Assembly: GCF_005404945.1 (NCBI RefSeq)
Contig: NZ_BJDG01000012.1
Location: forward strand, 1-64,000
From: Lactiplantibacillus pingfangensis
GTDB taxonomy: Bacteria; Bacillota; Bacilli; Lactobacillales; Lactobacillaceae
DNA length: 64,000 nt
Direction of reading: 5' to 3'
Part shown: positions 1 to 64,000 of the stretch, one piece after another
Numbering within the stretch: the stretch's first letter is position 1
How the letters are laid out: each line of letters begins with the position of its first letter
The notes under the pieces: model-generated
Told to the model about the DNA's origin: nothing
What the model saw: the letters and a program-made list of their open reading frames with translations, nothing else
Databases searched by the model: none
Program-made: the position numbers and the translations under genes

Positions 1-247
1 GTCGTTGATTAAAGTATAGGTCTCCATGGCCTATTTGTTTACTTTACTTGGTGTTGCACTTCAATTTTAAATCCGGGAAGCCGATTAGGTCACAAAATCT
101 TGGTTCTGCGTACTTGTATAAAGTTAGCAATAGGGAATATTATAGCGACATCAGAGCAGATTAACAGTTTTTCCAAATACGTATAATCGGTAAGTTGAAA
201 TAGTTAAAAATATTGCTGAAGCGAGGGTTAAATAATAAATTTCGGAG

Positions 248-433
248 TTGATAAAGAGCTCTACGCTCCATTTAAAAGGAAAAAGCCATGCTTTAATTGC
301 ATATGAGGAACATTTTCATTTTCCTTATCCGCTTAATTTTGTCAGCGATGATACGATTGAAGAAATCCATCATGCAATTGCCACTAATACTGAGTGGGGA
401 CCAGATACGCACGGTGGGGAAATAATCTATTAA
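248..433 (+). CDS. Hypothetical short ORF, possibly a gene remnant
   Basis: A 61-codon frame opening with TTG. The only purine-rich stretch, CGGAG, touches the start codon, so spacing for a ribosome binding site is poor. The peptide is hydrophilic, rich in His, Glu and Thr, has no membrane segment and ends in Ile-Ile-Tyr. I do not recognise a family. It could be the C-terminal remnant of a longer gene or a chance frame. The surrounding 1-247 region shows no other convincing gene. Confidence 0.25.
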   Translation: MIKSSTLHLKGKSHALIAYEEHFHFPYPLNFVSDDTIEEIHHAIATNTEWGPDTHGGEIIY

Positions 434-597
434 TAAAAGTGTCCGGGACGCTAGAAGGTTTATTATTTATACAAAGGTTCTTTCTAAAAAATTATCACTA
501 TTGATATTGTTAGCAGTCAATAATGGGTAAATTTGAAGGTGTTAGTTAGATTGAATCAGAGTATGCTCGATGCATTAATAAAGGTGTCTAGAGCATT

Positions 598-626
598 AAG
601 CACTCAGATTGAAAGTCTGAATGCTT
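598..626. repeat. Small inverted repeat in the leader region before the WxL gene
   Basis: AAGCACTCAGA and TCTGAATGCTT form an imperfect hairpin with a 7-base loop. No run of T follows, so it is a weak terminator candidate at best. The stretch 434-797 otherwise holds no gene, only the promoter of the WxL gene near its end. Confidence 0.4.
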
Positions 627-710
627 GTCTCATATGATAATTCTATTCAAATTAAATTACTAATATTAAAAATTAGAGTCGATTTTTTTCTCAGTATTTA
701 CCAGTTCCTC

Positions 711-739
711 TTTCAATCGTTTAACCAGTCAACTATAAT
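711..739 (+). promoter_or_regulatory. Sigma-A type promoter of the WxL protein gene
   Basis: TTTCAA (711-716), a 17-base spacer and a perfect TATAAT (734-739) lie about 58 bases ahead of the GTG start at 798. The position and spacing fit a housekeeping promoter; the -35 is only partly consensus. Confidence 0.5.
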
Positions 740-797
740 AATTAAATAGATAAATTATTGTGGTATTGGAGTAATACTGCTTAAGGGGACGATCAGG

Positions 798-2291
798 GTG
801 AAACACAGAAAAGTCTTTGACATAATTGTGAGTAGTTGCGTGATGGTGGCAATTTGGGGGAGTGCTCGTTTAAGCGCACACGCCGATAACACCATGACTG
901 ATGTGACGGCCACGTTGACGACTGATAATCGCCAAGTCGGGAAAAATGACTCATTAGGAACAATTATTTATCCAAAACTTGAAAAAGTTATGGCAAATAA
1001 CGTGGTTAATGGTCAAATAACTCGCCGAACGGATACATTTGAGGTGACCTACAGTGGACAGTTGGGGATTGGTTCAGCTTATGCGTTCAAGGCAGTTTAT
1101 TCTGCAGTTCTGAATCCGTCAACGATTAAAGCTGGTAGTCAAGATTTATTGGCGCAGCTAGGGGTGGCGTCCAACAGTACTAATACGCTGAATTTGGATG
1201 GGGTAACGGCTACCAGTGTGTTATCATCTTCAATTGGTAATGGGACGGGGTGGTATCTCGGTTTTAACGTCATGGAGCAGAATCAAGTCAATGGGAACCG
1301 GGTCGGAATTGCCCAAATGCCTACCCCGGTGCAATATCCGTTAACGCCGACAATTGACAATGATCCAATCAGTGATAGTTCAACAGTGATCACTGGGAAG
1401 GGAACCTTTGCTGGGGACACCGTTTCCAGTGATGCAAGCAGTGCCACGGCTAAGGTTGGTAAGGACTTAACGTATCAGCTGGCTGTTGGGACTGGGCTGA
1501 GTGGGAAGAGCAATGTCACCGTTACTGAGAATTCTGGTTCAACCTATGACACGCCCGGCACTGCGACAGCGACGGTTAAACCGGCGGCCGTCTTAACAAT
1601 TAGCAGCGTGACACCTAATGTTCAGTTAGTGCCGGATGATGTTGCGACGTTGACGACACAATCAGATAGTGATGTGATTAATTGGCTAGTGAAAGCAGCC
1701 GGTATCACGGCGATTGACGAAAATACGGGCACTAGCGATGACATTACTTTTTCAAGTGATGATACTGATTTAGGCACTAAGATTAACCAATTGGCTGCGG
1801 ATGGGACCCTAACTGTGCCAATCTATGCGACTAAAGCCGGGGTGAAATCGACTGCGGTCAATGTCACAATTAGTAAGAGTGTTGGTAGTTTAAGCTTTGG
1901 GTCGGTTTCAAAGAATGTCGCGTTCAAATCGACGGAAGTCCCAGTATCGGAAACGTTGATTCCAACCACCGATAATTGGGATGTGGCAATTGAAGATACC
2001 CGTGAAAATGGGTCGCCGTGGTCGGTTTATGCGACTGCTTCAAAGATGCAGTCAGCTGACCATGAGTTGGCCGGAAACGTGGTTTACGTGGATGGCACTG
2101 AGCAGACGGTGATGACTAATAATTCAGTCTTGATCAAGTCTGGTACGCGGCAGAATAACACGAGTACTAATCAGATTACTAGCGATTGGTCAGCAACCAA
2201 GGGGATTTTCTTGGATGCACAACCGGGAGTCTATGCTGATAGTTATCAAGGAACGGTCGATTGGTCACTACAAGATACTGCGACTAATTAA
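798..2291 (+). CDS. WxL-domain extracellular surface protein
   Basis: A 497-residue secreted protein. The GTG start follows AAGGGGAC. An N-terminal signal peptide (basic HRK, hydrophobic core, cleavage near SAHA about residue 29) is followed by a long Thr/Ser/Val/Asp-rich beta-sheet-type region and a C-terminal WxL domain: a WDVAIEDTRENGSPWSV segment with the first Trp-x-Val motif near residue 408 and the terminal WSLQDT motif near residue 489. In lactobacilli and enterococci WxL domains bind peptidoglycan non-covalently and usually occur in csc clusters with LPXTG and DUF916 partners. None of those partners lies next door, so this is an orphan copy. The gene has its own promoter and terminator. 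WxL assignment is secure; ligand and role are unknown. Confidence 0.88.
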   Translation: MKHRKVFDIIVSSCVMVAIWGSARLSAHADNTMTDVTATLTTDNRQVGKNDSLGTIIYPKLEKVMANNVVNGQITRRTDTFEVTYSGQLGIGSAYAFKAVYSAVLNPSTIKAGSQDLLAQLGVASNSTNTLNLDGVTATSVLSSSIGNGTGWYLGFNVMEQNQVNGNRVGIAQMPTPVQYPLTPTIDNDPISDSSTVITGKGTFAGDTVSSDASSATAKVGKDLTYQLAVGTGLSGKSNVTVTENSGSTYDTPGTATATVKPAAVLTISSVTPNVQLVPDDVATLTTQSDSDVINWLVKAAGITAIDENTGTSDDITFSSDDTDLGTKINQLAADGTLTVPIYATKAGVKSTAVNVTISKSVGSLSFGSVSKNVAFKSTEVPVSETLIPTTDNWDVAIEDTRENGSPWSVYATASKMQSADHELAGNVVYVDGTEQTVMTNNSVLIKSGTRQNNTSTNQITSDWSATKGIFLDAQPGVYADSYQGTVDWSLQDTATN

Positions 2292-2306
2292 TTAAATCAA
2301 AGCGTT

Positions 2307-2354
2307 AATGCGCTCCTGAACTAGTTGAGCAACTAGTTTAGGGGCGCATTTTTA
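2307..2354 (+). terminator. Rho-independent terminator after the WxL gene
   Basis: A long stem, AATGCGCTCCTGAACTAGTT against AACTAGTTTAGGGGCGCATT with a 4-base loop, is followed by T residues. It separates the plus-strand WxL gene from the convergent ABC permease gene. Confidence 0.85.
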
Positions 2355-2390
2355 AGTACTGGTTAAGCAGTTCATTAATTTTATTGGAAA

Positions 2391-3782
2391 TTATTTCTGG
2401 GTAACATTAAACCTGTTCTGAGAATAAATTTTATAACTATAACTATCATCCACAATTAGAATAAACAAGAATACTAAAGTTCCGGTAACTGCTGGCCACT
2501 CAAAAATTGACCACCAGCTGTCAAACATATAGGTATGCGTCTTGTCGGCTGCTTTTAAAATCGGTACGAATAGTAAGGCATTTCCAATCGTAGCTTGAAT
2601 AAAGACAATTAACCCATAAATTTCTGCCTCAATCCGTTTTTCAGTCATAAGATCTTTCAAAGAAAAGCCAATCAGCTGTAATTGACGAATGCTAGTCGTT
2701 CGCTCAGAACTCGAAATGATGGTTAGTGAAATCGTATTGGCTAGGATAATCAAAAATGGCGCCCCAAGAAAGAGTGAGAGGGTTCCGACAATTTCGGCTA
2801 GATTGCGCTTGCTGGCAACGTTTGCCAAGTCGAAAATCATATACATGAAAAACGATGCGATTAAGGAGAAGATGACAAGTGGGACTGCAACTGTTTTTAA
2901 GAAGTCTTTTTTGTCTAAGACGTTCCAATAAGCGGTTTTAAAAGTTTTGATGAGAGTCGTCGGAAAAACAAGGGTCAAAAGTTTGACTAACCCGGGCAAA
3001 ATGACCGTTTCAGCCGCATTGATTGTCATAATCATTAAGAAAATCAGTGCCAGCAGTGCTTGTGAATACGTCTCCACTAATGAATGACCGCCGAACAGGG
3101 CTGCTAGTCGCGTTGATCCTTGGAAAAAAAGCAGATAAACGTAAGCTAGGCACCCAACCACCATGACGCACCAAAGCCAGCCAAGGATGGAAAGGTTGCA
3201 GCTTCTTTTTTTGGTCAAGCGGTGTATTTTATGCCCATCAGAAAATACTTTTTTTGCATTGATGATGCCCGTAATGCCAATAAAAGCCCCCAGAATTAGG
3301 ACGGTTAAAGTCAGCGAGCTAAGCTGCAATTTCATCTTAATTGCGGGAAACTCACGCATTCCTGGGGTGGAGATCACCCAAGCATAGTAAATTCTAACAA
3401 TTGGCAAGGCCAAAAAGTAGCCTAAAAAGCCACCAATCATTCCCGACAAGCTCATTTGGCCGCCAATCAGCAGGGCTAGCTGGTTTGGATTTGCACCTAA
3501 GATCGCCCACAAGTTGTAATCAGTTTTGAATTTTGTAATTAAGAGCCTGGTGATGCCAGTTAAAATCAGCATTAGTGTGATTAGGCCGAAAATTGCGGGG
3601 GTTGCAAAAAAGGCGACTGGATTATAGTTGCCGTGGCCTAAATGAACACTAATTGTGGAAATGGCACCAATCATGGTGACGCCTAAAACAATGCCGGCGG
3701 CGATAAACACAACTAGCGCCCCAATCCAGGCTTGCCAAGTATAACGCAGTTGCAAAATGATTAGCTTAAACAATTGGCTCAT
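2391..3782 (-). CDS. FtsX/MacB-type ABC transporter permease
   Basis: A 463-residue integral membrane protein with FtsX-like architecture: a first transmembrane segment near residues 16-40, a block of segments around 60-170, then further segments to the C-terminus. Its ATG overlaps the stop of the upstream ATPase gene by 4 bases (ATGA), so the two are translationally coupled. Such pairs export lipids or peptides, or serve in antimicrobial peptide sensing and detoxification. There is no adjacent BceRS-type two-component system and no large extracellular domain of the BceB kind, so the substrate is open. Confidence 0.85.
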   Translation of the reverse strand: MSQLFKLIILQLRYTWQAWIGALVVFIAAGIVLGVTMIGAISTISVHLGHGNYNPVAFFATPAIFGLITLMLILTGITRLLITKFKTDYNLWAILGANPNQLALLIGGQMSLSGMIGGFLGYFLALPIVRIYYAWVISTPGMREFPAIKMKLQLSSLTLTVLILGAFIGITGIINAKKVFSDGHKIHRLTKKRSCNLSILGWLWCVMVVGCLAYVYLLFFQGSTRLAALFGGHSLVETYSQALLALIFLMIMTINAAETVILPGLVKLLTLVFPTTLIKTFKTAYWNVLDKKDFLKTVAVPLVIFSLIASFFMYMIFDLANVASKRNLAEIVGTLSLFLGAPFLIILANTISLTIISSSERTTSIRQLQLIGFSLKDLMTEKRIEAEIYGLIVFIQATIGNALLFVPILKAADKTHTYMFDSWWSIFEWPAVTGTLVFLFILIVDDSYSYKIYSQNRFNVTQK

Positions 3783-4501
3783 CCTCTCTCAATTTCAGCA
3801 AGAATTTCTGAAGCAGTGGGGTTAGTTAACCGCTTGATGAGCTGACCATCCCTCAAGACCAATGACCGGTCTGTCATGGCAGCCAGCTCAATATCATGTG
3901 TCACCATGATCACACAAGCGCCGTTATCGGCCAGCGTTCTTAAACAGTCAAAAATAATCTTTTTCGAATTGGCATCGACAGCGCCAGTTGGCTCATCCGC
4001 AAAAATTATTTTGGCATGCGTGACTAGTACCCGTGCGATTGCAACTTTTTGTTGCTCGCCACCGGACAAAGTCGTTACAAAGCTGTCCATGTCAGCTGTA
4101 AAATTCAACTTTTTCAATAATTGTTCGACACTGGCTCGGTTGACTTGCTTGCCAGCTAAACGGAGTGGCAACACGATATTTTCAAACACCGGCAATGCTG
4201 GCACAAGATTATACGATTGAAAAATGAAGCCGAGGGTCGTGCGTCGCATTTTAGCCGTTTGTGAGGGGGACAATTGGTATGGATCCATATCATCAATACT
4301 GATTGAGCCGTTAGTTGGTCTTAGGAGTCCCGATAAACATTTCAGCAAAGTCGATTTACCACTGCCTGATGGCCCGACAATGCTGATAAAGTCATTTGAA
4401 GCCGCAGAAAATGAAATGTTTTTTAGAATATGAATTGATTTGTGCTTGCCTAGACTAAAGTCCTTTGAGAGTTCCTGTACCGCGATTACTTTTTCAGTCA
4501 T
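3779..4501 (-). CDS. ABC transporter ATP-binding protein (LolD/MacB class)
   Basis: 240 residues counted from the ATG at 4501, which lies 9 bases after GGAGG; a TTG one codon earlier is the alternative. Walker A GPSGSGKST, Q-loop, signature LSGGEQQ, Walker B IIFADEPTGA and the switch His in MVTHD are all present, so it should be an active ATPase. It powers the FtsX-type permease encoded directly downstream. The order ATPase then permease with a 4-base overlap is typical of MacB-like exporters. Confidence 0.9.
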   Translation of the reverse strand: MTEKVIAVQELSKDFSLGKHKSIHILKNISFSAASNDFISIVGPSGSGKSTLLKCLSGLLRPTNGSISIDDMDPYQLSPSQTAKMRRTTLGFIFQSYNLVPALPVFENIVLPLRLAGKQVNRASVEQLLKKLNFTADMDSFVTTLSGGEQQKVAIARVLVTHAKIIFADEPTGAVDANSKKIIFDCLRTLADNGACVIMVTHDIELAAMTDRSLVLRDGQLIKRLTNPTASEILAEIERG

Positions 4502-5094
4502 CAATAGCTACCTCCGAATAGTTTAATCACAAAAGTTATTTGTATTTCAGCAATGATGCTAATTAATATTTTTTGAGTCGTTAATGTTATAATCATTTCC
4601 ACCTCAGCTTTCACTCTAAGTAGACTACTTGGCGAGCATGCTGACTAACAATTAATTTGATAATCACGGTTTATGCGGGGGATTTTTTTGTTGTATTACA
4701 TGTGTTAATAGATTTGATCAGGAGGCTGCCTTTCGTAAAAAAGTTGTAACAGGTGCCTAGTAACGGAAAACTAATCTTTGAAGCGTCAGCATATTGTCTA
4801 ATACAAACGACGGTAACTTGAACAGCGCAGGTTGCTGACATAATAGTTGTATTGGTCAAATATCTAGTATTAGCAGGCTCCTAATCTGGACTAATGATTG
4901 GCTTAAACTAAACCAAGTAGTGGCAATTTTTTTCTGCATAGTTCAGTTATTCCTGTTTGCGACAACTGAGGGTCACTAATTTAATCGGATTCCAACTTCG
5001 TGCAGCCCGTTTTAACAGCAATTATCAAATAAATTGTTGGCACTATCTGCCTGTACATGGTCTACTTAAGAGGAATACTGAGGAGGACATAACG
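4502..5094. other. Divergent intergenic region with no supported gene
   Basis: This gap separates the minus-strand ABC operon from the plus-strand XRE regulator. I see a good ribosome binding site at each end (GGAGG for each gene) but no gene: the open frames inside lack ribosome binding sites and protein-like composition. Promoters for both genes must lie here; candidate -10 boxes are AT-rich and not decisive. Confidence 0.5.
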
Positions 5095-5646
5095 ATGGCG
5101 GATACGATTGGACAGCGCATTAAACAACAACGTGAAAAAGTGGCTTTAACACAGGCACAAGTAGCGGAACGATTATATGTGACACAGCAGACGGTTGCAC
5201 GTTGGGAAAGTGACAAACATGTGCCACCCGTTAAAGCAATTCAAGACCTGTCCGAACTCTTTGGTGTTGAGACTGCCGCCTTTTTTGGTGACGATCGGAT
5301 TGTTGCGCATCAATTTAACTTATTGGCATTGATTGGTAGCGTCATTGTCAATGGCATATTCTTTGTAGTGGCACTGGTCGTGTTGGTGCCGCTACAACTC
5401 AGTTTACTAGGGCTAACTTTTGCTGGGGTAATTGCGCCGGTTGTCACAATTTGGCAAAGTCTCCAGCAAATTCAGCCGTTAACCCTTGGCAGACTGTTAG
5501 CCAGTCTAACCATGATGGCGGTGGCATTAATTGCTTTGCCGATAATTAAGCAGCTAAGTTGCTATGCTGGGCGGCTTTTACGGGCCTATTATCGTTATAA
5601 TTTGACGGCGATTGTTTATGAAGTGGTGCCGAGAACTCGTGATTGA
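5095..5646 (+). CDS. XRE-family regulator with C-terminal membrane segments
   Basis: 183 residues from the ATG at 5095, which follows GAGGAGG with ideal spacing. Residues 1-70 form a Cro/CI-type helix-turn-helix (RIKQQREK, TQAQVAERL, VTQQTVARWES). The C-terminal half has two to three hydrophobic segments. This layout, a DNA-binding head on a membrane anchor, is common in lactobacilli and suggests a regulator responding to a membrane signal. It stands alone between a divergent ABC operon and a downstream ABC/two-component operon, either of which could be its target. No target can be shown. Confidence 0.8.
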   Translation: MADTIGQRIKQQREKVALTQAQVAERLYVTQQTVARWESDKHVPPVKAIQDLSELFGVETAAFFGDDRIVAHQFNLLALIGSVIVNGIFFVVALVVLVPLQLSLLGLTFAGVIAPVVTIWQSLQQIQPLTLGRLLASLTMMAVALIALPIIKQLSCYAGRLLRAYYRYNLTAIVYEVVPRTRD

Positions 5647-5714
5647 TCAGGTTAAGGAAACTAATATTAGTTGACACTGGGGAAGCAAGCCTAAAAAATC
5701 ACCTAATTATCTGA

Positions 5715-5762
5715 AACACACCTGACAAGCTCGTCATTGAGTCTGTCGGGTGTGTTTGTTTT
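5715..5762 (+). terminator. Terminator after the XRE regulator
   Basis: ACACACCTGACA pairs with TGTCGGGTGTGT around a loop of about 18 bases and is followed by a T-rich tail (TTTGTTTT). Confidence 0.8.
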
Positions 5763-5849
5763 ATTGACGGTCACATTTCGTAAAAAGCTTTGTGGGGCTA
5801 AGCATTTTAATGAACAGGTCATCAACTCACAGTAATGCGTCTTAAAACA

Positions 5850-5879
5850 TGACATTTGTCACCTAAGAGTCATGACAAA
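5850..5879. promoter_or_regulatory. Candidate response-regulator operator
   Basis: TGACATTTGTCA (5850-5861) is a dyad and is followed by TCATGACAAA (5870-5879). The outer halves TTTGTCA and TGACAAA also form a 25-bp imperfect palindrome. The site lies about 30-60 bases upstream of a TATGCT -10 box and ahead of the ABC/histidine kinase/response regulator operon. NarL-type regulators often bind such repeated dyads near their own operon. Binding by the regulator at 8686 is inference. Confidence 0.45.
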
Positions 5880-5941
5880 ATCAACTACCGATGACGGACT
5901 AGGCTTGCTATGCTAAGACCAGTCAAAAGGAGATGACACTG

Positions 5942-6829
5942 ATGCAACCAATCATTCAAGCGAACCATGTCAGTTTTAGTTACGGCAAGCAGGCAGTCCT
6001 AAAAGATATTAGTCTCACGATTAATCCGGGTGAAATCATCGGCTTAATTGGTGAAAATGGTGCGGGTAAAACCACACTTTTAAATTTATTGTTGGGAATC
6101 CGTACGGTGAAAACGGGTGAATTGGCCCTCTTTAATCAGCAGCCTGGTGGTCCATTAGCAAAGCAAAAAATCGGCTCGATGTTACAAGGGGATTTACCGG
6201 TTCGGGGTGTCACGGTCGGGGAATTACTGACGATGGCGGCGACGCACTATGCGGCGGCACTGTCACCGACGAAGTTAATGACTGATTTGGCGTTAACGAA
6301 ACTGGCACAGCGGAAATTGACGACGTTATCTGGTGGTCAACTGCGACGGGTGACTTTCGCGTTGGCGCTAATTGGCAATCCTGACCTATTATTTTTGGAT
6401 GAACCAACCGTGGGGATGGATACGAACGCACAACAGCTCTTCTGGCAACGTGTCCAAGACTTGAAAACCCAAGGAAAAACCCTGATTATTACAAGTCACT
6501 ATTTACCTGAAATCGAAAAAATCGCTGATCGCATTTTACTATTACGTGCCGGTGAGTTCATGTTTCAAGGCACTTTTGCCGACTTACAACGTCAATATCA
6601 ACACGTTGAAATTAAGTTTCAAACGGCACTTGAACTTACGACATTTGAACAATTGGCTGGGGTGACGAAGGTGATGCAAGTTCATGATCTCGTCCAACTG
6701 ACTAGCACGGATGGTGACCAAACATTACAAGCCTTGGTCCCATATTTACCGCAGTTACATCAACTCACGCTCAATCGAGAATCATTGTCTGATATTTTTG
6801 TCCAGTTGACTAAGGAGGAAAAAGCATGA
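5942..6829 (+). CDS. ABC-2 type transporter ATP-binding protein
   Basis: 295 residues from the ATG at 5942; an ATG at 5933 directly abuts the AAGGAG and is less likely. Walker A GENGAGKTT, signature TLSGGQLRR, Walker B LLFLDEPTVGMD and the H-loop in ITSHY are intact. It is the first gene of a tight operon with a six-helix ABC-2 permease, a histidine kinase and a response regulator. This is the layout of the B. subtilis yvf and des type clusters, where the kinase senses the membrane or a lipid-active compound and the exporter responds. Confidence 0.9.
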   Translation: MQPIIQANHVSFSYGKQAVLKDISLTINPGEIIGLIGENGAGKTTLLNLLLGIRTVKTGELALFNQQPGGPLAKQKIGSMLQGDLPVRGVTVGELLTMAATHYAAALSPTKLMTDLALTKLAQRKLTTLSGGQLRRVTFALALIGNPDLLFLDEPTVGMDTNAQQLFWQRVQDLKTQGKTLIITSHYLPEIEKIADRILLLRAGEFMFQGTFADLQRQYQHVEIKFQTALELTTFEQLAGVTKVMQVHDLVQLTSTDGDQTLQALVPYLPQLHQLTLNRESLSDIFVQLTKEEKA

Positions 6830-7584
6830 AACCATTTTTAGCACAGTTGAGGTTTGATGGTCGGCGATTAATCTTACGTAACTTTTCATTTCAATTTTTC
6901 TCAATTCTAATGCCGGCCGGTTTTTACTTGTTGTTCACTAAAGTGATGGTTTCCGGATCGGTTTCAGCGAGCTTTAACGTCAACTATATGGCTAGCATGA
7001 TTGTGTACAGCGGGACGATCAATGCCTTATTCGGAATTGCGGCAATTTTAATGCGCGACCGTGAACAAGGGTTATTGCAGTGGTATCAACTCACGCCAAC
7101 TGGGGTGCAACCTTATTATTTATCCGTCGGCATTTGGAGTATGGTCATGAACGGCCTGGCGGTGGTCGTTTTAGGGGCACTGGCCGTTGGGGTGAACCAG
7201 GTGAGCTTGACGGTTGGTCAATGGCTAGCAATCGCTGGCATTGCCTTAATTGGTCAACTGCCAACACTGTTACTCGGGGTACTGATTTCATTTATCAATC
7301 GTGCCGAAACGTTAAGTGTCGTTAGTAACCTCATTACATTTCCCATGGCGATTCTCAGTGGGCTATGGTGGCCGATGTCGATGCTCCCAAATTGGGTTCA
7401 GCCGATTGGCAAATTAATGCCAACTTATTTTGTGAATAATTGGTTGGGCGCGGTGGCAACTCATGCTACACTTAAATCAACAACAGTAATTGGCGTGGGT
7501 GTTTGGGTTGCTTGCTTATTAGCGCTCGTGATTGGCGGCACCCGTCAGTTACTTAAACGGGGTGATGGGGTTGTCAAAGCCTAA
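6826..7584 (+). CDS. ABC-2 type transporter permease
   Basis: A 252-residue membrane protein with about six hydrophobic segments and the ABC-2 fold. The segment MAILSGLWWPMSMLPNWVQP resembles the conserved pre-TM5 Pro/Trp region of the family. Its ATG overlaps the ATPase stop by 4 bases. It should form a homodimer with two ATPase subunits. The substrate is unknown; the adjacent two-component system suggests a membrane-active compound. Confidence 0.88.
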   Translation: MKPFLAQLRFDGRRLILRNFSFQFFSILMPAGFYLLFTKVMVSGSVSASFNVNYMASMIVYSGTINALFGIAAILMRDREQGLLQWYQLTPTGVQPYYLSVGIWSMVMNGLAVVVLGALAVGVNQVSLTVGQWLAIAGIALIGQLPTLLLGVLISFINRAETLSVVSNLITFPMAILSGLWWPMSMLPNWVQPIGKLMPTYFVNNWLGAVATHATLKSTTVIGVGVWVACLLALVIGGTRQLLKRGDGVVKA

Positions 7585-8689
7585 GTGGTCGACCAGGGTT
7601 AAAAATCTTGAATGGACAAGTTACATTTGGCTGGGCTATTTGCCCTATTCTGTGGCAGTTTATTTTCCAGTTAAAACGAGCCAAGATTATTTTTGGCTGG
7701 GACTATTAGTCGTTTTCTTAGTGCTATATATTTTAGTTGTTGAGAAAGCGGCTTGGCGACCAGTCACAATCCCATTGGAGTTATTAGTGACTGGGCTGTT
7801 TTCAGTTTTTGGTGCTAATAATTATTTGATTATTTTTCCGGGTTGGCAAGTGGCCTTCATCTTGGCACAACGGCCCAAAAAATATTTTTATTGGTTTTTA
7901 ACGGGCTATTATGGCTTTATCTTGATTGGGATTATACAAGCTTATTCATCAGATCCGAGCCTTTTTGGCTGGCATAATGGTGAGATCATGGGCCTGATAT
8001 TCCCATTATTGTCGCCAATCTTGGCCTATACATTTTCTAGATCAGTGCTTCGTCAACGTCAATTGCGCCAGACAAATCGGCGATTACAAACGATGGTCCA
8101 GCGAGATGAACGTGACCGCATTGCTAGAGATTTACATGACAACTTAGGACAAAGTTTTTCGATGATTACGTTAAAGACGGAATTGGCTAAAAAGCTACTC
8201 GTCAAAGCGCCCGATAAGGTTGCTTCAGAACTCGATGATATTGAGCGGACGAGCCGTGAAAATTTACAACTGGTTCGTTCAATCGTGAATGATTTGCACC
8301 AGCAGTCAATCAGTGAAGTCCTATTTGAACAAAATCGTAATTTATTAGCGGCCAACGTTTGGTTAGGGACGACTGGCGAGAAACAAGCCATTCAGTGGCC
8401 AACAATGGTTCAAGGCATTTTTGCCGCCACGCTAGTCGAAGCTTTAAATAATGTGATTCGACATGCGCATGCGCACCAAGTTCAAGTGGACTTTACCGAA
8501 ACGCCCACTGCTTACCAAGTCGTTATTCAAGATGATGGCCGAGGGGGGCGCTTGGAACGCGTGGGTGCCAATGGTGTTGTTGGGATGCGAGCGCGATTAT
8601 TAGAAGCACAGGGGACGTTTAAAATTGAGCATCCCAGCCGTGGAACCCAGTTAAATTTAAGCTTACCTAAGGAGGCGGCACAGTCATGA
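7565..8689 (+). CDS. Sensor histidine kinase, HisKA_3 (DesK/LiaS-like)
   Basis: 374 residues from the ATG at 7565, inside the end of the permease gene and preceded by CGGGGTG. About five to six hydrophobic segments occupy residues 15-165. A short coiled coil precedes the dimerisation helix with the phospho-acceptor His191 in RDLHDNLGQS. The ATPase domain has the N box (EALNNVIRHA), the G1 box (DDGRGG) and the G2 box (GVVGMRAR). A kinase with only membrane segments and no extracellular domain fits intramembrane sensing as in DesK. It phosphorylates the regulator encoded by the overlapping next gene. Confidence 0.9.
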   Translation: MGLSKPKWSTRVKNLEWTSYIWLGYLPYSVAVYFPVKTSQDYFWLGLLVVFLVLYILVVEKAAWRPVTIPLELLVTGLFSVFGANNYLIIFPGWQVAFILAQRPKKYFYWFLTGYYGFILIGIIQAYSSDPSLFGWHNGEIMGLIFPLLSPILAYTFSRSVLRQRQLRQTNRRLQTMVQRDERDRIARDLHDNLGQSFSMITLKTELAKKLLVKAPDKVASELDDIERTSRENLQLVRSIVNDLHQQSISEVLFEQNRNLLAANVWLGTTGEKQAIQWPTMVQGIFAATLVEALNNVIRHAHAHQVQVDFTETPTAYQVVIQDDGRGGRLERVGANGVVGMRARLLEAQGTFKIEHPSRGTQLNLSLPKEAAQS

Positions 8690-9291
8690 TCACAATCTAT
8701 TTGGCGGAAGATCAAAGTATGCTAAATTCTGCCTTGACGCAGTTATTGGAATTGGAAGATGAGTTACACGTCGTTGGGGCTGCCGGCGATGGTCAAACGG
8801 CTTGGCAGGAGTTACAACAGTTACAGCCGCAAGTGGCAATTTTAGATATTGAAATGCCGGGCCTATCCGGTTTAGACGTGGCCGACCGTATTCAGGTGAG
8901 CGACCTCTCGACTAAAGTTATTATTTTGACCACCTTTGCGCAAAAGGCATACTTCGAACGCGCGGTTAAGGCCCAGGTTGCGGGATATTTGTTAAAGGAT
9001 AGCCCGAGTGATGATCTCATCGCGGCGATTCGCCAAGTGATGGCGGGCCAGACAATCTATGCGCCAGAACTGGTCGTGAATATGTTATCAGCCGATCAGA
9101 ACCCACTGACTGAGCGTGAACTTGCCGTTTTAAATGCGGCAGATCAAGGGTTGCCGACTAAAACGATTGCCACTGAGTTATATTTATCCGCTGGAACCGT
9201 GCGCAATTATTTGTCGGCAATTTTTAGTAAGTTGGGTGTACACAACCGGCTGGAAGCCATACGAGTGGCGAAACAGAATAAGTGGTTGTAG
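8686..9291 (+). CDS. NarL/FixJ-family response regulator
   Basis: 201 residues, with a 4-base overlap with the kinase gene. The receiver domain has acidic pocket residues Glu8/Asp9, phospho-acceptor Asp54 in ILDIEMPG and the conserved Lys near 105 in LLKD. A LuxR-type helix-turn-helix occupies residues 136-201 (LTERELAVL, TKTIATELYLSAGTVRNYL). It most likely acts on the dyads at 5850-5879 in front of its own operon. Confidence 0.93.
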   Translation: MITIYLAEDQSMLNSALTQLLELEDELHVVGAAGDGQTAWQELQQLQPQVAILDIEMPGLSGLDVADRIQVSDLSTKVIILTTFAQKAYFERAVKAQVAGYLLKDSPSDDLIAAIRQVMAGQTIYAPELVVNMLSADQNPLTERELAVLNAADQGLPTKTIATELYLSAGTVRNYLSAIFSKLGVHNRLEAIRVAKQNKWL

Positions 9292-9338
9292 TCTTGGTCG
9301 GTATGGTTAAAAAAATACGCTTATTAGGAGCGAATCCG

Positions 9339-9857
9339 ATGGCTAAAAGAATCTTATTTTAATTGGTGGACCAATGGGCGTTGGGAAGACGACGCTTGGA
9401 AAATATCTCGTGGACCATCGCTTAAATCAGGCGGTATTGTTAGATGGTGATTGGTGTTGGTATATGCATCCCTGGATTTTTAATGACGAAAACAAAAAAA
9501 ATGGTAATGCGCAATAGTCAATTCTTATTAAACTCATTTATTGCGAATAGTACGTTAGAAAATATTGTCTTTGTGTGGGTCATGCATCAGCAAGCAATTA
9601 TTGATGACTTATTAAGTGGGCTTGAGGGTGATTTCACGACTTACTCGTTTTCCTTGGTTGCCAATGAGGCAGAACTGACAAAACGCTTTAGTCAAGATAT
9701 TGCTAGCGCCAAACGAAAGCCGTCGAACTTGCCAGCAGCTATTCAGCGTTTGTCTTTTTATGAGTCAGTCGACGCAACAAAAATTGATGTGACCGGGCGT
9801 GATTATCCAGAGGTGGCGCAGTTGATCTTGGATCAGATAGCTGGGACTCCCGAATAA
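9339..9857 (+). pseudogene. P-loop kinase/ATPase-like gene broken by two frameshifts
   Basis: An ATG at 9339, 8 bases after TAGGAG, begins MAKRILF and then hits a stop. Reading one frame over restores LIGGPMGVGKTTLGKYL, a good Walker A. A second shift in a run of eight A (9494-9501) moves to the frame that carries the remaining roughly 120 residues to 9857. Adding one T to the run at 9357-9360 and removing one A from 9494-9501 would give a single protein of about 172 residues with a small AAA/nucleotide-kinase fold. Both lesions are in homopolymers, so phase variation, true decay or sequencing error are all possible. Confidence 0.72.
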
Positions 9858-10426
9858 CCTCATTTTGGTGTGTGTGACGAAGATGGCTAGTTTGAAAGAA
9901 CTTACAGCTAAGTGTAAGAAATCATTTAAGGTAGTGATCCACTGGTGGAATTGTTGAAGTACGGGTGGTTTTTCATGAACCAATTTCTGCGCGTGACCTT
10001 CGGCGGTGTGACAGATGTAAAATTTAATTGCCAATAGGGTGGTAACAAGCTTGTGTTGGTAAGATAGTGCTAGGGATACTTTTGAAGTAATCCTAGCGCT
10101 TTTTTGATAGTCTCAAGGACATTGATAATTTTTTATGATCAGTTTCGGATAGCAGTGAGTTTTTCTACTACCAATTGTATATAGCAATTACCAATTTAGC
10201 GGTTAGCGTCACCATGAAAACCGATTGACTTTTCAAATTAGCCGTAACATAATATTATATGTTGCTAATTATTATATTATTAATTGATAGGCCGACTTTT
10301 GACGCATTTTTTGAGAAAATTAAAAGTTAACTTTACTAACAAATAATAGACCACTTTAACAACTGTGCTACACGGTTAGGGTGGCTGATAACTAGCTGGA
10401 ATCGTAAAAGTTATGGGGGAGAATTG
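9858..10426. other. AT-rich intergenic stretch, no supported gene
   Basis: About 570 bases. Short frames occur (for example a 24-codon one starting ATGGCTAGT near 9882) but none is convincing; the first 170 bases look like decayed coding sequence. The region also holds a terminator-like hairpin at 10065-10106 and very AT-rich sequence with a small ATAATATTATAT palindrome near 10250, which probably carries the promoter of the next gene. Confidence 0.4.
10065..10106 (+). terminator. Terminator-like hairpin
   Basis: AGTGCTAGGGAT pairs with AATCCTAGCGCT with one G-T pair, followed by TTTTTT. It may end the transcript of the broken P-loop gene or of a lost gene. Confidence 0.65.
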
Positions 10427-10804
10427 ATGAAAAACAGTTTCAAGAGTGCCATTGGGGGATTATTATTAGGATTGTTAGTTGTAGAAGTGATTGTGATGAT
10501 TGGTTGGACGCGATATCGGTATGGTGGCGATTATTATTATATGAAAATTAACCATCCAACCAGTGTTTACCAAGTGACAGTGCCAGTTGCATATGCAGTC
10601 AATGCGTTTTCTTATCGTGGTCAGGCCGTCGATGCTGAGGGACATAAAATGGTTGCAACGCTAAATACCGATGCGACTGATCCGGGACCGTTTAAAAAAG
10701 GTCAAGTCGTGCGCCTGACCGTTAATGAGCATTATGGTATTACCAACTATAAAGTTGTTAATGACAAGAATCTTATCACAAAGCTCAAATTGGACAAGCA
10801 TTAG
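10427..10804 (+). CDS. YxeA-like (DUF1093) membrane-anchored protein
   Basis: 125 residues from the ATG at 10427 with GGGGGAG upstream. There is one N-terminal hydrophobic segment (residues 8-27), then a small extracytoplasmic domain with the pattern YYYMKINHP, FSYRGQAVDAEGHK, FKKGQVVRLTVN and VVNDKNLITKL, which resembles the YxeA OB-like fold. Members are secreted or anchored, of unknown function, and often controlled by cell-envelope stress systems in Firmicutes. Monocistronic, with its own terminator. Confidence 0.62.
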   Translation: MKNSFKSAIGGLLLGLLVVEVIVMIGWTRYRYGGDYYYMKINHPTSVYQVTVPVAYAVNAFSYRGQAVDAEGHKMVATLNTDATDPGPFKKGQVVRLTVNEHYGITNYKVVNDKNLITKLKLDKH

Positions 10805-10844
10805 CAATTATTCAGAATATGTATAGTGTGATTGCACATAACAA

Positions 10845-10889
10845 AGCCGCTCTACACTTGGTGAAAACTAGTGTAGAACGACTTTTTTT
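10845..10889 (+). terminator. Terminator between convergent genes
   Basis: GCCGCTCTACACT pairs with AGTGTAGAACGAC and is followed by seven T. It closes the YxeA-like gene; the convergent RpiB-like gene ends at 10896. Confidence 0.8.
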
Positions 10890-10895
10890 CGTGAT

Positions 10896-11525
10896 TTAAA
10901 GAACAACTTTTTTCAAATAAGTCATCAATTGAGCATTGCTGCCATTCGCAAAGATGTAATCAAACACATCCTGTTTTTGGCTGATTGGTTTCATGAAGTC
11001 TGCTGACAGTCCGGCGATAATTTTCGGCATTGTCGTTTGTGAAAGTTGCTTGATTTCCTGTAACATCTGAGTGTCATGTACTTTGCGGTTAGCTGCTTCC
11101 TGGGGGTAGCCGATGTTCATTGGACCCGCAAATAATTTTTCTAATGTGAATTGAAGATTTAATTCACCAGCCCAACCAAAGTTAAGCCCCAAAGGCAGGG
11201 ACGCACAGTTGCCGTGATTGATACGTCCGAATAAATATGCGTCACTCGGAGTTGGTAAGTAGCCACAAGTCACGTTGGGCAGGGTATTGCACGCGATGGT
11301 CATCCCGTTGCCAGAGCTACAGCCAGTCACAACGTAGTCGACAGCCCGCGTATTTAACAGTAAGCCAATCAATATGGCGACTTGGACGTAAGACAGGACT
11401 GGCTCATTTTCAAAGACGCCAAAATTAATGACTTCATTTGAGGCGCTGGCTACCTGCTGAGTGGCTTGGAATAGTAGCTTGTTTTTACTAATTTGGGTGG
11501 TAGCTTGAATGACGGCAATTTTCAA
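10896..11525 (-). CDS. RpiB/LacAB-family sugar-phosphate isomerase-like protein
   Basis: 209 residues with a TTG start preceded by GAAGGGA. The segment VTGCSSGNGMTIACNTLP followed by a Leu-Phe-Gly-Arg-Ile-Asn-His-Gly-Asn stretch aligns with the RpiB active-site region (GTGIGMSIAANK, then the phosphate-binding R and HNDAN). The active-site-region Cys, near residue 69, is displaced relative to RpiB. The protein is longer than typical RpiB (about 150 residues), the extra length being a C-terminal helical extension. Substrate is uncertain: a pentose or hexose phosphate keto/aldose isomerisation is the family reaction. It stands alone. Confidence 0.68.
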   Translation of the reverse strand: MKIAVIQATTQISKNKLLFQATQQVASASNEVINFGVFENEPVLSYVQVAILIGLLLNTRAVDYVVTGCSSGNGMTIACNTLPNVTCGYLPTPSDAYLFGRINHGNCASLPLGLNFGWAGELNLQFTLEKLFAGPMNIGYPQEAANRKVHDTQMLQEIKQLSQTTMPKIIAGLSADFMKPISQKQDVFDYIFANGSNAQLMTYLKKVVL

Positions 11526-11594
11526 GAGTAGCAGATCCCTTCATCTATCAAAATAATTGTACCGCTTTTGAGGCCATGATTGGCCGAAAATTGA

Positions 11595-11644
11595 AAAGGC
11601 AAGCATAACCAGATTGTCCCATTTTCTGATTGTGCTTGCCTTTT
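11595..11644 (-). terminator. Terminator downstream of the GNAT gene
   Basis: AAAAGGCAAGCA and TGCTTGCCTTTT form a long near-symmetric hairpin with U-tracts on both strands. It lies just after the minus-strand acetyltransferase gene and upstream of the RpiB-like gene. Confidence 0.75.
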
Positions 11645-11675
11645 CAGTTTTAGTCAGTCATGGCTTACCTAGTAG

Positions 11676-12074
11676 TTAAAATGGGTCACGACGGCGTAGA
11701 AAGGCATTATCAATGTGTTCAAAACGCAACTTCGGATAGTAGGTCATGGCGGTTGGTGCAGCTAATAACACTAGCGAAACCTGTGGACCAATTTCAGTTT
11801 TTAGATGATTTACCAATTCTCGGCCGATACCTTGGTGTTGATAAGCTTTAGCGACGGCCAGGTCGGATAAATAACAGGCGTAACTGAAATCTGTCAGTGC
11901 TCTGGCAACTCCGACCAACTGGGAGCCATCCCAAGCAGTCCAAAGGCTATCGGCATGGTCTAGCATTTGCTGTAATCGCGGTAAATCGCTTGTCGGTCGA
12001 TGAATTCCAGAACTAGTAAAGAGCCTCGCTAAGTCTATCGCCGTCAATGGTGCCTGATTAGTATAAGTAATCAT
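11676..12074 (-). CDS. GNAT-family N-acetyltransferase
   Basis: A 132-residue GNAT fold: beta strands with GVARALTDF and YLSDLAV, then the acetyl-CoA motif A QHQGIGRELV, and a C-terminal YYPKLRFEHIDNAF stretch like that of small YbbJ/PhnO-type enzymes. ATG start with AAAGAAGG upstream. The acceptor substrate cannot be predicted. Confidence 0.85.
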   Translation of the reverse strand: MITYTNQAPLTAIDLARLFTSSGIHRPTSDLPRLQQMLDHADSLWTAWDGSQLVGVARALTDFSYACYLSDLAVAKAYQHQGIGRELVNHLKTEIGPQVSLVLLAAPTAMTYYPKLRFEHIDNAFLRRRDPF

Positions 12075-12227
12075 TTGTTGTGCCTTCTTTAATTAGATTC
12101 TAGTCATTAATGATATGCTGGCTGACTGTTTTTGTAAACTAGCAAGAGTGACACAATCATTGCCGACAATCATTTGTGGCGTGACCCTTTCGTTAGAAAG
12201 TATGAGTAGGCGTGAGTGCGCCACATT

Positions 12228-14039
12228 TCATTGATCGTATGATAACTGTTTTGTTTTAGACATGTTTAAAGCAAATGTTAGTAGCATCAATAAATTAAAG
12301 CCAAGAATTAGCGCACCGAAAATAAGGGTTTCAGGCAAGATACTGTTACCGATTGACAGGGTACTACGAAAGGCATCAATCGAGATGCTCATTGGCAAAT
12401 ACGGATGAATGACTTGGAAAAAATGATTTGACAGTTGGATTGGATAAGTTCCCGCCGATCCACCTAATTGAATAATCATAAAGATTAACATCAGCCAAGC
12501 ACCGGTTTTGCCTAGGACTAAGTTGAAAAAGGTGACAATGCTGCCAAATGTCCAGATGGTTAAAACACAAAATGCCCAAGTCTTGAGTGGTTGTAATGGT
12601 GTTAGCTGGTTAATCCATAACAACAGTCCATACATGATGCTGGCAGCTAGAAAGGCGAAAGTTAAGAAGAAAGGTATTTTTTCACACCACCAATCAAACG
12701 CATTTCTGGGCCGACGATGCGGTGTGAACATATCGTAAATAATATTAAACGTAATACAACCGACAAACAAGGCGACTGACATCAGATAGGGGGTCATGCC
12801 AGTACCATTATTTTTGACGTGGGTCGTATCAGTGTGTGCTAGTTTGACTGGCGCGACGAGTGTCTTGAGCTGTGCGGGTGTGCTAGCGGCGGTACTGGTG
12901 AGTTGATTGCCACCTGCTTTGAGGCCAGTGGCAAGTTTAGCGTTAGTTTGTTGAACCAGATTAGTTCCTTGGGCAACTTGCGTCTCATGATTAGCGATAG
13001 TTGTCGCTGCTTGACGGAGCTGAGTCGTTCCGGTATTGAGACTGGTTATGCCGGCCTGAGCTTGGGTATTCGCGGTGATCAGCTGATTGGCAGTGCGTGT
13101 GTTGGTATTGAGTAACTGTTGCGCTGATTGGGTGCTCGTGCTTAAGGTTTGCAAATGATTAATCGTTTGCGTGAGTTGTGAATTGATCAATTTAAGTTGC
13201 GCGATAGTCGGATTTTGACTGGCTAAAGCTTGGGTTAGCCTTTGGTGTTGCGCGGTAATTGATGCGATCAGCTGAGGATAGTTGGTTGTTTGAGTTGTCA
13301 GCAGCTTTTGTAATTGTTGATCATTTTTGGTTATTAATTGTTCGCCAGTAATGGCTTGTTGGCTGCCGTTGGCGAGTTGGGTTAATCCCGTGGCAACGGC
13401 TTTTTCGTGGTTGCTTAAAGATTGGGATGCCGTTGCCAACTGGGTTTCACTAGTGGTGACGTGATTGAGGCCAGCGGTGGTTTTAGTGAGCACTTTATCA
13501 GCGGCCAAGAGTTGATTACCAGTCCCGGTTAGCGCCTTAGACAATACTTGGAGATAACTGGTGGTTAATTGTGCGTTAACTGAGGCTTGGACTTTCTCCG
13601 CCGTGGTCGTGGTCATTTTCATGGCAATAAAACTGAAGCCCGCGTTAGTATGGTCATTGAAAGTGATTGGTTTAAAATCACGGTGGCCTAATTGTGTCGC
13701 GCGTTGAGAAAAATTTTTAGGAATGGTGATGACCATATAAAGACGACCGGTTCTAAGGTCTCGAGTCGCTTGAGCTGGGGTGACTGTCTTGAAGTCAGCC
13801 GTTTGCGACTTGGTCAAATTGGTGGTAAGTTGTTTTCCCAACTGGTACTTATGATGGCTTTTGATGATGGTCGTGTCATTATTGACGACCCCAACGGGCA
13901 AGTGTTTGACATTCCCATATGGGTCCCAAAGTGAAGCTAAAAAGATGACCGCATAAAAAGTTGGCACTAATAAAATCCCCAAAATGATTTTCAGTAAGCC
14001 TTTAGTACGAAAAACGTGTTGCCATTCATCTAAGAACAT
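12228..14039 (-). CDS. YhgE/Pip-family membrane protein
   Basis: 603 residues from the ATG at 14039 (SD GGGGGC; an upstream in-frame TTG at 14054 is less likely). One N-terminal transmembrane helix (about 16-38) precedes the conserved WDPYGNVKHLPVGVVNND segment of the YhgE N-terminal domain. A long extracytoplasmic Gln/Thr/Leu-rich helical coiled-coil region follows (about 150-390), then about five to six transmembrane helices with ABC-2-like sequence. Pip proteins serve as phage receptors in lactococci, and YhgE-type proteins take part in ESX-like secretion or drug export. It is the second gene after the TetR regulator, with an operator dyad directly in front. Confidence 0.87.
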   Translation of the reverse strand: MFLDEWQHVFRTKGLLKIILGILLVPTFYAVIFLASLWDPYGNVKHLPVGVVNNDTTIIKSHHKYQLGKQLTTNLTKSQTADFKTVTPAQATRDLRTGRLYMVITIPKNFSQRATQLGHRDFKPITFNDHTNAGFSFIAMKMTTTTAEKVQASVNAQLTTSYLQVLSKALTGTGNQLLAADKVLTKTTAGLNHVTTSETQLATASQSLSNHEKAVATGLTQLANGSQQAITGEQLITKNDQQLQKLLTTQTTNYPQLIASITAQHQRLTQALASQNPTIAQLKLINSQLTQTINHLQTLSTSTQSAQQLLNTNTRTANQLITANTQAQAGITSLNTGTTQLRQAATTIANHETQVAQGTNLVQQTNAKLATGLKAGGNQLTSTAASTPAQLKTLVAPVKLAHTDTTHVKNNGTGMTPYLMSVALFVGCITFNIIYDMFTPHRRPRNAFDWWCEKIPFFLTFAFLAASIMYGLLLWINQLTPLQPLKTWAFCVLTIWTFGSIVTFFNLVLGKTGAWLMLIFMIIQLGGSAGTYPIQLSNHFFQVIHPYLPMSISIDAFRSTLSIGNSILPETLIFGALILGFNLLMLLTFALNMSKTKQLSYDQ

Positions 14040-14061
14040 AACTAAAGCCCCCAAGCTTTAT

Positions 14062-14076
14062 AATGAACGATTCATT
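14062..14076. promoter_or_regulatory. TetR operator in front of the YhgE gene
   Basis: AATGAA-CGA-TTCATT is a perfect dyad with a 3-base centre. The same core recurs at 14870-14886 in front of the TetR gene, so both transcription units are likely controlled by that repressor. Confidence 0.7.
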
Positions 14077-14148
14077 CATTTGACGGATTAAAAGAAAAAC
14101 GGTGTTCTTAATCGTCAACTAGACGGTCGAGACCGTTTTATCAGTAGT

Positions 14149-14820
14149 TTAGGTATAACTCAGTGTGAGCTGTTGTAAGACGCAATTTTCCATTTGTTGG
14201 CGGTCAAAATGGGTGGTTACGGTGTCAAATGAGTCGTAAGGCTTATGTGCAGACCACCAAAAAATTTGGTCGATAATTAACATGGCGTCATTTTCGGGAT
14301 GCGCCAAATAACGAATTTCGCCAGTGGTTGCTAAACTAGTGAGTAACTCAGCGATATCGTGATAGAGTTGTTGGCGGTAATGTTTATATAAGTTTAATAG
14401 TCGGGCGTTCAGGTGTGGATTACGTTCGAGCATTAAAAAGTAAGCACCATATTGATGGAAGTTCTTGAATAGATAAGCTAGAATTGCGGCAAATCGGGTG
14501 TCGGCAGGATGCTGAGCCACGATGCTGTGTAAGTTAGCGGTCGCCTGTTGGTAGACTTTAGCCGTGCGTGTGACGAGTTCATCATCTGGGACCGGTTGCA
14601 CGGGAAAGGTCTGAATCTGATCACTGATAGTCGGGTCGAGCGTACTTGCAAAAACAAATTTTAAAAGATCGTCTTTGCTCTTGAATAGATGGTAGAGTGT
14701 TCCCACTGCTAAATTGGCGTGACCAGCAATATCGATCATTTTAGTCTCGGCATAGCCGGGGACAATAAATAAGGTCGTGGCACTCGTGACCACGCGAGTT
14801 AATTTTTCAGTTGATTCCAT
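14149..14820 (-). CDS. TetR/AcrR-family transcriptional repressor
   Basis: 223 residues; ATG with GGAGGTG upstream. Residues 1-50 are a TetR helix-turn-helix (TKMIDIAGHANLAVGTLYHLFKSKDDL); the rest is the helical ligand domain. It is transcribed ahead of the YhgE gene and divergently from the quinone oxidoreductase. Identical dyads flank both promoters, pointing to autoregulation and control of both neighbours. The ligand is unknown, perhaps a quinone or other electrophile given the oxidoreductase. Confidence 0.88.
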   Translation of the reverse strand: MESTEKLTRVVTSATTLFIVPGYAETKMIDIAGHANLAVGTLYHLFKSKDDLLKFVFASTLDPTISDQIQTFPVQPVPDDELVTRTAKVYQQATANLHSIVAQHPADTRFAAILAYLFKNFHQYGAYFLMLERNPHLNARLLNLYKHYRQQLYHDIAELLTSLATTGEIRYLAHPENDAMLIIDQIFWWSAHKPYDSFDTVTTHFDRQQMENCVLQQLTLSYT

Positions 14821-14869
14821 GAGATTTCACCTCCAGTGAATGAAACGAGTATAGCACCGGTCCAAGATA

Positions 14870-14886
14870 GAATGAACGATTCATTC
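14870..14886. promoter_or_regulatory. TetR operator in the divergent tetR/qor promoter
   Basis: GAATGAA-CGA-TTCATTC is a perfect 17-bp dyad, placed 13 bases upstream of a TATACT -10 box (14900-14905) directed to the oxidoreductase gene. It overlaps the expected -35 region. Confidence 0.75.
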
Positions 14887-14970
14887 TTACTAAGGATGGT
14901 ATACTAACCAAGTCACGTTAGGTTAAAAAAAATACAATGGTTGGCACTAATTTAGAAAGGATGTTGCAGG

Positions 14971-15921
14971 ATGAAAGCAGGCTATTTTACCGAATTTGGT
15001 GGTCCAGAAGTCTTACAATATGGCACGGTCGCTGATCCGAAATTAACAACGACCGGATTGATTGTTAAAACTCAGTATATTGGGCTGAATTATGCTGATA
15101 TTTATCGGCGTCGAGGAACTTATCATCTCGAAAAACAGACGCCGTATATTGATGGCTATGAGGGCATTGGCGAAGTTGTCGCTTGTGGGACCGCGGTGCA
15201 GCATGTCAAAGAGGGTGATCGCGTTTTGTTTGTCGATGTGCCATTCGCCAACGCTGAATTGGTTGCTGTCCCAGAAGCACGGGCAATTCATGTGCCGGCG
15301 GCAATCAGCGATCAAGTGGCCGCGACCATCGGCTTGCAAGGTTTAACAGCTGATTTTTTAGCGCATGATTTGGCACAAAATCGGGCTGGTGATCGGGTCC
15401 TCATTCACGGGATTAGCGGCGGCGTCGGAAATTTATTAACACAATTGCTCACGGCAGACGGTGTGAGTGTGGATGGGGTTGCTTCAACGACGGCCAAGCA
15501 ACAATTGGCATATGCCGCCGGCGCCCATGAAGTGTTTTTACGCCATAGTGATTGGGCCGCCACGCACACGAATTATTTTGATACTGTCTTTGATGGCGTG
15601 GGGTCAACGTTACCGGTAAGTCTCGCAATCACGCGGCGGCGTGGTCGCATTGTCTTTTATGGGATGGCAGGTGGCAATCCACCTAAAGTTGATCCAATTG
15701 ACCTGATGAGTGGGTCGAAGAGCTTGATGACGGGTGATTTGTGGGATTTTCTGACGGATGAAACCATACGGCAAGCACGAGCTGACCGGCTGTTTAAGGC
15801 TGTTTTGAGACAAACGATTGTCCCAACGACACCGACGATTTACCCACTATCGGCAATTTCAGCTGCGCATACCGCTTTAGAACAAGGTCAAGTGGCGGGT
15901 AAAATCTTGTTAGCGCCATAA
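14971..15921 (+). CDS. Zinc-independent quinone oxidoreductase (MDR family)
   Basis: 316 residues, the usual length for QorA-type medium-chain dehydrogenases/reductases. The N-terminal GroES-like part has GLNYADIYRRRGTY and GYEGIGEVV; the Rossmann part has the nucleotide motif in LIHGISGGVGNLLTQLL. The structural-zinc cysteines are absent. It reduces quinones or enones with NADPH. ATG start with AAAGGATG upstream. Divergent from the TetR gene with a shared operator, so probably induced by the repressor's ligand. Confidence 0.88.
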   Translation: MKAGYFTEFGGPEVLQYGTVADPKLTTTGLIVKTQYIGLNYADIYRRRGTYHLEKQTPYIDGYEGIGEVVACGTAVQHVKEGDRVLFVDVPFANAELVAVPEARAIHVPAAISDQVAATIGLQGLTADFLAHDLAQNRAGDRVLIHGISGGVGNLLTQLLTADGVSVDGVASTTAKQQLAYAAGAHEVFLRHSDWAATHTNYFDTVFDGVGSTLPVSLAITRRRGRIVFYGMAGGNPPKVDPIDLMSGSKSLMTGDLWDFLTDETIRQARADRLFKAVLRQTIVPTTPTIYPLSAISAAHTALEQGQVAGKILLAP

Positions 15922-15925
15922 GAAA

Positions 15926-15954
15926 AAGTCTGGGACAAAATCCCAGACTCTTTC
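15926..15954 (+). terminator. Terminator after the quinone oxidoreductase
   Basis: AGTCTGGGA-CAAAA-TCCCAGACT, a perfect 9-bp stem followed by CTTTC. It lies directly beside the first copy of the 41-nt hairpin repeat. Confidence 0.7.
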
Positions 15955-16014
15955 GTAGCCCCGAATAGTTATAGTTGAAACGTGGAACAAGAGGCATGGA
16001 TGCAACAGAGCTAC

Positions 16015-16055
16015 GAAAACCGAACGATTGAAAGTCCCAATCATCCGGTTCCCTA
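16015..16055 (+). repeat. 41-nt hairpin repeat, copy 1
   Basis: Stem AACCGAACGATTG against CAATCATCCGGTT, with an AAAGTCC loop. Two other copies of the same length lie at 31455-31495 and 39717-39757 (reverse orientation). The core GATTGAAAG is invariant while stem bases change in pairs between copies. Downstream sequence GGC-ATGCT-GGT is shared with copy 2. Confidence 0.8.
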
Positions 16056-16099
16056 GGCTATGCTCGGTAGCAACCCGCCTTTTGTTCCACTCTCTTAAC

Positions 16100-16879
16100 T
16101 TAGGCTTCTTTGCGGGCAAAGAAAAATAGCCCAATACTAAGAAAGAGAATGGTATATCCGAGATTACCAATTAAGAGCTGAGTCGTTGATAAATTGGTGA
16201 TTTTTGCCATGAGTTCTGGTGAATTGAGTTGTAGCGGATAATTCAGAAAATTAAGTGGGTTCCATTTCAACACGGACCACTTGTGAATTAAGAGTCCCAT
16301 TAAGGTGCCCACCACTGGTAGCGCAAAATAGACCACGATTCCGACCGTGATGGCGACACTATTCTTTTTGAATAATGCTGCGAGTAAAAAGACTAAACTT
16401 AACAATAACCAGAGGTTCACAAAGTTGCCAAAAATATTTGTGAGCCACCATTGCCAGATTGGGATGCCTAATTCAGGGATCGTATCCGTTAGTGAAAAAA
16501 TATCTTGAAAAAAGAACAGTTGGGCCAAGAGCGTGATTAGTGATGTTAGTAGTAGCAGGCTCAATGTATAGCCCAATATCGTTAGCCACTTGCTGATTAA
16601 GATGACTTGGCGAGAACTCGTGCGCGGAATCAAACTTTTAAGCGTCTGATAGTCGAACTCGGACGAAACGATTGAGGCAGCGGTGGCAATGGTAATCAGT
16701 TGGATGGTCGAAATGGTGCCAAAATTACCAGCAAATAAAAAACGAGCTGGAAAGAATTTTGCGATCTTAAGACTAAGTACGGTAAACGCCAGATTTTGGA
16801 TGACTAGAATGATGATAAAAATTAAGGTACTACGCTTCTTGACCAGTTTATAACTCTCTTGCCGCGTTAAGTTAAGCAT
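16100..16879 (-). CDS. ABC-2 type permease (lantibiotic-immunity-like)
   Basis: 259 residues from the ATG at 16879, which has GGAGG 7 bases upstream; the longer frame from 16900 is unlikely. Six hydrophobic segments (for example 16-37, 52-72, 98-125, 138-167, 175-200, 230-252). Its start overlaps the stop of the ATPase gene. Pairs of this type (BcrAB, NukFE/LanFEG-like) extrude peptide antibiotics or other hydrophobic compounds. No regulator lies beside it. Confidence 0.83.
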   Translation of the reverse strand: MLNLTRQESYKLVKKRSTLIFIIILVIQNLAFTVLSLKIAKFFPARFLFAGNFGTISTIQLITIATAASIVSSEFDYQTLKSLIPRTSSRQVILISKWLTILGYTLSLLLLTSLITLLAQLFFFQDIFSLTDTIPELGIPIWQWWLTNIFGNFVNLWLLLSLVFLLAALFKKNSVAITVGIVVYFALPVVGTLMGLLIHKWSVLKWNPLNFLNYPLQLNSPELMAKITNLSTTQLLIGNLGYTILFLSIGLFFFARKEA

Positions 16880-17789
16880 TTTGGGCCTCCGGTTCATCAA
16901 TCATTTTTAGAATTGCTGTTTCAAGATTATCATCCAAATGACGCATATCTTGAATGGCTAATTGATGCTTGGCCATCAGTTGGACAACTGTTTCAACGGT
17001 TTTATCAGGTGTTAGCTCAATCAGCAGGCCGTCTTCAAAACTAACTATATAGTGAGCAGCACGCAATAATTCTTCGGCTTGGTGATCATCATTGGTCTTT
17101 AAATGCAGTCGATGTTGACTTTGGTCGAGCAGCTTACTCATGGTGGTCTGTTTGACCACGCGGCCCTTTTGAATCACAATCACATCATCTGCGAGTCGCT
17201 GTAGCTCTGATAAGATGTGACTGGAAATGAGAAAAGTTACCCCGGTGGCACTGGTTTTGGTGATGAGTGCTCGCAAGTCACGTGTAGCTTGGGCGTCCAG
17301 TCCATTGAGTGGTTCATCTAAAATAATTAACTGTGGCTGGTTTAAAAATGCGAGTGCGATGCCCAGTTTTTGTTTCATGCCGAGTGAATACTTTTTAGTT
17401 TTGAGGTCAATGAATTTTTCTAAGCGAAAATCAGTAATGAGTTGTGTGATATGCTGGGAATTGGATTTAAGGGGATTCAAAAAGAGCTTTAAATGCTCAC
17501 GTCCGGTTAAATAAGGATAGAGTCCGGGTGTCTCAATTAACGAGCCAATTTGGTCTGGCTGCTGATTATGGTTGAAGCTGAGTTGCGCTTGGTTCATAAA
17601 AATCGTGCCGTCGTAACGAATTAATCCTAAAATTGCACGCATGATGGTCGTTTTTCCGGCGCCATTTGCGCCAACTAAGCCAATGATACGGCCTGTTTGG
17701 CAGTTAAAGTTGACATCGAATAAGGTCTGTTGTGAGCCATATGACTTTTCTAAATGTTGAACCTGTAGCAGGTTGTCGGCATTTTCCAT
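16872..17789 (-). CDS. ABC transporter ATP-binding protein (BcrA-like)
   Basis: 305 residues. Walker A GANGAGKTT, signature YSLGMKQKLG, Walker B LIILDEPLNGLD and ISSHI H-loop. The YSLGMKQ form of the signature is characteristic of bacitracin/lantibiotic-immunity ATPases. A C-terminal extension of about 80 residues follows the ATPase core. It forms an exporter with the overlapping downstream permease. ATG start behind GAGAGGAAAC. Confidence 0.88.
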   Translation of the reverse strand: MENADNLLQVQHLEKSYGSQQTLFDVNFNCQTGRIIGLVGANGAGKTTIMRAILGLIRYDGTIFMNQAQLSFNHNQQPDQIGSLIETPGLYPYLTGREHLKLFLNPLKSNSQHITQLITDFRLEKFIDLKTKKYSLGMKQKLGIALAFLNQPQLIILDEPLNGLDAQATRDLRALITKTSATGVTFLISSHILSELQRLADDVIVIQKGRVVKQTTMSKLLDQSQHRLHLKTNDDHQAEELLRAAHYIVSFEDGLLIELTPDKTVETVVQLMAKHQLAIQDMRHLDDNLETAILKMIDEPEAQNA

Positions 17790-18117
17790 ATTGTGTTTCC
17801 TCTCAGGAACTAAGTTTATTGACAGTATAATTCTGGATAGAACGGGTTTATGAAGTTAGTGTAACTTAACCAACTAATTTAAACAATGGCAACTGGCTGA
17901 ATGATTTAGGACATTTCTAGTGTAAAATAAAGCTGGTTATTAGAGACTATTAATGTAAAAATTGACGGCGTTGGCAGCTATGAGAAGCTCTCGTAAAATT
18001 AGTAGCGGTGATTCTGAAGTCGATCAGAACTGACCGACCGCTGTTAAATTATATTTTGAAAAAATTTTATCATTCTTTAGTATAATGAAATTAACTCTAG
18101 CAGTGTCGAGGTGACAT
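17790..18117. other. Divergent promoter region
   Basis: About 330 bases between divergent genes. A minus-strand TATACT lies near 17824-17829 for the ABC operon. A plus-strand TTGAAA (18056) and TATAAT (18081-18086), 19 bases apart, serve the thioesterase. No gene is seen. Confidence 0.5.
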
Positions 18118-18633
18118 ATGGAAAGTCTTAAAGTTTCACAAACGCTGTCGGTCAGCAATCATCGGGTCTTTTCATCTGATTTGAATGAACATGCGACCGT
18201 GTTTGGCGGTAAAATTTTGGCGGCAATTGATGATAATTCATCAATCCCAGCATCGCGAGTCGCGCGTATTGAAACGGTCACGGCATCCGTTGATCAAGTG
18301 AACTTTATTTTACCGTTTCGTTTGCAAGATTCAATGTGTACGGAATCTTATGTGTCGGGTGTGGGTCACCGGTCAATCGAGGTCTTTACGAAGATTATTG
18401 GTGAGCATCTAAAGACGGGAGAGCGCTTCCTCGGTCTGACTTGTTTTTCATCATTTGTGGTCATGGCGCCTGAGATTGTCTTGCCACAAATTGTGCCAGA
18501 TCGTGATGAATACCGGTTCGTTTGTCAGGGCTATCCTGCCCGACAGGCGGAACGAATGGCGAAGCTCAAACGTCAAGAACAGTTTAACCAGCAGATTAGC
18601 CTCCAGTTTCCATGGCAAGATCAGCAGATTTAA
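18118..18633 (+). CDS. Acyl-CoA thioesterase, hotdog fold (YkhA-like)
   Basis: 171 residues, ATG with GAGGTG upstream. The hotdog family signature is seen in DLNEHATVFGGKILAAIDDNS (the N-terminal substrate-binding and catalytic Asn/Asp region) and in the later beta strands, including the SVDQVNF segment. It hydrolyses acyl-CoA thioesters in the cytosol; chain length preference cannot be read. Monocistronic, with its own promoter and a strong terminator. Confidence 0.85.
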   Translation: MESLKVSQTLSVSNHRVFSSDLNEHATVFGGKILAAIDDNSSIPASRVARIETVTASVDQVNFILPFRLQDSMCTESYVSGVGHRSIEVFTKIIGEHLKTGERFLGLTCFSSFVVMAPEIVLPQIVPDRDEYRFVCQGYPARQAERMAKLKRQEQFNQQISLQFPWQDQQI

Positions 18634-18637
18634 TGAA

Positions 18638-18690
18638 AACAACCCACTCAAGATTAGTTGTGGCTAATCTTGAGTGGGTTGTTATTTTGA
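18638..18690 (+). terminator. Strong terminator after the thioesterase
   Basis: A perfect 20-bp stem (AACAACCCACTCAAGATTAG and its complement) with a 6-base loop, followed by a short T-rich tail. Likely shared with the convergent pepD gene. Confidence 0.85.
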
Positions 18691-18731
18691 TTAATCAAAT
18701 CATCAGTATCGCGCGGGACTAAGCGCCCGTT

Positions 18732-20171
18732 TTATAAGTTTAAATCCGTTTGATAATTTAACGGGGATAAATCCGTACTTTGGGTAATCAACTCTGCTGA
18801 TAAGTCGCGAACTGCGGTCAAGGCAATTTTGGCGGCTTGTTCATTAGCTTGCGTTAATGTTGCCGTTAAGTCAGTGGCAGAGACGTTAGTCAAGGCTTGA
18901 TCGGTCATAATTAAATGATGCCCCAATGCGATGGCCGTTTCCTTTTGCACGTCGTTTAGCTGTGAATGCAAGTCATGGTAGTGCGCATCGACTAACACGC
19001 CCGCCAACTTGAAAATCCAGTAAGCGGAGTGTGCGTCGTATTTTTCAGTCGCAACTTGATAGGCTGCGGGGGTCGTCTCCACGTTACTATAAAATGGTAC
19101 ATAAATACTTTCGGCCGCCACGCCCATGGCTAACCAGTGAATGCCACGCGTCCCAGCCGGTTTATCTGGTCGAATTTGTAAAATATGTGATTCCTGTGTC
19201 TTGGCTAAGCTAATCGGTCGGTAGCGGTGTTTCTCTGCATCACTGCCGGCACCAACTGGGTCAAATGGGGTGCCTTCATAATGTGAGGCTAAATAATGTT
19301 GCGCTTCATCAATATGAATTAACCGGTTGGCACGTTGCACAAAAGGCAAATTAAATGATTCGGGTTCTTGAACGACATCCGGCGTAAAGTACTGTTGGCC
19401 GCTCCAAACGCGGGGGGTATTGTAATGCAAGTCGGATAAGTCGGCAGTGCCAAACACTTCTCGGAAGTTTAGGCCGTTTGCCATCGAGGCTAATTGATTG
19501 TCAACGACAAAATCACGAATTCCCTTGGCATATAAAAAGTTTTCATGGTCAGCATAGTCGACTTCCTGAATCGCCAATTGATTTGCAACGACTGCATAAG
19601 CATCATCTGGAATTCGTTGTGCGACCCAATAATGCCCAGCACCGGTCTCCATGTACCAAACCTCGTCGTCATCGCTGAACAGAATACCGTTGGTTTCGTA
19701 AGTGCCGTGCTCTTCAACAATTTGACCCAAGCGTTCGACACCTTCACGGGCAGACTTGATATATGGCAACGTGACAGTGACCATCGCTTCTTCACCAATC
19801 CCATCCTGAACATAAGGGTCGGCAGCTAAGACGCGCGCGTTACAATAAGCACTTTCGGTTGCACTCATGGCAACCCCATGTTCATTGATCCCATCTTCTT
19901 CAAATAAACCGTATTTCGGTGTCCATTCTGGCGTGGCGGTATACTTTGCTCGGATTTTCGGTAGGGTCATGGTGAATGGGTGATCTTGGTCCGTAGACTT
20001 GAACGTTTGTGGCTGATCAAATTCGGTATGTGAATGGACCACGAATTTTTTAGCCCAAGCGGCCCGTGAGTCTTCATTACGGCCAATCATGGTTGAACCA
20101 TCGGCAGTGGCATTTTTACCAATTAAAATACTGGTGCAAGCTGAATAAGGATTAAACTGATGCGTCAGCAT
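18732..20171 (-). CDS. pepD: Dipeptidase, peptidase family C69
   Basis: 479 residues, the usual size for lactobacillus PepD. The N-terminal nucleophile Cys12 sits in SACTSILIGK, followed by DGSTMIGRNEDS; the C69 features GTYETNGILFSDDDEVWYME and VVANQ are present. These Ntn-hydrolases cleave a broad range of dipeptides in the cytosol and mature by exposing the catalytic cysteine. ATG start with AAAGAAGG upstream. Monocistronic and divergent from the YitT-family gene. Several PepD paralogues occur in lactobacilli, so which one this is cannot be told. Confidence 0.9.
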   Translation of the reverse strand: MLTHQFNPYSACTSILIGKNATADGSTMIGRNEDSRAAWAKKFVVHSHTEFDQPQTFKSTDQDHPFTMTLPKIRAKYTATPEWTPKYGLFEEDGINEHGVAMSATESAYCNARVLAADPYVQDGIGEEAMVTVTLPYIKSAREGVERLGQIVEEHGTYETNGILFSDDDEVWYMETGAGHYWVAQRIPDDAYAVVANQLAIQEVDYADHENFLYAKGIRDFVVDNQLASMANGLNFREVFGTADLSDLHYNTPRVWSGQQYFTPDVVQEPESFNLPFVQRANRLIHIDEAQHYLASHYEGTPFDPVGAGSDAEKHRYRPISLAKTQESHILQIRPDKPAGTRGIHWLAMGVAAESIYVPFYSNVETTPAAYQVATEKYDAHSAYWIFKLAGVLVDAHYHDLHSQLNDVQKETAIALGHHLIMTDQALTNVSATDLTATLTQANEQAAKIALTAVRDLSAELITQSTDLSPLNYQTDLNL

Positions 20172-20254
20172 AAAGAACCTTCTTTCTATAACGACTCCTC
20201 AAAATTTCACTAAACTTATTCTATCATTTAACTGTATCAAGTGGGGTTTTTCGC

Positions 20255-20260
20255 TATAAT
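20255..20260 (+). promoter_or_regulatory. -10 box of the YitT-family gene
   Basis: A perfect TATAAT lies 36 bases ahead of the ATG at 20296. The -35 region is not consensus. Confidence 0.5.
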
Positions 20261-20295
20261 AAGTGCAACGAGAAAATTGTAAAGAAGGTTTGAGT

Positions 20296-21189
20296 ATGTC
20301 ACATCTTTCAAATCCACGGTCAGCATTTCTTTGGCAATTAGTGGTCATGGTTGCCTCGGCAGTGGTTTCAGCAGTTGCCTTAAATGAGTTCTTGATTCCG
20401 GCGAATACGTTTAGTGGTGGTGTCAACGGGATCGCCCAGATTTTATATTCGGCCGGTAAACCGATGGGACTACATATTAATACCGGTTATTATATTCTAT
20501 TATTTAATATGCCAATTGCCTTGCTCGGTTGGTTCAAATTGGGCCATCGTTTCACAATTATGAGTTTTGCAACGGCCTTTTTGACTTCCGCGGCTGCAGT
20601 AGTGATACCAGTCGTTAATATTGCCCACAATCCACTATTAGGGGCGCTGTTTGGCGGTATTTTAACTGGCGTTGGGATTGGCATTACGATGCGATATGGT
20701 TTCTCGACCGGAGGGTTTGATATCATCGTGCTAGTTTTGGAACGGATTACAGGTCGAACGGTTGGTAGCTTAATGTTTCTGACTAATTTTGCGATTATTT
20801 TGATGTCAGGGATCTTGTTCAACTGGGAAAATGCCTTGTTTACCATTATTTCGATCTACGCGTCGACTCGCATGGTTGATTTGATTCACACCCGCCATCA
20901 AAAATTAACGGCGCTGATTGTGACAACGGAGGCTGAGGCAGTTGCTAAAGCCATTCAAGCCGCGATTTTGCGTGGGGTGACGATTACAGATTCGCGCGGG
21001 GGCTATTCTGGTCGGCCAAACGCAACGTTGATGGTCGTTCTCAGTCGCTATGAATTATATGCGCTACAAGCGGCCGTGCAACAAACCGATCAGCACGCAT
21101 TTATTAATATTTTAAATACGGTTGATACCTCTGGGCTGTTTATGAATGAACGTCAGCAAGCAGAACAACGCAAGAGTTTACAAAATTAG
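20296..21189 (+). CDS. YitT family (DUF161/DUF2179) membrane protein
   Basis: 297 residues from the ATG at 20296 (SD AAGAAGGT). Five to six hydrophobic segments span residues 12-205 with the signature FSGGVNGIAQIL and GFSTGGFDIIVLVLER. A cytosolic DUF2179 domain (about 210-290) carries GVTITDSRGGYSG. The family is widespread in Firmicutes; transport function has been suggested but not defined for most members. Monocistronic or co-transcribed with the downstream tautomerase 60 bases on. Confidence 0.88.
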   Translation: MSHLSNPRSAFLWQLVVMVASAVVSAVALNEFLIPANTFSGGVNGIAQILYSAGKPMGLHINTGYYILLFNMPIALLGWFKLGHRFTIMSFATAFLTSAAAVVIPVVNIAHNPLLGALFGGILTGVGIGITMRYGFSTGGFDIIVLVLERITGRTVGSLMFLTNFAIILMSGILFNWENALFTIISIYASTRMVDLIHTRHQKLTALIVTTEAEAVAKAIQAAILRGVTITDSRGGYSGRPNATLMVVLSRYELYALQAAVQQTDQHAFINILNTVDTSGLFMNERQQAEQRKSLQN

Positions 21190-21248
21190 AAAGTTAAGAT
21201 ATGATTAGATTCAATTCAATAAAGATGATTCAGAGGAGCGTGACAACG

Positions 21249-21443
21249 ATGCCAATCGTACACATTGATTTAATTGCCGGTCGTTCACAGGCACAACTTA
21301 AAGGGTTAGTTAAAGACGTGACGGCAGCCGTCAGTAAAAATACTGGCGCACCTGCCGAACACATTCATGTGATTTTAAGCGAAATGCAAAAGGACCGTTA
21401 CAGTGTTGGCGGTGTTTTGAAGAGTGACGAAGAAGCTAAATAA
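21249..21443 (+). CDS. 4-oxalocrotonate tautomerase family enzyme
   Basis: 64 residues from the ATG at 21249, behind AGAGGAG. The start is fixed by the catalytic N-terminal Pro (mature P-I-V-H-I), which must be residue 2; earlier in-frame codons would bury it. The motif [18 protein letters not shown] and the later VGG segment match the small (about 62 residue) 4-OT subunits that form hexamers. The physiological substrate in lactobacilli is unknown. Confidence 0.9.
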
Positions 21444-21454
21444 GCTTGATTGTC

Positions 21455-21487
21455 CAAACCGGCCCGGGTTGAGTGGCCGGTTTTTTT
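21455..21487 (+). terminator. Terminator after the tautomerase
   Basis: AAACCGGCC pairs with GGCCGGTTT around a 10-base loop and runs into seven T. Confidence 0.88.
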
Positions 21488-21523
21488 GAAAGTTGAGTGT
21501 TGTCTAAAAAGTGAGGTTAGATC

Positions 21524-22852
21524 GTGAACGAACAAATTACGGCCGCTGATTTGAATGCGGAACAGCATTTAATGGTTGGTGGCGTGGATACCTTAGCGCT
21601 AGTACAGCAGTATCAAACGCCATTATATGTCTATGATACTGGTGAAATTCGGGCTGAAATCAAGGCTTTCAAACAAGTCTTTGAAGCCAACCAAGTTAAT
21701 TATCAAATTAGTTATGCCAGCAAGGCTTTTGCAGCCGTGGCAATGTATCAAGTTATTGCGCAAGAAGGGATTCATTGTGACGTCGTTTCTGGTGGCGAAT
21801 TGTACACGGCCCAACAGGCTGGATTCCCGATGGCGAAAGTCTCTTTTCATGGGAATAATAAGTCATTAGCAGAACTGACCATGGCATTGGACGCAGGTGT
21901 TGGTTGCATTATTGTCGATAATTTTTATGAATTAAAGTTATTATCTGATTTAGCCGCGGCCCGTGAGCAACTGACCACGATCATGTTGCGGGTTGCCCCC
22001 GGAATTTCTGCGCACACGCACGAGTATATTTCGACTGGTCAAGAGGATTCTAAGTTTGGCTTCGACTTGAACAGTGGACAGGCGGATGAAGCGGTTAAAC
22101 AAGCTCAAGCAGCCCCATTTTTGAACTTAGTTGGAATTCACTGTCATATTGGCTCACAAATCTTTGAATTAGATGGTTTCAAGATGATCGTTGATAAATT
22201 AGTCAGCCTGTTTGCGCGCTGGCAAAAAGAGCTGGGGTTTTACCCACAAATTATTAATGTTGGCGGTGGTTTTGGGGTCAAATATACTTCGGAAGATCAG
22301 CCGTTGTTACCGACTGAATTTGTTGATGCGATCATCAAAGAAACGATTGCTCAAACGCAGGCCAAGCAAGTTCCCATGTTGGAAATTTGGATTGAGCCCG
22401 GCCGTTCATTAGTTGCGACCGCTGGTATGACGCTTTACACGCTCGGTGCCACTAAAGAGATTCCTGGGATTCGCAAGTATTTATCCGTGGATGGCGGGAT
22501 GGGCGATAATATTCGACCAGCCCTTTATGATGCCAAGTACGAAGCGGTTTTAGCTAAAAATCCGACCTTGGCAAGCAACGAAGTGGTGTCGATTGCAGGT
22601 AAATATTGTGAGTCGGGTGATATGCTGATTTGGGATCAAAAATTACCACAAACGCAACCCGGCGATATTTTGGCCATTTTGGATACCGGTGCGTATGGTT
22701 ATTCCATGGCAAGTAACTACAATCGTAATCCACGGCCGGCCGTCGTCTTTTGTGAAGATGGGCGTAGTCAACTCGTCGTTCAACGAGAAACCTATGCGGA
22801 CTTGACGCGCTTAGATGTGCCATTAGTGACGAAAACTGAAGTGACGGATTAA
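21524..22852 (+). CDS. lysA: Diaminopimelate decarboxylase
   Basis: 442 residues, GTG start with GTGAGG upstream. PLP-binding Lys67 in YASKAF, the HGNNKS segment, GVHCHIGSQ-like GIHCHIGSQIFE, the glycine-rich INVGGGFGV and EPGRSLVA phosphate-binding loops, and the CESGD active-site Cys are all present. It converts meso-diaminopimelate to L-lysine, the last step of lysine synthesis. Flanked by terminators on both sides, so it is expressed alone. No L-box lysine riboswitch fits in the 80-base upstream gap. Confidence 0.95.
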   Translation: MNEQITAADLNAEQHLMVGGVDTLALVQQYQTPLYVYDTGEIRAEIKAFKQVFEANQVNYQISYASKAFAAVAMYQVIAQEGIHCDVVSGGELYTAQQAGFPMAKVSFHGNNKSLAELTMALDAGVGCIIVDNFYELKLLSDLAAAREQLTTIMLRVAPGISAHTHEYISTGQEDSKFGFDLNSGQADEAVKQAQAAPFLNLVGIHCHIGSQIFELDGFKMIVDKLVSLFARWQKELGFYPQIINVGGGFGVKYTSEDQPLLPTEFVDAIIKETIAQTQAKQVPMLEIWIEPGRSLVATAGMTLYTLGATKEIPGIRKYLSVDGGMGDNIRPALYDAKYEAVLAKNPTLASNEVVSIAGKYCESGDMLIWDQKLPQTQPGDILAILDTGAYGYSMASNYNRNPRPAVVFCEDGRSQLVVQRETYADLTRLDVPLVTKTEVTD

Positions 22853-22859
22853 GTTTTAG

Positions 22860-22892
22860 AAGGCGAGAGAATTATTTCTCGTCTTTTTTTTT
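22860..22892 (+). terminator. Terminator after lysA
   Basis: AAGGCGAGAGA pairs with TTCTCGTCTT (one mismatch, G-T pair) and is followed by nine T. Confidence 0.85.
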
Positions 22893-22929
22893 ATGAATTT
22901 GCTTGTATTAAATACATATTTGGATTATA

Positions 22930-22943
22930 GTGTGTACATACAC
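22930..22943. promoter_or_regulatory. Candidate MarR operator
   Basis: GTGTGTACATACAC is a near-perfect 14-bp dyad (one mismatch pair) that overlaps a TATAGT -10 box, 28 bases ahead of the MarR gene. Its place suggests autorepression. Confidence 0.55.
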
Positions 22944-22970
22944 GATAGCAAGAAAGGAAATGGTGTTTAA

Positions 22971-23402
22971 ATGGCAACTCATCATTTTACGCGAACATGC
23001 GCCTACTTTACCGCGGCCCGCTACATGCGGAGTATTGAGCAGCTGGCAGATCAAACCTATGCCCCAACTGGGATGAAACCGGCCTATGCTTATATTATGA
23101 TGACACTGCAAGACGCGCATCCGCTAACCATCATGCAGTTAGCACAAGCATTGGGATATGAGCGGTCGACGGTCTCACGGATGGTCAAGACGTTAGCGCA
23201 GCAACAATTAGTGACGCTGGCTGCGGCTGGACGGGCAACCACGATTGACTTAGGCCCAGCTAGTTCAGAATTTTTAACGACTGCCAATCAGTGTCTGGTT
23301 CAATTTGGTCAGTTGACTGATCAGCTATTAGGAGCTGATAAGCCAGCTATGACGACATTATTAACAACCAACAATCAAAAATTAAGGAGTGCTTTCAAAT
23401 GA
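22971..23402 (+). CDS. MarR-family transcriptional regulator
   Basis: 143 residues, ATG with AAGAAAGGAAA upstream. A winged helix is seen in LTIMQLAQALGYERSTVSRMVKTLAQQQLVTL followed by the basic wing. It overlaps the downstream alpha/beta hydrolase gene by 4 bases, so the hydrolase is very likely its target. A dyad sits on the promoter. Confidence 0.87.
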   Translation: MATHHFTRTCAYFTAARYMRSIEQLADQTYAPTGMKPAYAYIMMTLQDAHPLTIMQLAQALGYERSTVSRMVKTLAQQQLVTLAAAGRATTIDLGPASSEFLTTANQCLVQFGQLTDQLLGADKPAMTTLLTTNNQKLRSAFK

Positions 23403-24241
23403 TGACCTATCAAACAATTGAAGTAGACGGCTTGAGTATTTTTTACCGAGAGGCGGGGGATCAGACTAAACCAACCATGTTACTGTTACACGGATTTCCA
23501 TCCGCGAGCCATATGTTCCGGGACTTGATGCCAGCATTGGCTGATCGTTTCCACTTAATTGCCCCCGATTTTCCAGGATTTGGGCAATCCAGTGCGCCTA
23601 GTCATGATGATTTTAGCTATACGTTTGATCATCTAACGGCTGTGATCACCGATTTCTTACAAGCATTGAATTTAACACAATTTTATTTATATGTTTTCGA
23701 TTATGGCGCGCCGATTGGGTTTCGGATTGCCATGGCTCATCCAGACTGGATCGAGGGCATCGTGAGTCAGAATGGGAATATTTATCAAGAAGGGCTCGGG
23801 CCAAAATGGGCGACGCGGCAAGACTTTTGGGATCATCCGACAACTGCTAAACGTGACAGCTACCGCTCAGCATTTGCTTCCAAGACGATTATTGGGCAAT
23901 ATACGTTTGGGACGCAGCCAAATCGGGTGTCGCCGGATGGCTATCTGTTGGATATCGCCTATACGCAATCCGCGGGTTACGCCGAACGACAACTTGATCT
24001 GATCTATGATTATCAAAATAATATTAAATTGTACCCGAAATTTCAAGCATATTTGCGCGCCCATCAGCCTAAATTATTGGCCGTGTGGGGTAAGAATGAT
24101 CCGTCCTTTATTTATCCCGGCGCGGAAGCTTTCAAACGTGATGATCAAAATACCGATGTCGAATTAGTGGATAGTGGCCATTTTGCCTTAGAGACACACG
24201 CCGTGGTCATTGCGGCCATGATTAAAAATTATTTTGAATGA
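23399..24241 (+). CDS. Alpha/beta hydrolase with an aspartate nucleophile
   Basis: 280 residues; SD AAGGAG. HGFP (31-34) is the oxyanion-hole motif and DFPGFGQS follows. The nucleophile elbow reads VFDYGAPIG with Asp101 rather than Ser, as in epoxide hydrolases and haloalkane dehalogenases. The catalytic His lies in DSGHFALE near 262. The reaction is probably hydrolysis of an epoxide or a carbon-halogen bond, but this is inferred from the Asp alone. Co-transcribed with the MarR regulator, whose ligand may be the substrate. Confidence 0.87.
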   Translation: MMTYQTIEVDGLSIFYREAGDQTKPTMLLLHGFPSASHMFRDLMPALADRFHLIAPDFPGFGQSSAPSHDDFSYTFDHLTAVITDFLQALNLTQFYLYVFDYGAPIGFRIAMAHPDWIEGIVSQNGNIYQEGLGPKWATRQDFWDHPTTAKRDSYRSAFASKTIIGQYTFGTQPNRVSPDGYLLDIAYTQSAGYAERQLDLIYDYQNNIKLYPKFQAYLRAHQPKLLAVWGKNDPSFIYPGAEAFKRDDQNTDVELVDSGHFALETHAVVIAAMIKNYFE

Positions 24242-24252
24242 GAGGAATTATG

Positions 24253-25044
24253 ATGACAAATTTACAAGCGCCAATTGGTGTTTTTGATTCTGGTGTCGGC
24301 GGTATCAGTACGTTGCGGACACTTGCGCAAGCTTTACCGAAAGAAAATTTTATTTTTTACGGTGATTCTAAGAATGCGCCTTATGGGGAGAAAGCCGCCA
24401 ACACGGTTATTGCCTTATCCCAGCAAGTGGTTGACGAGTTACGAAAGCAGCAAGTGAAGGCGATTGTGATTGCTTGTAATACGGCAACTTCGGCGGCAAA
24501 ACCGGCATTGATTGCGGCAAATCCTGACATCCCATTATTAGGAATTGAGCCCGCCTTAAAAGAAGCGGTCGATGCGGGCAAAAAACATATTTTAGTGATG
24601 GCCACGCCATTAACGCTGAGTCAACCGAAGTATTTAGCGCAACGTGATCGGTTTAGCCAGCAGGCCTTGATCCAATCCTTACCATGCCCGGGTCTGGCAG
24701 ACTTGATTGAAGGCGGTGCCGCCCAGTTGCCAGCAATTGAAAGGTTGCTCGCATCGTTGTTGCGACCACTCAGTGATCAGCCCATTGATGCAGTTGTTTT
24801 AGGCTGTACGCATTATCCATTTATTACTGAGCTGATTCGCCAAAAGTTTGCGCCATCGACGGCATTTTATACCGGTTATGAGGGGGTGGCCAATAATTTG
24901 AAGGCAACCCTGGCACAAGCGCAATTATTGCGGCCGGAGTCGCATCAACAACAAGTTCGGTTTATGAGCAGTCGGAATACCGTGTCAGAATTAAAGTTAT
25001 ATCAACAGTTATTTGATCATGGCATTGAGATCGCGCACGGGTAG
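24253..25044 (+). CDS. murI: Glutamate racemase
   Basis: 263 residues from the ATG at 24253, 6 bases after GAGGA; in-frame ATGs at 24238 and 24250 are less well placed. Catalytic cysteines are Cys75 in IACNTATS and Cys185 in LGCTHYPF; GVFDSGVGGIS and YGDSKNAPYG are the other substrate motifs. It makes D-glutamate for peptidoglycan. It follows the hydrolase gene with only a few bases between, so read-through from the MarR operon is likely. Confidence 0.95.
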   Translation: MTNLQAPIGVFDSGVGGISTLRTLAQALPKENFIFYGDSKNAPYGEKAANTVIALSQQVVDELRKQQVKAIVIACNTATSAAKPALIAANPDIPLLGIEPALKEAVDAGKKHILVMATPLTLSQPKYLAQRDRFSQQALIQSLPCPGLADLIEGGAAQLPAIERLLASLLRPLSDQPIDAVVLGCTHYPFITELIRQKFAPSTAFYTGYEGVANNLKATLAQAQLLRPESHQQQVRFMSSRNTVSELKLYQQLFDHGIEIAHG

Positions 25045-25133
25045 CAGAACCGTTTCAAATTGCCATTTTAGCAGTTAACGCCTCGGTAAGTGGTAAAATA
25101 AGCCAATATCATTTCAGAAGTGAGGTTAACTTA

Positions 25134-25799
25134 ATGCGCATAAATGTTTTGCAACATACGCCGAATGAAGGTCCAGGCGCGATTCAAGCTTGGTCGCAGG
25201 CCCATGGTCATCAGATGTTTATTTATCATCCCTATCAATTTGGCCAATTACCAACAGCGGCTGAAACTGACTTACTGATCATTTTGGGTGGGCCAATGAG
25301 TCCCAATGATAATTTGGATTGGATCAAAGCTGAACGCGTCTTGATTAAGGCTTTAATAGCTGCGAATAAGCCAATCTTTGGCGCTTGTTATGGGGCCCAA
25401 CAAATTTCAAAGGCACTCGGTTATTCAGTAAGCAAATCACCAGCCAAAGAGGTCGGTTGGGCACCGGTTTATCGTCAAAGTACGGTGATCCCGGGAATAC
25501 CAGCCAAGCTAATCGTTTTACATTGGCATGAAGAACTGTTTGAAGTGCCAGCGGAAGCGACACTGCTATTTTCGAGTGACTGGGTTAAAAATCAAGGCTT
25601 TGTGATGGGCCATCGAATTGTCGGGTTACAATTTCATTTTGAGCCACAAGCGGATGATGTTCGCGAAATCGTGGTCAACGACGGCGCCTACACGAGGGGA
25701 TCTGTTTTAGCCCAAACGCCGCAGATGATTTTGGCGACGCCCGTTCCAGCCGAAAATCGCGAAATGATGTTTAAAATATTAGATTATATTACGGCCTAA
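25134..25799 (+). CDS. Class I glutamine amidotransferase-like protein
   Basis: 221 residues. Triad: Cys85 in GACYGAQQ, His168 and Glu170 in LQFHFEP. The LHWHEELFEVP segment is typical of free-standing GATase1 proteins related to the GMP synthase glutaminase half (YfeJ/GuaA-like family). No synthase subunit is adjacent. It probably hydrolyses glutamine or a gamma-glutamyl compound; the partner is unknown. ATG start after AGTGAGG. Confidence 0.85.
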   Translation: MRINVLQHTPNEGPGAIQAWSQAHGHQMFIYHPYQFGQLPTAAETDLLIILGGPMSPNDNLDWIKAERVLIKALIAANKPIFGACYGAQQISKALGYSVSKSPAKEVGWAPVYRQSTVIPGIPAKLIVLHWHEELFEVPAEATLLFSSDWVKNQGFVMGHRIVGLQFHFEPQADDVREIVVNDGAYTRGSVLAQTPQMILATPVPAENREMMFKILDYITA

Positions 25800-25803
25800 A
25801 CCA

Positions 25804-25844
25804 CGAGTCCTGTTAATTGTGAAATTAATGGGACTCATTTTTAG
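25804..25844 (+). terminator. Terminator after the amidotransferase
   Basis: GAGTCCTGTTAATT pairs with AATTAATGGGACTC and runs into ATTTTT. Confidence 0.8.
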
Positions 25845-25968
25845 TAATAGGCGCCGCGGTGGTTCGGCTTGAACCTTAACAAAGTTCTAAGTTTAAATTG
25901 TCGTGGCTAGTTAATTTAACCAGATAAGACTATATTATTAATTAGCTTATATCTAGGAGTCTGATTGA

Positions 25969-26745
25969 ATGGAAAAGCAACGCCAAAAATCGCTAACTAT
26001 CGGTTATCATCTTGTAGTCACTGTCTTAACTTTGTGGTCGGTAGTGAATGTCGTTTTGATGATCTTTCATATTGGTCATTGGCAACTTGAAATGAACATT
26101 GCCAACGCATTATTAGCGGTGTTTGCGGTAGATTATTTTAGTCGCCTGGTCATTGCCAATGATCGTAAGACTTTCTTGATTCATTCGGCGTTTGATCTGC
26201 TCGGAATCATACCGATGCACCCAGTATTTGCACTTTTTCGGCTCGGTCGATTGGCACGGATGATTCAATATCATCATCTTTTTTGGCGCTTAGGACTGGA
26301 TGGCAAATGGAGTCATGATTTTCATCGGTTCGTCTATCGTACCGGGTTCATTTATTTGTTTTCAATCAGCATTGCCATCATTGTTTTGAGTGCCTTACTG
26401 TTTTCAGTTTTTGAACATCAAAGTTTGTCTGATGCGCTTTGGTGGGCCGTCACGACCGCAACTACGGTTGGGTACGGCGACGTGACACCCCATACGCCAG
26501 TGGGTAAAATCATTGCGGCGGCACTGATGTTTGGTGGAATCGGCTTTATTGGGTTGTTAACGAGTACGATTACCGATTTCTTTACAACGCAAACCCGTCA
26601 GAATTTAGGTCATCAAGAGGATGAAAAAGAGCTCGAACTTAAGTTGTTACTGGCAAAGATAGAGTCGTTGACGCAAAAAGTTGATCAACTCCAAACCGAC
26701 TTGAAGCGGCAAGAGTCAAGCCATCACCAGTCTAAACAAAAGTAG
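25969..26745 (+). CDS. Voltage-gated-like potassium channel
   Basis: 258 residues. About five hydrophobic segments precede the pore; the selectivity filter is TTVGYGD (about 165-171) and the last helix follows. The segment FRLGRLARMI resembles a weak S4 voltage sensor. A cytosolic C-terminal coiled coil (about 215-250, heptad-rich with LLLAKIESLTQKVDQLQ) likely tetramerises the channel. Monocistronic start ATG after TAGGAG. K+ selectivity is well supported; gating is not. Confidence 0.9.
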   Translation: MEKQRQKSLTIGYHLVVTVLTLWSVVNVVLMIFHIGHWQLEMNIANALLAVFAVDYFSRLVIANDRKTFLIHSAFDLLGIIPMHPVFALFRLGRLARMIQYHHLFWRLGLDGKWSHDFHRFVYRTGFIYLFSISIAIIVLSALLFSVFEHQSLSDALWWAVTTATTVGYGDVTPHTPVGKIIAAALMFGGIGFIGLLTSTITDFFTTQTRQNLGHQEDEKELELKLLLAKIESLTQKVDQLQTDLKRQESSHHQSKQK

Positions 26746-26842
26746 TGTTCGGTAGCTGACCAAATGAAACTTGCAGCTGTGTTTTTGGGTTGGGCTGCGC
26801 TAAAGTTGTTGCTGTATAAGTGAACAGCTGGGGGCGACAGTG

Positions 26843-27172
26843 ATGAAAAGTCATCAACGCGTTTTAGTTTGGTTAACGGGGCTGCGCGAAAACGGTCACA
26901 AATGGCGATGGTTAATTGTTTTGATGATGAGTTTGGTATTAGTTTTTGGTGGCTTGAGTTGGCAAATTAAGGCCAGTACGGCACGCTCCGAGTCACCGGC
27001 TCATCCGGAAAAGTCAGAACTCTTTGATAGCCGAACTGGTGCCATGTTGGCTATGGCAACTAATCAAGATGCTAATGCCAATAAGGTGAATCAATTGAGC
27101 CTGGCGTTAGTAGTGGCCGGTGGTTCAGTTGGAAGTTATTGTTGGTATCGTGCGAAACATGTTAAGAAGTAA
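26843..27172 (+). CDS. Small protein with two hydrophobic segments, unknown function
   Basis: 109 residues from the ATG at 26843 (SD GGGGGC; a GTG one codon earlier is possible). An N-terminal signal-anchor (about 23-44) is followed by a polar stretch rich in Ser, Asn and Asp and a second hydrophobic segment near residues 85-102, ending in a basic tail RAKHVKK. The layout resembles a short surface anchor but has no LPXTG. No family is recognised. It follows the channel gene by about 100 bases and may share its transcript. Confidence 0.6.
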   Translation: MKSHQRVLVWLTGLRENGHKWRWLIVLMMSLVLVFGGLSWQIKASTARSESPAHPEKSELFDSRTGAMLAMATNQDANANKVNQLSLALVVAGGSVGSYCWYRAKHVKK

Positions 27173-27198
27173 CATGTGAAGATCAGTTGCAGACTAAA

Positions 27199-27246
27199 GG
27201 CGCCATGACTAAGGTCACAGCGCCATTTTTACGGCCTTTTTTTATC
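27199..27246. terminator. Terminator region between convergent genes
   Basis: GGCGC...TGAC pairs with GTCA...GCGCC and is followed by five T, a short GC stretch and seven more T. It likely serves both the small membrane protein gene and the convergent HAD gene. Confidence 0.7.
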
Positions 27247-27279
27247 TGACTGATGGTCAAAGGCTGATGTGCCAATCAT

Positions 27280-28089
27280 TTATTCTGCAATGTCGAAGTG
27301 TTCATTCAAATAACGGGCAACCCCATTTTGATCATTGTCGTAGGGGGTAATATCGTCAGCAGCGGCTTTAATCGCGGCGGTCCCATTGGCCATTGCGACC
27401 CCTAAACCAGCATATTGCAACATTTCCAAATCGTTATGCTCATCACCGAATGCAATGATATTTTGGCGCGAAATTTGGAAGTGATCGGCAAGATACGCCA
27501 CTCCTTTGGCTTTATGAACCCCTTTAGAAGTGACTTCAAGGATTGCATTTGGTCCGCCCCACACGCCAACGTCTACCAAGTCACCAAAACGGTCGTTAAT
27601 CCAGTCGATAATAGCCGATCGCTTATCTAGTTGAACGAGTAGCACTAACGAATTGGGATTGCGTGTCAAGGCTGCTGGTGTTAACCGGGGACTGTCAGCG
27701 ATCTCAGGGAAAAATTTACCGGCAATCAGGTCTTGACCGGCCGTCATCGTACTGTTTTTATTTTCGGCAATAATTTCATTGATACCTAACTGCTCACGGT
27801 ATTTAACGAGCGCCAAGACAATTGCCTTGTTAAGGGTAAATTGATATTCAGAAGCCCAACTTTGATGGGGCAGATGACCTAGTGACCCGTTAAAGTTGAT
27901 CATTGGGCTCGTGAGATGTAGGCCGTCATAGATTGCCTGAGAGCCTTGGTACGACCGGCCTGTAATAATACTAACAATGTGACCAGCGGCTTGTAGTCGC
28001 TGGATCGTTTGAATTGTTGGGTCATTTAACTTAGAATCGGCGTTTAACGTTGTGCCGTCCAAATCTAAAGCAATTAACTTGCGCGTCAT
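27280..28089 (-). CDS. Cof-type HAD-superfamily phosphatase
   Basis: 269 residues. HAD motif I ALDLDGTTL (nucleophile Asp and the acid two residues on), motif II SIITGRS, the Lys of motif III in KGVHKAKGVAYL and motif IV FGDEHNDLEML. The C2B cap domain lies between motifs II and III. These enzymes dephosphorylate sugar phosphates, flavin precursors or PLP; the substrate cannot be deduced. ATG start with GAGGTGA upstream. Confidence 0.92.
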   Translation of the reverse strand: MTRKLIALDLDGTTLNADSKLNDPTIQTIQRLQAAGHIVSIITGRSYQGSQAIYDGLHLTSPMINFNGSLGHLPHQSWASEYQFTLNKAIVLALVKYREQLGINEIIAENKNSTMTAGQDLIAGKFFPEIADSPRLTPAALTRNPNSLVLLVQLDKRSAIIDWINDRFGDLVDVGVWGGPNAILEVTSKGVHKAKGVAYLADHFQISRQNIIAFGDEHNDLEMLQYAGLGVAMANGTAAIKAAADDITPYDNDQNGVARYLNEHFDIAE

Positions 28090-28236
28090 GGTAAAAAGTC
28101 ACCTCAGTTTTCAGAATTGTTTTAAGTGCATTAAATTTAGCATAGTTTCTGAAAGAATGCGAATTCTGAGCGGTGTTGACTGGCTAAAATGTGGTAATCT
28201 ATTTGAGGAAGTGTTTCGTAATAGGAGGAATTTTGA

Positions 28237-29604
28237 GTGAACCTACCAGCAGAATTTATAACTAAATATCAAAAATTATTAGGTGATGAGGCGCCGGCTT
28301 TTTTTGCGGCCTTTGATGGGACGGTGGAAAAGGGCTTTCGTGTCAACCCGATGAAGCCTATCACGCCCGCCATGCAAGCAAAGATGACCGCGCCAATCTC
28401 GTATAGTCCGATTGGTTATTATGGCAAAGTGAACGGCAATGCGCTTGAACATTTGGCCGGAGCCGTCTACAGTCAGGAACCAAGTGCGATGACGGTTGGT
28501 GAAGTCGCCAAGCCTGAATTAAATGAACGGGTCCTGGATTTATGTGCGGCACCCGGCGGCAAAACGACGCATTTATTAAGTTATTTGAAGCAAACGGGGC
28601 TATTGGTCACGAATGAAATCAATCCAAAACGGGTGACGGCATTGGGTGACAATGTTGAACGTTATGGGGCGCGTAACACGGTCATCACCAATGAGACGCC
28701 AGCTCATCTGGCTAAGGCCTTGCCGGGCTTTTTTGATCGCGTGCTCGTCGATGCCCCTTGTTCTGGTGAGGGCATGTTTCGAAAAGATCCAGCCGCGATG
28801 CAATATTGGACACTAGATTATCCGGCAGAATGTGCGGCTCGGCAACGTGAAATTTTAACCGAGACAGTCAAACTATTGCGGCCCGGGGCCCATTTGATTT
28901 ATTCAACTTGTACCTTTGCCCCTGAAGAAGATGAGCAGATGATTGCTTGGCTACTACAAACTTACCCACAATTTGAATTAGAGCCGATTGAAAAAGTGGC
29001 CGGGATGGTTGACGCGAAGCCAGAATGGGCCGATGGTAATCCCGAGTTGGCAAAAGCAGCTCGGTTATTTCCACATTTGATGCGCGGTGAAGGTCACTTT
29101 ATTGCCAAATTGGTTTATCATGGGGCAGTCGAGCCCAAAGACCCTAAACTAGTTCGTCCTGAATTAAAGCCAGAACAACGACGGTTATGGGAAAGTTATG
29201 CGACTCAGGCTGGCTTGGACGACCTAGCTGGTTTGGCCTTGCAAGTCCACGGTGATCAATTGTATGGCGTGCCAGCCATGATGCCGGTTACGCGGCGGTT
29301 AAAGATTTTTCGACCAGGGATTCAACTCGGAATTTTTAAGAAAAATCGCTTCGAACCAAGCTATGCCTTGGCCCTAGCTAGCACGGACTTGGCGTTGCCA
29401 AAATTGGCGATTGATCATGAGCAATGGGAGCGTTACGTTCATGGCGAGACGTTCCAATTAGCTCAGGCAGGCGACAATGGTTTTGCTGTCCTGACTTGTG
29501 CCGGATTACCAGTTGGTTTTGGTAAAGTGGTTGGTCGAACCGTTAAAAACTTTTTTCCGAAAGGCTTACGTTTTTTGGCGACAGACGAAAATACGGCACT
29601 ATAA
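28237..29604 (+). CDS. RsmF-like rRNA cytosine-C5 methyltransferase (RsmB/NOP family)
   Basis: 455 residues, GTG start behind AGGAGG. SAM motif DLCAAPGGKT (101-110), catalytic Cys225 in STCTF and second Cys175 in DAPCSGEGMF define the m5C methyltransferase class. The C-terminal 160 residues form the RsmF-type PUA-like region. Target is probably a cytosine in 16S rRNA. Monocistronic with its own terminator. Confidence 0.9.
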   Translation: MNLPAEFITKYQKLLGDEAPAFFAAFDGTVEKGFRVNPMKPITPAMQAKMTAPISYSPIGYYGKVNGNALEHLAGAVYSQEPSAMTVGEVAKPELNERVLDLCAAPGGKTTHLLSYLKQTGLLVTNEINPKRVTALGDNVERYGARNTVITNETPAHLAKALPGFFDRVLVDAPCSGEGMFRKDPAAMQYWTLDYPAECAARQREILTETVKLLRPGAHLIYSTCTFAPEEDEQMIAWLLQTYPQFELEPIEKVAGMVDAKPEWADGNPELAKAARLFPHLMRGEGHFIAKLVYHGAVEPKDPKLVRPELKPEQRRLWESYATQAGLDDLAGLALQVHGDQLYGVPAMMPVTRRLKIFRPGIQLGIFKKNRFEPSYALALASTDLALPKLAIDHEQWERYVHGETFQLAQAGDNGFAVLTCAGLPVGFGKVVGRTVKNFFPKGLRFLATDENTAL

Positions 29605-29605
29605 A

Positions 29606-29650
29606 AAAACGTGTGACGATGGGTCTAATCGACCGTTGTCACACGTTTCG
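29606..29650 (+). terminator. Terminator after the methyltransferase
   Basis: AAACGTGTGAC pairs with GTCACACGTTT around a 22-base loop; U-tracts lie on both sides, so it may also serve the convergent small gene. Confidence 0.78.
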
Positions 29651-29674
29651 TATTTGCCTAGTAGCCCCGCCGTA

Positions 29675-29854
29675 TTAATTATTAGAACTTGCCGTTTTTT
29701 CACGTAACACTTCAATACAATCCGCACAATATGGGACAGCATTACGGGTTAAAAAAGTTGTGATTTCAGTCAGTGTATGTGGCGGTACCTCGAGTAAAAA
29801 ATAGGCATTGTCCCACTTCTTAAGCACTTTTCCGCAATTCTGGCAGACAAACAT
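29675..29854 (-). CDS. Small four-cysteine zinc-ribbon-like protein
   Basis: 59 residues from the ATG at 29854, 6 bases after a G-rich ribosome binding site. CQNCGK at the N-terminus and YCADC near residue 47 form a CxxC/CxxC pair, the pattern of a zinc ribbon. Between them is PPHTLTEITTFL. A paralogue with the same layout lies at 47012-47191. Function is unknown; small size and a metal-ribbon suggest nucleic acid or protein binding. Confidence 0.75.
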   Translation of the reverse strand: MFVCQNCGKVLKKWDNAYFLLEVPPHTLTEITTFLTRNAVPYCADCIEVLREKTASSNN

Positions 29855-29863
29855 TACCCACAC

Positions 29864-30074
29864 CCCCCGATGTCATTTAGGAGCAAGTTTACGCGACACA
29901 GGCTAATTTGGCTATTAGTCACGCTTGTTAAGTTATTAATCAAATATTTAGGTGAAGTGAAGTTGCGTTTTCTAAAATTTGGTTATAACTGGTTCTAAAA
30001 AGGGTGAAATTAGTCAATTACTGGTATGCTATGACTAGTTAGGGCTAATTACATGGGAAAGCGAGCATGGGTGA
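29864..30074. other. AT-rich gap before a short membrane-protein ORF
   Basis: No gene is seen here. A possible promoter (TATGCT near 30029) precedes the short ORF at 30075. Confidence 0.35.
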
Positions 30075-30251
30075 ATGTTAAACAAGAATGGACGGATCGT
30101 GCTCGGCGTTGCTGGCGGCATTGAAGTTCTGTTACTTATCTGGCAATGGGGATCGATCTTAACGAATTTGTATACGATTGCGCTGATTGGCGTCGTTGTT
30201 TGGCTAAATCAGAAGCAACGCCAGCATCATGATGACAGTAAGAAGCATTAA
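30075..30251 (+). CDS. 58-residue predicted membrane protein
   Basis: A short frame with an ATG at 30075 (weak GGTGA upstream). It encodes a basic N-terminus, two hydrophobic stretches (about residues 8-25 and 29-45) joined by a short turn, and a very polar tail ending in HHDDSKKH. This is typical of real small membrane proteins rather than chance. A strong terminator follows. No family recognised. Confidence 0.5.
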   Translation: MLNKNGRIVLGVAGGIEVLLLIWQWGSILTNLYTIALIGVVVWLNQKQRQHHDDSKKH

Positions 30252-30298
30252 ATAAGTCAAACTGGCAGTCAATGAGTCTGGTAATGATTAAAAAATTA

Positions 30299-30361
30299 AA
30301 AGGTGCTTGACTAATCAGTGGTCCGATTAACGGACTGAATCTGATTAGTCAAGCACCTTTT
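30299..30361. terminator. Bidirectional terminator
   Basis: AAAGGTGCTTGACTAATCAG pairs perfectly with its complement at 30341-30360, with a second small hairpin (GGTCCG/CGGACT) in the loop, and A/T tracts on both sides. It ends the short plus-strand gene and the mevalonate operon. Confidence 0.85.
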
Positions 30362-30364
30362 GTA

Positions 30365-31402
30365 TTACGCAAGTGATTGACGATAAGCTTGTATTTTAGC
30401 AGAGTAAATGAGCTTATCAGATAATCGCGGTAAATCTGAGAGCTTTTTTGCACCAACTAATGCCATTAATAAGCGTAATTGGTATTGCCAACTAGTTAAC
30501 ATGGCGATGACTTCATCGTCACTATGATGCAACAGCTCATGCAGGATAACGCCAGCCACGCCCACGGCATCGGCACCTAGCATTAACGCCTTTAGCACGT
30601 CCAGTGGTTGCCGAATACCGCCAGCTGCAAAAATCGTCAGGTCCTTGGGATGATCGTTTACGGCCAGCAAGGATTCAACCGTTGATAGGCCGAATGACCT
30701 TAAATAAGTCATTTCTTGTTGTGGTCGCCGCCGATTTTCAATTTCGGCAAAGTCGGTCCCACCGCGACCACCAAGATCCAAATAACGAACACCGGCCGCA
30801 TACAATTGTTGCATTGTCGGTCTGGAAATACCGAAGCCGACTTCTTTAACGATTACCGGGCGATCCAAATGGGTGACTAGGTGGTTAATATTAGCTAACC
30901 AGTTGAAGTCACGCTCGCCTTCAGGCATGACAATTTCTTGAACGGCATTCAAATGTAGTTCCAAGGCATCCGCGTGTAACATTTTGATGGCGGTGTTGGC
31001 TGCGGCCAATGACTGTCCAGCACCCAAGTTGCCAAAGACCAGCCCGTTCGGATTGTTTTCACGCAACACGGAAAACGTGGGGGCGAGGCTAGGATCCTTA
31101 ATCGCGACACTTTGAGAACCAGTTGCAATAGGCAATTTGCATGCAGCCGCGATTTTTCCGAGCCGGGCATTCAACTTGCCAGTCTGAATTGAACCGCCTG
31201 TCATGGCTTCAATGTATAAAGGCGATGACCAATGCCAAGGCCCAATCGTAGTGTTCGTTGAAATTTCTGCGACGGTTGTTTCCGGTAACGCATCATGACG
31301 AATACGAACTTCATCGAAATCGTTGGGCTGATCGCCGTGAAAATAGTGCTCTGCTAACGAGACATGCTCGTCCTTGCGGTGAGATTGTTTACTCTGTGGC
31401 AT
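30365..31402 (-). CDS. fni: Isopentenyl-diphosphate delta-isomerase, type 2
   Basis: 345 residues from the ATG at 31402, which has GGAGGTG upstream; the longer frame runs into the 41-nt hairpin repeat and is unlikely. The N-terminal [23 protein letters not shown], and FMN phosphate-binding [24 protein letters not shown]-type segments mark the FMN- and NADPH-dependent type 2 enzyme. It interconverts IPP and DMAPP. It is the last gene of the mevalonate operon. Confidence 0.95.
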
Positions 31403-31454
31403 ACGGCCACCTCCAAAATTTTCAGAAATACTAACGAGAATGGGACAAAAGAAC

Positions 31455-31495
31455 GAAACCCGAATGATTGAAAGTGCCAACCATTCGGGTTTCTA
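31455..31495 (+). repeat. 41-nt hairpin repeat, copy 2
   Basis: Stem ACCCGAATGATTG against CAACCATTCGGGT. It lies in the 110-base gap between mvaK2 and fni, so it is transcribed (as complement) within the mevalonate operon. Confidence 0.8.
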
Positions 31496-31513
31496 GGCGA
31501 TGCTTGGTTGTGT

Positions 31514-32599
31514 TTAAGCGACGGGGTTATCTGCAACGGTGTGCACATTGAGATTTAGGCGCTCAATGCCTTCACTGGCCCAGTCTTTTAAGAGTTGTTG
31601 TGGATTGATGCTGCGGTCGATGAGCACAATCCCGCAATCACCACCACCGGCACCAGAAGTTTTAGCTGCTGCCCCGGCGGCCTCAGCAATTGCAATCATT
31701 TTTTCCAAAATAGGCGTTTCAATGGTCACATGGCTGAATTCTCCGAGTGTCTGCAATAGGGCCCGATTTTGACGTAATTCGGTTTGAATCGTTGCCAAAT
31801 CGCCAGCTTGAAACCCAGCAATCATGCGCTTTAAACAAGCTTTACTGTCTTGTAAGAAAGTTTGATATTCACCACGTTGTTTGGCCTTAACGAGCGCGAC
31901 CTTATCAACCAAATGGGACGTTGACGCGGGTGAGCCGGTCCAACCAATCATCAGGCGCAAGTCGCGTGGTGGGGTCAGTAGATCAATTTTTAAATCTGGC
32001 CAGTCCATGCCGAGTAATTCAGTTAAGGTTGATTTTTCACGCTGACGATTGAGCCAGTCGCGATCAAAAGAGTGGTACGCGATCCAACCACCATAAACGC
32101 TGGCAGCGATATCACCGAGCGACCCGTTGCCCTGAACGGAAAGGTGCGCAATAGCTGCCAATTTGAATAATTTAGGCTTATCCATTGGTAACTCATAAAA
32201 TTGGCAGAGGGCCTTAACAGTCGCAACTGTCACGGCGGCTGAAGAGCCGAGACCATACTTTTTACCGTCCGCACTGTCAAGATCACTATTGATGCCAAGG
32301 TGGTAGACGCCTAAGTTTCTGCCAGCCTCATGAGCATAATTTTCGGTCAAACTGATGGCGGCAAGGATGTAATGGAAGGGGTTATCCCGATTATCAAAAA
32401 CCATCGCGTCTCCTTGTCGACGCCAGAAAATTGAGTTTTCTTGATACTGTTCTGAAACGATACTCCCAAAAGTATCGCTTGGTGAAATTGTCGCTGTGAC
32501 AAACTGATTCAATGCCACGATAATGGCTGGAAATCCGTGTTCAACTACGGCATATTCTCCCGCAATGTAGAGTTTTCCAGGTGCTTTCACCGTAATCAT
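31514..32599 (-). CDS. mvaK2: Phosphomevalonate kinase
   Basis: 361 residues from the ATG at 32599, behind AAAGGA. GHMP-kinase motifs: substrate region APGKLYIAGEYAVVE at the N-terminus, P-loop YGLGSSAAVTVATVKA, and the C-terminal TSGAGGGDCGI. It converts phosphomevalonate to diphosphomevalonate using ATP. Third gene of the mvaK1-mvaD-mvaK2-fni operon, about 60 bases after mvaD. Confidence 0.95.
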   Translation of the reverse strand: MITVKAPGKLYIAGEYAVVEHGFPAIIVALNQFVTATISPSDTFGSIVSEQYQENSIFWRRQGDAMVFDNRDNPFHYILAAISLTENYAHEAGRNLGVYHLGINSDLDSADGKKYGLGSSAAVTVATVKALCQFYELPMDKPKLFKLAAIAHLSVQGNGSLGDIAASVYGGWIAYHSFDRDWLNRQREKSTLTELLGMDWPDLKIDLLTPPRDLRLMIGWTGSPASTSHLVDKVALVKAKQRGEYQTFLQDSKACLKRMIAGFQAGDLATIQTELRQNRALLQTLGEFSHVTIETPILEKMIAIAEAAGAAAKTSGAGGGDCGIVLIDRSINPQQLLKDWASEGIERLNLNVHTVADNPVA

Positions 32600-32662
32600 G
32601 CCATCATGTCCTTTCATGGTTGCGGGGTGAACCGCTCACCAGTCAATATAATCTTTTTAAAG

Positions 32663-33643
32663 TTAAGCTTCGGTTATTGAGATCCCAGGTCCTGGTTTGG
32701 CAATAATCAATTGATCGGCAGCAAAATACTGCTGCAATGCTGTCGTAATCACTGCCGTGTCAGTGCTGGCACAAATGATTTTCACGTTTGGCCCGGCATC
32801 CAAAGTATAATAACAGTTTATCCCATGGGCACGCAAGTTTTGAACGGCATTAATCGCCGTTAACGTGTCGGCGGTAAAGTAATTGAAGGCGGGCTTCGCG
32901 CTCAAATTGAGTGCATGCATCCGCATGGCGTTCGTTTCAGCTAAAGTGCCTACTTGCGTCAAGTCTTTATTGGCGATTGCTTGCCGCATTGCGCCCAAGT
33001 CTTGGTTGGCGGTGTCGACCCAGGCAGGGTAGTAAGGCGAGGTTTCGACGACTCGTTGCATCCCAACTGTTGAGCTAACGGGTTTTTTGCTGGCCTGAAG
33101 CACGACGGCAATCATTTGGATATCCCAATCAACCGGATCTTGGAGTGGTTCGGCAAACGAACTGGCGTCATCGTGACCAGCATGCCACTCGACAAAACCA
33201 CCAAAAATCGAACGCGTCGCTGATCCGGACCCACGGCGTGCGAGGCGACTTAGCTCCGAGCGACTCAGTTCAAGGCCAGCTGCCCGACTCCCAGCCGCGG
33301 CGAGCGCGGCGAAACCAGAAGCTGACGACGCCAGGCCGGCCGAAGTTGGGACGTGGTTACGCGTTTCGACAATGGCGCGGTTGGTTTCACCGCTCTTTTG
33401 TCGAATCAAGTCTAAAAAGGTGATGATTCGTTGGGCCTTAGCTGCCGTTAAACGTTGACCATTAAAAGTGACTTGGTCATGTGTGAGAGTCGGCTCAAAC
33501 TTGACGCTCGTTTCCGTGTAAAAATGGTCCAAGGTTAATGAGATGCTCCCATTTTGGGGCAGCATCAATTGGGGATCTTTTTTTCCCCAGTATTTAACGA
33601 GCGCAATATTCGTGTGCGCTTTAGCGATAATCGTTTTTGACAT
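32663..33643 (-). CDS. mvaD: Diphosphomevalonate decarboxylase
   Basis: 326 residues. NIALVKYWGKKD, PQNGSISLTLD, the GHMP P-loop-like PTSAGLASSASGFAALA and the later RRGSGSATRSIFGGFVEW match the family closely. It carries out the ATP-dependent decarboxylation of diphosphomevalonate to isopentenyl diphosphate. ATG behind GGAGGAG, 12 bases after the mvaK1 stop. Confidence 0.96.
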   Translation of the reverse strand: MSKTIIAKAHTNIALVKYWGKKDPQLMLPQNGSISLTLDHFYTETSVKFEPTLTHDQVTFNGQRLTAAKAQRIITFLDLIRQKSGETNRAIVETRNHVPTSAGLASSASGFAALAAAGSRAAGLELSRSELSRLARRGSGSATRSIFGGFVEWHAGHDDASSFAEPLQDPVDWDIQMIAVVLQASKKPVSSTVGMQRVVETSPYYPAWVDTANQDLGAMRQAIANKDLTQVGTLAETNAMRMHALNLSAKPAFNYFTADTLTAINAVQNLRAHGINCYYTLDAGPNVKIICASTDTAVITTALQQYFAADQLIIAKPGPGISITEA

Positions 33644-33655
33644 GGCTCCTCCAAG

Positions 33656-34597
33656 TTAGTCGGTTGGTAGTAGTGGTTCGACCCAGGTCGCAGTGGCTCC
33701 GGCGGCCGAAAGTTTTTGTGATAGCGTATTAGCGATGCTTTCCTCGGGAGCCACAGCAATCATGCAGCCACCTTGACCACTACCAGTCAGCTTCGCGGCA
33801 ATTGCCCCATTTTGACGGGCAACCGCGAGTAATTGCTCCAAGGCGGGATGACTCACACCCAGTGAACGTAAGTCATCTTGTGCCCCGTTTAAGGCAGTTG
33901 CTAGGCTGGTTAATTGGCCATCTGCTAAGGCTGTCCGTGTTTGTCGAGTTAAGCGTCCCAGATCATCAATGCGCGCCTGAATCGTTTCACCTTCAACCAT
34001 CAGTAGGTTGCGAACCGTGGCGACGGCAATTTTGGTCTGGCTCTTAATGCCAGTATCAGCGATAACGAGGTAGCCAGGTAATTTGACGGGAATCGTATAG
34101 TTCTCACGACCCTTAATAAACCAAACCGGCGACTTGGCGCTAGCGGTTGCGACATCCAGGCCACTTGGCTGACCATGCGTATAGCTTTCGGCAATATTAG
34201 CCGTTTTTAGCAAAATTTGATGGGTTAACGGTTGCTCAAAAAAGTCATAAAAGGCACGCGTGACGGCCACAGCCGCTGCTGCAGAAGACCCCATCCCACG
34301 TTCAGAAGGAATATCACTCGTAATATGAATATCGAAGCCCTGATCTGGGGCGTCAAAGCGTGCGAGCAGCGTCTTGATTAACGCTTGAATCCCCCCTAAA
34401 TTAGCGCTCATGGTGTTGAAATCACCATTAAAGTAACGACTTTTAACGGTTTGTTCGCCATCAGTTTGGCGGTGAATCACTGCTTGCATCTGGATCGTTG
34501 AAATTGGGAGCGCAATTGCAGGTTGACCATAAACCACGCCATGCTCGCCAATTAGAATAATTTTGGCATGACTAGTGCCGGTAGCTAGATTTTTCAA
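33656..34597 (-). CDS. mvaK1: Mevalonate kinase
   Basis: 313 residues from a TTG at 34597 placed 11 bases after AGAAAGG. This start puts the conserved TGTSHAKIILIGEHGVVYG near residue 4, as in other short bacterial enzymes; earlier in-frame codons add a non-conserved basic/hydrophobic stretch. P-loop ERGMGSSAAAAVA and C-terminal KLTGSGQGGCMIA are present. It phosphorylates mevalonate and is the first gene of the operon. HMG-CoA synthase and reductase are not in the window. Confidence 0.92.
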   Translation of the reverse strand: MKNLATGTSHAKIILIGEHGVVYGQPAIALPISTIQMQAVIHRQTDGEQTVKSRYFNGDFNTMSANLGGIQALIKTLLARFDAPDQGFDIHITSDIPSERGMGSSAAAAVAVTRAFYDFFEQPLTHQILLKTANIAESYTHGQPSGLDVATASAKSPVWFIKGRENYTIPVKLPGYLVIADTGIKSQTKIAVATVRNLLMVEGETIQARIDDLGRLTRQTRTALADGQLTSLATALNGAQDDLRSLGVSHPALEQLLAVARQNGAIAAKLTGSGQGGCMIAVAPEESIANTLSQKLSAAGATATWVEPLLPTD

Positions 34598-34666
34598 TCG
34601 TGTCGCTGCCTTTCTAAATAGATTAATAATAGGATAATAATACCGTATAATGACGGTTTTGACCAT

Positions 34667-35062
34667 ATTTCAACCGATAACTAGCCGGTTTTAAGCGACT
34701 TTATGTCAAATCGCTTGAATTTATCATTGATAACTGGGACCAAAAACCTTGTCTTTTGAGTTAAACCAAGTAGGCAAGCGGGTCGCCCTGTGATAAAATT
34801 AGAAAATGATAAAAAGATAATGGGGTTTCTATTAAAAGACTGCGTGTGTGATCAGAATATTGAAAAAGTGAGTAGCAGTTCGACTAACAGGGCGAAGTTA
34901 ATCAGACGGGCACGAGGTCACCATAGGCATTGCGGCCAATTGTCTCTGAGGCGTAATTATTGAGGCGGCTATGCTATAATTTAAGTCGAATCTAAAAAAC
35001 GACGACGTTGTCCTTTGACGTCTGTCGCTTTAAATCTTAATCACTGATTTGGGGCAATAACC
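34667..35062. other. Divergent region between the mevalonate operon and dinG
   Basis: About 400 bases with no supported gene. It contains a TATAAT (34975-34980) directed at dinG, a minus-strand TTGAAA/TATACG pair near 34655-34680 for the mevalonate operon, and a small AAGCGA/TCGCTT inverted repeat near 34693-34714. Confidence 0.45.
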
Positions 35063-37870
35063 ATGAAACCAAACACGACCTATGCCGTGGTAGATATTGA
35101 AACCACTGGTACTAGTGTTAAGGATGGCGATCGTATCATCCAGATTGGCTGTGCGTTCGTTAAAAATAATAAAATAATCAATACGTTTGCAGCGGATGTC
35201 AATCCGTTGACCACCGTGCCACCTGTGATTGAAAATTTGACAGGGATTAGTAACGCGCGGGTACGCAAAGCGCCACCATTTGATGACTTAGCTGGGACGA
35301 TTTACAGTCTGCTGCAAGGCACTGTTTTTGTGGCCCATAACGTTAATTTTGACTTGCCATTTATCAATGCTGAACTGCAACGGGTCGGTTATCCAGAGTT
35401 ACCAATTCAAGCAGTCGATACGGTATCGTTGAGTCAGATTTTACTCCCAACGGCGCCTAGTTTTCGGTTACGTGATTTGAGTCGTCTACTGAATATCGAA
35501 CATGATCACCCGCACGCGGCAGATAGTGATGCGGTTGCGACCGCGCATCTATTCATTTTCTTACAAAAACGATTGGCCCAGTTACCGTTGATCACGTTGC
35601 AACAGATGGTGCAATTGACTCCTGAATTGCCACGTGAAACGGCGGAACTTTTTGCGTATGCCTTACAGCAAGGTAAAAAGCAGCCGGGACGGTTACCAAA
35701 AGAACTGGTCATTCGCAATGGGTTGGCGTTACGAAAAAAATCATTGCCACAACAAGCAGTCGGTCGAAAAAAGCAGCGTTATCCACTGACAAAAGCACAA
35801 AAGATGCAATTATTTGGCGAAGATTTGACTTATCGACCACAACAAGCGCGCATGATGAACCAAATTTATCGGCACTACACGCAATCAGAGACGGCAACCG
35901 TGCCGTTAATGATCGAAGCACCGACTGGCACGGGAAAAACGCTGGGATATTTATTGCCACTGGCTTATTTAGCCCAAGGGGATCGGCAAGTTGTCGTTAG
36001 CACCGCGACAACGGTCTTACAGACACAATTGTTAGATCAAGGCGTCCAACTGTTAAATACGTTGTTACCGGTGCCGGTGACGGCCGTAGTAATCAAAGGT
36101 AATCAACATTACGTCGATTTGGATCGGTTTGCTAGAGGGCTCGCCTTGCATGAACATTCCAAGCAAACGCAGTTGTTAAAATTACGCGTGTTAGTCTGGT
36201 TGACCACAACGACGACTGGCGATTTGGACGAATTGCATCTGACGACTTATCAGGCGCCGTATTTTGCCGAAATTGCGCATCACGGGGTGGCTTCCTTAAA
36301 AGCAGATGATCCATTTTTTAAGGATGATTTTCTTCGTTTTCGTGATCAATTGACCGCGCAAGCTACTTTTATCATTACTAATCATGCTTATTTGATGCAG
36401 CATGTGGCCCAGTTAGGCAGTCGCCAACAACAACCATTGTTAGTGCTTGATGAAGCCCAACATTTGGCCGATGGCGTGTTACACGGCTCACGGCAACGGT
36501 TTGATTTCAATCATTACATGGCCGCTTGTCACAGCTTGACTAGCCGGATTGATCAAGAGCACGGGTTAAATTTGCGAGCGTTGTTTGCGGAACAGCCGCA
36601 ATCGGATTATCGGTTGAAATTATTAGATAATTCATTGAATGATACTGATTTGCACTTTCAACAGTTGCAAGCGGCCTTGGCCAGAACTTTCGTGCCACAT
36701 CAAAAGGGTGGCAGCCAGCCGGTTGAAATTGCGATTACCACCGAAGAAATTACGCGTTTCTTTGCAGAAAATAATGGCTTGGTTCGCCAATTGCAGACGG
36801 CCATTGAGAATTGTTTCTTACAATTCAAACAATTAAATGAACAGTATCAGCACGATCAGGCAGAGGTGTTGCCACCGGAACAACACGTTTTGGACGATTT
36901 TTTCAATCGGATGCAACAATTACGACAAGCCTACGATTTGCTTCAATCTTGGTTAATCCCAGCAACTCGAGACCAGCGTGTCTTCTGGCTGACCCTCAAC
37001 CAATGGCATGACCGTGGCAGCTTGACCTTGTCTGGTAGCCTGATTGAAACGAAAGGTTATTTTGAGTCGCAATTGTATCCTTACTTTAGCGCACCACTAT
37101 TTACGGGGGCGACCTTATTTGCCACTGGCAAGTCTCAATACGTTTATAGTCAACTGGATTTGGATCCAAAGACGACGGTTTATCATCGTTTATCGACACC
37201 ATTTGATCTGGCCAAACAGTCCAGATTGCTCATTGCCACGGATGCGACTGCCGCTGAAGAACCAAGTGGTAAACAACGGGTCGCATACTTGACTCACGCG
37301 ATTCACGAGATTGTAACGGCTGCGCCCAAACAGACGTTGATTTTATTCAATTCCTTAAATTTAATTGAAGCCGTTTTTTACAGTTTGCATCAGACCGGGC
37401 TCAGCGCGGATCGAGAATTGCTCGCGCAAGGTGTGAATGGCAGTCGTGAGAAGTTATTGCGTCGCTTTGTTCAAGGCGATAACGCCATTTTATTAGGGGC
37501 AGCTAGTTTTTGGGAAGGCATTGATTTGCCACAAGAACAGTTGGAACTGTTGATTGTGACTCAGCTACCGTTTGACTCGCCTGATCAAACGGTGACTAAG
37601 GCCCGTTATCAACAATTACGGCAGGCCAAGCTCAACCCATTTTATAATGAAGCCTTACCAAAAGCGGCCTTGAAATTATGGCAAGGATTGGGCCGTTTGA
37701 TTCGAACGGACCAAGATACCGGGGCCGCAGTCATTTTAGATGACCGCCTCGTCACTAAACGATACGGACAGACCATCTTGACCGCCTTGCCAAAAGCGAT
37801 GCCGCCAATCAATGGCTCGGTCACGGAGATTTCGGCGGAATTACAAAAGTTTTTCCAAAACTCTAATTGA
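35063..37870 (+). CDS. dinG: DinG-family helicase fused to a DnaQ-type exonuclease
   Basis: 935 residues. Residues 1-165 are a DEDDh exonuclease: DIETTGT (Asp11, Glu13), NVNFDLPF and HAADSDA. A superfamily 2 helicase follows with Walker A APTGTGKT (286-293), motif II LDEAQHLAD (463-466 DEAQ), and C-terminal GAASFWEGIDLP and GLGRLIRT. The four Fe-S cysteines of E. coli DinG are missing: the region after Walker A reads IKGNQHYVDL. This fused cluster-free form is the usual Firmicutes type. It acts in DNA repair, and is the first gene of the dinG-tseB-aspB-dnaD block. Confidence 0.92.
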   Translation: MKPNTTYAVVDIETTGTSVKDGDRIIQIGCAFVKNNKIINTFAADVNPLTTVPPVIENLTGISNARVRKAPPFDDLAGTIYSLLQGTVFVAHNVNFDLPFINAELQRVGYPELPIQAVDTVSLSQILLPTAPSFRLRDLSRLLNIEHDHPHAADSDAVATAHLFIFLQKRLAQLPLITLQQMVQLTPELPRETAELFAYALQQGKKQPGRLPKELVIRNGLALRKKSLPQQAVGRKKQRYPLTKAQKMQLFGEDLTYRPQQARMMNQIYRHYTQSETATVPLMIEAPTGTGKTLGYLLPLAYLAQGDRQVVVSTATTVLQTQLLDQGVQLLNTLLPVPVTAVVIKGNQHYVDLDRFARGLALHEHSKQTQLLKLRVLVWLTTTTTGDLDELHLTTYQAPYFAEIAHHGVASLKADDPFFKDDFLRFRDQLTAQATFIITNHAYLMQHVAQLGSRQQQPLLVLDEAQHLADGVLHGSRQRFDFNHYMAACHSLTSRIDQEHGLNLRALFAEQPQSDYRLKLLDNSLNDTDLHFQQLQAALARTFVPHQKGGSQPVEIAITTEEITRFFAENNGLVRQLQTAIENCFLQFKQLNEQYQHDQAEVLPPEQHVLDDFFNRMQQLRQAYDLLQSWLIPATRDQRVFWLTLNQWHDRGSLTLSGSLIETKGYFESQLYPYFSAPLFTGATLFATGKSQYVYSQLDLDPKTTVYHRLSTPFDLAKQSRLLIATDATAAEEPSGKQRVAYLTHAIHEIVTAAPKQTLILFNSLNLIEAVFYSLHQTGLSADRELLAQGVNGSREKLLRRFVQGDNAILLGAASFWEGIDLPQEQLELLIVTQLPFDSPDQTVTKARYQQLRQAKLNPFYNEALPKAALKLWQGLGRLIRTDQDTGAAVILDDRLVTKRYGQTILTALPKAMPPINGSVTEISAELQKFFQNSN

Positions 37871-37897
37871 AAGCGTTCCGGACTGAATGGAATTTGC

Positions 37898-37903
37898 TAT
37901 AAT
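37898..37903 (+). promoter_or_regulatory. -10 box of the tseB-aspB transcript
   Basis: A perfect TATAAT about 36 bases ahead of the TseB start at 37939, in the short gap after dinG. The -35 region is weak. Confidence 0.45.
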
Positions 37904-37938
37904 GGGGCTATTGTTTTTTGAAAGGATCGGTAACTAAT

Positions 37939-38439
37939 ATGAGAGTGCAACGCAAACGGCGGCCAGAACGCTTGATTATGATTATTTTAATCGTTATTCT
38001 AGCGGTCATTGTTGCGGCCTATGGGACTTTGTGGATCGCGCAACGGCCAATGCATACGGCCCAAAAGAATGCCTATAGTTTAGCCACTAGTAAAGCCAAG
38101 TTAAAGACGACCACCGCTTTTTCCCAATATAACGGGACTGAAAGCTACTATGTTGTGACGGGGACTTCCAGCAAAAATGTGCCAGTCTATGCTTTGATCA
38201 ACACTAATAAGTCACATCAAACCACGGTCGTGAAGCAATCATCCGGGATTACGCGGACGAAAGCTTTGAAAACGGTCTGGTCGAAACGCAATCCAAGCAA
38301 AGTCATCAAGGCAACATTGGGAAAATATGATGGTGAAGTTGTTTGGGAAATCACTTATTTAAATCAGAAAAAGGCCCTCTGTTATGAAGTCTTACAATAT
38401 TCAAACGGCAGCCAATTAAAATCAATCATTAACATTTAA
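37939..38439 (+). CDS. TseB/YpmB-like cell wall elongation protein (DUF5590)
   Basis: 166 residues from the ATG at 37939 with GAAAGGATC upstream. One N-terminal transmembrane helix (about 13-35) then an extracytoplasmic domain made of two PepSY-like repeats (YYVVTGTSSKNVPVYALI and KVIKATLGKYDGEVVWEITY). In B. subtilis the equivalent gene also lies between dinG and aspB, and its product regulates cell wall synthesis during elongation. Tight spacing (about 20 bases) to aspB indicates one operon. Confidence 0.82.
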   Translation: MRVQRKRRPERLIMIILIVILAVIVAAYGTLWIAQRPMHTAQKNAYSLATSKAKLKTTTAFSQYNGTESYYVVTGTSSKNVPVYALINTNKSHQTTVVKQSSGITRTKALKTVWSKRNPSKVIKATLGKYDGEVVWEITYLNQKKALCYEVLQYSNGSQLKSIINI

Positions 38440-38462
38440 ACGAAAAAGGAGTTCGGTTGTTC

Positions 38463-39671
38463 ATGGAATTATCGCGTAAAGTTATGCAGATTCAGCCCTC
38501 TGCGACGTTAAAAATTAGTGCGCAGGCGAAACAAATGATTGCTGATGGCATTGATGTGATTAATTTAGGCATTGGTGAACCAGATTATCAAACACCTGAC
38601 AATATCAAGCAAGCAGCGATTGCAAGTATTACTAACGGGCAAGCGAGTTTTTATACGCCAGCAACCGGCTTACCAGCTTTAAAAACGGCGATTAGTCGTC
38701 GGATTGAAGCCGATCACGGCTATCATTTTGACCCAAGTCAAATCGTGGTGACGGATGGGGCTAAAATGGCGCTCTTCACCTTATTTCAAGTTATCTTGAA
38801 TCCGAAAGATGAAGTCTTGTTGCCGGTACCTTATTGGGTGAGTTACTCTGAACAAGTTAAGTTAGCCAGTGGCGTGCCCGTTGAAGTTGGCACCGACCGC
38901 CAGCTGCGGTTTACCATTGCAGATTTGGAAGCACAACGGACCTCGAAGACGAAGGCCTTAGTTTTGAATTCGCCACAAAATCCCTCTGGATTGGTTTTCA
39001 GTCGGGCCGAATTAACGGCAATTGTGAACTGGGCCGTCCAACACGATATTCTGATCGTGGCGGACGAAATTTATGAAAAGTTGCTGTACAATGGCAATCA
39101 TTTCACCTCCGTTTTGGAACTTGGTGATGCCAATCTCGACCACGTGGTTTTAATTAATGGGGTCTCAAAAGCCTATTCGATGACTGGGTGGCGGATTGGT
39201 TATGCCGCCGGTCCGAAAGCTATTATGGCGAAGATGGGGATTGTGCTTGGTCACGCGGCCAGCAACCCAGCAGCGGTTTCGCAGTATGCCGCAATCGAGG
39301 CCTTTAGCGGCGATCAAAGTTCAGTTGAAACCATGCGTCAGGGATTCGAACAACGATTAAACGAATTGTATCCGTTGATTGCGGCGCTACCAGGGTTTAA
39401 ACTACCTGGTGGTAAGCCGGCGGGCGCGTTTTATTTATTCCCAGATGTGACGGAAACGTTACGCTTAACTGGGTATGCGGACGCACCGGCCTTTGTGACG
39501 GCAGTCTTGAATGAAGCGCACGTTGGGCTGGTTCCCGGTGAAGCATTTGGGTTACCTGGGCACATTCGGATTAGTTATGCCACGGATATGGTTTCACTTC
39601 GTAAGGCCTACCAACGTCTGAAAACGTTCATTGAACACAAAATGGCCGAGCAACCGGCACCAAACTTATAA
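38463..39671 (+). CDS. aspB: Pyridoxal-phosphate aspartate aminotransferase, class I
   Basis: 402 residues from the ATG at 38463; a TTG at 38457 is closer to the AAAAGGAG and cannot be excluded. The PLP Lys lies in NGVSKAYSMTGWRIGY, with NSPQNPSG and DEIYEKLLY before it and HIRISYAT at the C-terminus. Family Ib aspartate transaminases convert oxaloacetate and glutamate to aspartate. In B. subtilis this gene is followed by asnS, which is absent here. Confidence 0.92.
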   Translation: MELSRKVMQIQPSATLKISAQAKQMIADGIDVINLGIGEPDYQTPDNIKQAAIASITNGQASFYTPATGLPALKTAISRRIEADHGYHFDPSQIVVTDGAKMALFTLFQVILNPKDEVLLPVPYWVSYSEQVKLASGVPVEVGTDRQLRFTIADLEAQRTSKTKALVLNSPQNPSGLVFSRAELTAIVNWAVQHDILIVADEIYEKLLYNGNHFTSVLELGDANLDHVVLINGVSKAYSMTGWRIGYAAGPKAIMAKMGIVLGHAASNPAAVSQYAAIEAFSGDQSSVETMRQGFEQRLNELYPLIAALPGFKLPGGKPAGAFYLFPDVTETLRLTGYADAPAFVTAVLNEAHVGLVPGEAFGLPGHIRISYATDMVSLRKAYQRLKTFIEHKMAEQPAPNL

Positions 39672-39716
39672 TTGAATGCGCTGATAACGTGAGGATGATT
39701 GTCATTGCGCTTAACA

Positions 39717-39757
39717 TAGAACCCCGAATGATTGGGTCTTTCAATCGTTCGGGGTTC
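39717..39757 (-). repeat. 41-nt hairpin repeat, copy 3 (reverse orientation)
   Basis: On the minus strand the stem is ACCCCGAACGATTG against CAATCATTCGGGGT. It lies between aspB and dnaD and would also be a long hairpin on the plus strand. A terminator role between the two genes is possible though no clean T-run follows. Confidence 0.8.
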
Positions 39758-39791
39758 TAAACGCAGTTGGTGGTTAATATTGGAGGAAAAA

Positions 39792-40520
39792 ATGGATCAA
39801 TTAACACAAGCGCTGATTAATGGTGGTCAAACGACCATTGCGAATGTGCTATTGCAGCATTATCGCGAAATTGGCTTAACTAACGAAGAATTGCTAGTTT
39901 ATTTACAATTTAAACGATTGATGGACCAGGGGGAAACGTTCCCAGATGCCAATCAGGTGGCACAGAGTCTCGGTGAAACGAGTAACACAGTTTTTCAACA
40001 TTTACATGAAATGTTAGCCAAAAAGCTATTAACCATCGAATCAGTGACGGCGGCTGACCAAAAGATTCATGACCGCTATAATTTTGATGGCCTGTACGAA
40101 AAACTCACGCTGGCGTTAAAGAAGGGTGCTAGCGCTGAAACCACCACGACGACTGGCACCCAAGAAAATTCACGACAAAAAGTCTTTAAATCAATCGAAA
40201 CTGAATTTGGCCGAGCACTATCACCGATGGAAATGGAAAGTATTAGTAAATGGTTCGATGAGGATCATTATGATCCTGAAGTCATTTCCTTGGCATTACG
40301 CGAGGCCGTTTTACGGCAAGTTTATAATCTGACTTATATGGATCGAATTTTGTTGAATTGGCACAAGCGCAATTTGACAACCGCAGCGCAGGTTGAGGCG
40401 GATAAGCAGCGCGGTATTGAGAACCGGCTGAATTCAGCACCAAAACCACAACGCCAAACGGGAGCCAATGCGGGCCCCAAGATCCCATTATTTAAACTTG
40501 GCGAAGATCAGTCCAAATAA
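39792..40520 (+). CDS. dnaD: DnaD-family replication initiation protein
   Basis: 242 residues from the ATG at 39792 with GGAGG at 39782-39786. The N-terminal winged-helix part (about 1-100) and C-terminal DnaB_2 domain (about 125-210) with the YNLTYMDRILLNWHK motif are both present. DnaD helps load the DNA helicase during initiation at oriC and during PriA-dependent restart. nth, which follows dnaD in many Firmicutes, is missing and replaced by structured non-coding DNA. Confidence 0.93.
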   Translation: MDQLTQALINGGQTTIANVLLQHYREIGLTNEELLVYLQFKRLMDQGETFPDANQVAQSLGETSNTVFQHLHEMLAKKLLTIESVTAADQKIHDRYNFDGLYEKLTLALKKGASAETTTTTGTQENSRQKVFKSIETEFGRALSPMEMESISKWFDEDHYDPEVISLALREAVLRQVYNLTYMDRILLNWHKRNLTTAAQVEADKQRGIENRLNSAPKPQRQTGANAGPKIPLFKLGEDQSK

Positions 40521-40545
40521 GGAGATTGGCTAATTAACTAAAGAT

Positions 40546-40616
40546 GGAAAGATGAAATTCGCAAGTAATCCCCGTCGTGTCAATGATTAAGTCATGAAGA
40601 TTAGTTGCCATGACCG
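40546..40616 (+). repeat. AT-rich flank module of the 184-bp element (copy 1)
   Basis: Begins GGAAAGATGAAATTCGC, then a CGTCGTGTCAAT segment, and leads directly into the 184-bp structured element. A similar module lies at 48379-48443, and the first 11 bases recur at 48082-48092 beside the second element. Confidence 0.65.
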
Positions 40617-40800
40617 CTTCCAGTCGCCACTGATCACATGCGGCCGTGGGACCGGGGCAAGCCTGAGAAACGTCTTGGCCCTCGTCCGGAACCCTTGCAC
40701 AAATCGCAAGTGTCCCGGACCGTCCGTGGCGTAACGCCGGCAAGAAACATGCCGACCCAACGCCACGGTCACGGCCGATGGGATCAGCGGCGACTTCCAG
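40617..40800 (+). repeat. 184-bp multi-branched structured element, copy 1
   Basis: Bounded by direct repeats CTTCCAG at 40617-40623 and 40794-40800. Inside, GTCGCC-A-CTGATC and CGGCCG pair with their complements at the right end (about 18 pairs). The interior folds into hairpins at about 40649-40687, 40685-40718 (CTTGC/GCAAG, CCGG/CCGG) and 40724-40768 (perfect 9-bp stem CCGTGGCGT). Copy 2 (48110-48293) is the same length with no gaps and keeps the structure through paired base changes. It contains no plausible ORF. It could be a non-coding RNA or a mobile structured repeat. Confidence 0.82.
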
Positions 40801-40834
40801 CTAATTTAACTATTTTTAGGTTAGGTTTAGTGGA

Positions 40835-40999
40835 AGCAGGCAGAAATCGTTGTGCTGTGTCGGTAAGATTGGCCGGCGGGTCTTGGCCGCCTAATCTTAC
40901 AGGGCGATTCAAAGACGTGGGGTATCGGCTTTAAATCGAAGTTGCAGACCGCACTATGGCTGCGACTGTCCCACCATAGCACAGCGATTTCTGCCTGCT
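40835..40999. repeat. 165-bp long inverted repeat with nested hairpins
   Basis: Outer arms of 22 bases (AGCAGGCAGAAATCGTTGTG and on; the right arm differs by one base, which still gives a G-T pair). Inside are GTAAGATT/AATCTTAC, GATT-AAAG/CTTT-AATC, and GTTGCAG/CTGCGAC hairpins. The sequence differs from the 184-bp element 35 bases upstream but the architecture is alike. No ORF is supported. Confidence 0.8.
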
Positions 41000-41091
41000 G
41001 AAGCGGAATTACCACTAATTTGGAAATGTCTGTTGTCTATATGACAGTGCTTACAAGCCCTTTTGTTCTTTCAACCTTTAGTCATTAAACA

Positions 41092-41134
41092 AAAAGCACT
41101 CAAATCGCAAATAACTGCGATTTGAGCGCTTTTC
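41092..41134 (-). terminator. Terminator of the pbp1A gene
   Basis: AAAGCACTCAAATCGCA pairs with TGCGATTTGAGCGCTTT around a 6-base loop, with U-tracts on both sides. Confidence 0.85.
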
Positions 41135-41147
41135 GTTTGTAGCTGAC

Positions 41148-43424
41148 TTACTGACCTTGATTGTTATTAGCAGGCTGCTCAGTTGAGCTTGAGGAGGCTG
41201 GTGCTGACGATTCACTCGAACTGCTGGATTCTGAACTGCTTGATGAGGATTCAGAACTTGAGCTTGATGAAGACGACTCAGAACTCGATGAGCTCGACTC
41301 GGAACTGGATGAGTCACTAGATGAAGAACTGGAATCTGAACTAGCTGACTCACTGCTTGATGAAGCAGCAGACGAAGTTCCGGAACTCGCTTCGGTGGCA
41401 GAGAAGATATGCCCAACGACATACAATTCTTCAATACCGTTCTTCTTAACTGTGCCAACGGAGCTTGGTTTGGTCCAATCAGAATTTGGTGAATGTTCTT
41501 GCAAGTAGGTCATCATTTCACGGTAGATCACTTGTGAGATTTTGACAGTGCTGGAATCAATATAACCATTGGCTTCATTTGGCTTGTCATAACCTGTCCA
41601 CACGGCGACTGAGTAGTTCTTCGTGTAACCGGCCATCCAAGAATCCATATCTGCGTCAGAAGGCTTATTAGCGCTCTTTGGATAACCATCAGTCCCGGTC
41701 TTACCAGCTTGGTAGACGCCGGAGATTTTAGCAGTGGTCCCAGTCCCAGTTGAACTATTAATGACGTCTTTCAACATGTCCGTGACCATGTAAGCAGTCG
41801 ATTTTTTCATGACTCGTTTGCCATTACTGCTATAACTCGTTGTCCGGTTATCTTGGGTCACAATCTTATTGATATAGTAAGGCTTGTGGTAAGTCCCACC
41901 ATTGGCAAAGGCAGCGTAGGCACCAGCAACTTGCAGGGAGGACACGTTAGCCCCAATGGCGTAGGCGTAAGGAATCGTTCCAGTAAAGTTCATGCCAAGG
42001 TTGTTCGCAAAGGTGGTGGCGTTCGCCCGACCAACTTGTTGCAACGTCTTGACGGCGGGAATATTACGCGATTGCACCAGTGCTTGCCGCATGGTCATGT
42101 TGCCTAAAGTATTGTTATCAAAGTCGTTGACTGACGTATTACTGCCCGGATACTTGTATTTCGTATCTGAGACAGTTTTATAAGTTGGCCAGCTCTTGTA
42201 CTCGATCGCGGGACCGTAGTCTAAGATTGGTTTCATGGTTGAAGCGTTCGACCGATCTTGTTGCACGGCGTGGTTCGTCCCAAAGGTGACATTCTCATTT
42301 TTACGCGCACCGACCATCGCGGAGACTTTACCAGTGTATGAATCAACCACGGAAACCCCTAGTTGGAAACGATTCGCGGCGGTATCATTTGGATACGAAA
42401 CATAATTGTCAGTGTTGGCAATATCATAAAGCCGTTGTTGGGCGTTGGAGTTTAAGTTTGTATAAACTTTTAAGCCATCTTTGTAAGGATCGTAACCCTT
42501 AGCTTTCAAATCGGCGATGACTTCTTTCAAATAAGCATCAATGACCTTATGTTTCTGTTGGGCAATGATACTCGTCCGTTCAGAAGTTGAAGCTAAATCA
42601 GTTTTAATGTTTTCATTGATGGCGGCCGTCTCTTGTTGCTTCGTGATGACTTTATTGTCGTACATCGCTTGTAACACCAAGTTTCGACGGCTAGTCGCAT
42701 ATGTCGGATATTGGATTGGGTCATAATAAGTTGGTGACTGGGGCATGCCGGCTAATAAGGCGAGTTGGCTGAGACTCAACTTGTCGAGCGACTTACCGAA
42801 GTAGTAATGTGCGGCGGTACCCATGCCGTAGATCCCATTACCCATGTAGACTTTATTAATGTAGTATTCCAAAATCTGTGATTTGCTGAAATGCTTTTCA
42901 ACATTCAAGGCGAGCCAAGCTTCTTGGGCCTTGACCTTAAAGTTTCGATCAGAATCCTTGGTTGAGAAGACGGAGAGTTTAACCAATTGCATGGTTAAAG
43001 TACTCCCGCCTTGCATCCCGAGTGAGCTGCCTCTAAGGTTTCCGAGTGCGGCACCCAAGATTCGGTAATAATCGACACCCTTATGTTGATAGAAGCGTCG
43101 GTCTTCAATTGAAACGACCGCACTTTTAAGTGTCGCGGGAATGTTTTTTGAACTAACATAGTCCCGGTTGCTAGCACCAAGATTGGCGACTAGCTTGCCA
43201 TTGGCATCGTAGATTCGCGTTGAATTCTCACTTTTTAGATTACTCTCTGTAATCGTTGGTGAACTTTGGGCATAGTAGAAAAATAAGCCGACGCCTGCTA
43301 GGCCGCCGATGACAATCAGCGCGACAATCGCCAAAATGATACGTCGGAACCAATGCTTTTTAGGTGGCTTTGGTTGGGTACGGTTGCGTGCAACCCGTGA
43401 ATTTTGTTCATTGTTACCTGCCAT
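41148..43424 (-). CDS. pbp1A: Class A penicillin-binding protein 1A
   Basis: 758 residues, ATG behind AAAGGAG. A cytosolic basic tail and one transmembrane helix (about 28-52) precede the GT51 glycosyltransferase domain: catalytic Glu107 in SIEDRRFY, QGGSTLTMQLVK (139-149). The transpeptidase domain has STMK (395-398), SRN (452-454) and KTG (575-577). The last 80 residues are almost only Ser with some Glu/Asp (about 680-745), then STEQPANNNQGQ. It polymerises and cross-links peptidoglycan. It follows recU by 27 bases in the same direction, the conserved Firmicutes recU-ponA pair. Confidence 0.95.
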   Translation of the reverse strand: MAGNNEQNSRVARNRTQPKPPKKHWFRRIILAIVALIVIGGLAGVGLFFYYAQSSPTITESNLKSENSTRIYDANGKLVANLGASNRDYVSSKNIPATLKSAVVSIEDRRFYQHKGVDYYRILGAALGNLRGSSLGMQGGSTLTMQLVKLSVFSTKDSDRNFKVKAQEAWLALNVEKHFSKSQILEYYINKVYMGNGIYGMGTAAHYYFGKSLDKLSLSQLALLAGMPQSPTYYDPIQYPTYATSRRNLVLQAMYDNKVITKQQETAAINENIKTDLASTSERTSIIAQQKHKVIDAYLKEVIADLKAKGYDPYKDGLKVYTNLNSNAQQRLYDIANTDNYVSYPNDTAANRFQLGVSVVDSYTGKVSAMVGARKNENVTFGTNHAVQQDRSNASTMKPILDYGPAIEYKSWPTYKTVSDTKYKYPGSNTSVNDFDNNTLGNMTMRQALVQSRNIPAVKTLQQVGRANATTFANNLGMNFTGTIPYAYAIGANVSSLQVAGAYAAFANGGTYHKPYYINKIVTQDNRTTSYSSNGKRVMKKSTAYMVTDMLKDVINSSTGTGTTAKISGVYQAGKTGTDGYPKSANKPSDADMDSWMAGYTKNYSVAVWTGYDKPNEANGYIDSSTVKISQVIYREMMTYLQEHSPNSDWTKPSSVGTVKKNGIEELYVVGHIFSATEASSGTSSAASSSSESASSDSSSSSSDSSSSESSSSSSESSSSSSSSESSSSSSESSSSSESSAPASSSSTEQPANNNQGQ

Positions 43425-43450
43425 GATGATCTCCTTTAACTAGGTGATAA

Positions 43451-44059
43451 TTACCCCTCAATCAGCTGATCAATTGCGTCTAGATAGGGGATGAGAGGGT
43501 TGATGTGATAGTGCAACTCAGTGGCCAATTTTTCAATATCCTTAAGTGGAATTGATTTTCGGCCACCGTCAGCTTGATGATCCCAATAATGAAAGAGGTC
43601 GGTCGCTGTGAGTAAGAACAAACGGTTTAAGACCGCAAAGCGAATGATGACAAAGCAGATGCCATCTTGTGCCAAACATTTACGCATGTGTTCAATCTGA
43701 TGTTCATGAAAGTTTTTGAGGGGGAAAGCGGTGGTGCTTTTAGTTTCCTTGGCCTCAAAATCTAAGTATCTCCCACGATAAACCCCGTTATAGTCAGTTG
43801 TTGAAGCTTGTTTGAAATAAGCCTCGCGAATCACTGCGGCACTACGGTTTGGATAATCAACTTTAACAATCTGGATGGGAATTGGCTTTTTATGAATAAC
43901 TGCGATATCATTTTCGAGATAATAGGTATTGCTGCTATTGAGCTCTGATTCTAAGCTCATTCCCCGATCACCGAAGTTAACGTTGGCAAACTTAGTGGAC
44001 TTTGATTTAGAATGAGAGGGTTGGCGAAATGCTTTGCCGTTTGGATAACGAATCGTCAC
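43451..44059 (-). CDS. recU: Holliday junction resolvase RecU
   Basis: 202 residues with a GTG start behind AGGAGG. N-terminal NPNG-like YPNGKAF, the GMSLESELNSSN segment, active-site RGRYLDFEAKETKS (Asp, Glu-x-Lys of the PD-(D/E)xK nuclease) and FHEHQIEHM are all typical. It resolves Holliday junctions during recombination and chromosome segregation. It forms an operon with pbp1A and is divergent from ypsA. Confidence 0.95.
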   Translation of the reverse strand: MTIRYPNGKAFRQPSHSKSKSTKFANVNFGDRGMSLESELNSSNTYYLENDIAVIHKKPIPIQIVKVDYPNRSAAVIREAYFKQASTTDYNGVYRGRYLDFEAKETKSTTAFPLKNFHEHQIEHMRKCLAQDGICFVIIRFAVLNRLFLLTATDLFHYWDHQADGGRKSIPLKDIEKLATELHYHINPLIPYLDAIDQLIEG

Positions 44060-44163
44060 ATTATCAACCTCCTAATAATTTCATATTTTACCATTAAAGC
44101 AAGTAATGTGAAATAACTGTGACAGTTTGAAGACCTAATCCCGTGTAAAAAGGAGATTTTTTT

Positions 44164-44733
44164 GTGAGTCGATTATGGATGAGTGGCTATCGAAGTTATG
44201 AATTAAGTGTGTTTAGTGATCAAGATGATAAATTAAAAGTGATTAAATATGCACTCACGCGGTATTTGACCGAACAGATTGAAGACGGCATGGACTGGCT
44301 AATCACTGGCGGTCAACTTGGTGTGGAACAGTGGTGTGCCGAGGTCGGACTGGCGTTGAAGCAGACCTATCCTGAGTTGAAAGTGGCTATGATGCTCCCT
44401 TACGGTGAATTTGGGGGACGCTGGAACGAAAACAATCAGGCTAAATTGCAAACCTTATTAGCCCAAGTTGATTTTCACGCCGCAGTTAGTAAACAAACTT
44501 ATGAAAATCCACAACAATTAAAAAATTACCAAGAATTCATGTTAACGCACACGGATGGGGCGGCTTTGGTGTATGATCCAGATAATCCCGGGAAACCGAC
44601 TTATGATTATGATATTATTCGGTCGTTTGATGAGACCCATCCGTATCCATTGACCATCATTGATTTTGATTGGTTACAAGAAAGTGCGAATGAGTATGCA
44701 GAAAAACAGAATAATGGTTTTAATTTTGAATAA
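44164..44733 (+). CDS. YpsA family protein (DUF1273)
   Basis: 189 residues, GTG start after AAAAAGGAG. WMSGYRSYELSVF, DWLITGGQLGVEQW, and MLPYGEFGGRWNENNQ are the conserved blocks of this SLOG-like Rossmann family, which is thought to bind nucleotides or ADP-ribose derivatives. In B. subtilis YpsA influences cell division, and it is next to gpsB there as here. Confidence 0.9.
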   Translation: MSRLWMSGYRSYELSVFSDQDDKLKVIKYALTRYLTEQIEDGMDWLITGGQLGVEQWCAEVGLALKQTYPELKVAMMLPYGEFGGRWNENNQAKLQTLLAQVDFHAAVSKQTYENPQQLKNYQEFMLTHTDGAALVYDPDNPGKPTYDYDIIRSFDETHPYPLTIIDFDWLQESANEYAEKQNNGFNFE

Positions 44734-44807
44734 AGTCTGCTACAATGTTTTAAGTAATGCGGATGCCGACTTGGTGTCGCGCGAATAACAATGAGGTGTT
44801 TTTAAAT

Positions 44808-45149
44808 ATGGCTAAACGTAATTTTACTCCCAAAGACATCCTGCAAAAAGAATTTAAACCAAAAATGCGGGGTTATGATCCTGCTGACGTGGATGGGTTC
44901 TTGGACAATGTCATTAAGGACTATGAGTCATTTACTAAAGATAACCAACAACTTTCAGATGAAAACGAACGGTTGCGGGCCAAAGTCGACGAACTGACAA
45001 AGCAAGTCGCCGTTGGTGCAACCAGTCCATCTTCACAACCAACTAGTACGGTGACGAACATGGATATTCTGAAACGGTTATCTAACTTGGAACGCCACGT
45101 CTTTGGTGCCCAATTAGATAATAATCAAAACGAATCACATCGTCTATAA
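44808..45149 (+). CDS. gpsB: Cell division regulator GpsB
   Basis: 113 residues from the ATG at 44808 (SD GAGGTG). The DivIVA-like N-terminal domain has [28 protein letters not shown], a coiled coil follows (about 40-75), then a Ser/Thr/Pro linker and a C-terminal helical trimerisation segment ([14 protein letters not shown]). GpsB shuttles PBP1 between side wall and septum; pbp1A lies 1.4 kb away. Confidence 0.95.
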
Positions 45150-45158
45150 CAGTGATTC

Positions 45159-45553
45159 AATGTAAATTCTGGGTAATCGCGGTCGGCTTAAGTCGGCTGA
45201 GGAAGGTCCATGCCCGCACAAGCTGCGATGCTTGTAGTGTTCGTGCTCGGTGAAAAAATAAGCTGGGGAACCGATTTTATCGGTTACGGCGGAAAAAACG
45301 ACTAAGGCGCAAGCTATGCCCGAGTATTCCTGAAAAGTGCCACAGTGACGATACTTAGTTGGAAACGACTAAGTTGGAACGCGGTAAACCCCTCGAGCGG
45401 GCAACCCAAACTACGGTAGGGGCGCTTCACATAAGTAAATGAACTAAATGTGGGGGGAGATCCTTGTGATCTCGAGATAGATGATTGCCGCCTAACTAAT
45501 AGACACCTGTGCTTTAGTTAGGTACAAAACATGGCCTACAGGAATTTACATTT
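45159..45553 (+). ncRNA. rnpB: RNase P RNA, Bacillus (B) type
   Basis: The P1 stem AATGTAAATTC pairs with GAATTTACATT at the 3' end. Conserved blocks include GAGGAAGGTCCATGCC (CR-I), the GGTAAACCCC segment, AACCCAAACTACGGTAGGGGC near the middle, and the 3' ATAGATGATTGCCGCC with ACAAAACATGGCCTACAG. The position between gpsB and the rlmL-like gene matches B. subtilis. It is the catalytic RNA that matures tRNA 5' ends. Confidence 0.96.
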
Positions 45554-45562
45554 AGACAGGAG

Positions 45563-45597
45563 ACTAGGACAAAAGCTTGCTTTTGTCCTAGTTTTTT
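45563..45597 (+). terminator. Terminator of rnpB
   Basis: ACTAGGACAAAAGC-TT-GCTTTTGTCCTAGT, a perfect stem followed by TTTTT. Confidence 0.9.
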
Positions 45598-45775
45598 AAT
45601 ACGGAAAGTTTGCGAACTTTGAAGTATGCTAAACTAGAGTGTGCAGGCCGGCGGAGTCTCCAGCTGGACTGAGCACATTTCGGAAGCAGCCAAGCTTACG
45701 AGTAAAAAGAACTGCTTGCCAGTAAAAATAGTTAAACGATAAATTTTAATTAAAAACAGTAATCGGGAGGAACCT
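45598..45775 (+). promoter_or_regulatory. Promoter and structured leader of the rlmL-like gene
   Basis: A TATGCT -10 box (about 45626) is followed by a long leader. In it, GTGC...AGTC...CCAGCTGG...GACT...GCAC (about 45640-45675) makes one hairpin, and AAGCAG/CTGCTT (about 45685-45718) a second. The gap to the start codon is about 150 bases, unusually long for a housekeeping gene. No known riboswitch pattern is recognised. Confidence 0.45.
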
Positions 45776-46924
45776 ATGCAAGAATTTAGATTAATTGCAA
45801 CATGTGCGAGTGGGATGGAAGCTTTGGTAGGACGCGAATTGCGCGACCTCGGCTATCAAACCCAAGTGGAAAATGGCCGTGTCCGTTTTAATGGGACCAT
45901 TGAAGATATTTTACGGGCGAATATTTGGCTACGAACTGCCGATCGTATCAAAATTATTGTCGGTGAGTTTAACGCCTACACCTTTGATGAGTTATTCGAA
46001 AAAACATTAGCCTTACCATGGGATCAATTGTTACCGATGGATGCCGAATTTCCGGTCGAAGGCAAGTCACGTAATTCGAAACTACACAGTGTGCCAGATG
46101 TGCAGTCAATCGTCAAAAAGGCTATCGTGAATCAGTTAGCCGCTACCTATCATCGAAATGGTCATTTACCCGAAACTGGGGCGTTGTTCCCATTAGAAGT
46201 CGCTATCAATAAGGATAAGGTCATGTTGACATTGGATACGACCGGGAGCAGCTTGTTTAAACGGGGTTATCGTCTGGAAAAAGGTGGCGCGCCGCTGAAA
46301 GAAAACATGGCCGCAGCCTTAGTGTTGTTAGCCAAATGGTACTCAGACAATCCGTTTGTTGATCCGGTTTGTGGGTCGGGAACGATTCCAATTGAAGCCG
46401 CCTTGTTGGCACGCAACATTGCGCCTGGGATCAAGCGCGCGTTTGCTTGTGAAAAGTGGGATTGGGTGCCGGCAGGTCTGAGCCAAGACCTACGTGATGA
46501 TGCTAAATCTAAGATCAATCATGATATCGAACTTGATATTAGTGGTTATGATATTGATGGTAAAATGATCGACATTGCAAGATTAAACGCGCAGGAGGCT
46601 GGTGTCTTACATGACATCAACTTCAAACAATTGGCCGTCAAAGACTTCACGACTGATAAGGTTAATGGTGTGATTATCGCCAATCCACCTTATGGGGAAC
46701 GGTTAAGTGACCGTGATACTGTCCGCATTTTGTACCGTCAAATGGGTCAAGTTTATGCGAAGTTGCCTAGTTGGAGTAAGTATATCTTAACTAGCGACTT
46801 AGAATTCGAAGACTACTTTGGCAAAAAAGCGACGAAACGTCGGAAACTGTATAACGGGGCGTTACGTACCGATTACTTCCAGTATTGGGGTAAACGAATT
46901 CGACCTGCCCGTACGAGTGATTAG
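45776..46924 (+). CDS. THUMP-domain 23S rRNA guanine methyltransferase (YpsC/RlmL type)
   Basis: 382 residues, ATG behind GGGAGG. N-terminal THUMP domain (about 1-165) with LIATCASGMEALVGRELR and NIWLRTADRIKIIV. SAM methyltransferase domain: DPVCGSGTIPIEAALLARN and the catalytic IIANPPYGERL. Length matches the single-domain Firmicutes enzyme that makes m2G in 23S rRNA (the N-terminal half of E. coli RlmKL). Has its own promoter and terminator. Confidence 0.93.
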   Translation: MQEFRLIATCASGMEALVGRELRDLGYQTQVENGRVRFNGTIEDILRANIWLRTADRIKIIVGEFNAYTFDELFEKTLALPWDQLLPMDAEFPVEGKSRNSKLHSVPDVQSIVKKAIVNQLAATYHRNGHLPETGALFPLEVAINKDKVMLTLDTTGSSLFKRGYRLEKGGAPLKENMAAALVLLAKWYSDNPFVDPVCGSGTIPIEAALLARNIAPGIKRAFACEKWDWVPAGLSQDLRDDAKSKINHDIELDISGYDIDGKMIDIARLNAQEAGVLHDINFKQLAVKDFTTDKVNGVIIANPPYGERLSDRDTVRILYRQMGQVYAKLPSWSKYILTSDLEFEDYFGKKATKRRKLYNGALRTDYFQYWGKRIRPARTSD

Positions 46925-46968
46925 TTAACGGCGATTGCTGACATGATTGCGCCTGAAAGTCGTAATTA

Positions 46969-47025
46969 GCCTAAAAATAATGACATCGTCGACTTGACGG
47001 TGTCATTATTTTTAGGCTTTTTTTG
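46969..47025. terminator. Bidirectional terminator
   Basis: A long stem GCCTAAAAATAATGACA against TGTCATTATTTTTAGGC, with a GTCGAC loop region, followed by seven T. It serves the methyltransferase gene, and its right end overlaps the stop of the convergent small zinc-ribbon gene. Confidence 0.85.
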
Positions 47026-47191
47026 GTTGGCCTGATCGAATCTGAACGCAGTCGTGACAGTAGATTTTCGCCCCATTAAGTTTCAAATAAGCCTGAATCT
47101 CAGTCATGCCACGCGGTGGAATGGGCATGTCGATATAAGCGCGCTCATCGTGTTGCAACGCTTTACCACAGTTGGCACAGTTAAATTTCAT
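47012..47191 (-). CDS. Small four-cysteine zinc-ribbon-like protein, paralogue 2
   Basis: 59 residues from the ATG at 47191; another ATG is one codon upstream, both behind TGAGGG. CANCGK at the N-terminus and YCHDC near residue 46 mirror the protein at 29675-29854, with the shared middle PPRGMTEIQAYL and N-G-A-K-I-Y. Both have the same length and metal-ribbon pattern. Function unknown. Confidence 0.75.
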   Translation of the reverse strand: MKFNCANCGKALQHDERAYIDMPIPPRGMTEIQAYLKLNGAKIYCHDCVQIRSGQPKKA

Positions 47192-47213
47192 CATGACCCT
47201 CACTTTCAGTGAT

Positions 47214-47969
47214 TCAGTCGGTCAAATAGTAGTCAAAAAAGTTAGCGATTTTTTCCATCAATGGAATCTTAACCAGATGTTTCGCTTGATAACCCGTAAT
47301 AAAAGCCACTTGTTCAGCATAGGGTTGCGGCTGAATCCGGTCAAAGAAATCGCGCGACTGGGCATACGGAATCCGTTCGTCATCAGTGCCATGCCAAAAT
47401 AGTAGTGGTCGATGATTAATCGTTTCCGGATGTCGATTTAAATCATAATAATCAATCCAACTGGTTAATTGTTGCATATCATCTGGTAAATACAAGTGAT
47501 GCTTGGCGGCGTGTTCACGAACTAATTGGGCATAGGCATTCAAATTTGGGGTTCCCATAATAATAGTGGCGGCTTTGATTTCAGGATGTTGCGTCAATAG
47601 GGCGCCAGTGGTCATCCCACCCATGGAATAGCCGCCGACTCCAATTTGGTCATTTAAAATTAAGTGGCGTTGCCGATAGAAGTCAATAATCAATTGAAAC
47701 TCGGCTAAGTTTCCCTGAATGCTATTCCAAAAAGTCATGGACGGCAAGGTACTGACGGGCTGCTGGCGCTGACCATGATTCATCGCATCCGGTAAGATGA
47801 CCCGGATGTTTTTTTGTGCCAATTTGCGCGCCTGAGTTAAGACGAGTTCTTTTTCTGAGCGCCAACCGTGGTAAAAAACCACTAGGGGTGTGGCTTGGTA
47901 ACGGTGCTCGTCCGCGACAACTTCTAGGATGGGCACATCTTGTAACTTTCTTTGCAAAATTTCAACCAT
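47214..47969 (-). CDS. Alpha/beta hydrolase (YitV-like esterase)
   Basis: 251 residues. FYHGWRSEKE is the oxyanion region, GYSMGG the Ser nucleophile elbow, HGTDDERIPY holds the acid Asp, and the catalytic His lies near the C-terminus in YQAKHLVKIP. It resembles the prolyl-oligopeptidase-like esterases of the YitV group. The start ATG at 47969 has AAGAAA-type sequence but a weak SD. Substrate unknown. Confidence 0.85.
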   Translation of the reverse strand: MVEILQRKLQDVPILEVVADEHRYQATPLVVFYHGWRSEKELVLTQARKLAQKNIRVILPDAMNHGQRQQPVSTLPSMTFWNSIQGNLAEFQLIIDFYRQRHLILNDQIGVGGYSMGGMTTGALLTQHPEIKAATIIMGTPNLNAYAQLVREHAAKHHLYLPDDMQQLTSWIDYYDLNRHPETINHRPLLFWHGTDDERIPYAQSRDFFDRIQPQPYAEQVAFITGYQAKHLVKIPLMEKIANFFDYYLTD

Positions 47970-48081
47970 TGCAATAATCTCACTTTATTATTTGATAACT
48001 TAACTTTGACAGAAAAAGTTATAAAAAACAACTGAGATGCTTATATGATTGCCAGTGATTGTCTGTTAGTCAAATGCGGTT

Positions 48082-48443
48082 GAAAGATGAAAAGAAGTCA
48101 ACGTTGTCGCTTCCAGGCATCACTGATTACATGCGGACGAGGGACCAGGTCAAGCCTGGGGAGCGGTCTTGCCCTTCGCCCGGAATGGTTGCAAAAACCG
48201 CAACTATCCCGGACCGTCCGTCCCGTAAGACCGGCTAAAAAACGCCGCTCAAACGGGAATTTCACGTCCGATGCAATCAGCGACGCCTTCCAGCCAGGCT
48301 AATGGTTATAAAGATAAAAAAGTTTAAAAATATTTGATCTTTAAAAATAATGGCGTCAGTTTATTAGAATCTAAAAATTGAAAGATGAAATTCGCGAATA
48401 ATTTCCATCGTGTCAATAACCAGCTCATGCAGATTAATTAGGA
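48082..48443 (+). repeat. Flank modules around the second 184-bp element
   Basis: GAAAGATGAAA occurs at 48082-48092, just 17 bases before the element, and a longer module GAAAGATGAAATTCGC...CATCGTGTCAAT lies at 48380-48418 after it. The latter matches the left flank of copy 1 (40546-40580) closely, so parts of the module bracket this copy. The rest of 48294-48595 is AT-rich and without a gene. Confidence 0.6.
48110..48293 (+). repeat. 184-bp multi-branched structured element, copy 2
   Basis: The same CTTCCAG direct repeats bound it (48110-48116, 48287-48293). It aligns with copy 1 (40617-40800) end to end without gaps. Where the outer stem of copy 1 has CTGATC/GATCAG and CGGCCG/CGGCCG, this copy has CTGATT/AATCAG and CGGACG/CGTCCG. 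Where copy 1 has GGCGT/ACGCC this copy has CCCGT/ACGGG, and CTTGC/GCAAG becomes GTTGC/GCAAC. The blocks TCCCGGACCGTCCGT and CAAGCCTG are identical. It lies in a divergent promoter region between the esterase and nucleotidyltransferase genes. Confidence 0.82.
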
Positions 48444-48595
48444 ACCGGTACTGATATGGTTCTGTTCACACTTATTTTTAAACTTGCAACCTGTAGTTAG
48501 GATTGTTTAGCTGGTCAAACCATGCCATAATTATTAGTAATCAGCGTAAATGAAATGCGGTCTAGTGTCAGCAATCAATTGAGGATGGTGAAAAG

Positions 48596-49159
48596 ATGAC
48601 AGATGAGGCTTACATCAAAAACATCTTACGAACAACGCCGGATTTATGGCAAATCTTACAGTTAATTCGCCGCTTGGGACTGCCTCAGGGCTGTTTAGCT
48701 GCAGGCAGTATTCGGAATTCAGTTTGGCAGGCATTGAGCGATCAGCCCATCGAACTGTTGAATGATGTCGATGTGGTATTCTTTGACCCACAACGACCGG
48801 CAAATGATGACTTAGCCATTGATGGGCAGCTCCAACAGTGGGCGCCGCAATATCAGTGGCAAGTTAAAAATGAAGTCTATATGGCGCATTATAATTTTAA
48901 TGATGGACCGGCGTTTGACTCGGTAGCGGATGCGATCGGCCATTTTGTCGAAGTCCCGACTTGTATCGGTGCGCGATTGACCAGTGATGATCAACTGGAA
49001 CTTATTACGCCGCATGGAGTCCAAGACTTGATGACACTAAAATGTCGACCGATTCCCATGTATCAACAAGATGCCCGCCATTTAGCCATTTATCGGCAAC
49101 GCATGCAAGCAAAGCAGTGGCAACAGCGCTGGCCGAAGTTGCAGGTCAGTGATCATTAA
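48596..49159 (+). CDS. Nucleotidyltransferase family protein (DUF925)
   Basis: 187 residues, ATG after GAGGATG. The Pol-beta-like core is seen in LAAGSIRNSVWQ and NDVDVVFFD, the GS...DxD pattern, followed by a family-typical HFVEVPTCIGARL segment and LMTLKCRPIP. Members are of unknown role. It starts a three-gene group with a MazG-like protein and a second nucleotidyltransferase. Confidence 0.85.
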   Translation: MTDEAYIKNILRTTPDLWQILQLIRRLGLPQGCLAAGSIRNSVWQALSDQPIELLNDVDVVFFDPQRPANDDLAIDGQLQQWAPQYQWQVKNEVYMAHYNFNDGPAFDSVADAIGHFVEVPTCIGARLTSDDQLELITPHGVQDLMTLKCRPIPMYQQDARHLAIYRQRMQAKQWQQRWPKLQVSDH

Positions 49160-49241
49160 TGAAACCAGCAGTCTTGCAATCGCAATGGGTTAAGACTCAC
49201 ACAGTTGGCACTAACTAAGGACATCTGAAAGCAGGCCTATT

Positions 49242-49574
49242 TTGACAACACTTAAAGCGCACCAAGCATGGTTAGTTAAATTTTATCAGCAACGGCAGTG
49301 GTATCAATATTCCCCGTTTATTCGCTTGAATTTTCTGACTGAGGAAGTCGGTGAATTGTCACGAGCCATCCGCGCTCTTGAAATTGGCCGTGATCATCCC
49401 GGTGAGTCAACGCCTAGTCAGGCTGACTTAAATGCGAATTTAGAAGAAGAGCTAGCTGATGTTTTAGATCAAGTCTTAATTATGAGTAGTAAGTTCAAAC
49501 TTGATCCAGAACAATTGTTACAGGCGAGTGAGCAAAAGTTAAAACAGCGCTTTAAAGACCAAGCTGGTGATTAA
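49242..49574 (+). CDS. MazG-like nucleotide pyrophosphohydrolase
   Basis: 110 residues with a TTG start and weak AAAGCAGG upstream. Metal-binding EEVGELSRAIRALE and EEELADVLDQVLI match the all-alpha NTP pyrophosphatase family (ExxE..ExxD). These enzymes hydrolyse nucleoside triphosphates to monophosphate and pyrophosphate and clear damaged nucleotides. It overlaps the next gene by 8 bases. Confidence 0.83.
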   Translation: MTTLKAHQAWLVKFYQQRQWYQYSPFIRLNFLTEEVGELSRAIRALEIGRDHPGESTPSQADLNANLEEELADVLDQVLIMSSKFKLDPEQLLQASEQKLKQRFKDQAGD

Positions 49575-50358
49575 ACTGTTAGAACGAACACTTGAGTTGT
49601 TACGACGCTTAAAAAGCACTTATTCAAAAACATTGGGCCAAAATCTGGTGGGAATTTACTTACATGGGTCGTATGTCCTGGGGTCATATCAAGAACAAGT
49701 CAGTGATCTGGATTACATTGTCATCGTCAAGCGACCGTTAAAGTTGGCCGAAAAACAAGCTTTGATGACGCAAACTTTGACCAAGCTATGGCCGCTTGCA
49801 CCGGCAAAGGGACTTGAATTTCATGTGTTACTATTGGCGGATACTCTGCATTTTCAGCAACCCTTACCGTTCGACTTCCACTTTTCAAAGATGCACTATG
49901 CGGAATATTTAGCGCGACCGCAAGCTTATTTAGCACAGATGCATGGGACTGACCCTGATTTGGCAGCGCACTTAACGATTTTAACGACTACCGGTCAGGT
50001 GTTACTAGGCCCCGCGATTGCAAACGTTTTTGCACCGGTTCCCAGCGAAGATTATTGGGCTAGCCTAGTTTTTGATATTGCGGATGCACGACAGACGATC
50101 CATGAGACCCCCACGTATACGGTTTTAAACCTATGCCGAGTTTTGGCCTATCGCACTGATGGCCTGATTCTGTCAAAAGCTGGCGGCGGTCAATGGGGAT
50201 TAACGCATCTGCAACGACAGTATTGGCCGGTCATGCAACACGCGTTAACCGCTTACCAGTCACCAGCGGCCAAGCCGCCGAAATACGATCAAGCACAATT
50301 GACGGCCTTTGCCAGCTGGATGTTAGCCAAAATCGGCATCGCGGAATCGTTGACTTGA
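49567..50358 (+). CDS. AadA-like nucleotidyltransferase with DUF4111 domain
   Basis: 263 residues, GTG start within the end of the mazG-like gene. The GS-x-DxD nucleotidyltransferase motif is in LHGSYVLGSYQEQVSDLDYIV. The C-terminal DUF4111 part, with GPAIANVFAPVPSEDYW, VLNLCRVLAYRTDG and KAGGGQWGL, matches the ANT(3'')-type aminoglycoside adenylyltransferases. Chromosomal homologues in lactobacilli may act on other substrates; resistance cannot be claimed from sequence. Overlap points to co-translation with the pyrophosphohydrolase. Confidence 0.8.
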   Translation: MIKLLERTLELLRRLKSTYSKTLGQNLVGIYLHGSYVLGSYQEQVSDLDYIVIVKRPLKLAEKQALMTQTLTKLWPLAPAKGLEFHVLLLADTLHFQQPLPFDFHFSKMHYAEYLARPQAYLAQMHGTDPDLAAHLTILTTTGQVLLGPAIANVFAPVPSEDYWASLVFDIADARQTIHETPTYTVLNLCRVLAYRTDGLILSKAGGGQWGLTHLQRQYWPVMQHALTAYQSPAAKPPKYDQAQLTAFASWMLAKIGIAESLT

Positions 50359-50456
50359 TGACGATAAAAATGGTTATTAGAGCTGACAAAGATCATGATG
50401 ATGATGTAAAATAAGTCGTTGTATTAATCAATAAGCAAATTAAAAGGGATGAGTTA

Positions 50457-50945
50457 ATGACACTATCAGATGTGTTACTAGTGATTGATATGCAAACTGG
50501 GCTCAGCGATACGGTTGATTACGCGAGCGTTTTAACGAAAGTTAGTGCACGAATTGAGCAGTACCACTCAGCCAAACGCCCGGTGGTTTTTATGCAACAT
50601 ACGGATGATGAGTTAGTCTACGGCAGTGCAGCCTGGCAATTGGCGCCACAACTGCCACGACAAGCGGTTGATCGGGTCATCTTAAAAACGCACTCGGATT
50701 CATTTTTTGAGACTGGGCTGGCCGACTATTTGCGGCGTTTGCAAGTCAAGCAAGTTGAAGTTTGTGGCTTACAAACGGAATATTGTGTGGATACAGCGAT
50801 TCGAGTTGGTCATTTTTGCGGGTTTCAAATGATGATGATTCGGGGAAATAGCACCACTTATGATGCCAACGGGTTAACTGCAGCTCAAATTCGGCAACAT
50901 CACGAAAGTATTTGGGACGGTAGTTTTGCCACACTGATAGATTAG
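50457..50945 (+). CDS. Isochorismatase-like cysteine hydrolase
   Basis: 162 residues, ATG behind AAAGGGATGAG. Catalytic triad: Asp in LLVIDMQTG (near residue 11), Lys in VILKTHSDSFF (near 77), and Cys in QTEYCVDTAIR (near 104), with cis-peptide context. It may be a nicotinamidase-like amide hydrolase; the substrate is open. Single gene with a terminator. Confidence 0.87.
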   Translation: MTLSDVLLVIDMQTGLSDTVDYASVLTKVSARIEQYHSAKRPVVFMQHTDDELVYGSAAWQLAPQLPRQAVDRVILKTHSDSFFETGLADYLRRLQVKQVEVCGLQTEYCVDTAIRVGHFCGFQMMMIRGNSTTYDANGLTAAQIRQHHESIWDGSFATLID

Positions 50946-50951
50946 TATCGA

Positions 50952-50984
50952 AACCAGGATGGCTAGTAGCGATCCTGGTTTTTT
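50952..50984 (+). terminator. Terminator after the isochorismatase-like gene
   Basis: AACCAGGAT pairs with ATCCTGGTT, loop of 11 bases, then TTTT. The convergent TetR gene ends at 50983. Confidence 0.85.
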
Positions 50985-51507
50985 AAGCGAATTTAGCGAC
51001 TTGTTGCGCTAAATAGGTCGGTGATTCAGGAAAATCATGTTGTAACCAAGTTGCGGCTAAATTAACGACCGCGCCTGAGAAAAATTCTAAATAATAGGGT
51101 TCATTAATGATTTGACTATGGGTCGCAATACGGTCTTGACGAAGCAGTGCCACAAAGACCGTTTGAAAAGTTTGCGTGAAAATTAAACTTTTACCATTTT
51201 GTAAGAGCAGACGATTGTTGACAGCATCTTGCTGAATGATTTCAAAATAGTTCGCCATCAACTTGGTCAACGTTACTTTAGGGGTGTTCGGTAAGCCCCG
51301 TAAATAGTGGCTCATATATTGTATTTGATAAGTAAAAATAATTTTATCAAAATTACCAAAATTCCGATAAAAATAAGTTCGTGACACTTGCGCGGCTTGG
51401 CAGAGCTCAGTGATGGAAATTAAGCTCATAGGTTTGCGAGACATTAGTTGGAGCAAGGCACGGTAGGTGGCAGCGAGATGTTGCTGCTTTTGTTCTTGTG
51501 GACTCAT
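50983..51507 (-). CDS. TetR-family regulator next to an MFS exporter
   Basis: 174 residues from the ATG at 51507. GGAGGT is 11 bases upstream; a TTG three codons earlier sits too close to it. Helix-turn-helix SITELCQAAQVSRTYFYRNFGNFDKI at about 33-58. It is divergent from the DHA2 exporter gene, and a dyad lies between them, the usual layout of a local drug-responsive repressor. Confidence 0.87.
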   Translation of the reverse strand: MSPQEQKQQHLAATYRALLQLMSRKPMSLISITELCQAAQVSRTYFYRNFGNFDKIIFTYQIQYMSHYLRGLPNTPKVTLTKLMANYFEIIQQDAVNNRLLLQNGKSLIFTQTFQTVFVALLRQDRIATHSQIINEPYYLEFFSGAVVNLAATWLQHDFPESPTYLAQQVAKFA

Positions 51508-51555
51508 AGTTAACAAAAACCTCCTTTTTGTAACCTAACTGTTTACCCCTTTAGT

Positions 51556-51576
51556 ATCGCACAACTATACTGCGAT
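51556..51576. promoter_or_regulatory. Candidate operator between TetR gene and exporter
   Basis: ATCGCA-N9-TGCGAT, a 21-bp dyad in the 91-base divergent gap, 23 bases ahead of the exporter start. A GTAA...TTAC half-site pair lies upstream. Binding by the TetR protein is inferred. Confidence 0.5.
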
Positions 51577-51598
51577 TATCACTTAGGGGGAATTTAGT

Positions 51599-53308
51599 AT
51601 GACGAAAACAACCAAAATTATCTTAACGATGGCGCTCGGAATCTTTCTATGTCTATTAGATACGACTGTCATGAACATTGCGTTACCGGCGATTCAGACC
51701 GGATTATCGACGAATTTAACGCAATTATCGTGGGCTTTAAATAGTTATACGATTCTATTTGCCAGTTTGACCATTCCATTAGGACGGGTTGCGGATTTAA
51801 TTGGCCGTACCAAAATTTATGTGCTGGGGCTAGGCCTTTTCCTAGTGGGCTCTTTAAGTTCTGGACTCGCTGGGACTGTTGATTGGCTGATCTTCGGACG
51901 ATCAATCCAGAGTATCGGTGCGGCAATTGTGTTTCCCGCTAGCATGACGATTGCGATTCAAGCTGTTCCGTTAGCTAAAAGAACGACGGCCATCGCAATG
52001 TTGGGTGTTACACAAGGTTTAGCGTCCGCCATGGGACCAACGATTGGTGGGGCGGTCACGCAATGGTTTGGTTGGCGCGGAATTTTTCTGATTAACGTGC
52101 CCCTGGTCGTCATTGCACTGATTAGTTGTGTCTGTTTGTTAGATTGGCACGACCGTCGACCAGATCAGCTTCGCTTAGACTGGCTAGGGAGCGGGCTATC
52201 AATGGTGACTTTGGGTAGCTTGACGCTGGCATTAGTCAAAGGGAGTGATTGGGGCTGGACAAGTGAACTCATCCTAGGGTTACTGGGACTTAGCCTGTTG
52301 GCATTAATTGGATTTATCGTGACGGAAGCTCGCGTCTCACAACCAATGATGCCGTTAGCGTTATTTAAAGCGCGTCAGTTTAATGGTGCCGCCCTGATGA
52401 CAGTACTATCCGGAATTTTCTTAGTGGCGTTGCTCGTTTTAATGCCCAGCTTTTTTACGAAGGTTCAAAATGCCTCAGAGTTAATGGCAGCCCTGATGAT
52501 TACGCCCGCTTCCGTGATGATATTTATTTTTTCACCGCTCAGTGGGGTCTTGCTTGGAAAAGTGGGGCCTCGTTTGGTCATTGCCATTGGGACAATCGCG
52601 ATGATTGGGGGCTATTGGCAGCTGACTATGATGAACCCCAATGTTTACTGGCAGGTCATGTTGGCGGCAATGTTAATTGGGGGTGGTTATGGCATCATTA
52701 TCGGTCCCATTACCGTGTTAGCCGCCGCTGATTTTACTGGCGCGTTGTTGACGGCCTCACAAAGTGTAATTGGTGTGTTCCGTCAAATTGGGACCTCATT
52801 AGCTGTTGCCATCTTCGTTTCGGCGCTGTCGACGAATTTAGTGACCGCCAAGCAGCATATTTGGCGAGCAGCACAAGCGAATGTGTCCGAATTGGCGATT
52901 TCTACACAAGCCAAGCGCGATACCTTGACACAAGTGAAGACGCAATTAGCGACTGAAAAGACACCGACGCAGACGACCAAGACCTTCATCACCCCGGCCA
53001 AAACTAAACGGCTCATTGCTGAAAATGAGGCCAGTGTGTTGCAACAACCACAACTGGTGCAAGCGCCAGCAGCGATTAAAGCGCAGGCACGATCGCAAGT
53101 CCGTCAAAAGGTGACCAACTCAGTCGCTTTGACGAATCAGCGCATTTATTCGGCGGTCTTGAAAATCAAACATCAAACTAAACGTGAGTTGACCAAGGCA
53201 TTTATTCAGCCTTATCAGCGGGCGCTGCCTTTCACATTCGTCATGTTACTCACGATTGGTCTGTTTGATCGGCGGCGTGATTATTTGGCCAACTCAGTGT
53301 CAAAATAA
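51599..53308 (+). CDS. DHA2-family (EmrB-type) multidrug MFS exporter
   Basis: 569 residues, ATG with GGGGGAA upstream. The first helix carries LCLLDTTVMNIALPAIQ, the DHA2 motif D1-like hallmark; motif A is LGRVADLIGRTKIY; motif C-like GPTIGGAVTQWFGWRGIF follows. About 14 helices are expected. A roughly 120-residue polar loop rich in Gln, Ala, Thr and Lys (about 425-540) lies before the last helix. It likely exports drugs or other toxic compounds with protons, controlled by the divergent TetR repressor. Confidence 0.9.
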   Translation: MTKTTKIILTMALGIFLCLLDTTVMNIALPAIQTGLSTNLTQLSWALNSYTILFASLTIPLGRVADLIGRTKIYVLGLGLFLVGSLSSGLAGTVDWLIFGRSIQSIGAAIVFPASMTIAIQAVPLAKRTTAIAMLGVTQGLASAMGPTIGGAVTQWFGWRGIFLINVPLVVIALISCVCLLDWHDRRPDQLRLDWLGSGLSMVTLGSLTLALVKGSDWGWTSELILGLLGLSLLALIGFIVTEARVSQPMMPLALFKARQFNGAALMTVLSGIFLVALLVLMPSFFTKVQNASELMAALMITPASVMIFIFSPLSGVLLGKVGPRLVIAIGTIAMIGGYWQLTMMNPNVYWQVMLAAMLIGGGYGIIIGPITVLAAADFTGALLTASQSVIGVFRQIGTSLAVAIFVSALSTNLVTAKQHIWRAAQANVSELAISTQAKRDTLTQVKTQLATEKTPTQTTKTFITPAKTKRLIAENEASVLQQPQLVQAPAAIKAQARSQVRQKVTNSVALTNQRIYSAVLKIKHQTKRELTKAFIQPYQRALPFTFVMLLTIGLFDRRRDYLANSVSK

Positions 53309-53493
53309 AGTTAACCTGGCCGGGGAGACTGACTAAGAAAATCTCGACAGGCAAAAGAATGGAAACCAGCAAAAAACATCACTGGTAAAGTGGCATAGCG
53401 TAACGTTTGTCATGACCAATAACCGTGATATAGCCTTTGACAGCTGACACTAGAGTCGTTATGCTAAAAAGACTAAGAAATGAGGTGACGACC
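53309..53493. other. Intergenic region with a strong promoter
   Basis: TTGACA (53437-53442), a 17-base spacer and TATGCT (53460-53465) are close to consensus. It drives a 21-codon ORF and then the MFS gene. Confidence 0.7.
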
Positions 53494-53559
53494 ATGTCAT
53501 ATCGCCAAATTTTGGTTTGTGTTGCTGTAGATGGTCGAGGACGTTTTTCCGTAGATTAA
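53494..53559 (+). CDS. 21-codon ORF: leader peptide or UspA remnant
   Basis: ATG at 53494 behind GAGGTG at ideal spacing, encoding MSYRQILVCVAVDG and then RGRFSVD and a stop. The N-terminal YRQILVCV...DG resembles the start of universal stress proteins (Y-ILVAVDGS), so it may be a truncated usp gene. The tight spacing (18 bases) to the exporter start also fits a translated leader. Which is true cannot be settled by eye. Confidence 0.45.
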   Translation: MSYRQILVCVAVDGRGRFSVD

Positions 53560-53577
53560 ATTTTAGGAGAAATGATC

Positions 53578-54762
53578 ATGAAAAACGTCCAAAAAAACGG
53601 ACCATCTTTAATGCTAATTATTACGTTGGTGGGCTTTCCCCAAATCAGCGAATCAATTTTTACACCAGTTTTACCTGCGCTCAGCCGGGCGCTACGTGTC
53701 AGTGCTAGTCAAGTTCAGTTGACGATGAGTAGTTATTTTGTTGCTTTTGCCATTGGCGTCCTATTTTGGGGGCAGTTAGCCGATTTGGTCGGTCGCCGGC
53801 CAGCCATGTTGGCAGGCATCGCCGTTTACTTGTTAGGTAACATCGGATTATTTGCAAGTGCCAATTTCGGTTGGCTAATTGGTTGGCTCTGCGTGCAAGC
53901 GTTTGGTGCCAGTGCTGGCTCCGTCGTGACACAAACAATCATGCGTGAGAGTTTTAGTGGCATGGCTGGGGCAAAGATTTTTGCCCAGACGAGCGCCGCG
54001 ATGGCACTAGCACCTGCTTTAGGACCACTAATTGGTGGTCTAGTACAAGCTTGGTTTGGCTATCGACAAGTTTTCAGCACGCTGATTGGCATGGCAGGGT
54101 TAATCTTGCTCTATAGTGGTTGGCGTTTACCAGAAACGCGACCAATTGGAATGACGGCCGGAACGACAGCGTCAACGCCAGTCACTTTAAAGCGGCTGGC
54201 GCGAGATCCCGTCGTCTGGGAGTACGGTTTTTTAATTGGTGGCATTAATGGCATCTTGTTTAGTTATTACGCTGAAGCGCCGTTTATTTTTGAAACGCAC
54301 TTTGGTTTTTCAACCGTTCAATATGGCCTACTTGGCTTAATCTTGGCGATGGCTAGTTTGGTTGCCGCACTACTCGTGACACAGTTGTTGACGACTCATC
54401 GGCCGGAGCAACTTATTTTAGCTGGGTTTAGTTTGAGCACGGTTGCAGCGGTAGGCTTATTGCTGGCGGCCCAATTTGATCAAGTGGTTTGGCTATTGGT
54501 AAGTATTTTTATGACTTTTTTAGGCTTGAATATTGCCTTGCCCAATTGCTTGAATCGCGCATTAATTGGCTACGAAGCCATCATGGGTCGCGCTAGTGGG
54601 TGGTTCAGCTTAGCCTACTATCTCGTCGTCAGTGGGCTGACTTATTTAATGAGTTGCTTGCATAATGGCACGATTTTGAGGTTGCCAGCTTATATTATTG
54701 TTCTTAGTAGTTTAATGCTGACCAGTTATTTCTTGGTCCAACGGCATTATTTAAAAAATTAA
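53578..54762 (+). CDS. DHA1-family (Bcr/CflA-type) MFS exporter
   Basis: 394 residues from the ATG at 53578 (7 bases after AGGAGA; ATG at 53572 is too close). Twelve helices are expected. Motif A GQLADLVGRRPAMLAG and the motif C-type ALGPLIGGLVQAWFGYR are typical of drug:H+ antiporters of the Bcr/CflA group. It is preceded by a strong promoter and a short ORF. Confidence 0.9.
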   Translation: MKNVQKNGPSLMLIITLVGFPQISESIFTPVLPALSRALRVSASQVQLTMSSYFVAFAIGVLFWGQLADLVGRRPAMLAGIAVYLLGNIGLFASANFGWLIGWLCVQAFGASAGSVVTQTIMRESFSGMAGAKIFAQTSAAMALAPALGPLIGGLVQAWFGYRQVFSTLIGMAGLILLYSGWRLPETRPIGMTAGTTASTPVTLKRLARDPVVWEYGFLIGGINGILFSYYAEAPFIFETHFGFSTVQYGLLGLILAMASLVAALLVTQLLTTHRPEQLILAGFSLSTVAAVGLLLAAQFDQVVWLLVSIFMTFLGLNIALPNCLNRALIGYEAIMGRASGWFSLAYYLVVSGLTYLMSCLHNGTILRLPAYIIVLSSLMLTSYFLVQRHYLKN

Positions 54763-54765
54763 AAC

Positions 54766-54802
54766 AACTGCGCGCAAGTCAATTTGGCTAGCGCGCAGTT
54801 TT
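54766..54802. terminator. Terminator between convergent MFS and LysR genes
   Basis: AACTGCGCGC pairs with GCGCGCAGTT across a 17-base loop and runs into TT. It is usable on both strands. Confidence 0.8.
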
Positions 54803-55643
54803 AGATTGCTGTGATGAGCTGGCGCCGACAAGCCTGAACACGGCTTAAACGCGTTGCATCCTGATTTTCGTAAAGGTAAAGGGTCCGGTTAGCCGGCTGA
54901 TAATCGGTGACAGTCAGGATTTTTAGAACTTGAGCCGTTAATAGCGCCTGTACACTGGCAGCGGCACAGAAATAGATTCCTTGTTGTTGCCTGACAAGCT
55001 GCATGGCCGTGGTCTGGTCGTTAGTTTCCAAAGGATGTTCAAACTGATCCGTTCCGAGCACTTGGGTCAGGACGGCCTGCGTGGTACTGCCAGGTTCGCG
55101 AATGATCAAAGGGAGTTGCCGTAATTGGGCTAAAGTGACTGCTGTGATTGGATAACTTTTGGCTGCGACGAATACCCAATGATCCTGAGCTGCGATAAAG
55201 CGACGATAGTCTGAGCAAGTTAGTTTTTTAGGTAATAGTGCCAAATCTAGCTGATGCCGTTGTAGTCGGTCGATAATTTCAGTGGTATTCAAACGTAACA
55301 CTTTAAGTTGGGCGTGCAACCTGAGTGCTGGTGTGAGAACTTGGTTAAGGGCTAATTGGGTCCCGGCTAATTGCAAGACCGTTGCCTGACTGGTGGTCAA
55401 CAAGGTCTCAATGTAGGCCGCCTGTTCAAACAAGGGGTGGGCTGCTTGAAAGATGGTCTTTCCAAAAGGCGTCAATTGGATGCCACGACCTTGGGCTTCC
55501 AGCAACCGGACACCGTAAGTCGTTTCAAGTTGTTTTAATTGTTTACTAACTGCTGGTTGACTAATATGAAGCTTTTTAGCCGCCTGGCCGACGCTTAAGG
55601 TTTGTGCAACGACGTAAAATAAGTGAAGTTGATGTAAATTCAT
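54801..55643 (-). CDS. LysR-family transcriptional regulator
   Basis: 280 residues. N-terminal winged helix LHLFYVVAQTLSVGQAAKKLHISQPAVSKQLKQLE (about 4-40), then the periplasmic-binding-like effector domain. It is divergent from the histidine phosphatase gene; a perfect dyad lies 16 bases upstream of its start. Target and inducer are unknown. Confidence 0.92.
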   Translation of the reverse strand: MNLHQLHLFYVVAQTLSVGQAAKKLHISQPAVSKQLKQLETTYGVRLLEAQGRGIQLTPFGKTIFQAAHPLFEQAAYIETLLTTSQATVLQLAGTQLALNQVLTPALRLHAQLKVLRLNTTEIIDRLQRHQLDLALLPKKLTCSDYRRFIAAQDHWVFVAAKSYPITAVTLAQLRQLPLIIREPGSTTQAVLTQVLGTDQFEHPLETNDQTTAMQLVRQQQGIYFCAAASVQALLTAQVLKILTVTDYQPANRTLYLYENQDATRLSRVQACRRQLITAI

Positions 55644-55659
55644 CGGAAGCCTGCCTAAC

Positions 55660-55678
55660 TGATAACCTCAAGTTATCA
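55660..55678. promoter_or_regulatory. LysR-type binding dyad
   Basis: TGATAAC-CTCAA-GTTATCA, a perfect 19-bp inverted repeat that contains the T-N11-A core of LysR sites. It lies in the divergent gap, close to the regulator's own start, fitting autoregulation and control of the phosphatase gene. Confidence 0.65.
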
Positions 55679-55749
55679 ATAATGATTATTTTGTATTATA
55701 CCGCAATAATCAGGTCTCGTATAATCGTTTTCAGAGAGGAATGATTAGC

Positions 55750-56355
55750 ATGACAATATTATACTTTGTTCGGCATGGTCAGACGATTTGGAACCAGGAA
55801 CATCGGATGCAAGGATTCAAAAATTCAGCTTTAACCCCGCGAGGATTACAGCAGGCGGATCAATTGGGGTATCACCTGACAAAATTACCAAAGATTGATC
55901 GGATTTTAGTTAGTCCGAGTCCGCGCGCGCAACAGACGGCCCAACATTTAAATGCCCAGATCAAGCGACCCATCACGACGGTTCCGGAATTTCAGGAATT
56001 GAATATGGGATGTTGGGAAGGACAAACACACCGGGCCATTCAACAAGTATCACCGGTCGAATGGCAACGATTTTGGCATGATCCCACGGCGTTTGAGGCC
56101 TTGAATGGCGGTGAGACATTTGCGCAGTTACAACAGCGGGCACAGCGAGGGTTCGAACGAAGTTTACAAGTTTATCCCAAGGAAACTTTGTTAATCGTTG
56201 CGCACCGAGTTACGTTGCGCGTGTTGCTAGCGCAGTTATTACAACAGCCAATTGTTGCAATTCCGGATCCGCAACCAACCAGTTTGACGAAGTTAACCTT
56301 GACTGCTGGACGCTATCAGGTCGCCTTTATGAATCGTATCAGCCATGATGAATGA
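55750..56355 (+). CDS. Histidine phosphatase family protein (GpmB-like)
   Basis: 201 residues from the ATG at 55750, 9 bases after AGAGAGGA; an ATG at 55741 touches the SD. The RHGQT motif with the phospho-accepting His lies near residue 9, the second Arg in SPSPRAQQTA, Glu in QELNMGCWEG, and the second His in IVAHRVTLR. Substrates of this family range from phosphoglycerate to alpha-ribazole phosphate. Confidence 0.9.
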   Translation: MTILYFVRHGQTIWNQEHRMQGFKNSALTPRGLQQADQLGYHLTKLPKIDRILVSPSPRAQQTAQHLNAQIKRPITTVPEFQELNMGCWEGQTHRAIQQVSPVEWQRFWHDPTAFEALNGGETFAQLQQRAQRGFERSLQVYPKETLLIVAHRVTLRVLLAQLLQQPIVAIPDPQPTSLTKLTLTAGRYQVAFMNRISHDE

Positions 56356-56402
56356 TTAATTAAAATTAGCTTGCCATTATGGTGATGAGTAATGAGTATA
56401 AA

Positions 56403-56440
56403 AAACTGGCAACAACCGATTTTGGTTGTTGCCAGTTTTG
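56403..56440. terminator. Bidirectional terminator
   Basis: AACTGGCAACAACC-GATTTT-GGTTGTTGCCAGTT, a perfect 14-bp stem with T and A tracts on either side. It ends both the phosphatase gene and the convergent membrane protein gene. Confidence 0.88.
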
Positions 56441-56446
56441 GGTTTG

Positions 56447-57568
56447 CTAGTAAGAATAACTACTGTAAGCGGCCATTAGTGTCACGTAATAGTAACTTGC
56501 TAAGATGATCAACCAAATTGCGATCCAAATAATACTTGCGGCGACATGGCTGACCCGTAAATGGTAACGGAAGCGGGCAACTGTCGTTGGTTCAGCAATT
56601 TTGAATGGTAAGTTGGTCGTGTCTAGCCGATCAAAGTCCTCATAATGATGAGCTGGCCAGAAAAAGCTGACGGCCTCTACACAGATCAAGCCAACTAAAG
56701 CAATAATCGTGGCTGGAAAGACAGCGGTTAGATCTACTGAGAAGGCTGGGGCGATAATATTGCGATAGAGGATAGAGATTGAGATCAAGCCTAAAACGTA
56801 CCCAACGATACGAATCACGTGTGCAGTGATAACCTTGGTCTTCAACGTAGGTTCGTGATGTAGTAACGCCTTAGTCGCTTGGTAGTGGCGTTGCCCCCAA
56901 CGGATTTCGTTACTTTCAACTAATAAATATCGGTTTTGATGTAAGTAAGGAATTTGCGCTAAAAGCACGACTAACGCGATGATTGGGATGGCCGCAATTA
57001 AAGCCATGATTAAATCTTGAACCGAGATAACCGGTTGTGTCCCAATTGCTAAAATACGACTGGCCCAGAGCAAGAGCCCAGCGGCCGCAATGGCGATTGT
57101 TCCCCAGATTTGTTGGCGGCGATAACGGTTAAACGATTTTGTGTTAGCTGGAACAAAGGCTTGTTCGTTCGAAGCGTGGTTGACCCAATAAGTGTAACTT
57201 TGGCTAGGCCATACCAGTGGGTAAACAAGCAATAACGCTCCCCCAGCAACCATTAAGCTGGCGCTGACCCAGGATAACGCCGTTGGGAACACGAGCAAAT
57301 CAAGTTTGGCTTCCAACAAGTAGAGGCTCACTAACCAGCAGGCGATTCCAAGCCACAGGGCAATTTGGCTTGTTAAATATAACCATTTTAATCCCGGTTG
57401 GGCGGCTGTAATTGTCTGACGCGCCTGTTGTTGCAATTTTAACTGCGCGCGGTTTGTTTTTGGTGCTGTGGTCGGTTGTAAATATGGCTTGCGCCAATTG
57501 AGATAAAAGCAGCCGACGCCAACCAACAATAGGATGACGGCCACGATAGTACTAATGATAATTGACAT
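56447..57568 (-). CDS. Uncharacterised multi-pass membrane protein
   Basis: 373 residues, ATG behind AAAGGAC. About eight hydrophobic segments (near 2-24, 64-85, 92-118, 155-172, 182-208, 250-268, 280-305, 340-362), with short polar linkers containing YTYWVNH and HHYEDFD. The second half partly echoes the first (YWVN and FFWPAHHYEDF after paired helices), hinting at an internal duplication. No family is recognised and no neighbour suggests a role. Confidence 0.75.
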   Translation of the reverse strand: MSIIISTIVAVILLLVGVGCFYLNWRKPYLQPTTAPKTNRAQLKLQQQARQTITAAQPGLKWLYLTSQIALWLGIACWLVSLYLLEAKLDLLVFPTALSWVSASLMVAGGALLLVYPLVWPSQSYTYWVNHASNEQAFVPANTKSFNRYRRQQIWGTIAIAAAGLLLWASRILAIGTQPVISVQDLIMALIAAIPIIALVVLLAQIPYLHQNRYLLVESNEIRWGQRHYQATKALLHHEPTLKTKVITAHVIRIVGYVLGLISISILYRNIIAPAFSVDLTAVFPATIIALVGLICVEAVSFFWPAHHYEDFDRLDTTNLPFKIAEPTTVARFRYHLRVSHVAASIIWIAIWLIILASYYYVTLMAAYSSYSY

Positions 57569-58004
57569 ATACGTAAGTCCTTTAAAATAAAGTATAGTGT
57601 AACGCTTATTTCAGTGTAAAACACATTATCGCCCAAACTAAGACGTTTTGTAAACCTTGAGATTTTCTTAAGTTCTTTGTACGTTGGGGTCATGCCGTCA
57701 ACTCTCATGAGTTAGTCATGAGAAATTTAGGGGTGATTAAGCTTGAGAAAGCGCTTTTAATTACATAGCAAGTTTTAAAGTTACAGTTAATAGGGGTGAT
57801 GGTTATTCCTGTGATAGGTCGCAAGTTTTCGATTAAAATGTATACTATAAAATGGTTGCTAAACCAATTAGATTTACTACTGGGGAGTGGCGTTAATCTG
57901 ATGAGAATTTGAGTATCAAAAGTCATAATTGTAGGTCTCGCATGGGTGGATGCGTTAAACTTATTTAAATTAGTTAGGTTTGAGAGATGGAGGATTTAAC
58001 CAAC
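57569..58004. other. AT-rich intergenic region, no supported gene
   Basis: About 440 bases between divergent genes. It contains small dyads (CTCATGAG near 57703) and AT-rich promoter-like sequence but no ORF with a ribosome binding site. Confidence 0.4.
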
Positions 58005-58196
58005 ATGTTTATCGAGTTAGATAGCGATAAAAATAGGCGATTAACTGGCCTGGAATTAAAAGAGTTTTTGGACGGCTTACCTGATGAGCTACTTAATCAG
58101 GTGTTGGTGCAGCAAGATGAAGTCGTCTTTCGAAAAGCAATCTTACAACAAAATACAGAAATTAAAACACCGACCCTATTCTTTGAAGAATATTGA
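58005..58196 (+). CDS. Small acidic protein with an EF-hand-like loop
   Basis: 63 residues from the ATG at 58005, 10 bases after GGAGGA; an ATG at 57987 gives 69 residues but lacks a good SD. Near the N-terminus the 12-residue loop DSDKNRRLTGLE fits the calcium loop (Asp1, Asp3, Asn5, hydrophobic 8, Thr9, Glu12), though Gly6 is replaced by Arg. The rest is acidic and helical. The frame ends in FFEEY; another frame continues with protein-like sequence to 58299, so a frameshift cannot be excluded. Family not recognised. Confidence 0.5.
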   Translation: MFIELDSDKNRRLTGLELKEFLDGLPDELLNQVLVQQDEVVFRKAILQQNTEIKTPTLFFEEY

Positions 58197-58418
58197 GCCA
58201 GTTTTTCTGACCAGAAGTCCCGAAGTCAAGCAATTTCAAGTGCAACGGCTAGCTCGTGCACTTTTGACTAACTTGGGCAAGCTAATTAGGCTAATTTAGC
58301 AAAAAATAATGTGTATACCAGCATTCAGTTGGGAAAGTTACCGAACAAAGGTAAATGTTAACGAACGTAATATGAAACGTATCTGTGTTTGGGTTTTAAA
58401 ATAATTATGATAATGTCT

Positions 58419-58452
58419 GCCACCGTCACCAAAACTGACGGCGGCTTTTTTG
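58419..58452 (+). terminator. Terminator
   Basis: GCCACCGTCA pairs with TGACGGCGGC and runs into TTTTTT. It lies about 220 bases after the small EF-hand-like gene and ahead of the nitroreductase. Confidence 0.8.
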
Positions 58453-58471
58453 TTTAAATTGACTAAAATAC

Positions 58472-58499
58472 TTTACTAACTAAAAGTAAGTGATATACT
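58472..58499 (+). promoter_or_regulatory. Promoter of the nitroreductase gene
   Basis: TTTACT, a 16-base spacer and TATACT (58494-58499) lie 36 bases ahead of the ATG. TTTACTAA recurs at 58472 and around 58502, flanking the -10, and might be a regulator site. Confidence 0.5.
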
Positions 58500-58534
58500 A
58501 AGTTTACTAAACCAAGTGAGGATGATAACCAATT

Positions 58535-59137
58535 ATGGAAAATCAATTTATTCAATTACAAGCGAAACGACGGACAATTTATGCGTTAGGCAAAAAACTG
58601 CCACAAGCTAATTCTGAACTCGTGACATTGATTGAAACAGCCATCAAGAATGCGCCATCAGCTTTTAATAATCAAACCACTCGCGCCGTGATTTTGTTTA
58701 ATCACTATCATGACGATTTATGGGACATGACTGCGGAGCGGTTGAAATCCGAAGTTCCCACTGAAGCGGCTTATCAAAAGACCCTTGAAAAGTTAGCCGG
58801 GTTTAAGGCCGCTTATGGCACGATCTTGTACTTTACAGATACCGCGGTTGTTAAACAAAATGAAACAGATTTTCCATTATATGCCGCTAATTTTGCCGAC
58901 TGGTCTGAACAGGCTCAAGGCAATGCCCAGTATAGTGTTTGGACTGCGCTCGCTGAAAATGGCATCGGGGCGAACTTGCAACATTACAATCCACTCATTG
59001 ATGACCAAGTGGCACAAGCTTATGATATTCCTGAAAACTGGCGACTACGCGGGCAAATGCCATTTGGGTCAATTGAAGCCGCAGCCGGTGATAAAGGTTT
59101 TATGGCAGATGCCGATCGTTTCAAGATTTTTGAATAA
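58535..59137 (+). CDS. Nitroreductase family oxidoreductase
   Basis: 200 residues. RRTIYALGKKLP at the N-terminus, NAPSAFNNQTTRAVIL (FMN-binding Ser/Asn region), and the C-terminal GIGANLQHYNP and RGQMPFGSIE match the HBN1/YdgI-like FMN nitroreductases of Firmicutes. It reduces nitro or quinone compounds with NAD(P)H. Single gene with promoter and terminator. Confidence 0.88.
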   Translation: MENQFIQLQAKRRTIYALGKKLPQANSELVTLIETAIKNAPSAFNNQTTRAVILFNHYHDDLWDMTAERLKSEVPTEAAYQKTLEKLAGFKAAYGTILYFTDTAVVKQNETDFPLYAANFADWSEQAQGNAQYSVWTALAENGIGANLQHYNPLIDDQVAQAYDIPENWRLRGQMPFGSIEAAAGDKGFMADADRFKIFE

Positions 59138-59151
59138 AGCTGATCCATTGA

Positions 59152-59177
59152 AGTCAACGTAATGTTGGCTTTTTTTG
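59152..59177 (+). terminator. Terminator after the nitroreductase
   Basis: AGTCAAC-GTAAT-GTTGGCT followed by six T. Confidence 0.75.
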
Positions 59178-59304
59178 TGGGTCATTGCAGTTCGAATCAC
59201 TTTTGGGAATTTCTAAAGAAATCCCCAAACCGATATTGTTCGCCAACGCAATCAAATGGGCGTATGCTAGAATAGAATTTAGAATGGTTGTGGAGGGTGT
59301 CAGG

Positions 59305-60414
59305 ATGCAAAAACAAGTAACGATTATTGGTAGTGGAATTGTTGGCGCGGTCACTGCTTACTATTTAAGTGCGGACCCCACGCTCAATGTGACAATTTAT
59401 GATGAGGGCATTGGTCAAGCAACTAAAAACTCGGCGGGAATCATTTCACCGTGGCTTTCAAAGCGTCGCAATCAGCGATGGTACGAGTTGGCCAAAGCCG
59501 GTGCCGCCCTTTATCCTGAAATTGTCGAAGACACGCAAATGGGTTATTCGGTTTACCAGCAGGCGGGTACCATTGTGACCAGACATGATCCCGCTGATTT
59601 GGAAGAGCTGTATGACTTGGCAATTGCGCGTCGCCAACAAGCGCCGCAAATTGGAACGGTTGAAAAACTGACTGCTGCCGAGGTGCAGAAACGGATTCCG
59701 TTGCTAACTGACCCAGAACCGGGGATTTTTATTAGTGGTGGGGCACGCGTTGATGGGGACAAATTTGCGCATAACTTGCTGAAATATGCTGAACAGCGCA
59801 ATTTAGTCCGGCATAAGGGTAAGGTTACACTTGGTGATCAAGGACAATTACTGACGCCACATGGTCAACAAGCGTATGACACCCTCATTTTAGCAGTGGG
59901 GGCTTGGCTTAAACCACTGCTATTACCAATGGGAATTGTGGCAGATGTTCGGCCACAGAAGGGTCAACTGATTGAGTTACAGTTACCTGAGTCTTGGGGT
60001 GATGATGTGCCAGTCTTAATGCCTGAAGGCGAACGTGATTTTATTCCATTTACCCGGAGCAAACTCGTTGTGGGTGCGACCCACGAAGACGACATGGGCT
60101 ATGATTTACAAAGGTCTGAACTGGTTGAACAAGATTTATTCGCCAGCGGGGCAAAATTAGATCAGCGGCTGAAAATAGATCAGATTAGCCAAATCAAGGT
60201 TGGGACACGTGCTTATACGCACGATTTCGCACCGTTCTTCGGACCGTTACCAGACAATCCGCACATTCTAGTTGCCAGTGGTTTGGGCTCATCAGGGCTA
60301 ACGACGGGACCAATGGTTGGTAAATTATTAGCAGATTATGTTCGAACTGGCAACCAGACTGATTGGGACCACTATCAGCGGCCAATTGAGACTTATTTGG
60401 AAGCAGCTGATTAG
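59305..60414 (+). CDS. FAD-dependent amino-acid oxidase/dehydrogenase-like protein
   Basis: 369 residues from the ATG at 59305, behind GGAGGG; the longer frame adds 40 unrelated residues. The dinucleotide motif is VTIIGSGIVGAVTAYYL and the DAO fold continues with IYDEG and the C-terminal ASGLGSSGLTTGP. Related to DadA/glycine oxidase types. The amine substrate is unknown. The stop overlaps the convergent RNase HI stop by 4 bases. Confidence 0.87.
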   Translation: MQKQVTIIGSGIVGAVTAYYLSADPTLNVTIYDEGIGQATKNSAGIISPWLSKRRNQRWYELAKAGAALYPEIVEDTQMGYSVYQQAGTIVTRHDPADLEELYDLAIARRQQAPQIGTVEKLTAAEVQKRIPLLTDPEPGIFISGGARVDGDKFAHNLLKYAEQRNLVRHKGKVTLGDQGQLLTPHGQQAYDTLILAVGAWLKPLLLPMGIVADVRPQKGQLIELQLPESWGDDVPVLMPEGERDFIPFTRSKLVVGATHEDDMGYDLQRSELVEQDLFASGAKLDQRLKIDQISQIKVGTRAYTHDFAPFFGPLPDNPHILVASGLGSSGLTTGPMVGKLLADYVRTGNQTDWDHYQRPIETYLEAAD

Positions 60415-60797
60415 TCAGCCAAATGTAAGCCTTGTTGTGCGAGCTGATGAGCACCATGATTTTGGCTTTCAGGCAGCCACTGCGTGATCACAACTTGGCA
60501 CTGATCTTGTAACTGCAATAAAATTTGTAATTCAACGTTAAAACTTTTACTATAACCTTTGCTGATACTCTCAGCGACAATTTTGCTATCGGTGTAAAAG
60601 AAGACGGTCTGCGTCGACCCATATTGCTCAAGCAACACTTTGAAACCGGCGATTGCCGCTAAGAATTCGGCCGTATGATTGTCACTTGGTGGCAGCGGCT
60701 GTTTCAGTTGTTGTTGGTGACCGTTGTCGATGAGTAAGATTCCGGCGGCACTATGTTCGCTAGCTGGCTCGGTGGCAGCGTCAGTATATAATTGCAT
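60411..60797 (-). CDS. Ribonuclease HI family protein
   Basis: 128 residues. Catalytic carboxylates are seen in LYTDAATEP (Asp near 6), NHTAEFLAAIAG (Glu near 44) and FYTDSKIVAE (Asp near 70); the late Asp/His is in ESQNHGAHQLA. It is the short ebsB/YpeP-like form without the basic handle. It would degrade RNA in RNA:DNA hybrids. It is divergent from EbsA, as commonly seen in lactobacilli. Confidence 0.87.
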   Translation of the reverse strand: MQLYTDAATEPASEHSAAGILLIDNGHQQQLKQPLPPSDNHTAEFLAAIAGFKVLLEQYGSTQTVFFYTDSKIVAESISKGYSKSFNVELQILLQLQDQCQVVITQWLPESQNHGAHQLAQQGLHLAD

Positions 60798-60829
60798 TAA
60801 AACTCACTCCATTATGAAAGGAATTTAGA

Positions 60830-61219
60830 TTGGTGACTAATTCTAAGCATACCTTTAAGTATCAACCAAATCTAGCTTCAAGTTTGATCGTGTGGTCATG
60901 GACATTATTAATCTTAATGATTGGCATTGTTTGGTGGCTGGAAACGCTAAAATTTCAATGGCCCTTACTTTTGATTTTTGGCCTGTTCATCTTTATCAGT
61001 GCGATCCAATTGGTGATGCGCCGCGTAACGGTTGACCGCAATTTGATCATTTTTAGTACCGTCTTCAATCATTCTTGGCTCGTCATCCCCCGTGATCAAT
61101 TAGAAATGATCACAGCGGTAAAAGGTGGGATTAAGGTTCGAATTGACGGCAACGACTATCAGTTCTTGATGCCGAAGAAAAGTCGTAATCAGTTAATTAA
61201 TTTAGCGCAAAATGATTAA
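60830..61219 (+). CDS. EbsA family membrane protein
   Basis: 129 residues, TTG start 7 bases after AAAGGA; a GTG one codon on is possible. Two hydrophobic segments (about 20-38 and 46-64) precede a cytosolic domain with RRVTVDRNLIIFSTVF and the C-terminal YQFLMPKKSRNQLINLA. The family is named after E. faecalis EbsA, annotated as pore-forming; function is poorly established. It has its own terminator. Confidence 0.82.
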   Translation: MVTNSKHTFKYQPNLASSLIVWSWTLLILMIGIVWWLETLKFQWPLLLIFGLFIFISAIQLVMRRVTVDRNLIIFSTVFNHSWLVIPRDQLEMITAVKGGIKVRIDGNDYQFLMPKKSRNQLINLAQND

Positions 61220-61234
61220 TAACCGAACTTTTAA

Positions 61235-61273
61235 GACCAAATCAAAACTAATGTTTTGATTTGGTCGTTTTTT
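61235..61273 (+). terminator. Terminator after ebsA-like gene
   Basis: GACCAAATCAAAAC-TAAT-GTTTTGATTTGGTC, a perfect 14-bp stem, then GTTTTTT. Confidence 0.9.
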
Positions 61274-61287
61274 GTCGTAAAAACCGG

Positions 61288-61293
61288 TATAAT
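61288..61293 (+). promoter_or_regulatory. -10 box of fhs
   Basis: A perfect TATAAT, 33 bases ahead of the ATG at 61327. No riboswitch fits in the 53-base gap after the previous terminator. Confidence 0.5.
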
Positions 61294-61326
61294 TAACCTA
61301 TCTTGATTAGAGGGGCGGATTTTTGA

Positions 61327-62982
61327 ATGAAAGATATCGAAATCGCACAACAAGTCACACCAGCACCAATTACCGAAATTGCGGCTAAGGCCGGCTTAAC
61401 AGCTGATGACATTGATCAATATGGGAGCGCTAAGGCCAAGGTCAAATTACCGTTGCCACGTAAAACGACGAAGCGTAAATTGATCTTAGTGACCTCGATC
61501 AACCCCACACCGGCTGGCGAAGGTAAATCCACGGTGACCATTGGCTTAGGAGATGCTTTGACCAAAATTGGCAAGTCAACCATGATTGCTTTACGGGAAC
61601 CATCTTTAGGACCAGTCATGGGTATGAAAGGTGGCGCCACGGGTGGCGGCTATTCTCAAGTTATTCCAATGGAAGACATTAACTTACACTTTACTGGTGA
61701 TATGCACGCGTTAACCGCCGCCAACAATACCTTGGCCGCCTTAATTGATAATCATATCCAACAAGGCAATGCGCTTGGCATTGATCAGCGTCGAATTCAA
61801 TGGAAACGGACGTTGGATATTAATGATCGCGCCTTACGTCGAATTGTGATTGGTTTAGGCGGGCCAACCTCTGGTGTGCCACGTGAAGATGGTTTTGATA
61901 TTACCGTTGCTAGTGAACTTATGGCAATTCTTTGTTTATCAGAAAACATTGCCGATTTAAAGAAACGAATCAATCGGATCGTTATCGGCTATACGCGTGA
62001 CCGGCAACCAGTCACGGTGGCAGATTTACAAGTTGGCGGTGCAATTGCGCTATTACTTAAGGAAGCTTTACGACCAAACTTGGTTCAAACACTGGCACAT
62101 ACGCCGGCCATGGTTCATGGTGGGCCGTTTGCGAATATTGCGCATGGCTGTAACAGTGTCTTAGCCACCCAAGCCGGTTTGAACTTAGCCGATTATACAG
62201 TTACAGAGGCCGGTTTTGGTGCCGATCTCGGTGGCGAAAAATTTATGGACATTAACGTTCCGGCAGTGGGACAGGCACCAGATGCGGTTGTGATTGTCGC
62301 AACGATTCGTGCGCTGAAGATGCATGGTGGTGTGGCGTTGGCCGATTTAGGCGATGAGAATGTGGAGGCGTTGAAACAAGGTGCCGCGAATCTCGGGCAT
62401 CATATTCACGCCATGGCGCAATACGGTGTACCAGTAGTCGTTGCAATCAATGAATTTACTGCCGATACGGAGGCAGAAATTGCCGCAGTGAAGGCGTATT
62501 GTGCGAACTTAGGTGTCCAAGCCGTTTTAGCCGATGTTTGGGGCAAGGGTGGTGCTGGCGCCACGGAACTTGCCGAAACGGTTGTCAAATTAGCCGACCA
62601 ACCAAGTGACTTTAAACCCCTGTATGCGACAACTGACAGCATTGAGGCCAAAGTCAATGCGGTCGTCACTAAGATTTATGGTGGCGCCAATGTTGAGTAT
62701 TCAGGCAAGGCCAAGCGTCAGTTACGCTCATTTGTAACCTATGGCTGGGATAAGCTGCCAATTTGTATGGCAAAGACGCAATATTCATTGAGTGATAATC
62801 CTAAGTTATTAGGGGCACCAACTGGGTTTACGATTAAAGTTCGGGAATTTGTCCCGAAATTAGGGGCTGGGTTCATTGTGGCACTGACTGGCAATGTGTT
62901 GACAATGCCAGGCCTGCCAAAGCATCCCGCAGCATTGGATATGGATATTACGGATGACGGCAAGATTTCAGGATTGTTCTAA
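61327..62982 (+). CDS. fhs: Formate--tetrahydrofolate ligase
   Basis: 551 residues, full length for the bacterial enzyme. P-loop TPAGEGKST (about 61-69), the [14 protein letters not shown] segment, [21 protein letters not shown], and [13 protein letters not shown] are diagnostic. It makes 10-formyl-THF from formate, THF and ATP for purine and initiator-tRNA formylation. ATG behind AGAGGGG. Single gene. Confidence 0.97.
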
Positions 62983-63040
62983 AAAGTTTGAGACAAGCTG
63001 AGAAATCTATAATTAGCGTTCAGTTTGAATAAGTATATTG

Positions 63041-63091
63041 TTAACCTCAATGAAGTCGTCGTAGTTGATACGGTGGCTTTGTTGAGGTTAA
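63041..63091. repeat. Inverted repeat downstream of fhs
   Basis: TTAACCTCAA pairs perfectly with TTGAGGTTAA around about 31 bases. No T-run follows, so it is an unproven terminator for fhs. Confidence 0.55.
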
Positions 63092-63350
63092 TATTGTTCT
63101 AGTTCGCATTTTGTTGTCATGGACAAGAGCTTTCTAACTAGGAGAAAATGGCTGCTACTGTAAAATTGCTCTCATTAGGAAGACTGCCGGACAAAGTAGT
63201 CTCTTTAATCCCTAGTTGAGTTAGCACACATTAAGTTAGTTGCTTGTCTGGAGATGATTATTTTTAAACACTGATTGTTGTGGTCAGCCAGCAACTGTTC
63301 AAGATTTTTAACTAACCGTTTCTTAAAATAGTGCACATTTTTAGCCGTGA

Positions 63351-63486
63351 GGGTGGGTCGTTTGGGGCTCAGCCGTGGCATTGACTTAGCGTGGTGGTTT
63401 GTCCGCGGTTAGTCAAAAACCAGCTTTTGAGACCGCTCTTTGGCTCAAAAATGGTTCATGGCGTTCCAGCCCCAAACGACCCACCC
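63351..63486. repeat. 136-bp long inverted repeat with nested hairpins
   Basis: Perfect 19-bp outer arms: GGGTGGGTCGTTTGGGGCT (63351-63369) and its complement (63468-63486). Inside, TTGACT-TAG-CGTGG pairs with CCGCG-GTT-AGTCAA, and AACCA-GC-TTTTGAG with CTCAAAA-A-TGGTT, each forming a hairpin. Same architecture as the elements at 40617, 40835 and 48110 but different sequence. It is notably GC-rich for an intergenic region. Confidence 0.82.
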
Positions 63487-63624
63487 GGTAGGCGGAAATT
63501 AGAATCTATTCACTAATTAATTAGCGAGCTGGGAATTGGAATGAAAGACCTAACAAGTAATGAACTTAGAACAAGCCAAGAAAAATTTGGCACTTACCAA
63601 ATGGCCGTTCTTATCGTGCTAAAA

Positions 63625-63642
63625 CCAGATGTCTGGTATAAT
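63625..63642 (+). promoter_or_regulatory. lspA promoter with an adjoining dyad
   Basis: An extended -10, TGGTATAAT (TATAAT at 63637-63642), lies 32 bases ahead of the ATG. It directly follows the dyad CCAGA-TG-TCTGG (63625-63636), which could be an operator. Confidence 0.55.
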
Positions 63643-63674
63643 TGAACAAGTTTAGTGAATTGTGAGGGGAAAAT

Positions 63675-64000
63675 ATGTGGATTTATTGGGCGTTAATGTT
63701 TGTACTGGTCGTCATCGACCAACTGATTAAATCTGTAGTTGTTCGTCAAATTGCTTTAGGGGCAACTAAAACAGTCGTACCAGGGTTGTTGTCGTTAACA
63801 AATTTACATAATAACGGGGCGGCTTGGAGTATTCTGCAAGGTAAGCTCGGCTTCTTCTATTTGATTTCAATTGTGGCACTCGGTGTCATGGTTTATTTAC
63901 TTTGGCGGTTACGGACACATCGCTTGTATGAATTTGGCATTGTGTTAATGATCGCTGGGACCTTAGGAAACTTTATTGACCGGATTCGAATCGGTTATGT
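63675..64000 (+). CDS. lspA: Prolipoprotein signal peptidase, partial (runs off window)
   Basis: ATG at 63675 with GAGGGG upstream; the frame is open to the window end (108 codons). Helix 1 ALMFVLVVIDQLIKSVV with the conserved Asp-Gln-x-x-Lys, then TNLHNNGAAWSIL, and GNFIDRIR containing one catalytic Asp near the window edge. It cleaves lipoprotein signal peptides in the membrane (family A8). The second catalytic Asp lies beyond the window. Confidence 0.95.
   Translation, partial: MWIYWALMFVLVVIDQLIKSVVVRQIALGATKTVVPGLLSLTNLHNNGAAWSILQGKLGFFYLISIVALGVMVYLLWRLRTHRLYEFGIVLMIAGTLGNFIDRIRIGY

Follow-up and report, generated by a model that had tools for sequence, protein, structure and literature searches.

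The locus and the question that it raises

Two stretches of 184 bp in a 64,000-nucleotide window of Lactiplantibacillus pingfangensis (contig NZ_BJDG01000012.1, positions 1 to 64,000; by "the window" we mean this whole stretch) differ at many positions, and their differences fall largely in pairs that keep the stems closed. This raises the question of what kind of molecule, or what kind of process, keeps these stems paired. A first-pass annotation of the sequence had placed the copies at 40617-40800 (copy 1) and 48110-48293 (copy 2), had listed compensated stem changes between them, and had noted that copy 1 is flanked by convergent genes and copy 2 by divergent ones; the coordinates, the changes and both contexts were confirmed on the sequence. 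The annotation had offered a structured RNA or a structured mobile repeat as the explanation. Covariation is commonly taken as proof of a functional RNA.

Anatomy of the element

The stretch of 184 bp proved not to be the unit that it had been taken for. It is an internal module (M1) of a larger element with terminal repeats on both sides, and a self-contained 184-bp element was ruled out, since similarity reaches the terminal repeats on either side. When 30 loci of the same genome were mapped along the window, a block of similarity extended from about 40540 to about 41090 around copy 1. Other copies have the order left end, M1, linker, M2 cloverleaf and right end. The whole unit in the window (element 1, 40540-41079, without strand) measures 540 bp and consists of two mutually inverted cloverleaf modules framed by IS4-type TIRs. 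It was delimited by similarity depth, the module map of sister copies and the target duplications of sister copies; its own target duplication is not clear (score 2).

The left terminal inverted repeat of element 1, AAAGATGGAAAGATGAAA (40540-40557, plus strand), is a degenerate form of AAAGGTTGAAAGATCAAAA, as judged from the left ends of sister copies and from the sequence. M1 follows at 40617-40800 on the plus strand, with 194.5 bits (E 2.2e-46) in model R1, whose training set contained both copy 1 and copy 2 (181.5 bits for the latter). A linker beginning with CTAATTTAAC and present in many sister copies (40801-40836, plus strand) leads to M2, a diverged M1 in reverse (40835-41003, minus strand), and the right terminal inverted repeat, AAGGTTGAAAGAACAAAA, is an exact pattern match at 41061-41078 on the minus strand. 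The M1 model recovers M2 at 70.5 bits (E 6.9e-16) from the minus strand, and element 1 is therefore an inverted pair of one module; this opposite-strand match, which recurs in other species, ruled out M1 and M2 as unrelated modules. We collected 67 distinct full-length M2 copies, and their alignment was built with one best strand per place. The 540-bp unit holds no transposase gene, its only open reading frame being a mechanical one of 98 aa at 40638-40934.

Copy 2 (48110-48293, plus strand) belongs to a second M1 subfamily, B, as indicated by its relatives in the same genome and its score with the M1 model. For element 2, the left terminal repeat (GGTTGAAAGATGAAAAG; 48078-48094, plus strand) was read by eye. 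A second left-end-like stretch, at 48371-48439 on the plus strand and with 80% identity to 40538-40606 in the repeat comparison, is either a remnant of another element or a piece of a composite. The description of the copies as gap-free with invariant blocks holds for the two window copies and breaks down across 60 copies. In that larger set gaps appear in M1; among the 15 positions of TCCCGGACCGTCCGT, 3 never vary and 5 others hardly do, and half of the 8 positions of CAAGCCTG are invariant. Folded as single-stranded DNA, copy 1 reaches -57.3 kcal/mol (z = -7.2) and copy 2 reaches -38.9 kcal/mol (z = -3.9), and in neither case was any of 200 dinucleotide shuffles as stable.

Copy number and distribution

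With copy 1 as the query, the window's own genome gave at least 42 M1 matches, 40 of them with E < 1e-47; this count is a lower bound, as scoring covered 40 of the 146 first-look candidates. From nine genomes, 163 distinct full-length M1 copies were collected. A first survey found M1 matches in 10 of 41 genomes, all of the window's genus. The covariance-model search of Lactobacillaceae that the first-pass annotation had proposed as a check widened this range to 86 of 397 genomes and 11 of 40 genera, using an M1 model built from 60 copies and stricter filters above 40 genomes. Scanned for the pattern, the GTDB genome collection gave at least 108 matching stretches, and the 80 matches listed all belong to Lactiplantibacillus, Levilactobacillus, Companilactobacillus, Secundilactobacillus or "uncultured Lactobacillus." No match to the element was found at E 1e-5 among plasmids (72,556 records) and phages (50,697 records).

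Terminal repeats and mobility

The ends of the element are imperfect inverted repeats, AAAGGTTGAAAGATCAAAA on the left and TTTTGTCCTTTCAACCTT on the right, with the consensus AAAGGTTGAAAG. With up to three mismatches allowed, the window's own genome contains 105 matches to the 18-base end, vs. 5 for the reversed control. Within 130 bp outside the module and at up to one mismatch, AAGGTTGAAAG accompanies 16 of 54 modules in Lactiplantibacillus, 16 of 125 in Companilactobacillus, 2 of 35 in Levilactobacillus and 0 of 23 in other genera (shuffle expectations 0.1, 0.2, 0.1 and 0.0, respectively). Terminal inverted repeats are thus present in Lactiplantibacillus and, elsewhere, in a minority of copies; the modules with no recognisable terminal repeat (38 of 54, 109 of 125, 33 of 35 and 23 of 23 in the same order) count against the view of the element as a MITE.

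Target duplications of 8-10 bp flank 23 of 89 candidate end pairs at loci of the window's own genome, and the swapped-flank control gave a mean of 1.2 and a maximum of 5 of 89. For one locus of Companilactobacillus, each of the 36 genomes searched gave a match. Of the 30 orthologous loci fetched, 27 are empty and 3 are filled (the query, G299 and a diverged copy in G416); the copy at this locus is an old one that lacks clear terminal repeats. The proposal of a mobile repeat was therefore borne out by the target duplications, the end motif outside the modules and the empty orthologous sites. Further copies, covariation and signs of mobility, whose absence had been named as speaking against the original proposal, were all found.

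An IS4-family insertion sequence as the probable partner

The genome of the window (G000) carries a 1.45-kb insertion sequence whose ends are identical in type to those of the element. Its IS4-family transposase (NCBIfam NF049925, 254 bits) is split in two frames and has Pfam DDE_5 and DDE_Tnp_1 matches. Related insertion sequences with the same ends are present in G019, G008, G020 and G017; the transposase frame is unbroken in the first three, and perfect 10-11-bp target duplications surround the full-length copies in G019 and G020. These insertion sequences carry the transposase and, at the six loci searched with the M1 model, have no module in or near them, whereas the element shows the reverse.

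Within the window's genus, the IS4-family transposase occurs in 7 of 21 genomes, in some as mere fragments, and in this search it was not found in the element-rich genomes G009, G013, G004 and G016. In Companilactobacillus, the transposase or its remains were detected in 8 of 36 genomes, both with and without the element and in some cases with the same ends; the idea that the presence of the transposase tracks that of the module in this genus found weak support and was set aside. The absence of the transposase from many element-rich genomes and of modules from the six IS loci counts against our preferred explanation. Overall, transposition of the element in trans, by an IS4-family enzyme of the NF049925 type, is strongly suggested.

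Two observations concern the neighborhood of these sequences. At L147, a gene that we take to encode an IS110-like transposase (134-1297) lies directly beside the IS4-family insertion sequence. In addition, three contigs (C5, C18 and C27, at L127, L128 and L129) start with a similar IS-like end (GATTACCAACAACAG..AGAGCC) situated about 120 bp or less from the left end of an element, and insertion sequences may favor spots near these left ends.

Inverted pairs and genomic setting

For the analysis of architecture, 79 of the 80 listed loci were used (one 174-base locus was left out), with 164 non-overlapping M1 hits; a sequence check ensured that no place entered the pair, gene-context and end-motif counts twice. 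Among 51 cases of neighboring hits less than 900 bp apart, 47 are inverted with the same ends outward and have spacers of 20 to 614 bp, 2 have the opposite inverted arrangement and 2 are in tandem. Solo hits account for 56 of the 164. We also considered and rejected a large autonomous version in which genes would lie between the modules, since the two widely spaced pairs (1934 and 2885 bp) hold ordinary host genes.

At these 79 loci, 112 of 116 elements are intergenic and 4 lie mostly within an open reading frame. The 87 elements flanked by genes on both sides are found in 29 convergent, 48 tandem and 10 divergent settings, compared to 74, 308 and 53, respectively, for 435 neighboring gene pairs at the same loci. 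In 56 Companilactobacillus modules, conservation ends about 4 bases beyond the outer edge (TGCCG) and extends about 15 bases inward (CCGGCTAG, then T-rich); a T-rich stretch follows some 9-18 bases beyond the inner edge, and the sequence immediately outside the module is rich in T as well.

In the outer flanks of L464-L483 and L254-L287, several modules lie just downstream of T-runs resembling intrinsic terminators, and a target preference for such runs is possible. The inner arms of M1 or M2 are absent at L070, L074, L076, L002 and L023, as from slippage across hairpins. At L086 and L043, elements stand beside the same gene in two species in opposite orientation, through either independent insertion or an inversion; the flank is shared on one side only, and we do not claim an inversion at a shared site. 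Similarly, L035 and L017 were rejected as a shared site, their alignment covering only the module and one side.

Covariation beyond the two copies

The covariation extends beyond the two original copies and is far above chance. In the 163 M1 copies, 944 of 9836 cells have both sides changed, and 558 cells are mispaired vs. 1492 if the columns were independent. In 60 representatives, 93.7% of the cells are paired (82.7 in shuffles), 41 pairs have changed on both sides (21.7) and the covariation score is 0.307 (shuffles 0.106; slid structures at most 0.089). The 57 distinct modules from other genera give 92.6% (68.5), changes on both sides in 56 of 61 pairs and a score of 0.581 (shuffles 0.161; slid structures at most 0.099), in an alignment that was fitted to the model and is thus biased towards the structure. 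The consensus energy from RNAalifold on the 163 copies was weak, and the pairs were therefore counted directly.

Under a tree-aware null (our own script, with significance at E<0.05), 29 column pairs were significant in the other genera, 27 of them within the 61-pair structure and 2 outside. The 60 copies of the Lactiplantibacillus set reach significance at only 4 of 61 pairs, which we count against our preferred explanation. Within a single Companilactobacillus genome, the outer stems of the copies are unrelated in sequence yet paired over about 20-25 bp. At sites common to two species (G344 and G299; G000 and G006), reading by eye indicated that the fold is retained and that the differences are paired.

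Strand symmetry of the pairing

In an RNA that functions from one strand, G-U pairs are expected to be tolerated and A-C pairs are not. The class B RNase P RNA at 45165-45543 of the window (332 bits) served as the control, in an alignment of 31 rows (30 loci and the window, with one genome present twice). In the RNase P of these bacteria, G-T and A-C combinations stand at 315:22, or 14:1. For the M1 stems the counts were 59:68 in the other genera, or 69:84 when the structure of the model itself was used, and 76:75 among the Lactiplantibacillus copies. Counted as changes on the tree, the ratio is 83:18 for RNase P, 44:56 for M1 in the other genera, 83:71 for M1 in Lactiplantibacillus (27 pairs) and 71:38 for M2.

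M2 has 172:34 on the plus strand, an RNA-like ratio that counts against the folded-DNA view. At its unpaired positions, C>T (0.130) exceeds G>A (0.058) and A>G (0.163) exceeds T>C (0.121); since these loop substitutions are skewed in the same direction, the G-T skew of M2 may be partly or wholly mutational. The corresponding values for M1 are 0.084 for C>T, 0.072 for G>A, 0.120 for A>G and 0.045 for T>C. The helices of M1 also differ from each other, with 107:34 in hairpin C and the reverse, 65:145, in P1, and this too is counted against the folded-DNA view. Taken together, the data indicate that the M1 fold is maintained strand-symmetrically. As G-T is no commoner than A-C in M1, a one-strand RNA fits less well than folded DNA or arms copied by template switching. 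On the measure of G-U above A-C on a functional strand, M1 does not behave as an RNA, and M2 alone leans that way; a reading of the paired change as a sign of selection on an RNA is unsupported, given that M1, unlike RNase P, lacks a G-T excess.

What keeps the stems paired

The explanation to which we give somewhat better than even chances is that of a MITE of Lactobacillaceae with IS4-type ends, moved by an IS4-family transposase and with modules constrained as folded DNA. The element shares its imperfect terminal repeats with an IS4-family insertion sequence, whose transposase would supply the movement in trans, and it is present in many copies with 8-10-bp target duplications. Its interior is made up of two inverted cloverleaf modules, each with a conserved core and stems that vary freely yet stay paired. 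The modules may form hairpins or cruciforms beside each end, where the transposase or a host protein could recognise the shape together with the core sequence, and only copies that keep the fold would continue to move or persist. Template switching between the arms at replication probably helps to maintain the pairing. IS4-type cut-and-paste is not known to require a folded interior, and this counts against the folded-DNA view. More tentatively, and at clearly less than even chances, the modules could represent a new kind of transposon part, namely mirror-image cloverleaf DNA folds beside DDE-type ends, read by shape and a short core and long kept across at least 11 genera via wobble-free paired change.

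The closest rival, which we consider unlikely, holds that the long palindrome arms are simply copied from each other by template switching and that the fold itself is idle. According to the available part of one account, template switching has been proposed both to create and to maintain perfect stems (PMC8794818). It is a strand-symmetric process and compatible with the symmetry of the M1 mispairs; P1 stems that are unrelated in sequence and near-perfectly paired within one genome also agree with it, as do direct pair-to-pair changes (98 and 349), though RNase P also shows 175. Copying of this kind would, however, erase fixed mispairs, and several are found beside covarying pairs. Of the 60 representatives, 59 have an A.A mispair and 49 an A.C; in other genera A.A is seen in 50 of 55 modules and each of two C.T mispairs in 54 of 57. 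Fixation is weaker in those genera for an A.C loop at 73/97 (23 of 53). Cross-genus conservation of the core GGGACCGG..AGCC..GTCT..CCTCG also speaks against it, as does the constant orientation of the hairpin A loop in the copies inspected. The fixed mispairs and the conserved core led us to favor, with moderate confidence, selection on folded DNA, assisted by template switching.

Two further explanations place the function at the RNA level. If the modules formed a two-sided transcript barrier, the first module met by transcription would always have the same orientation, would fold, and would end or stabilise the message, making insertion harmless or useful. The inverted pairing of the modules, the excess of convergent settings (29 of 87 elements vs. 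74 of 435 gene pairs) and the T-rich stretches in Companilactobacillus are in line with this idea, which we regard as improbable: an RNA-level role would favor G-T over A-C in M1, the T-rich stretch is not a run right at the stem, unlike that of a standard terminator, and the convergent enrichment may merely reflect avoidance of promoters. Quite improbable, in our estimate, is a structured RNA in the usual sense, with modules that are transcribed, act as a regulator, stabiliser or guide, and spread with the element. It is favored by the very strong covariation, by the conservation of the A-rich loops and the core, by the one-strand G-T excess of M2 and by the largely intergenic location; the parity of G-T and A-C in M1, set against the 14:1 of RNase P, and the lack of a fitting Rfam family speak against it.

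The family thus combines strong covariation with, in M1, the absence of the G-U excess seen in the RNase P of the same bacteria, and it serves as a warning that a repeat can be misnamed an RNA from covariation alone. Its many copies and empty sites offer a clean test of whether folded DNA, the copying of arms or RNA keeps the stems paired.

Comparison with known families and repeats

The statement that the element belongs to no known Rfam class was borne out, nothing reaching the gathering threshold for it. A search of 40500-41100 returned nothing at E <= 1, and 48050-48460 returned one chance-level match (13.9 bits vs. a gathering score of 86); in the whole window, RNase P alone reached its gathering score. 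The modules at 11 further loci gave no hit, and the single L17DE hit lies outside the modules in L154. In open-licence PubMed Central, covered mostly at title and abstract level and leaving most subscription papers outside, no description of the repeat was found. The mobile repeat of lactic acid bacteria with two mirror-image cloverleafs is apparently undescribed, and it adds a widespread mobile element to the genomes of food bacteria.

Integron attC sites are variable in sequence and have a conserved fold that is recognised as single-stranded DNA, and REPINs are inverted pairs. Both serve here as a working analogy only; the present modules are far larger and branched, and they have DDE-type ends.

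Among bacterial MITEs, the Correia/NEMIS, ERIC/RU-1 and RU-3 families are likewise small, non-autonomous and intergenic, with many copies and a stable predicted fold, and in the portion of the source available most of them have terminal inverted repeats and target duplications, as here (PMC2229807). They measure about 100-200 bp and form long stem-loops, whereas the present element has two inverted branched cloverleafs, cross-genus covariation and strand-symmetric M1 mispairs. The CIR repeats of Caulobacter and Brucella, in the same partial account, also consist of two inverted-repeat arms joined by a linker, with a fold kept across genera; their arms are simple and carry a GANTC motif in the loop, in contrast to the cloverleaf arms and, on complete units, the IS4-type ends of our element (PMC2229807). 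The bcr1-bcr18 repeats of Bacillus cereus are likewise interspersed Firmicutes repeats with mobile features, with up to 130 copies of bcr1; as far as the available part of their description goes, mobility is tied to a TTTAT motif, the first element is restricted to one species group, and no inverted cloverleaf pair is mentioned (PMC6542083).

The window also contains a 41-nt palindromic repeat in three copies (16015-16055, 31455-31495 and 39719-39759), the outer two having 80% and 76% identity to the middle copy; the copy at 39719-39759 overlaps a predicted gene start.
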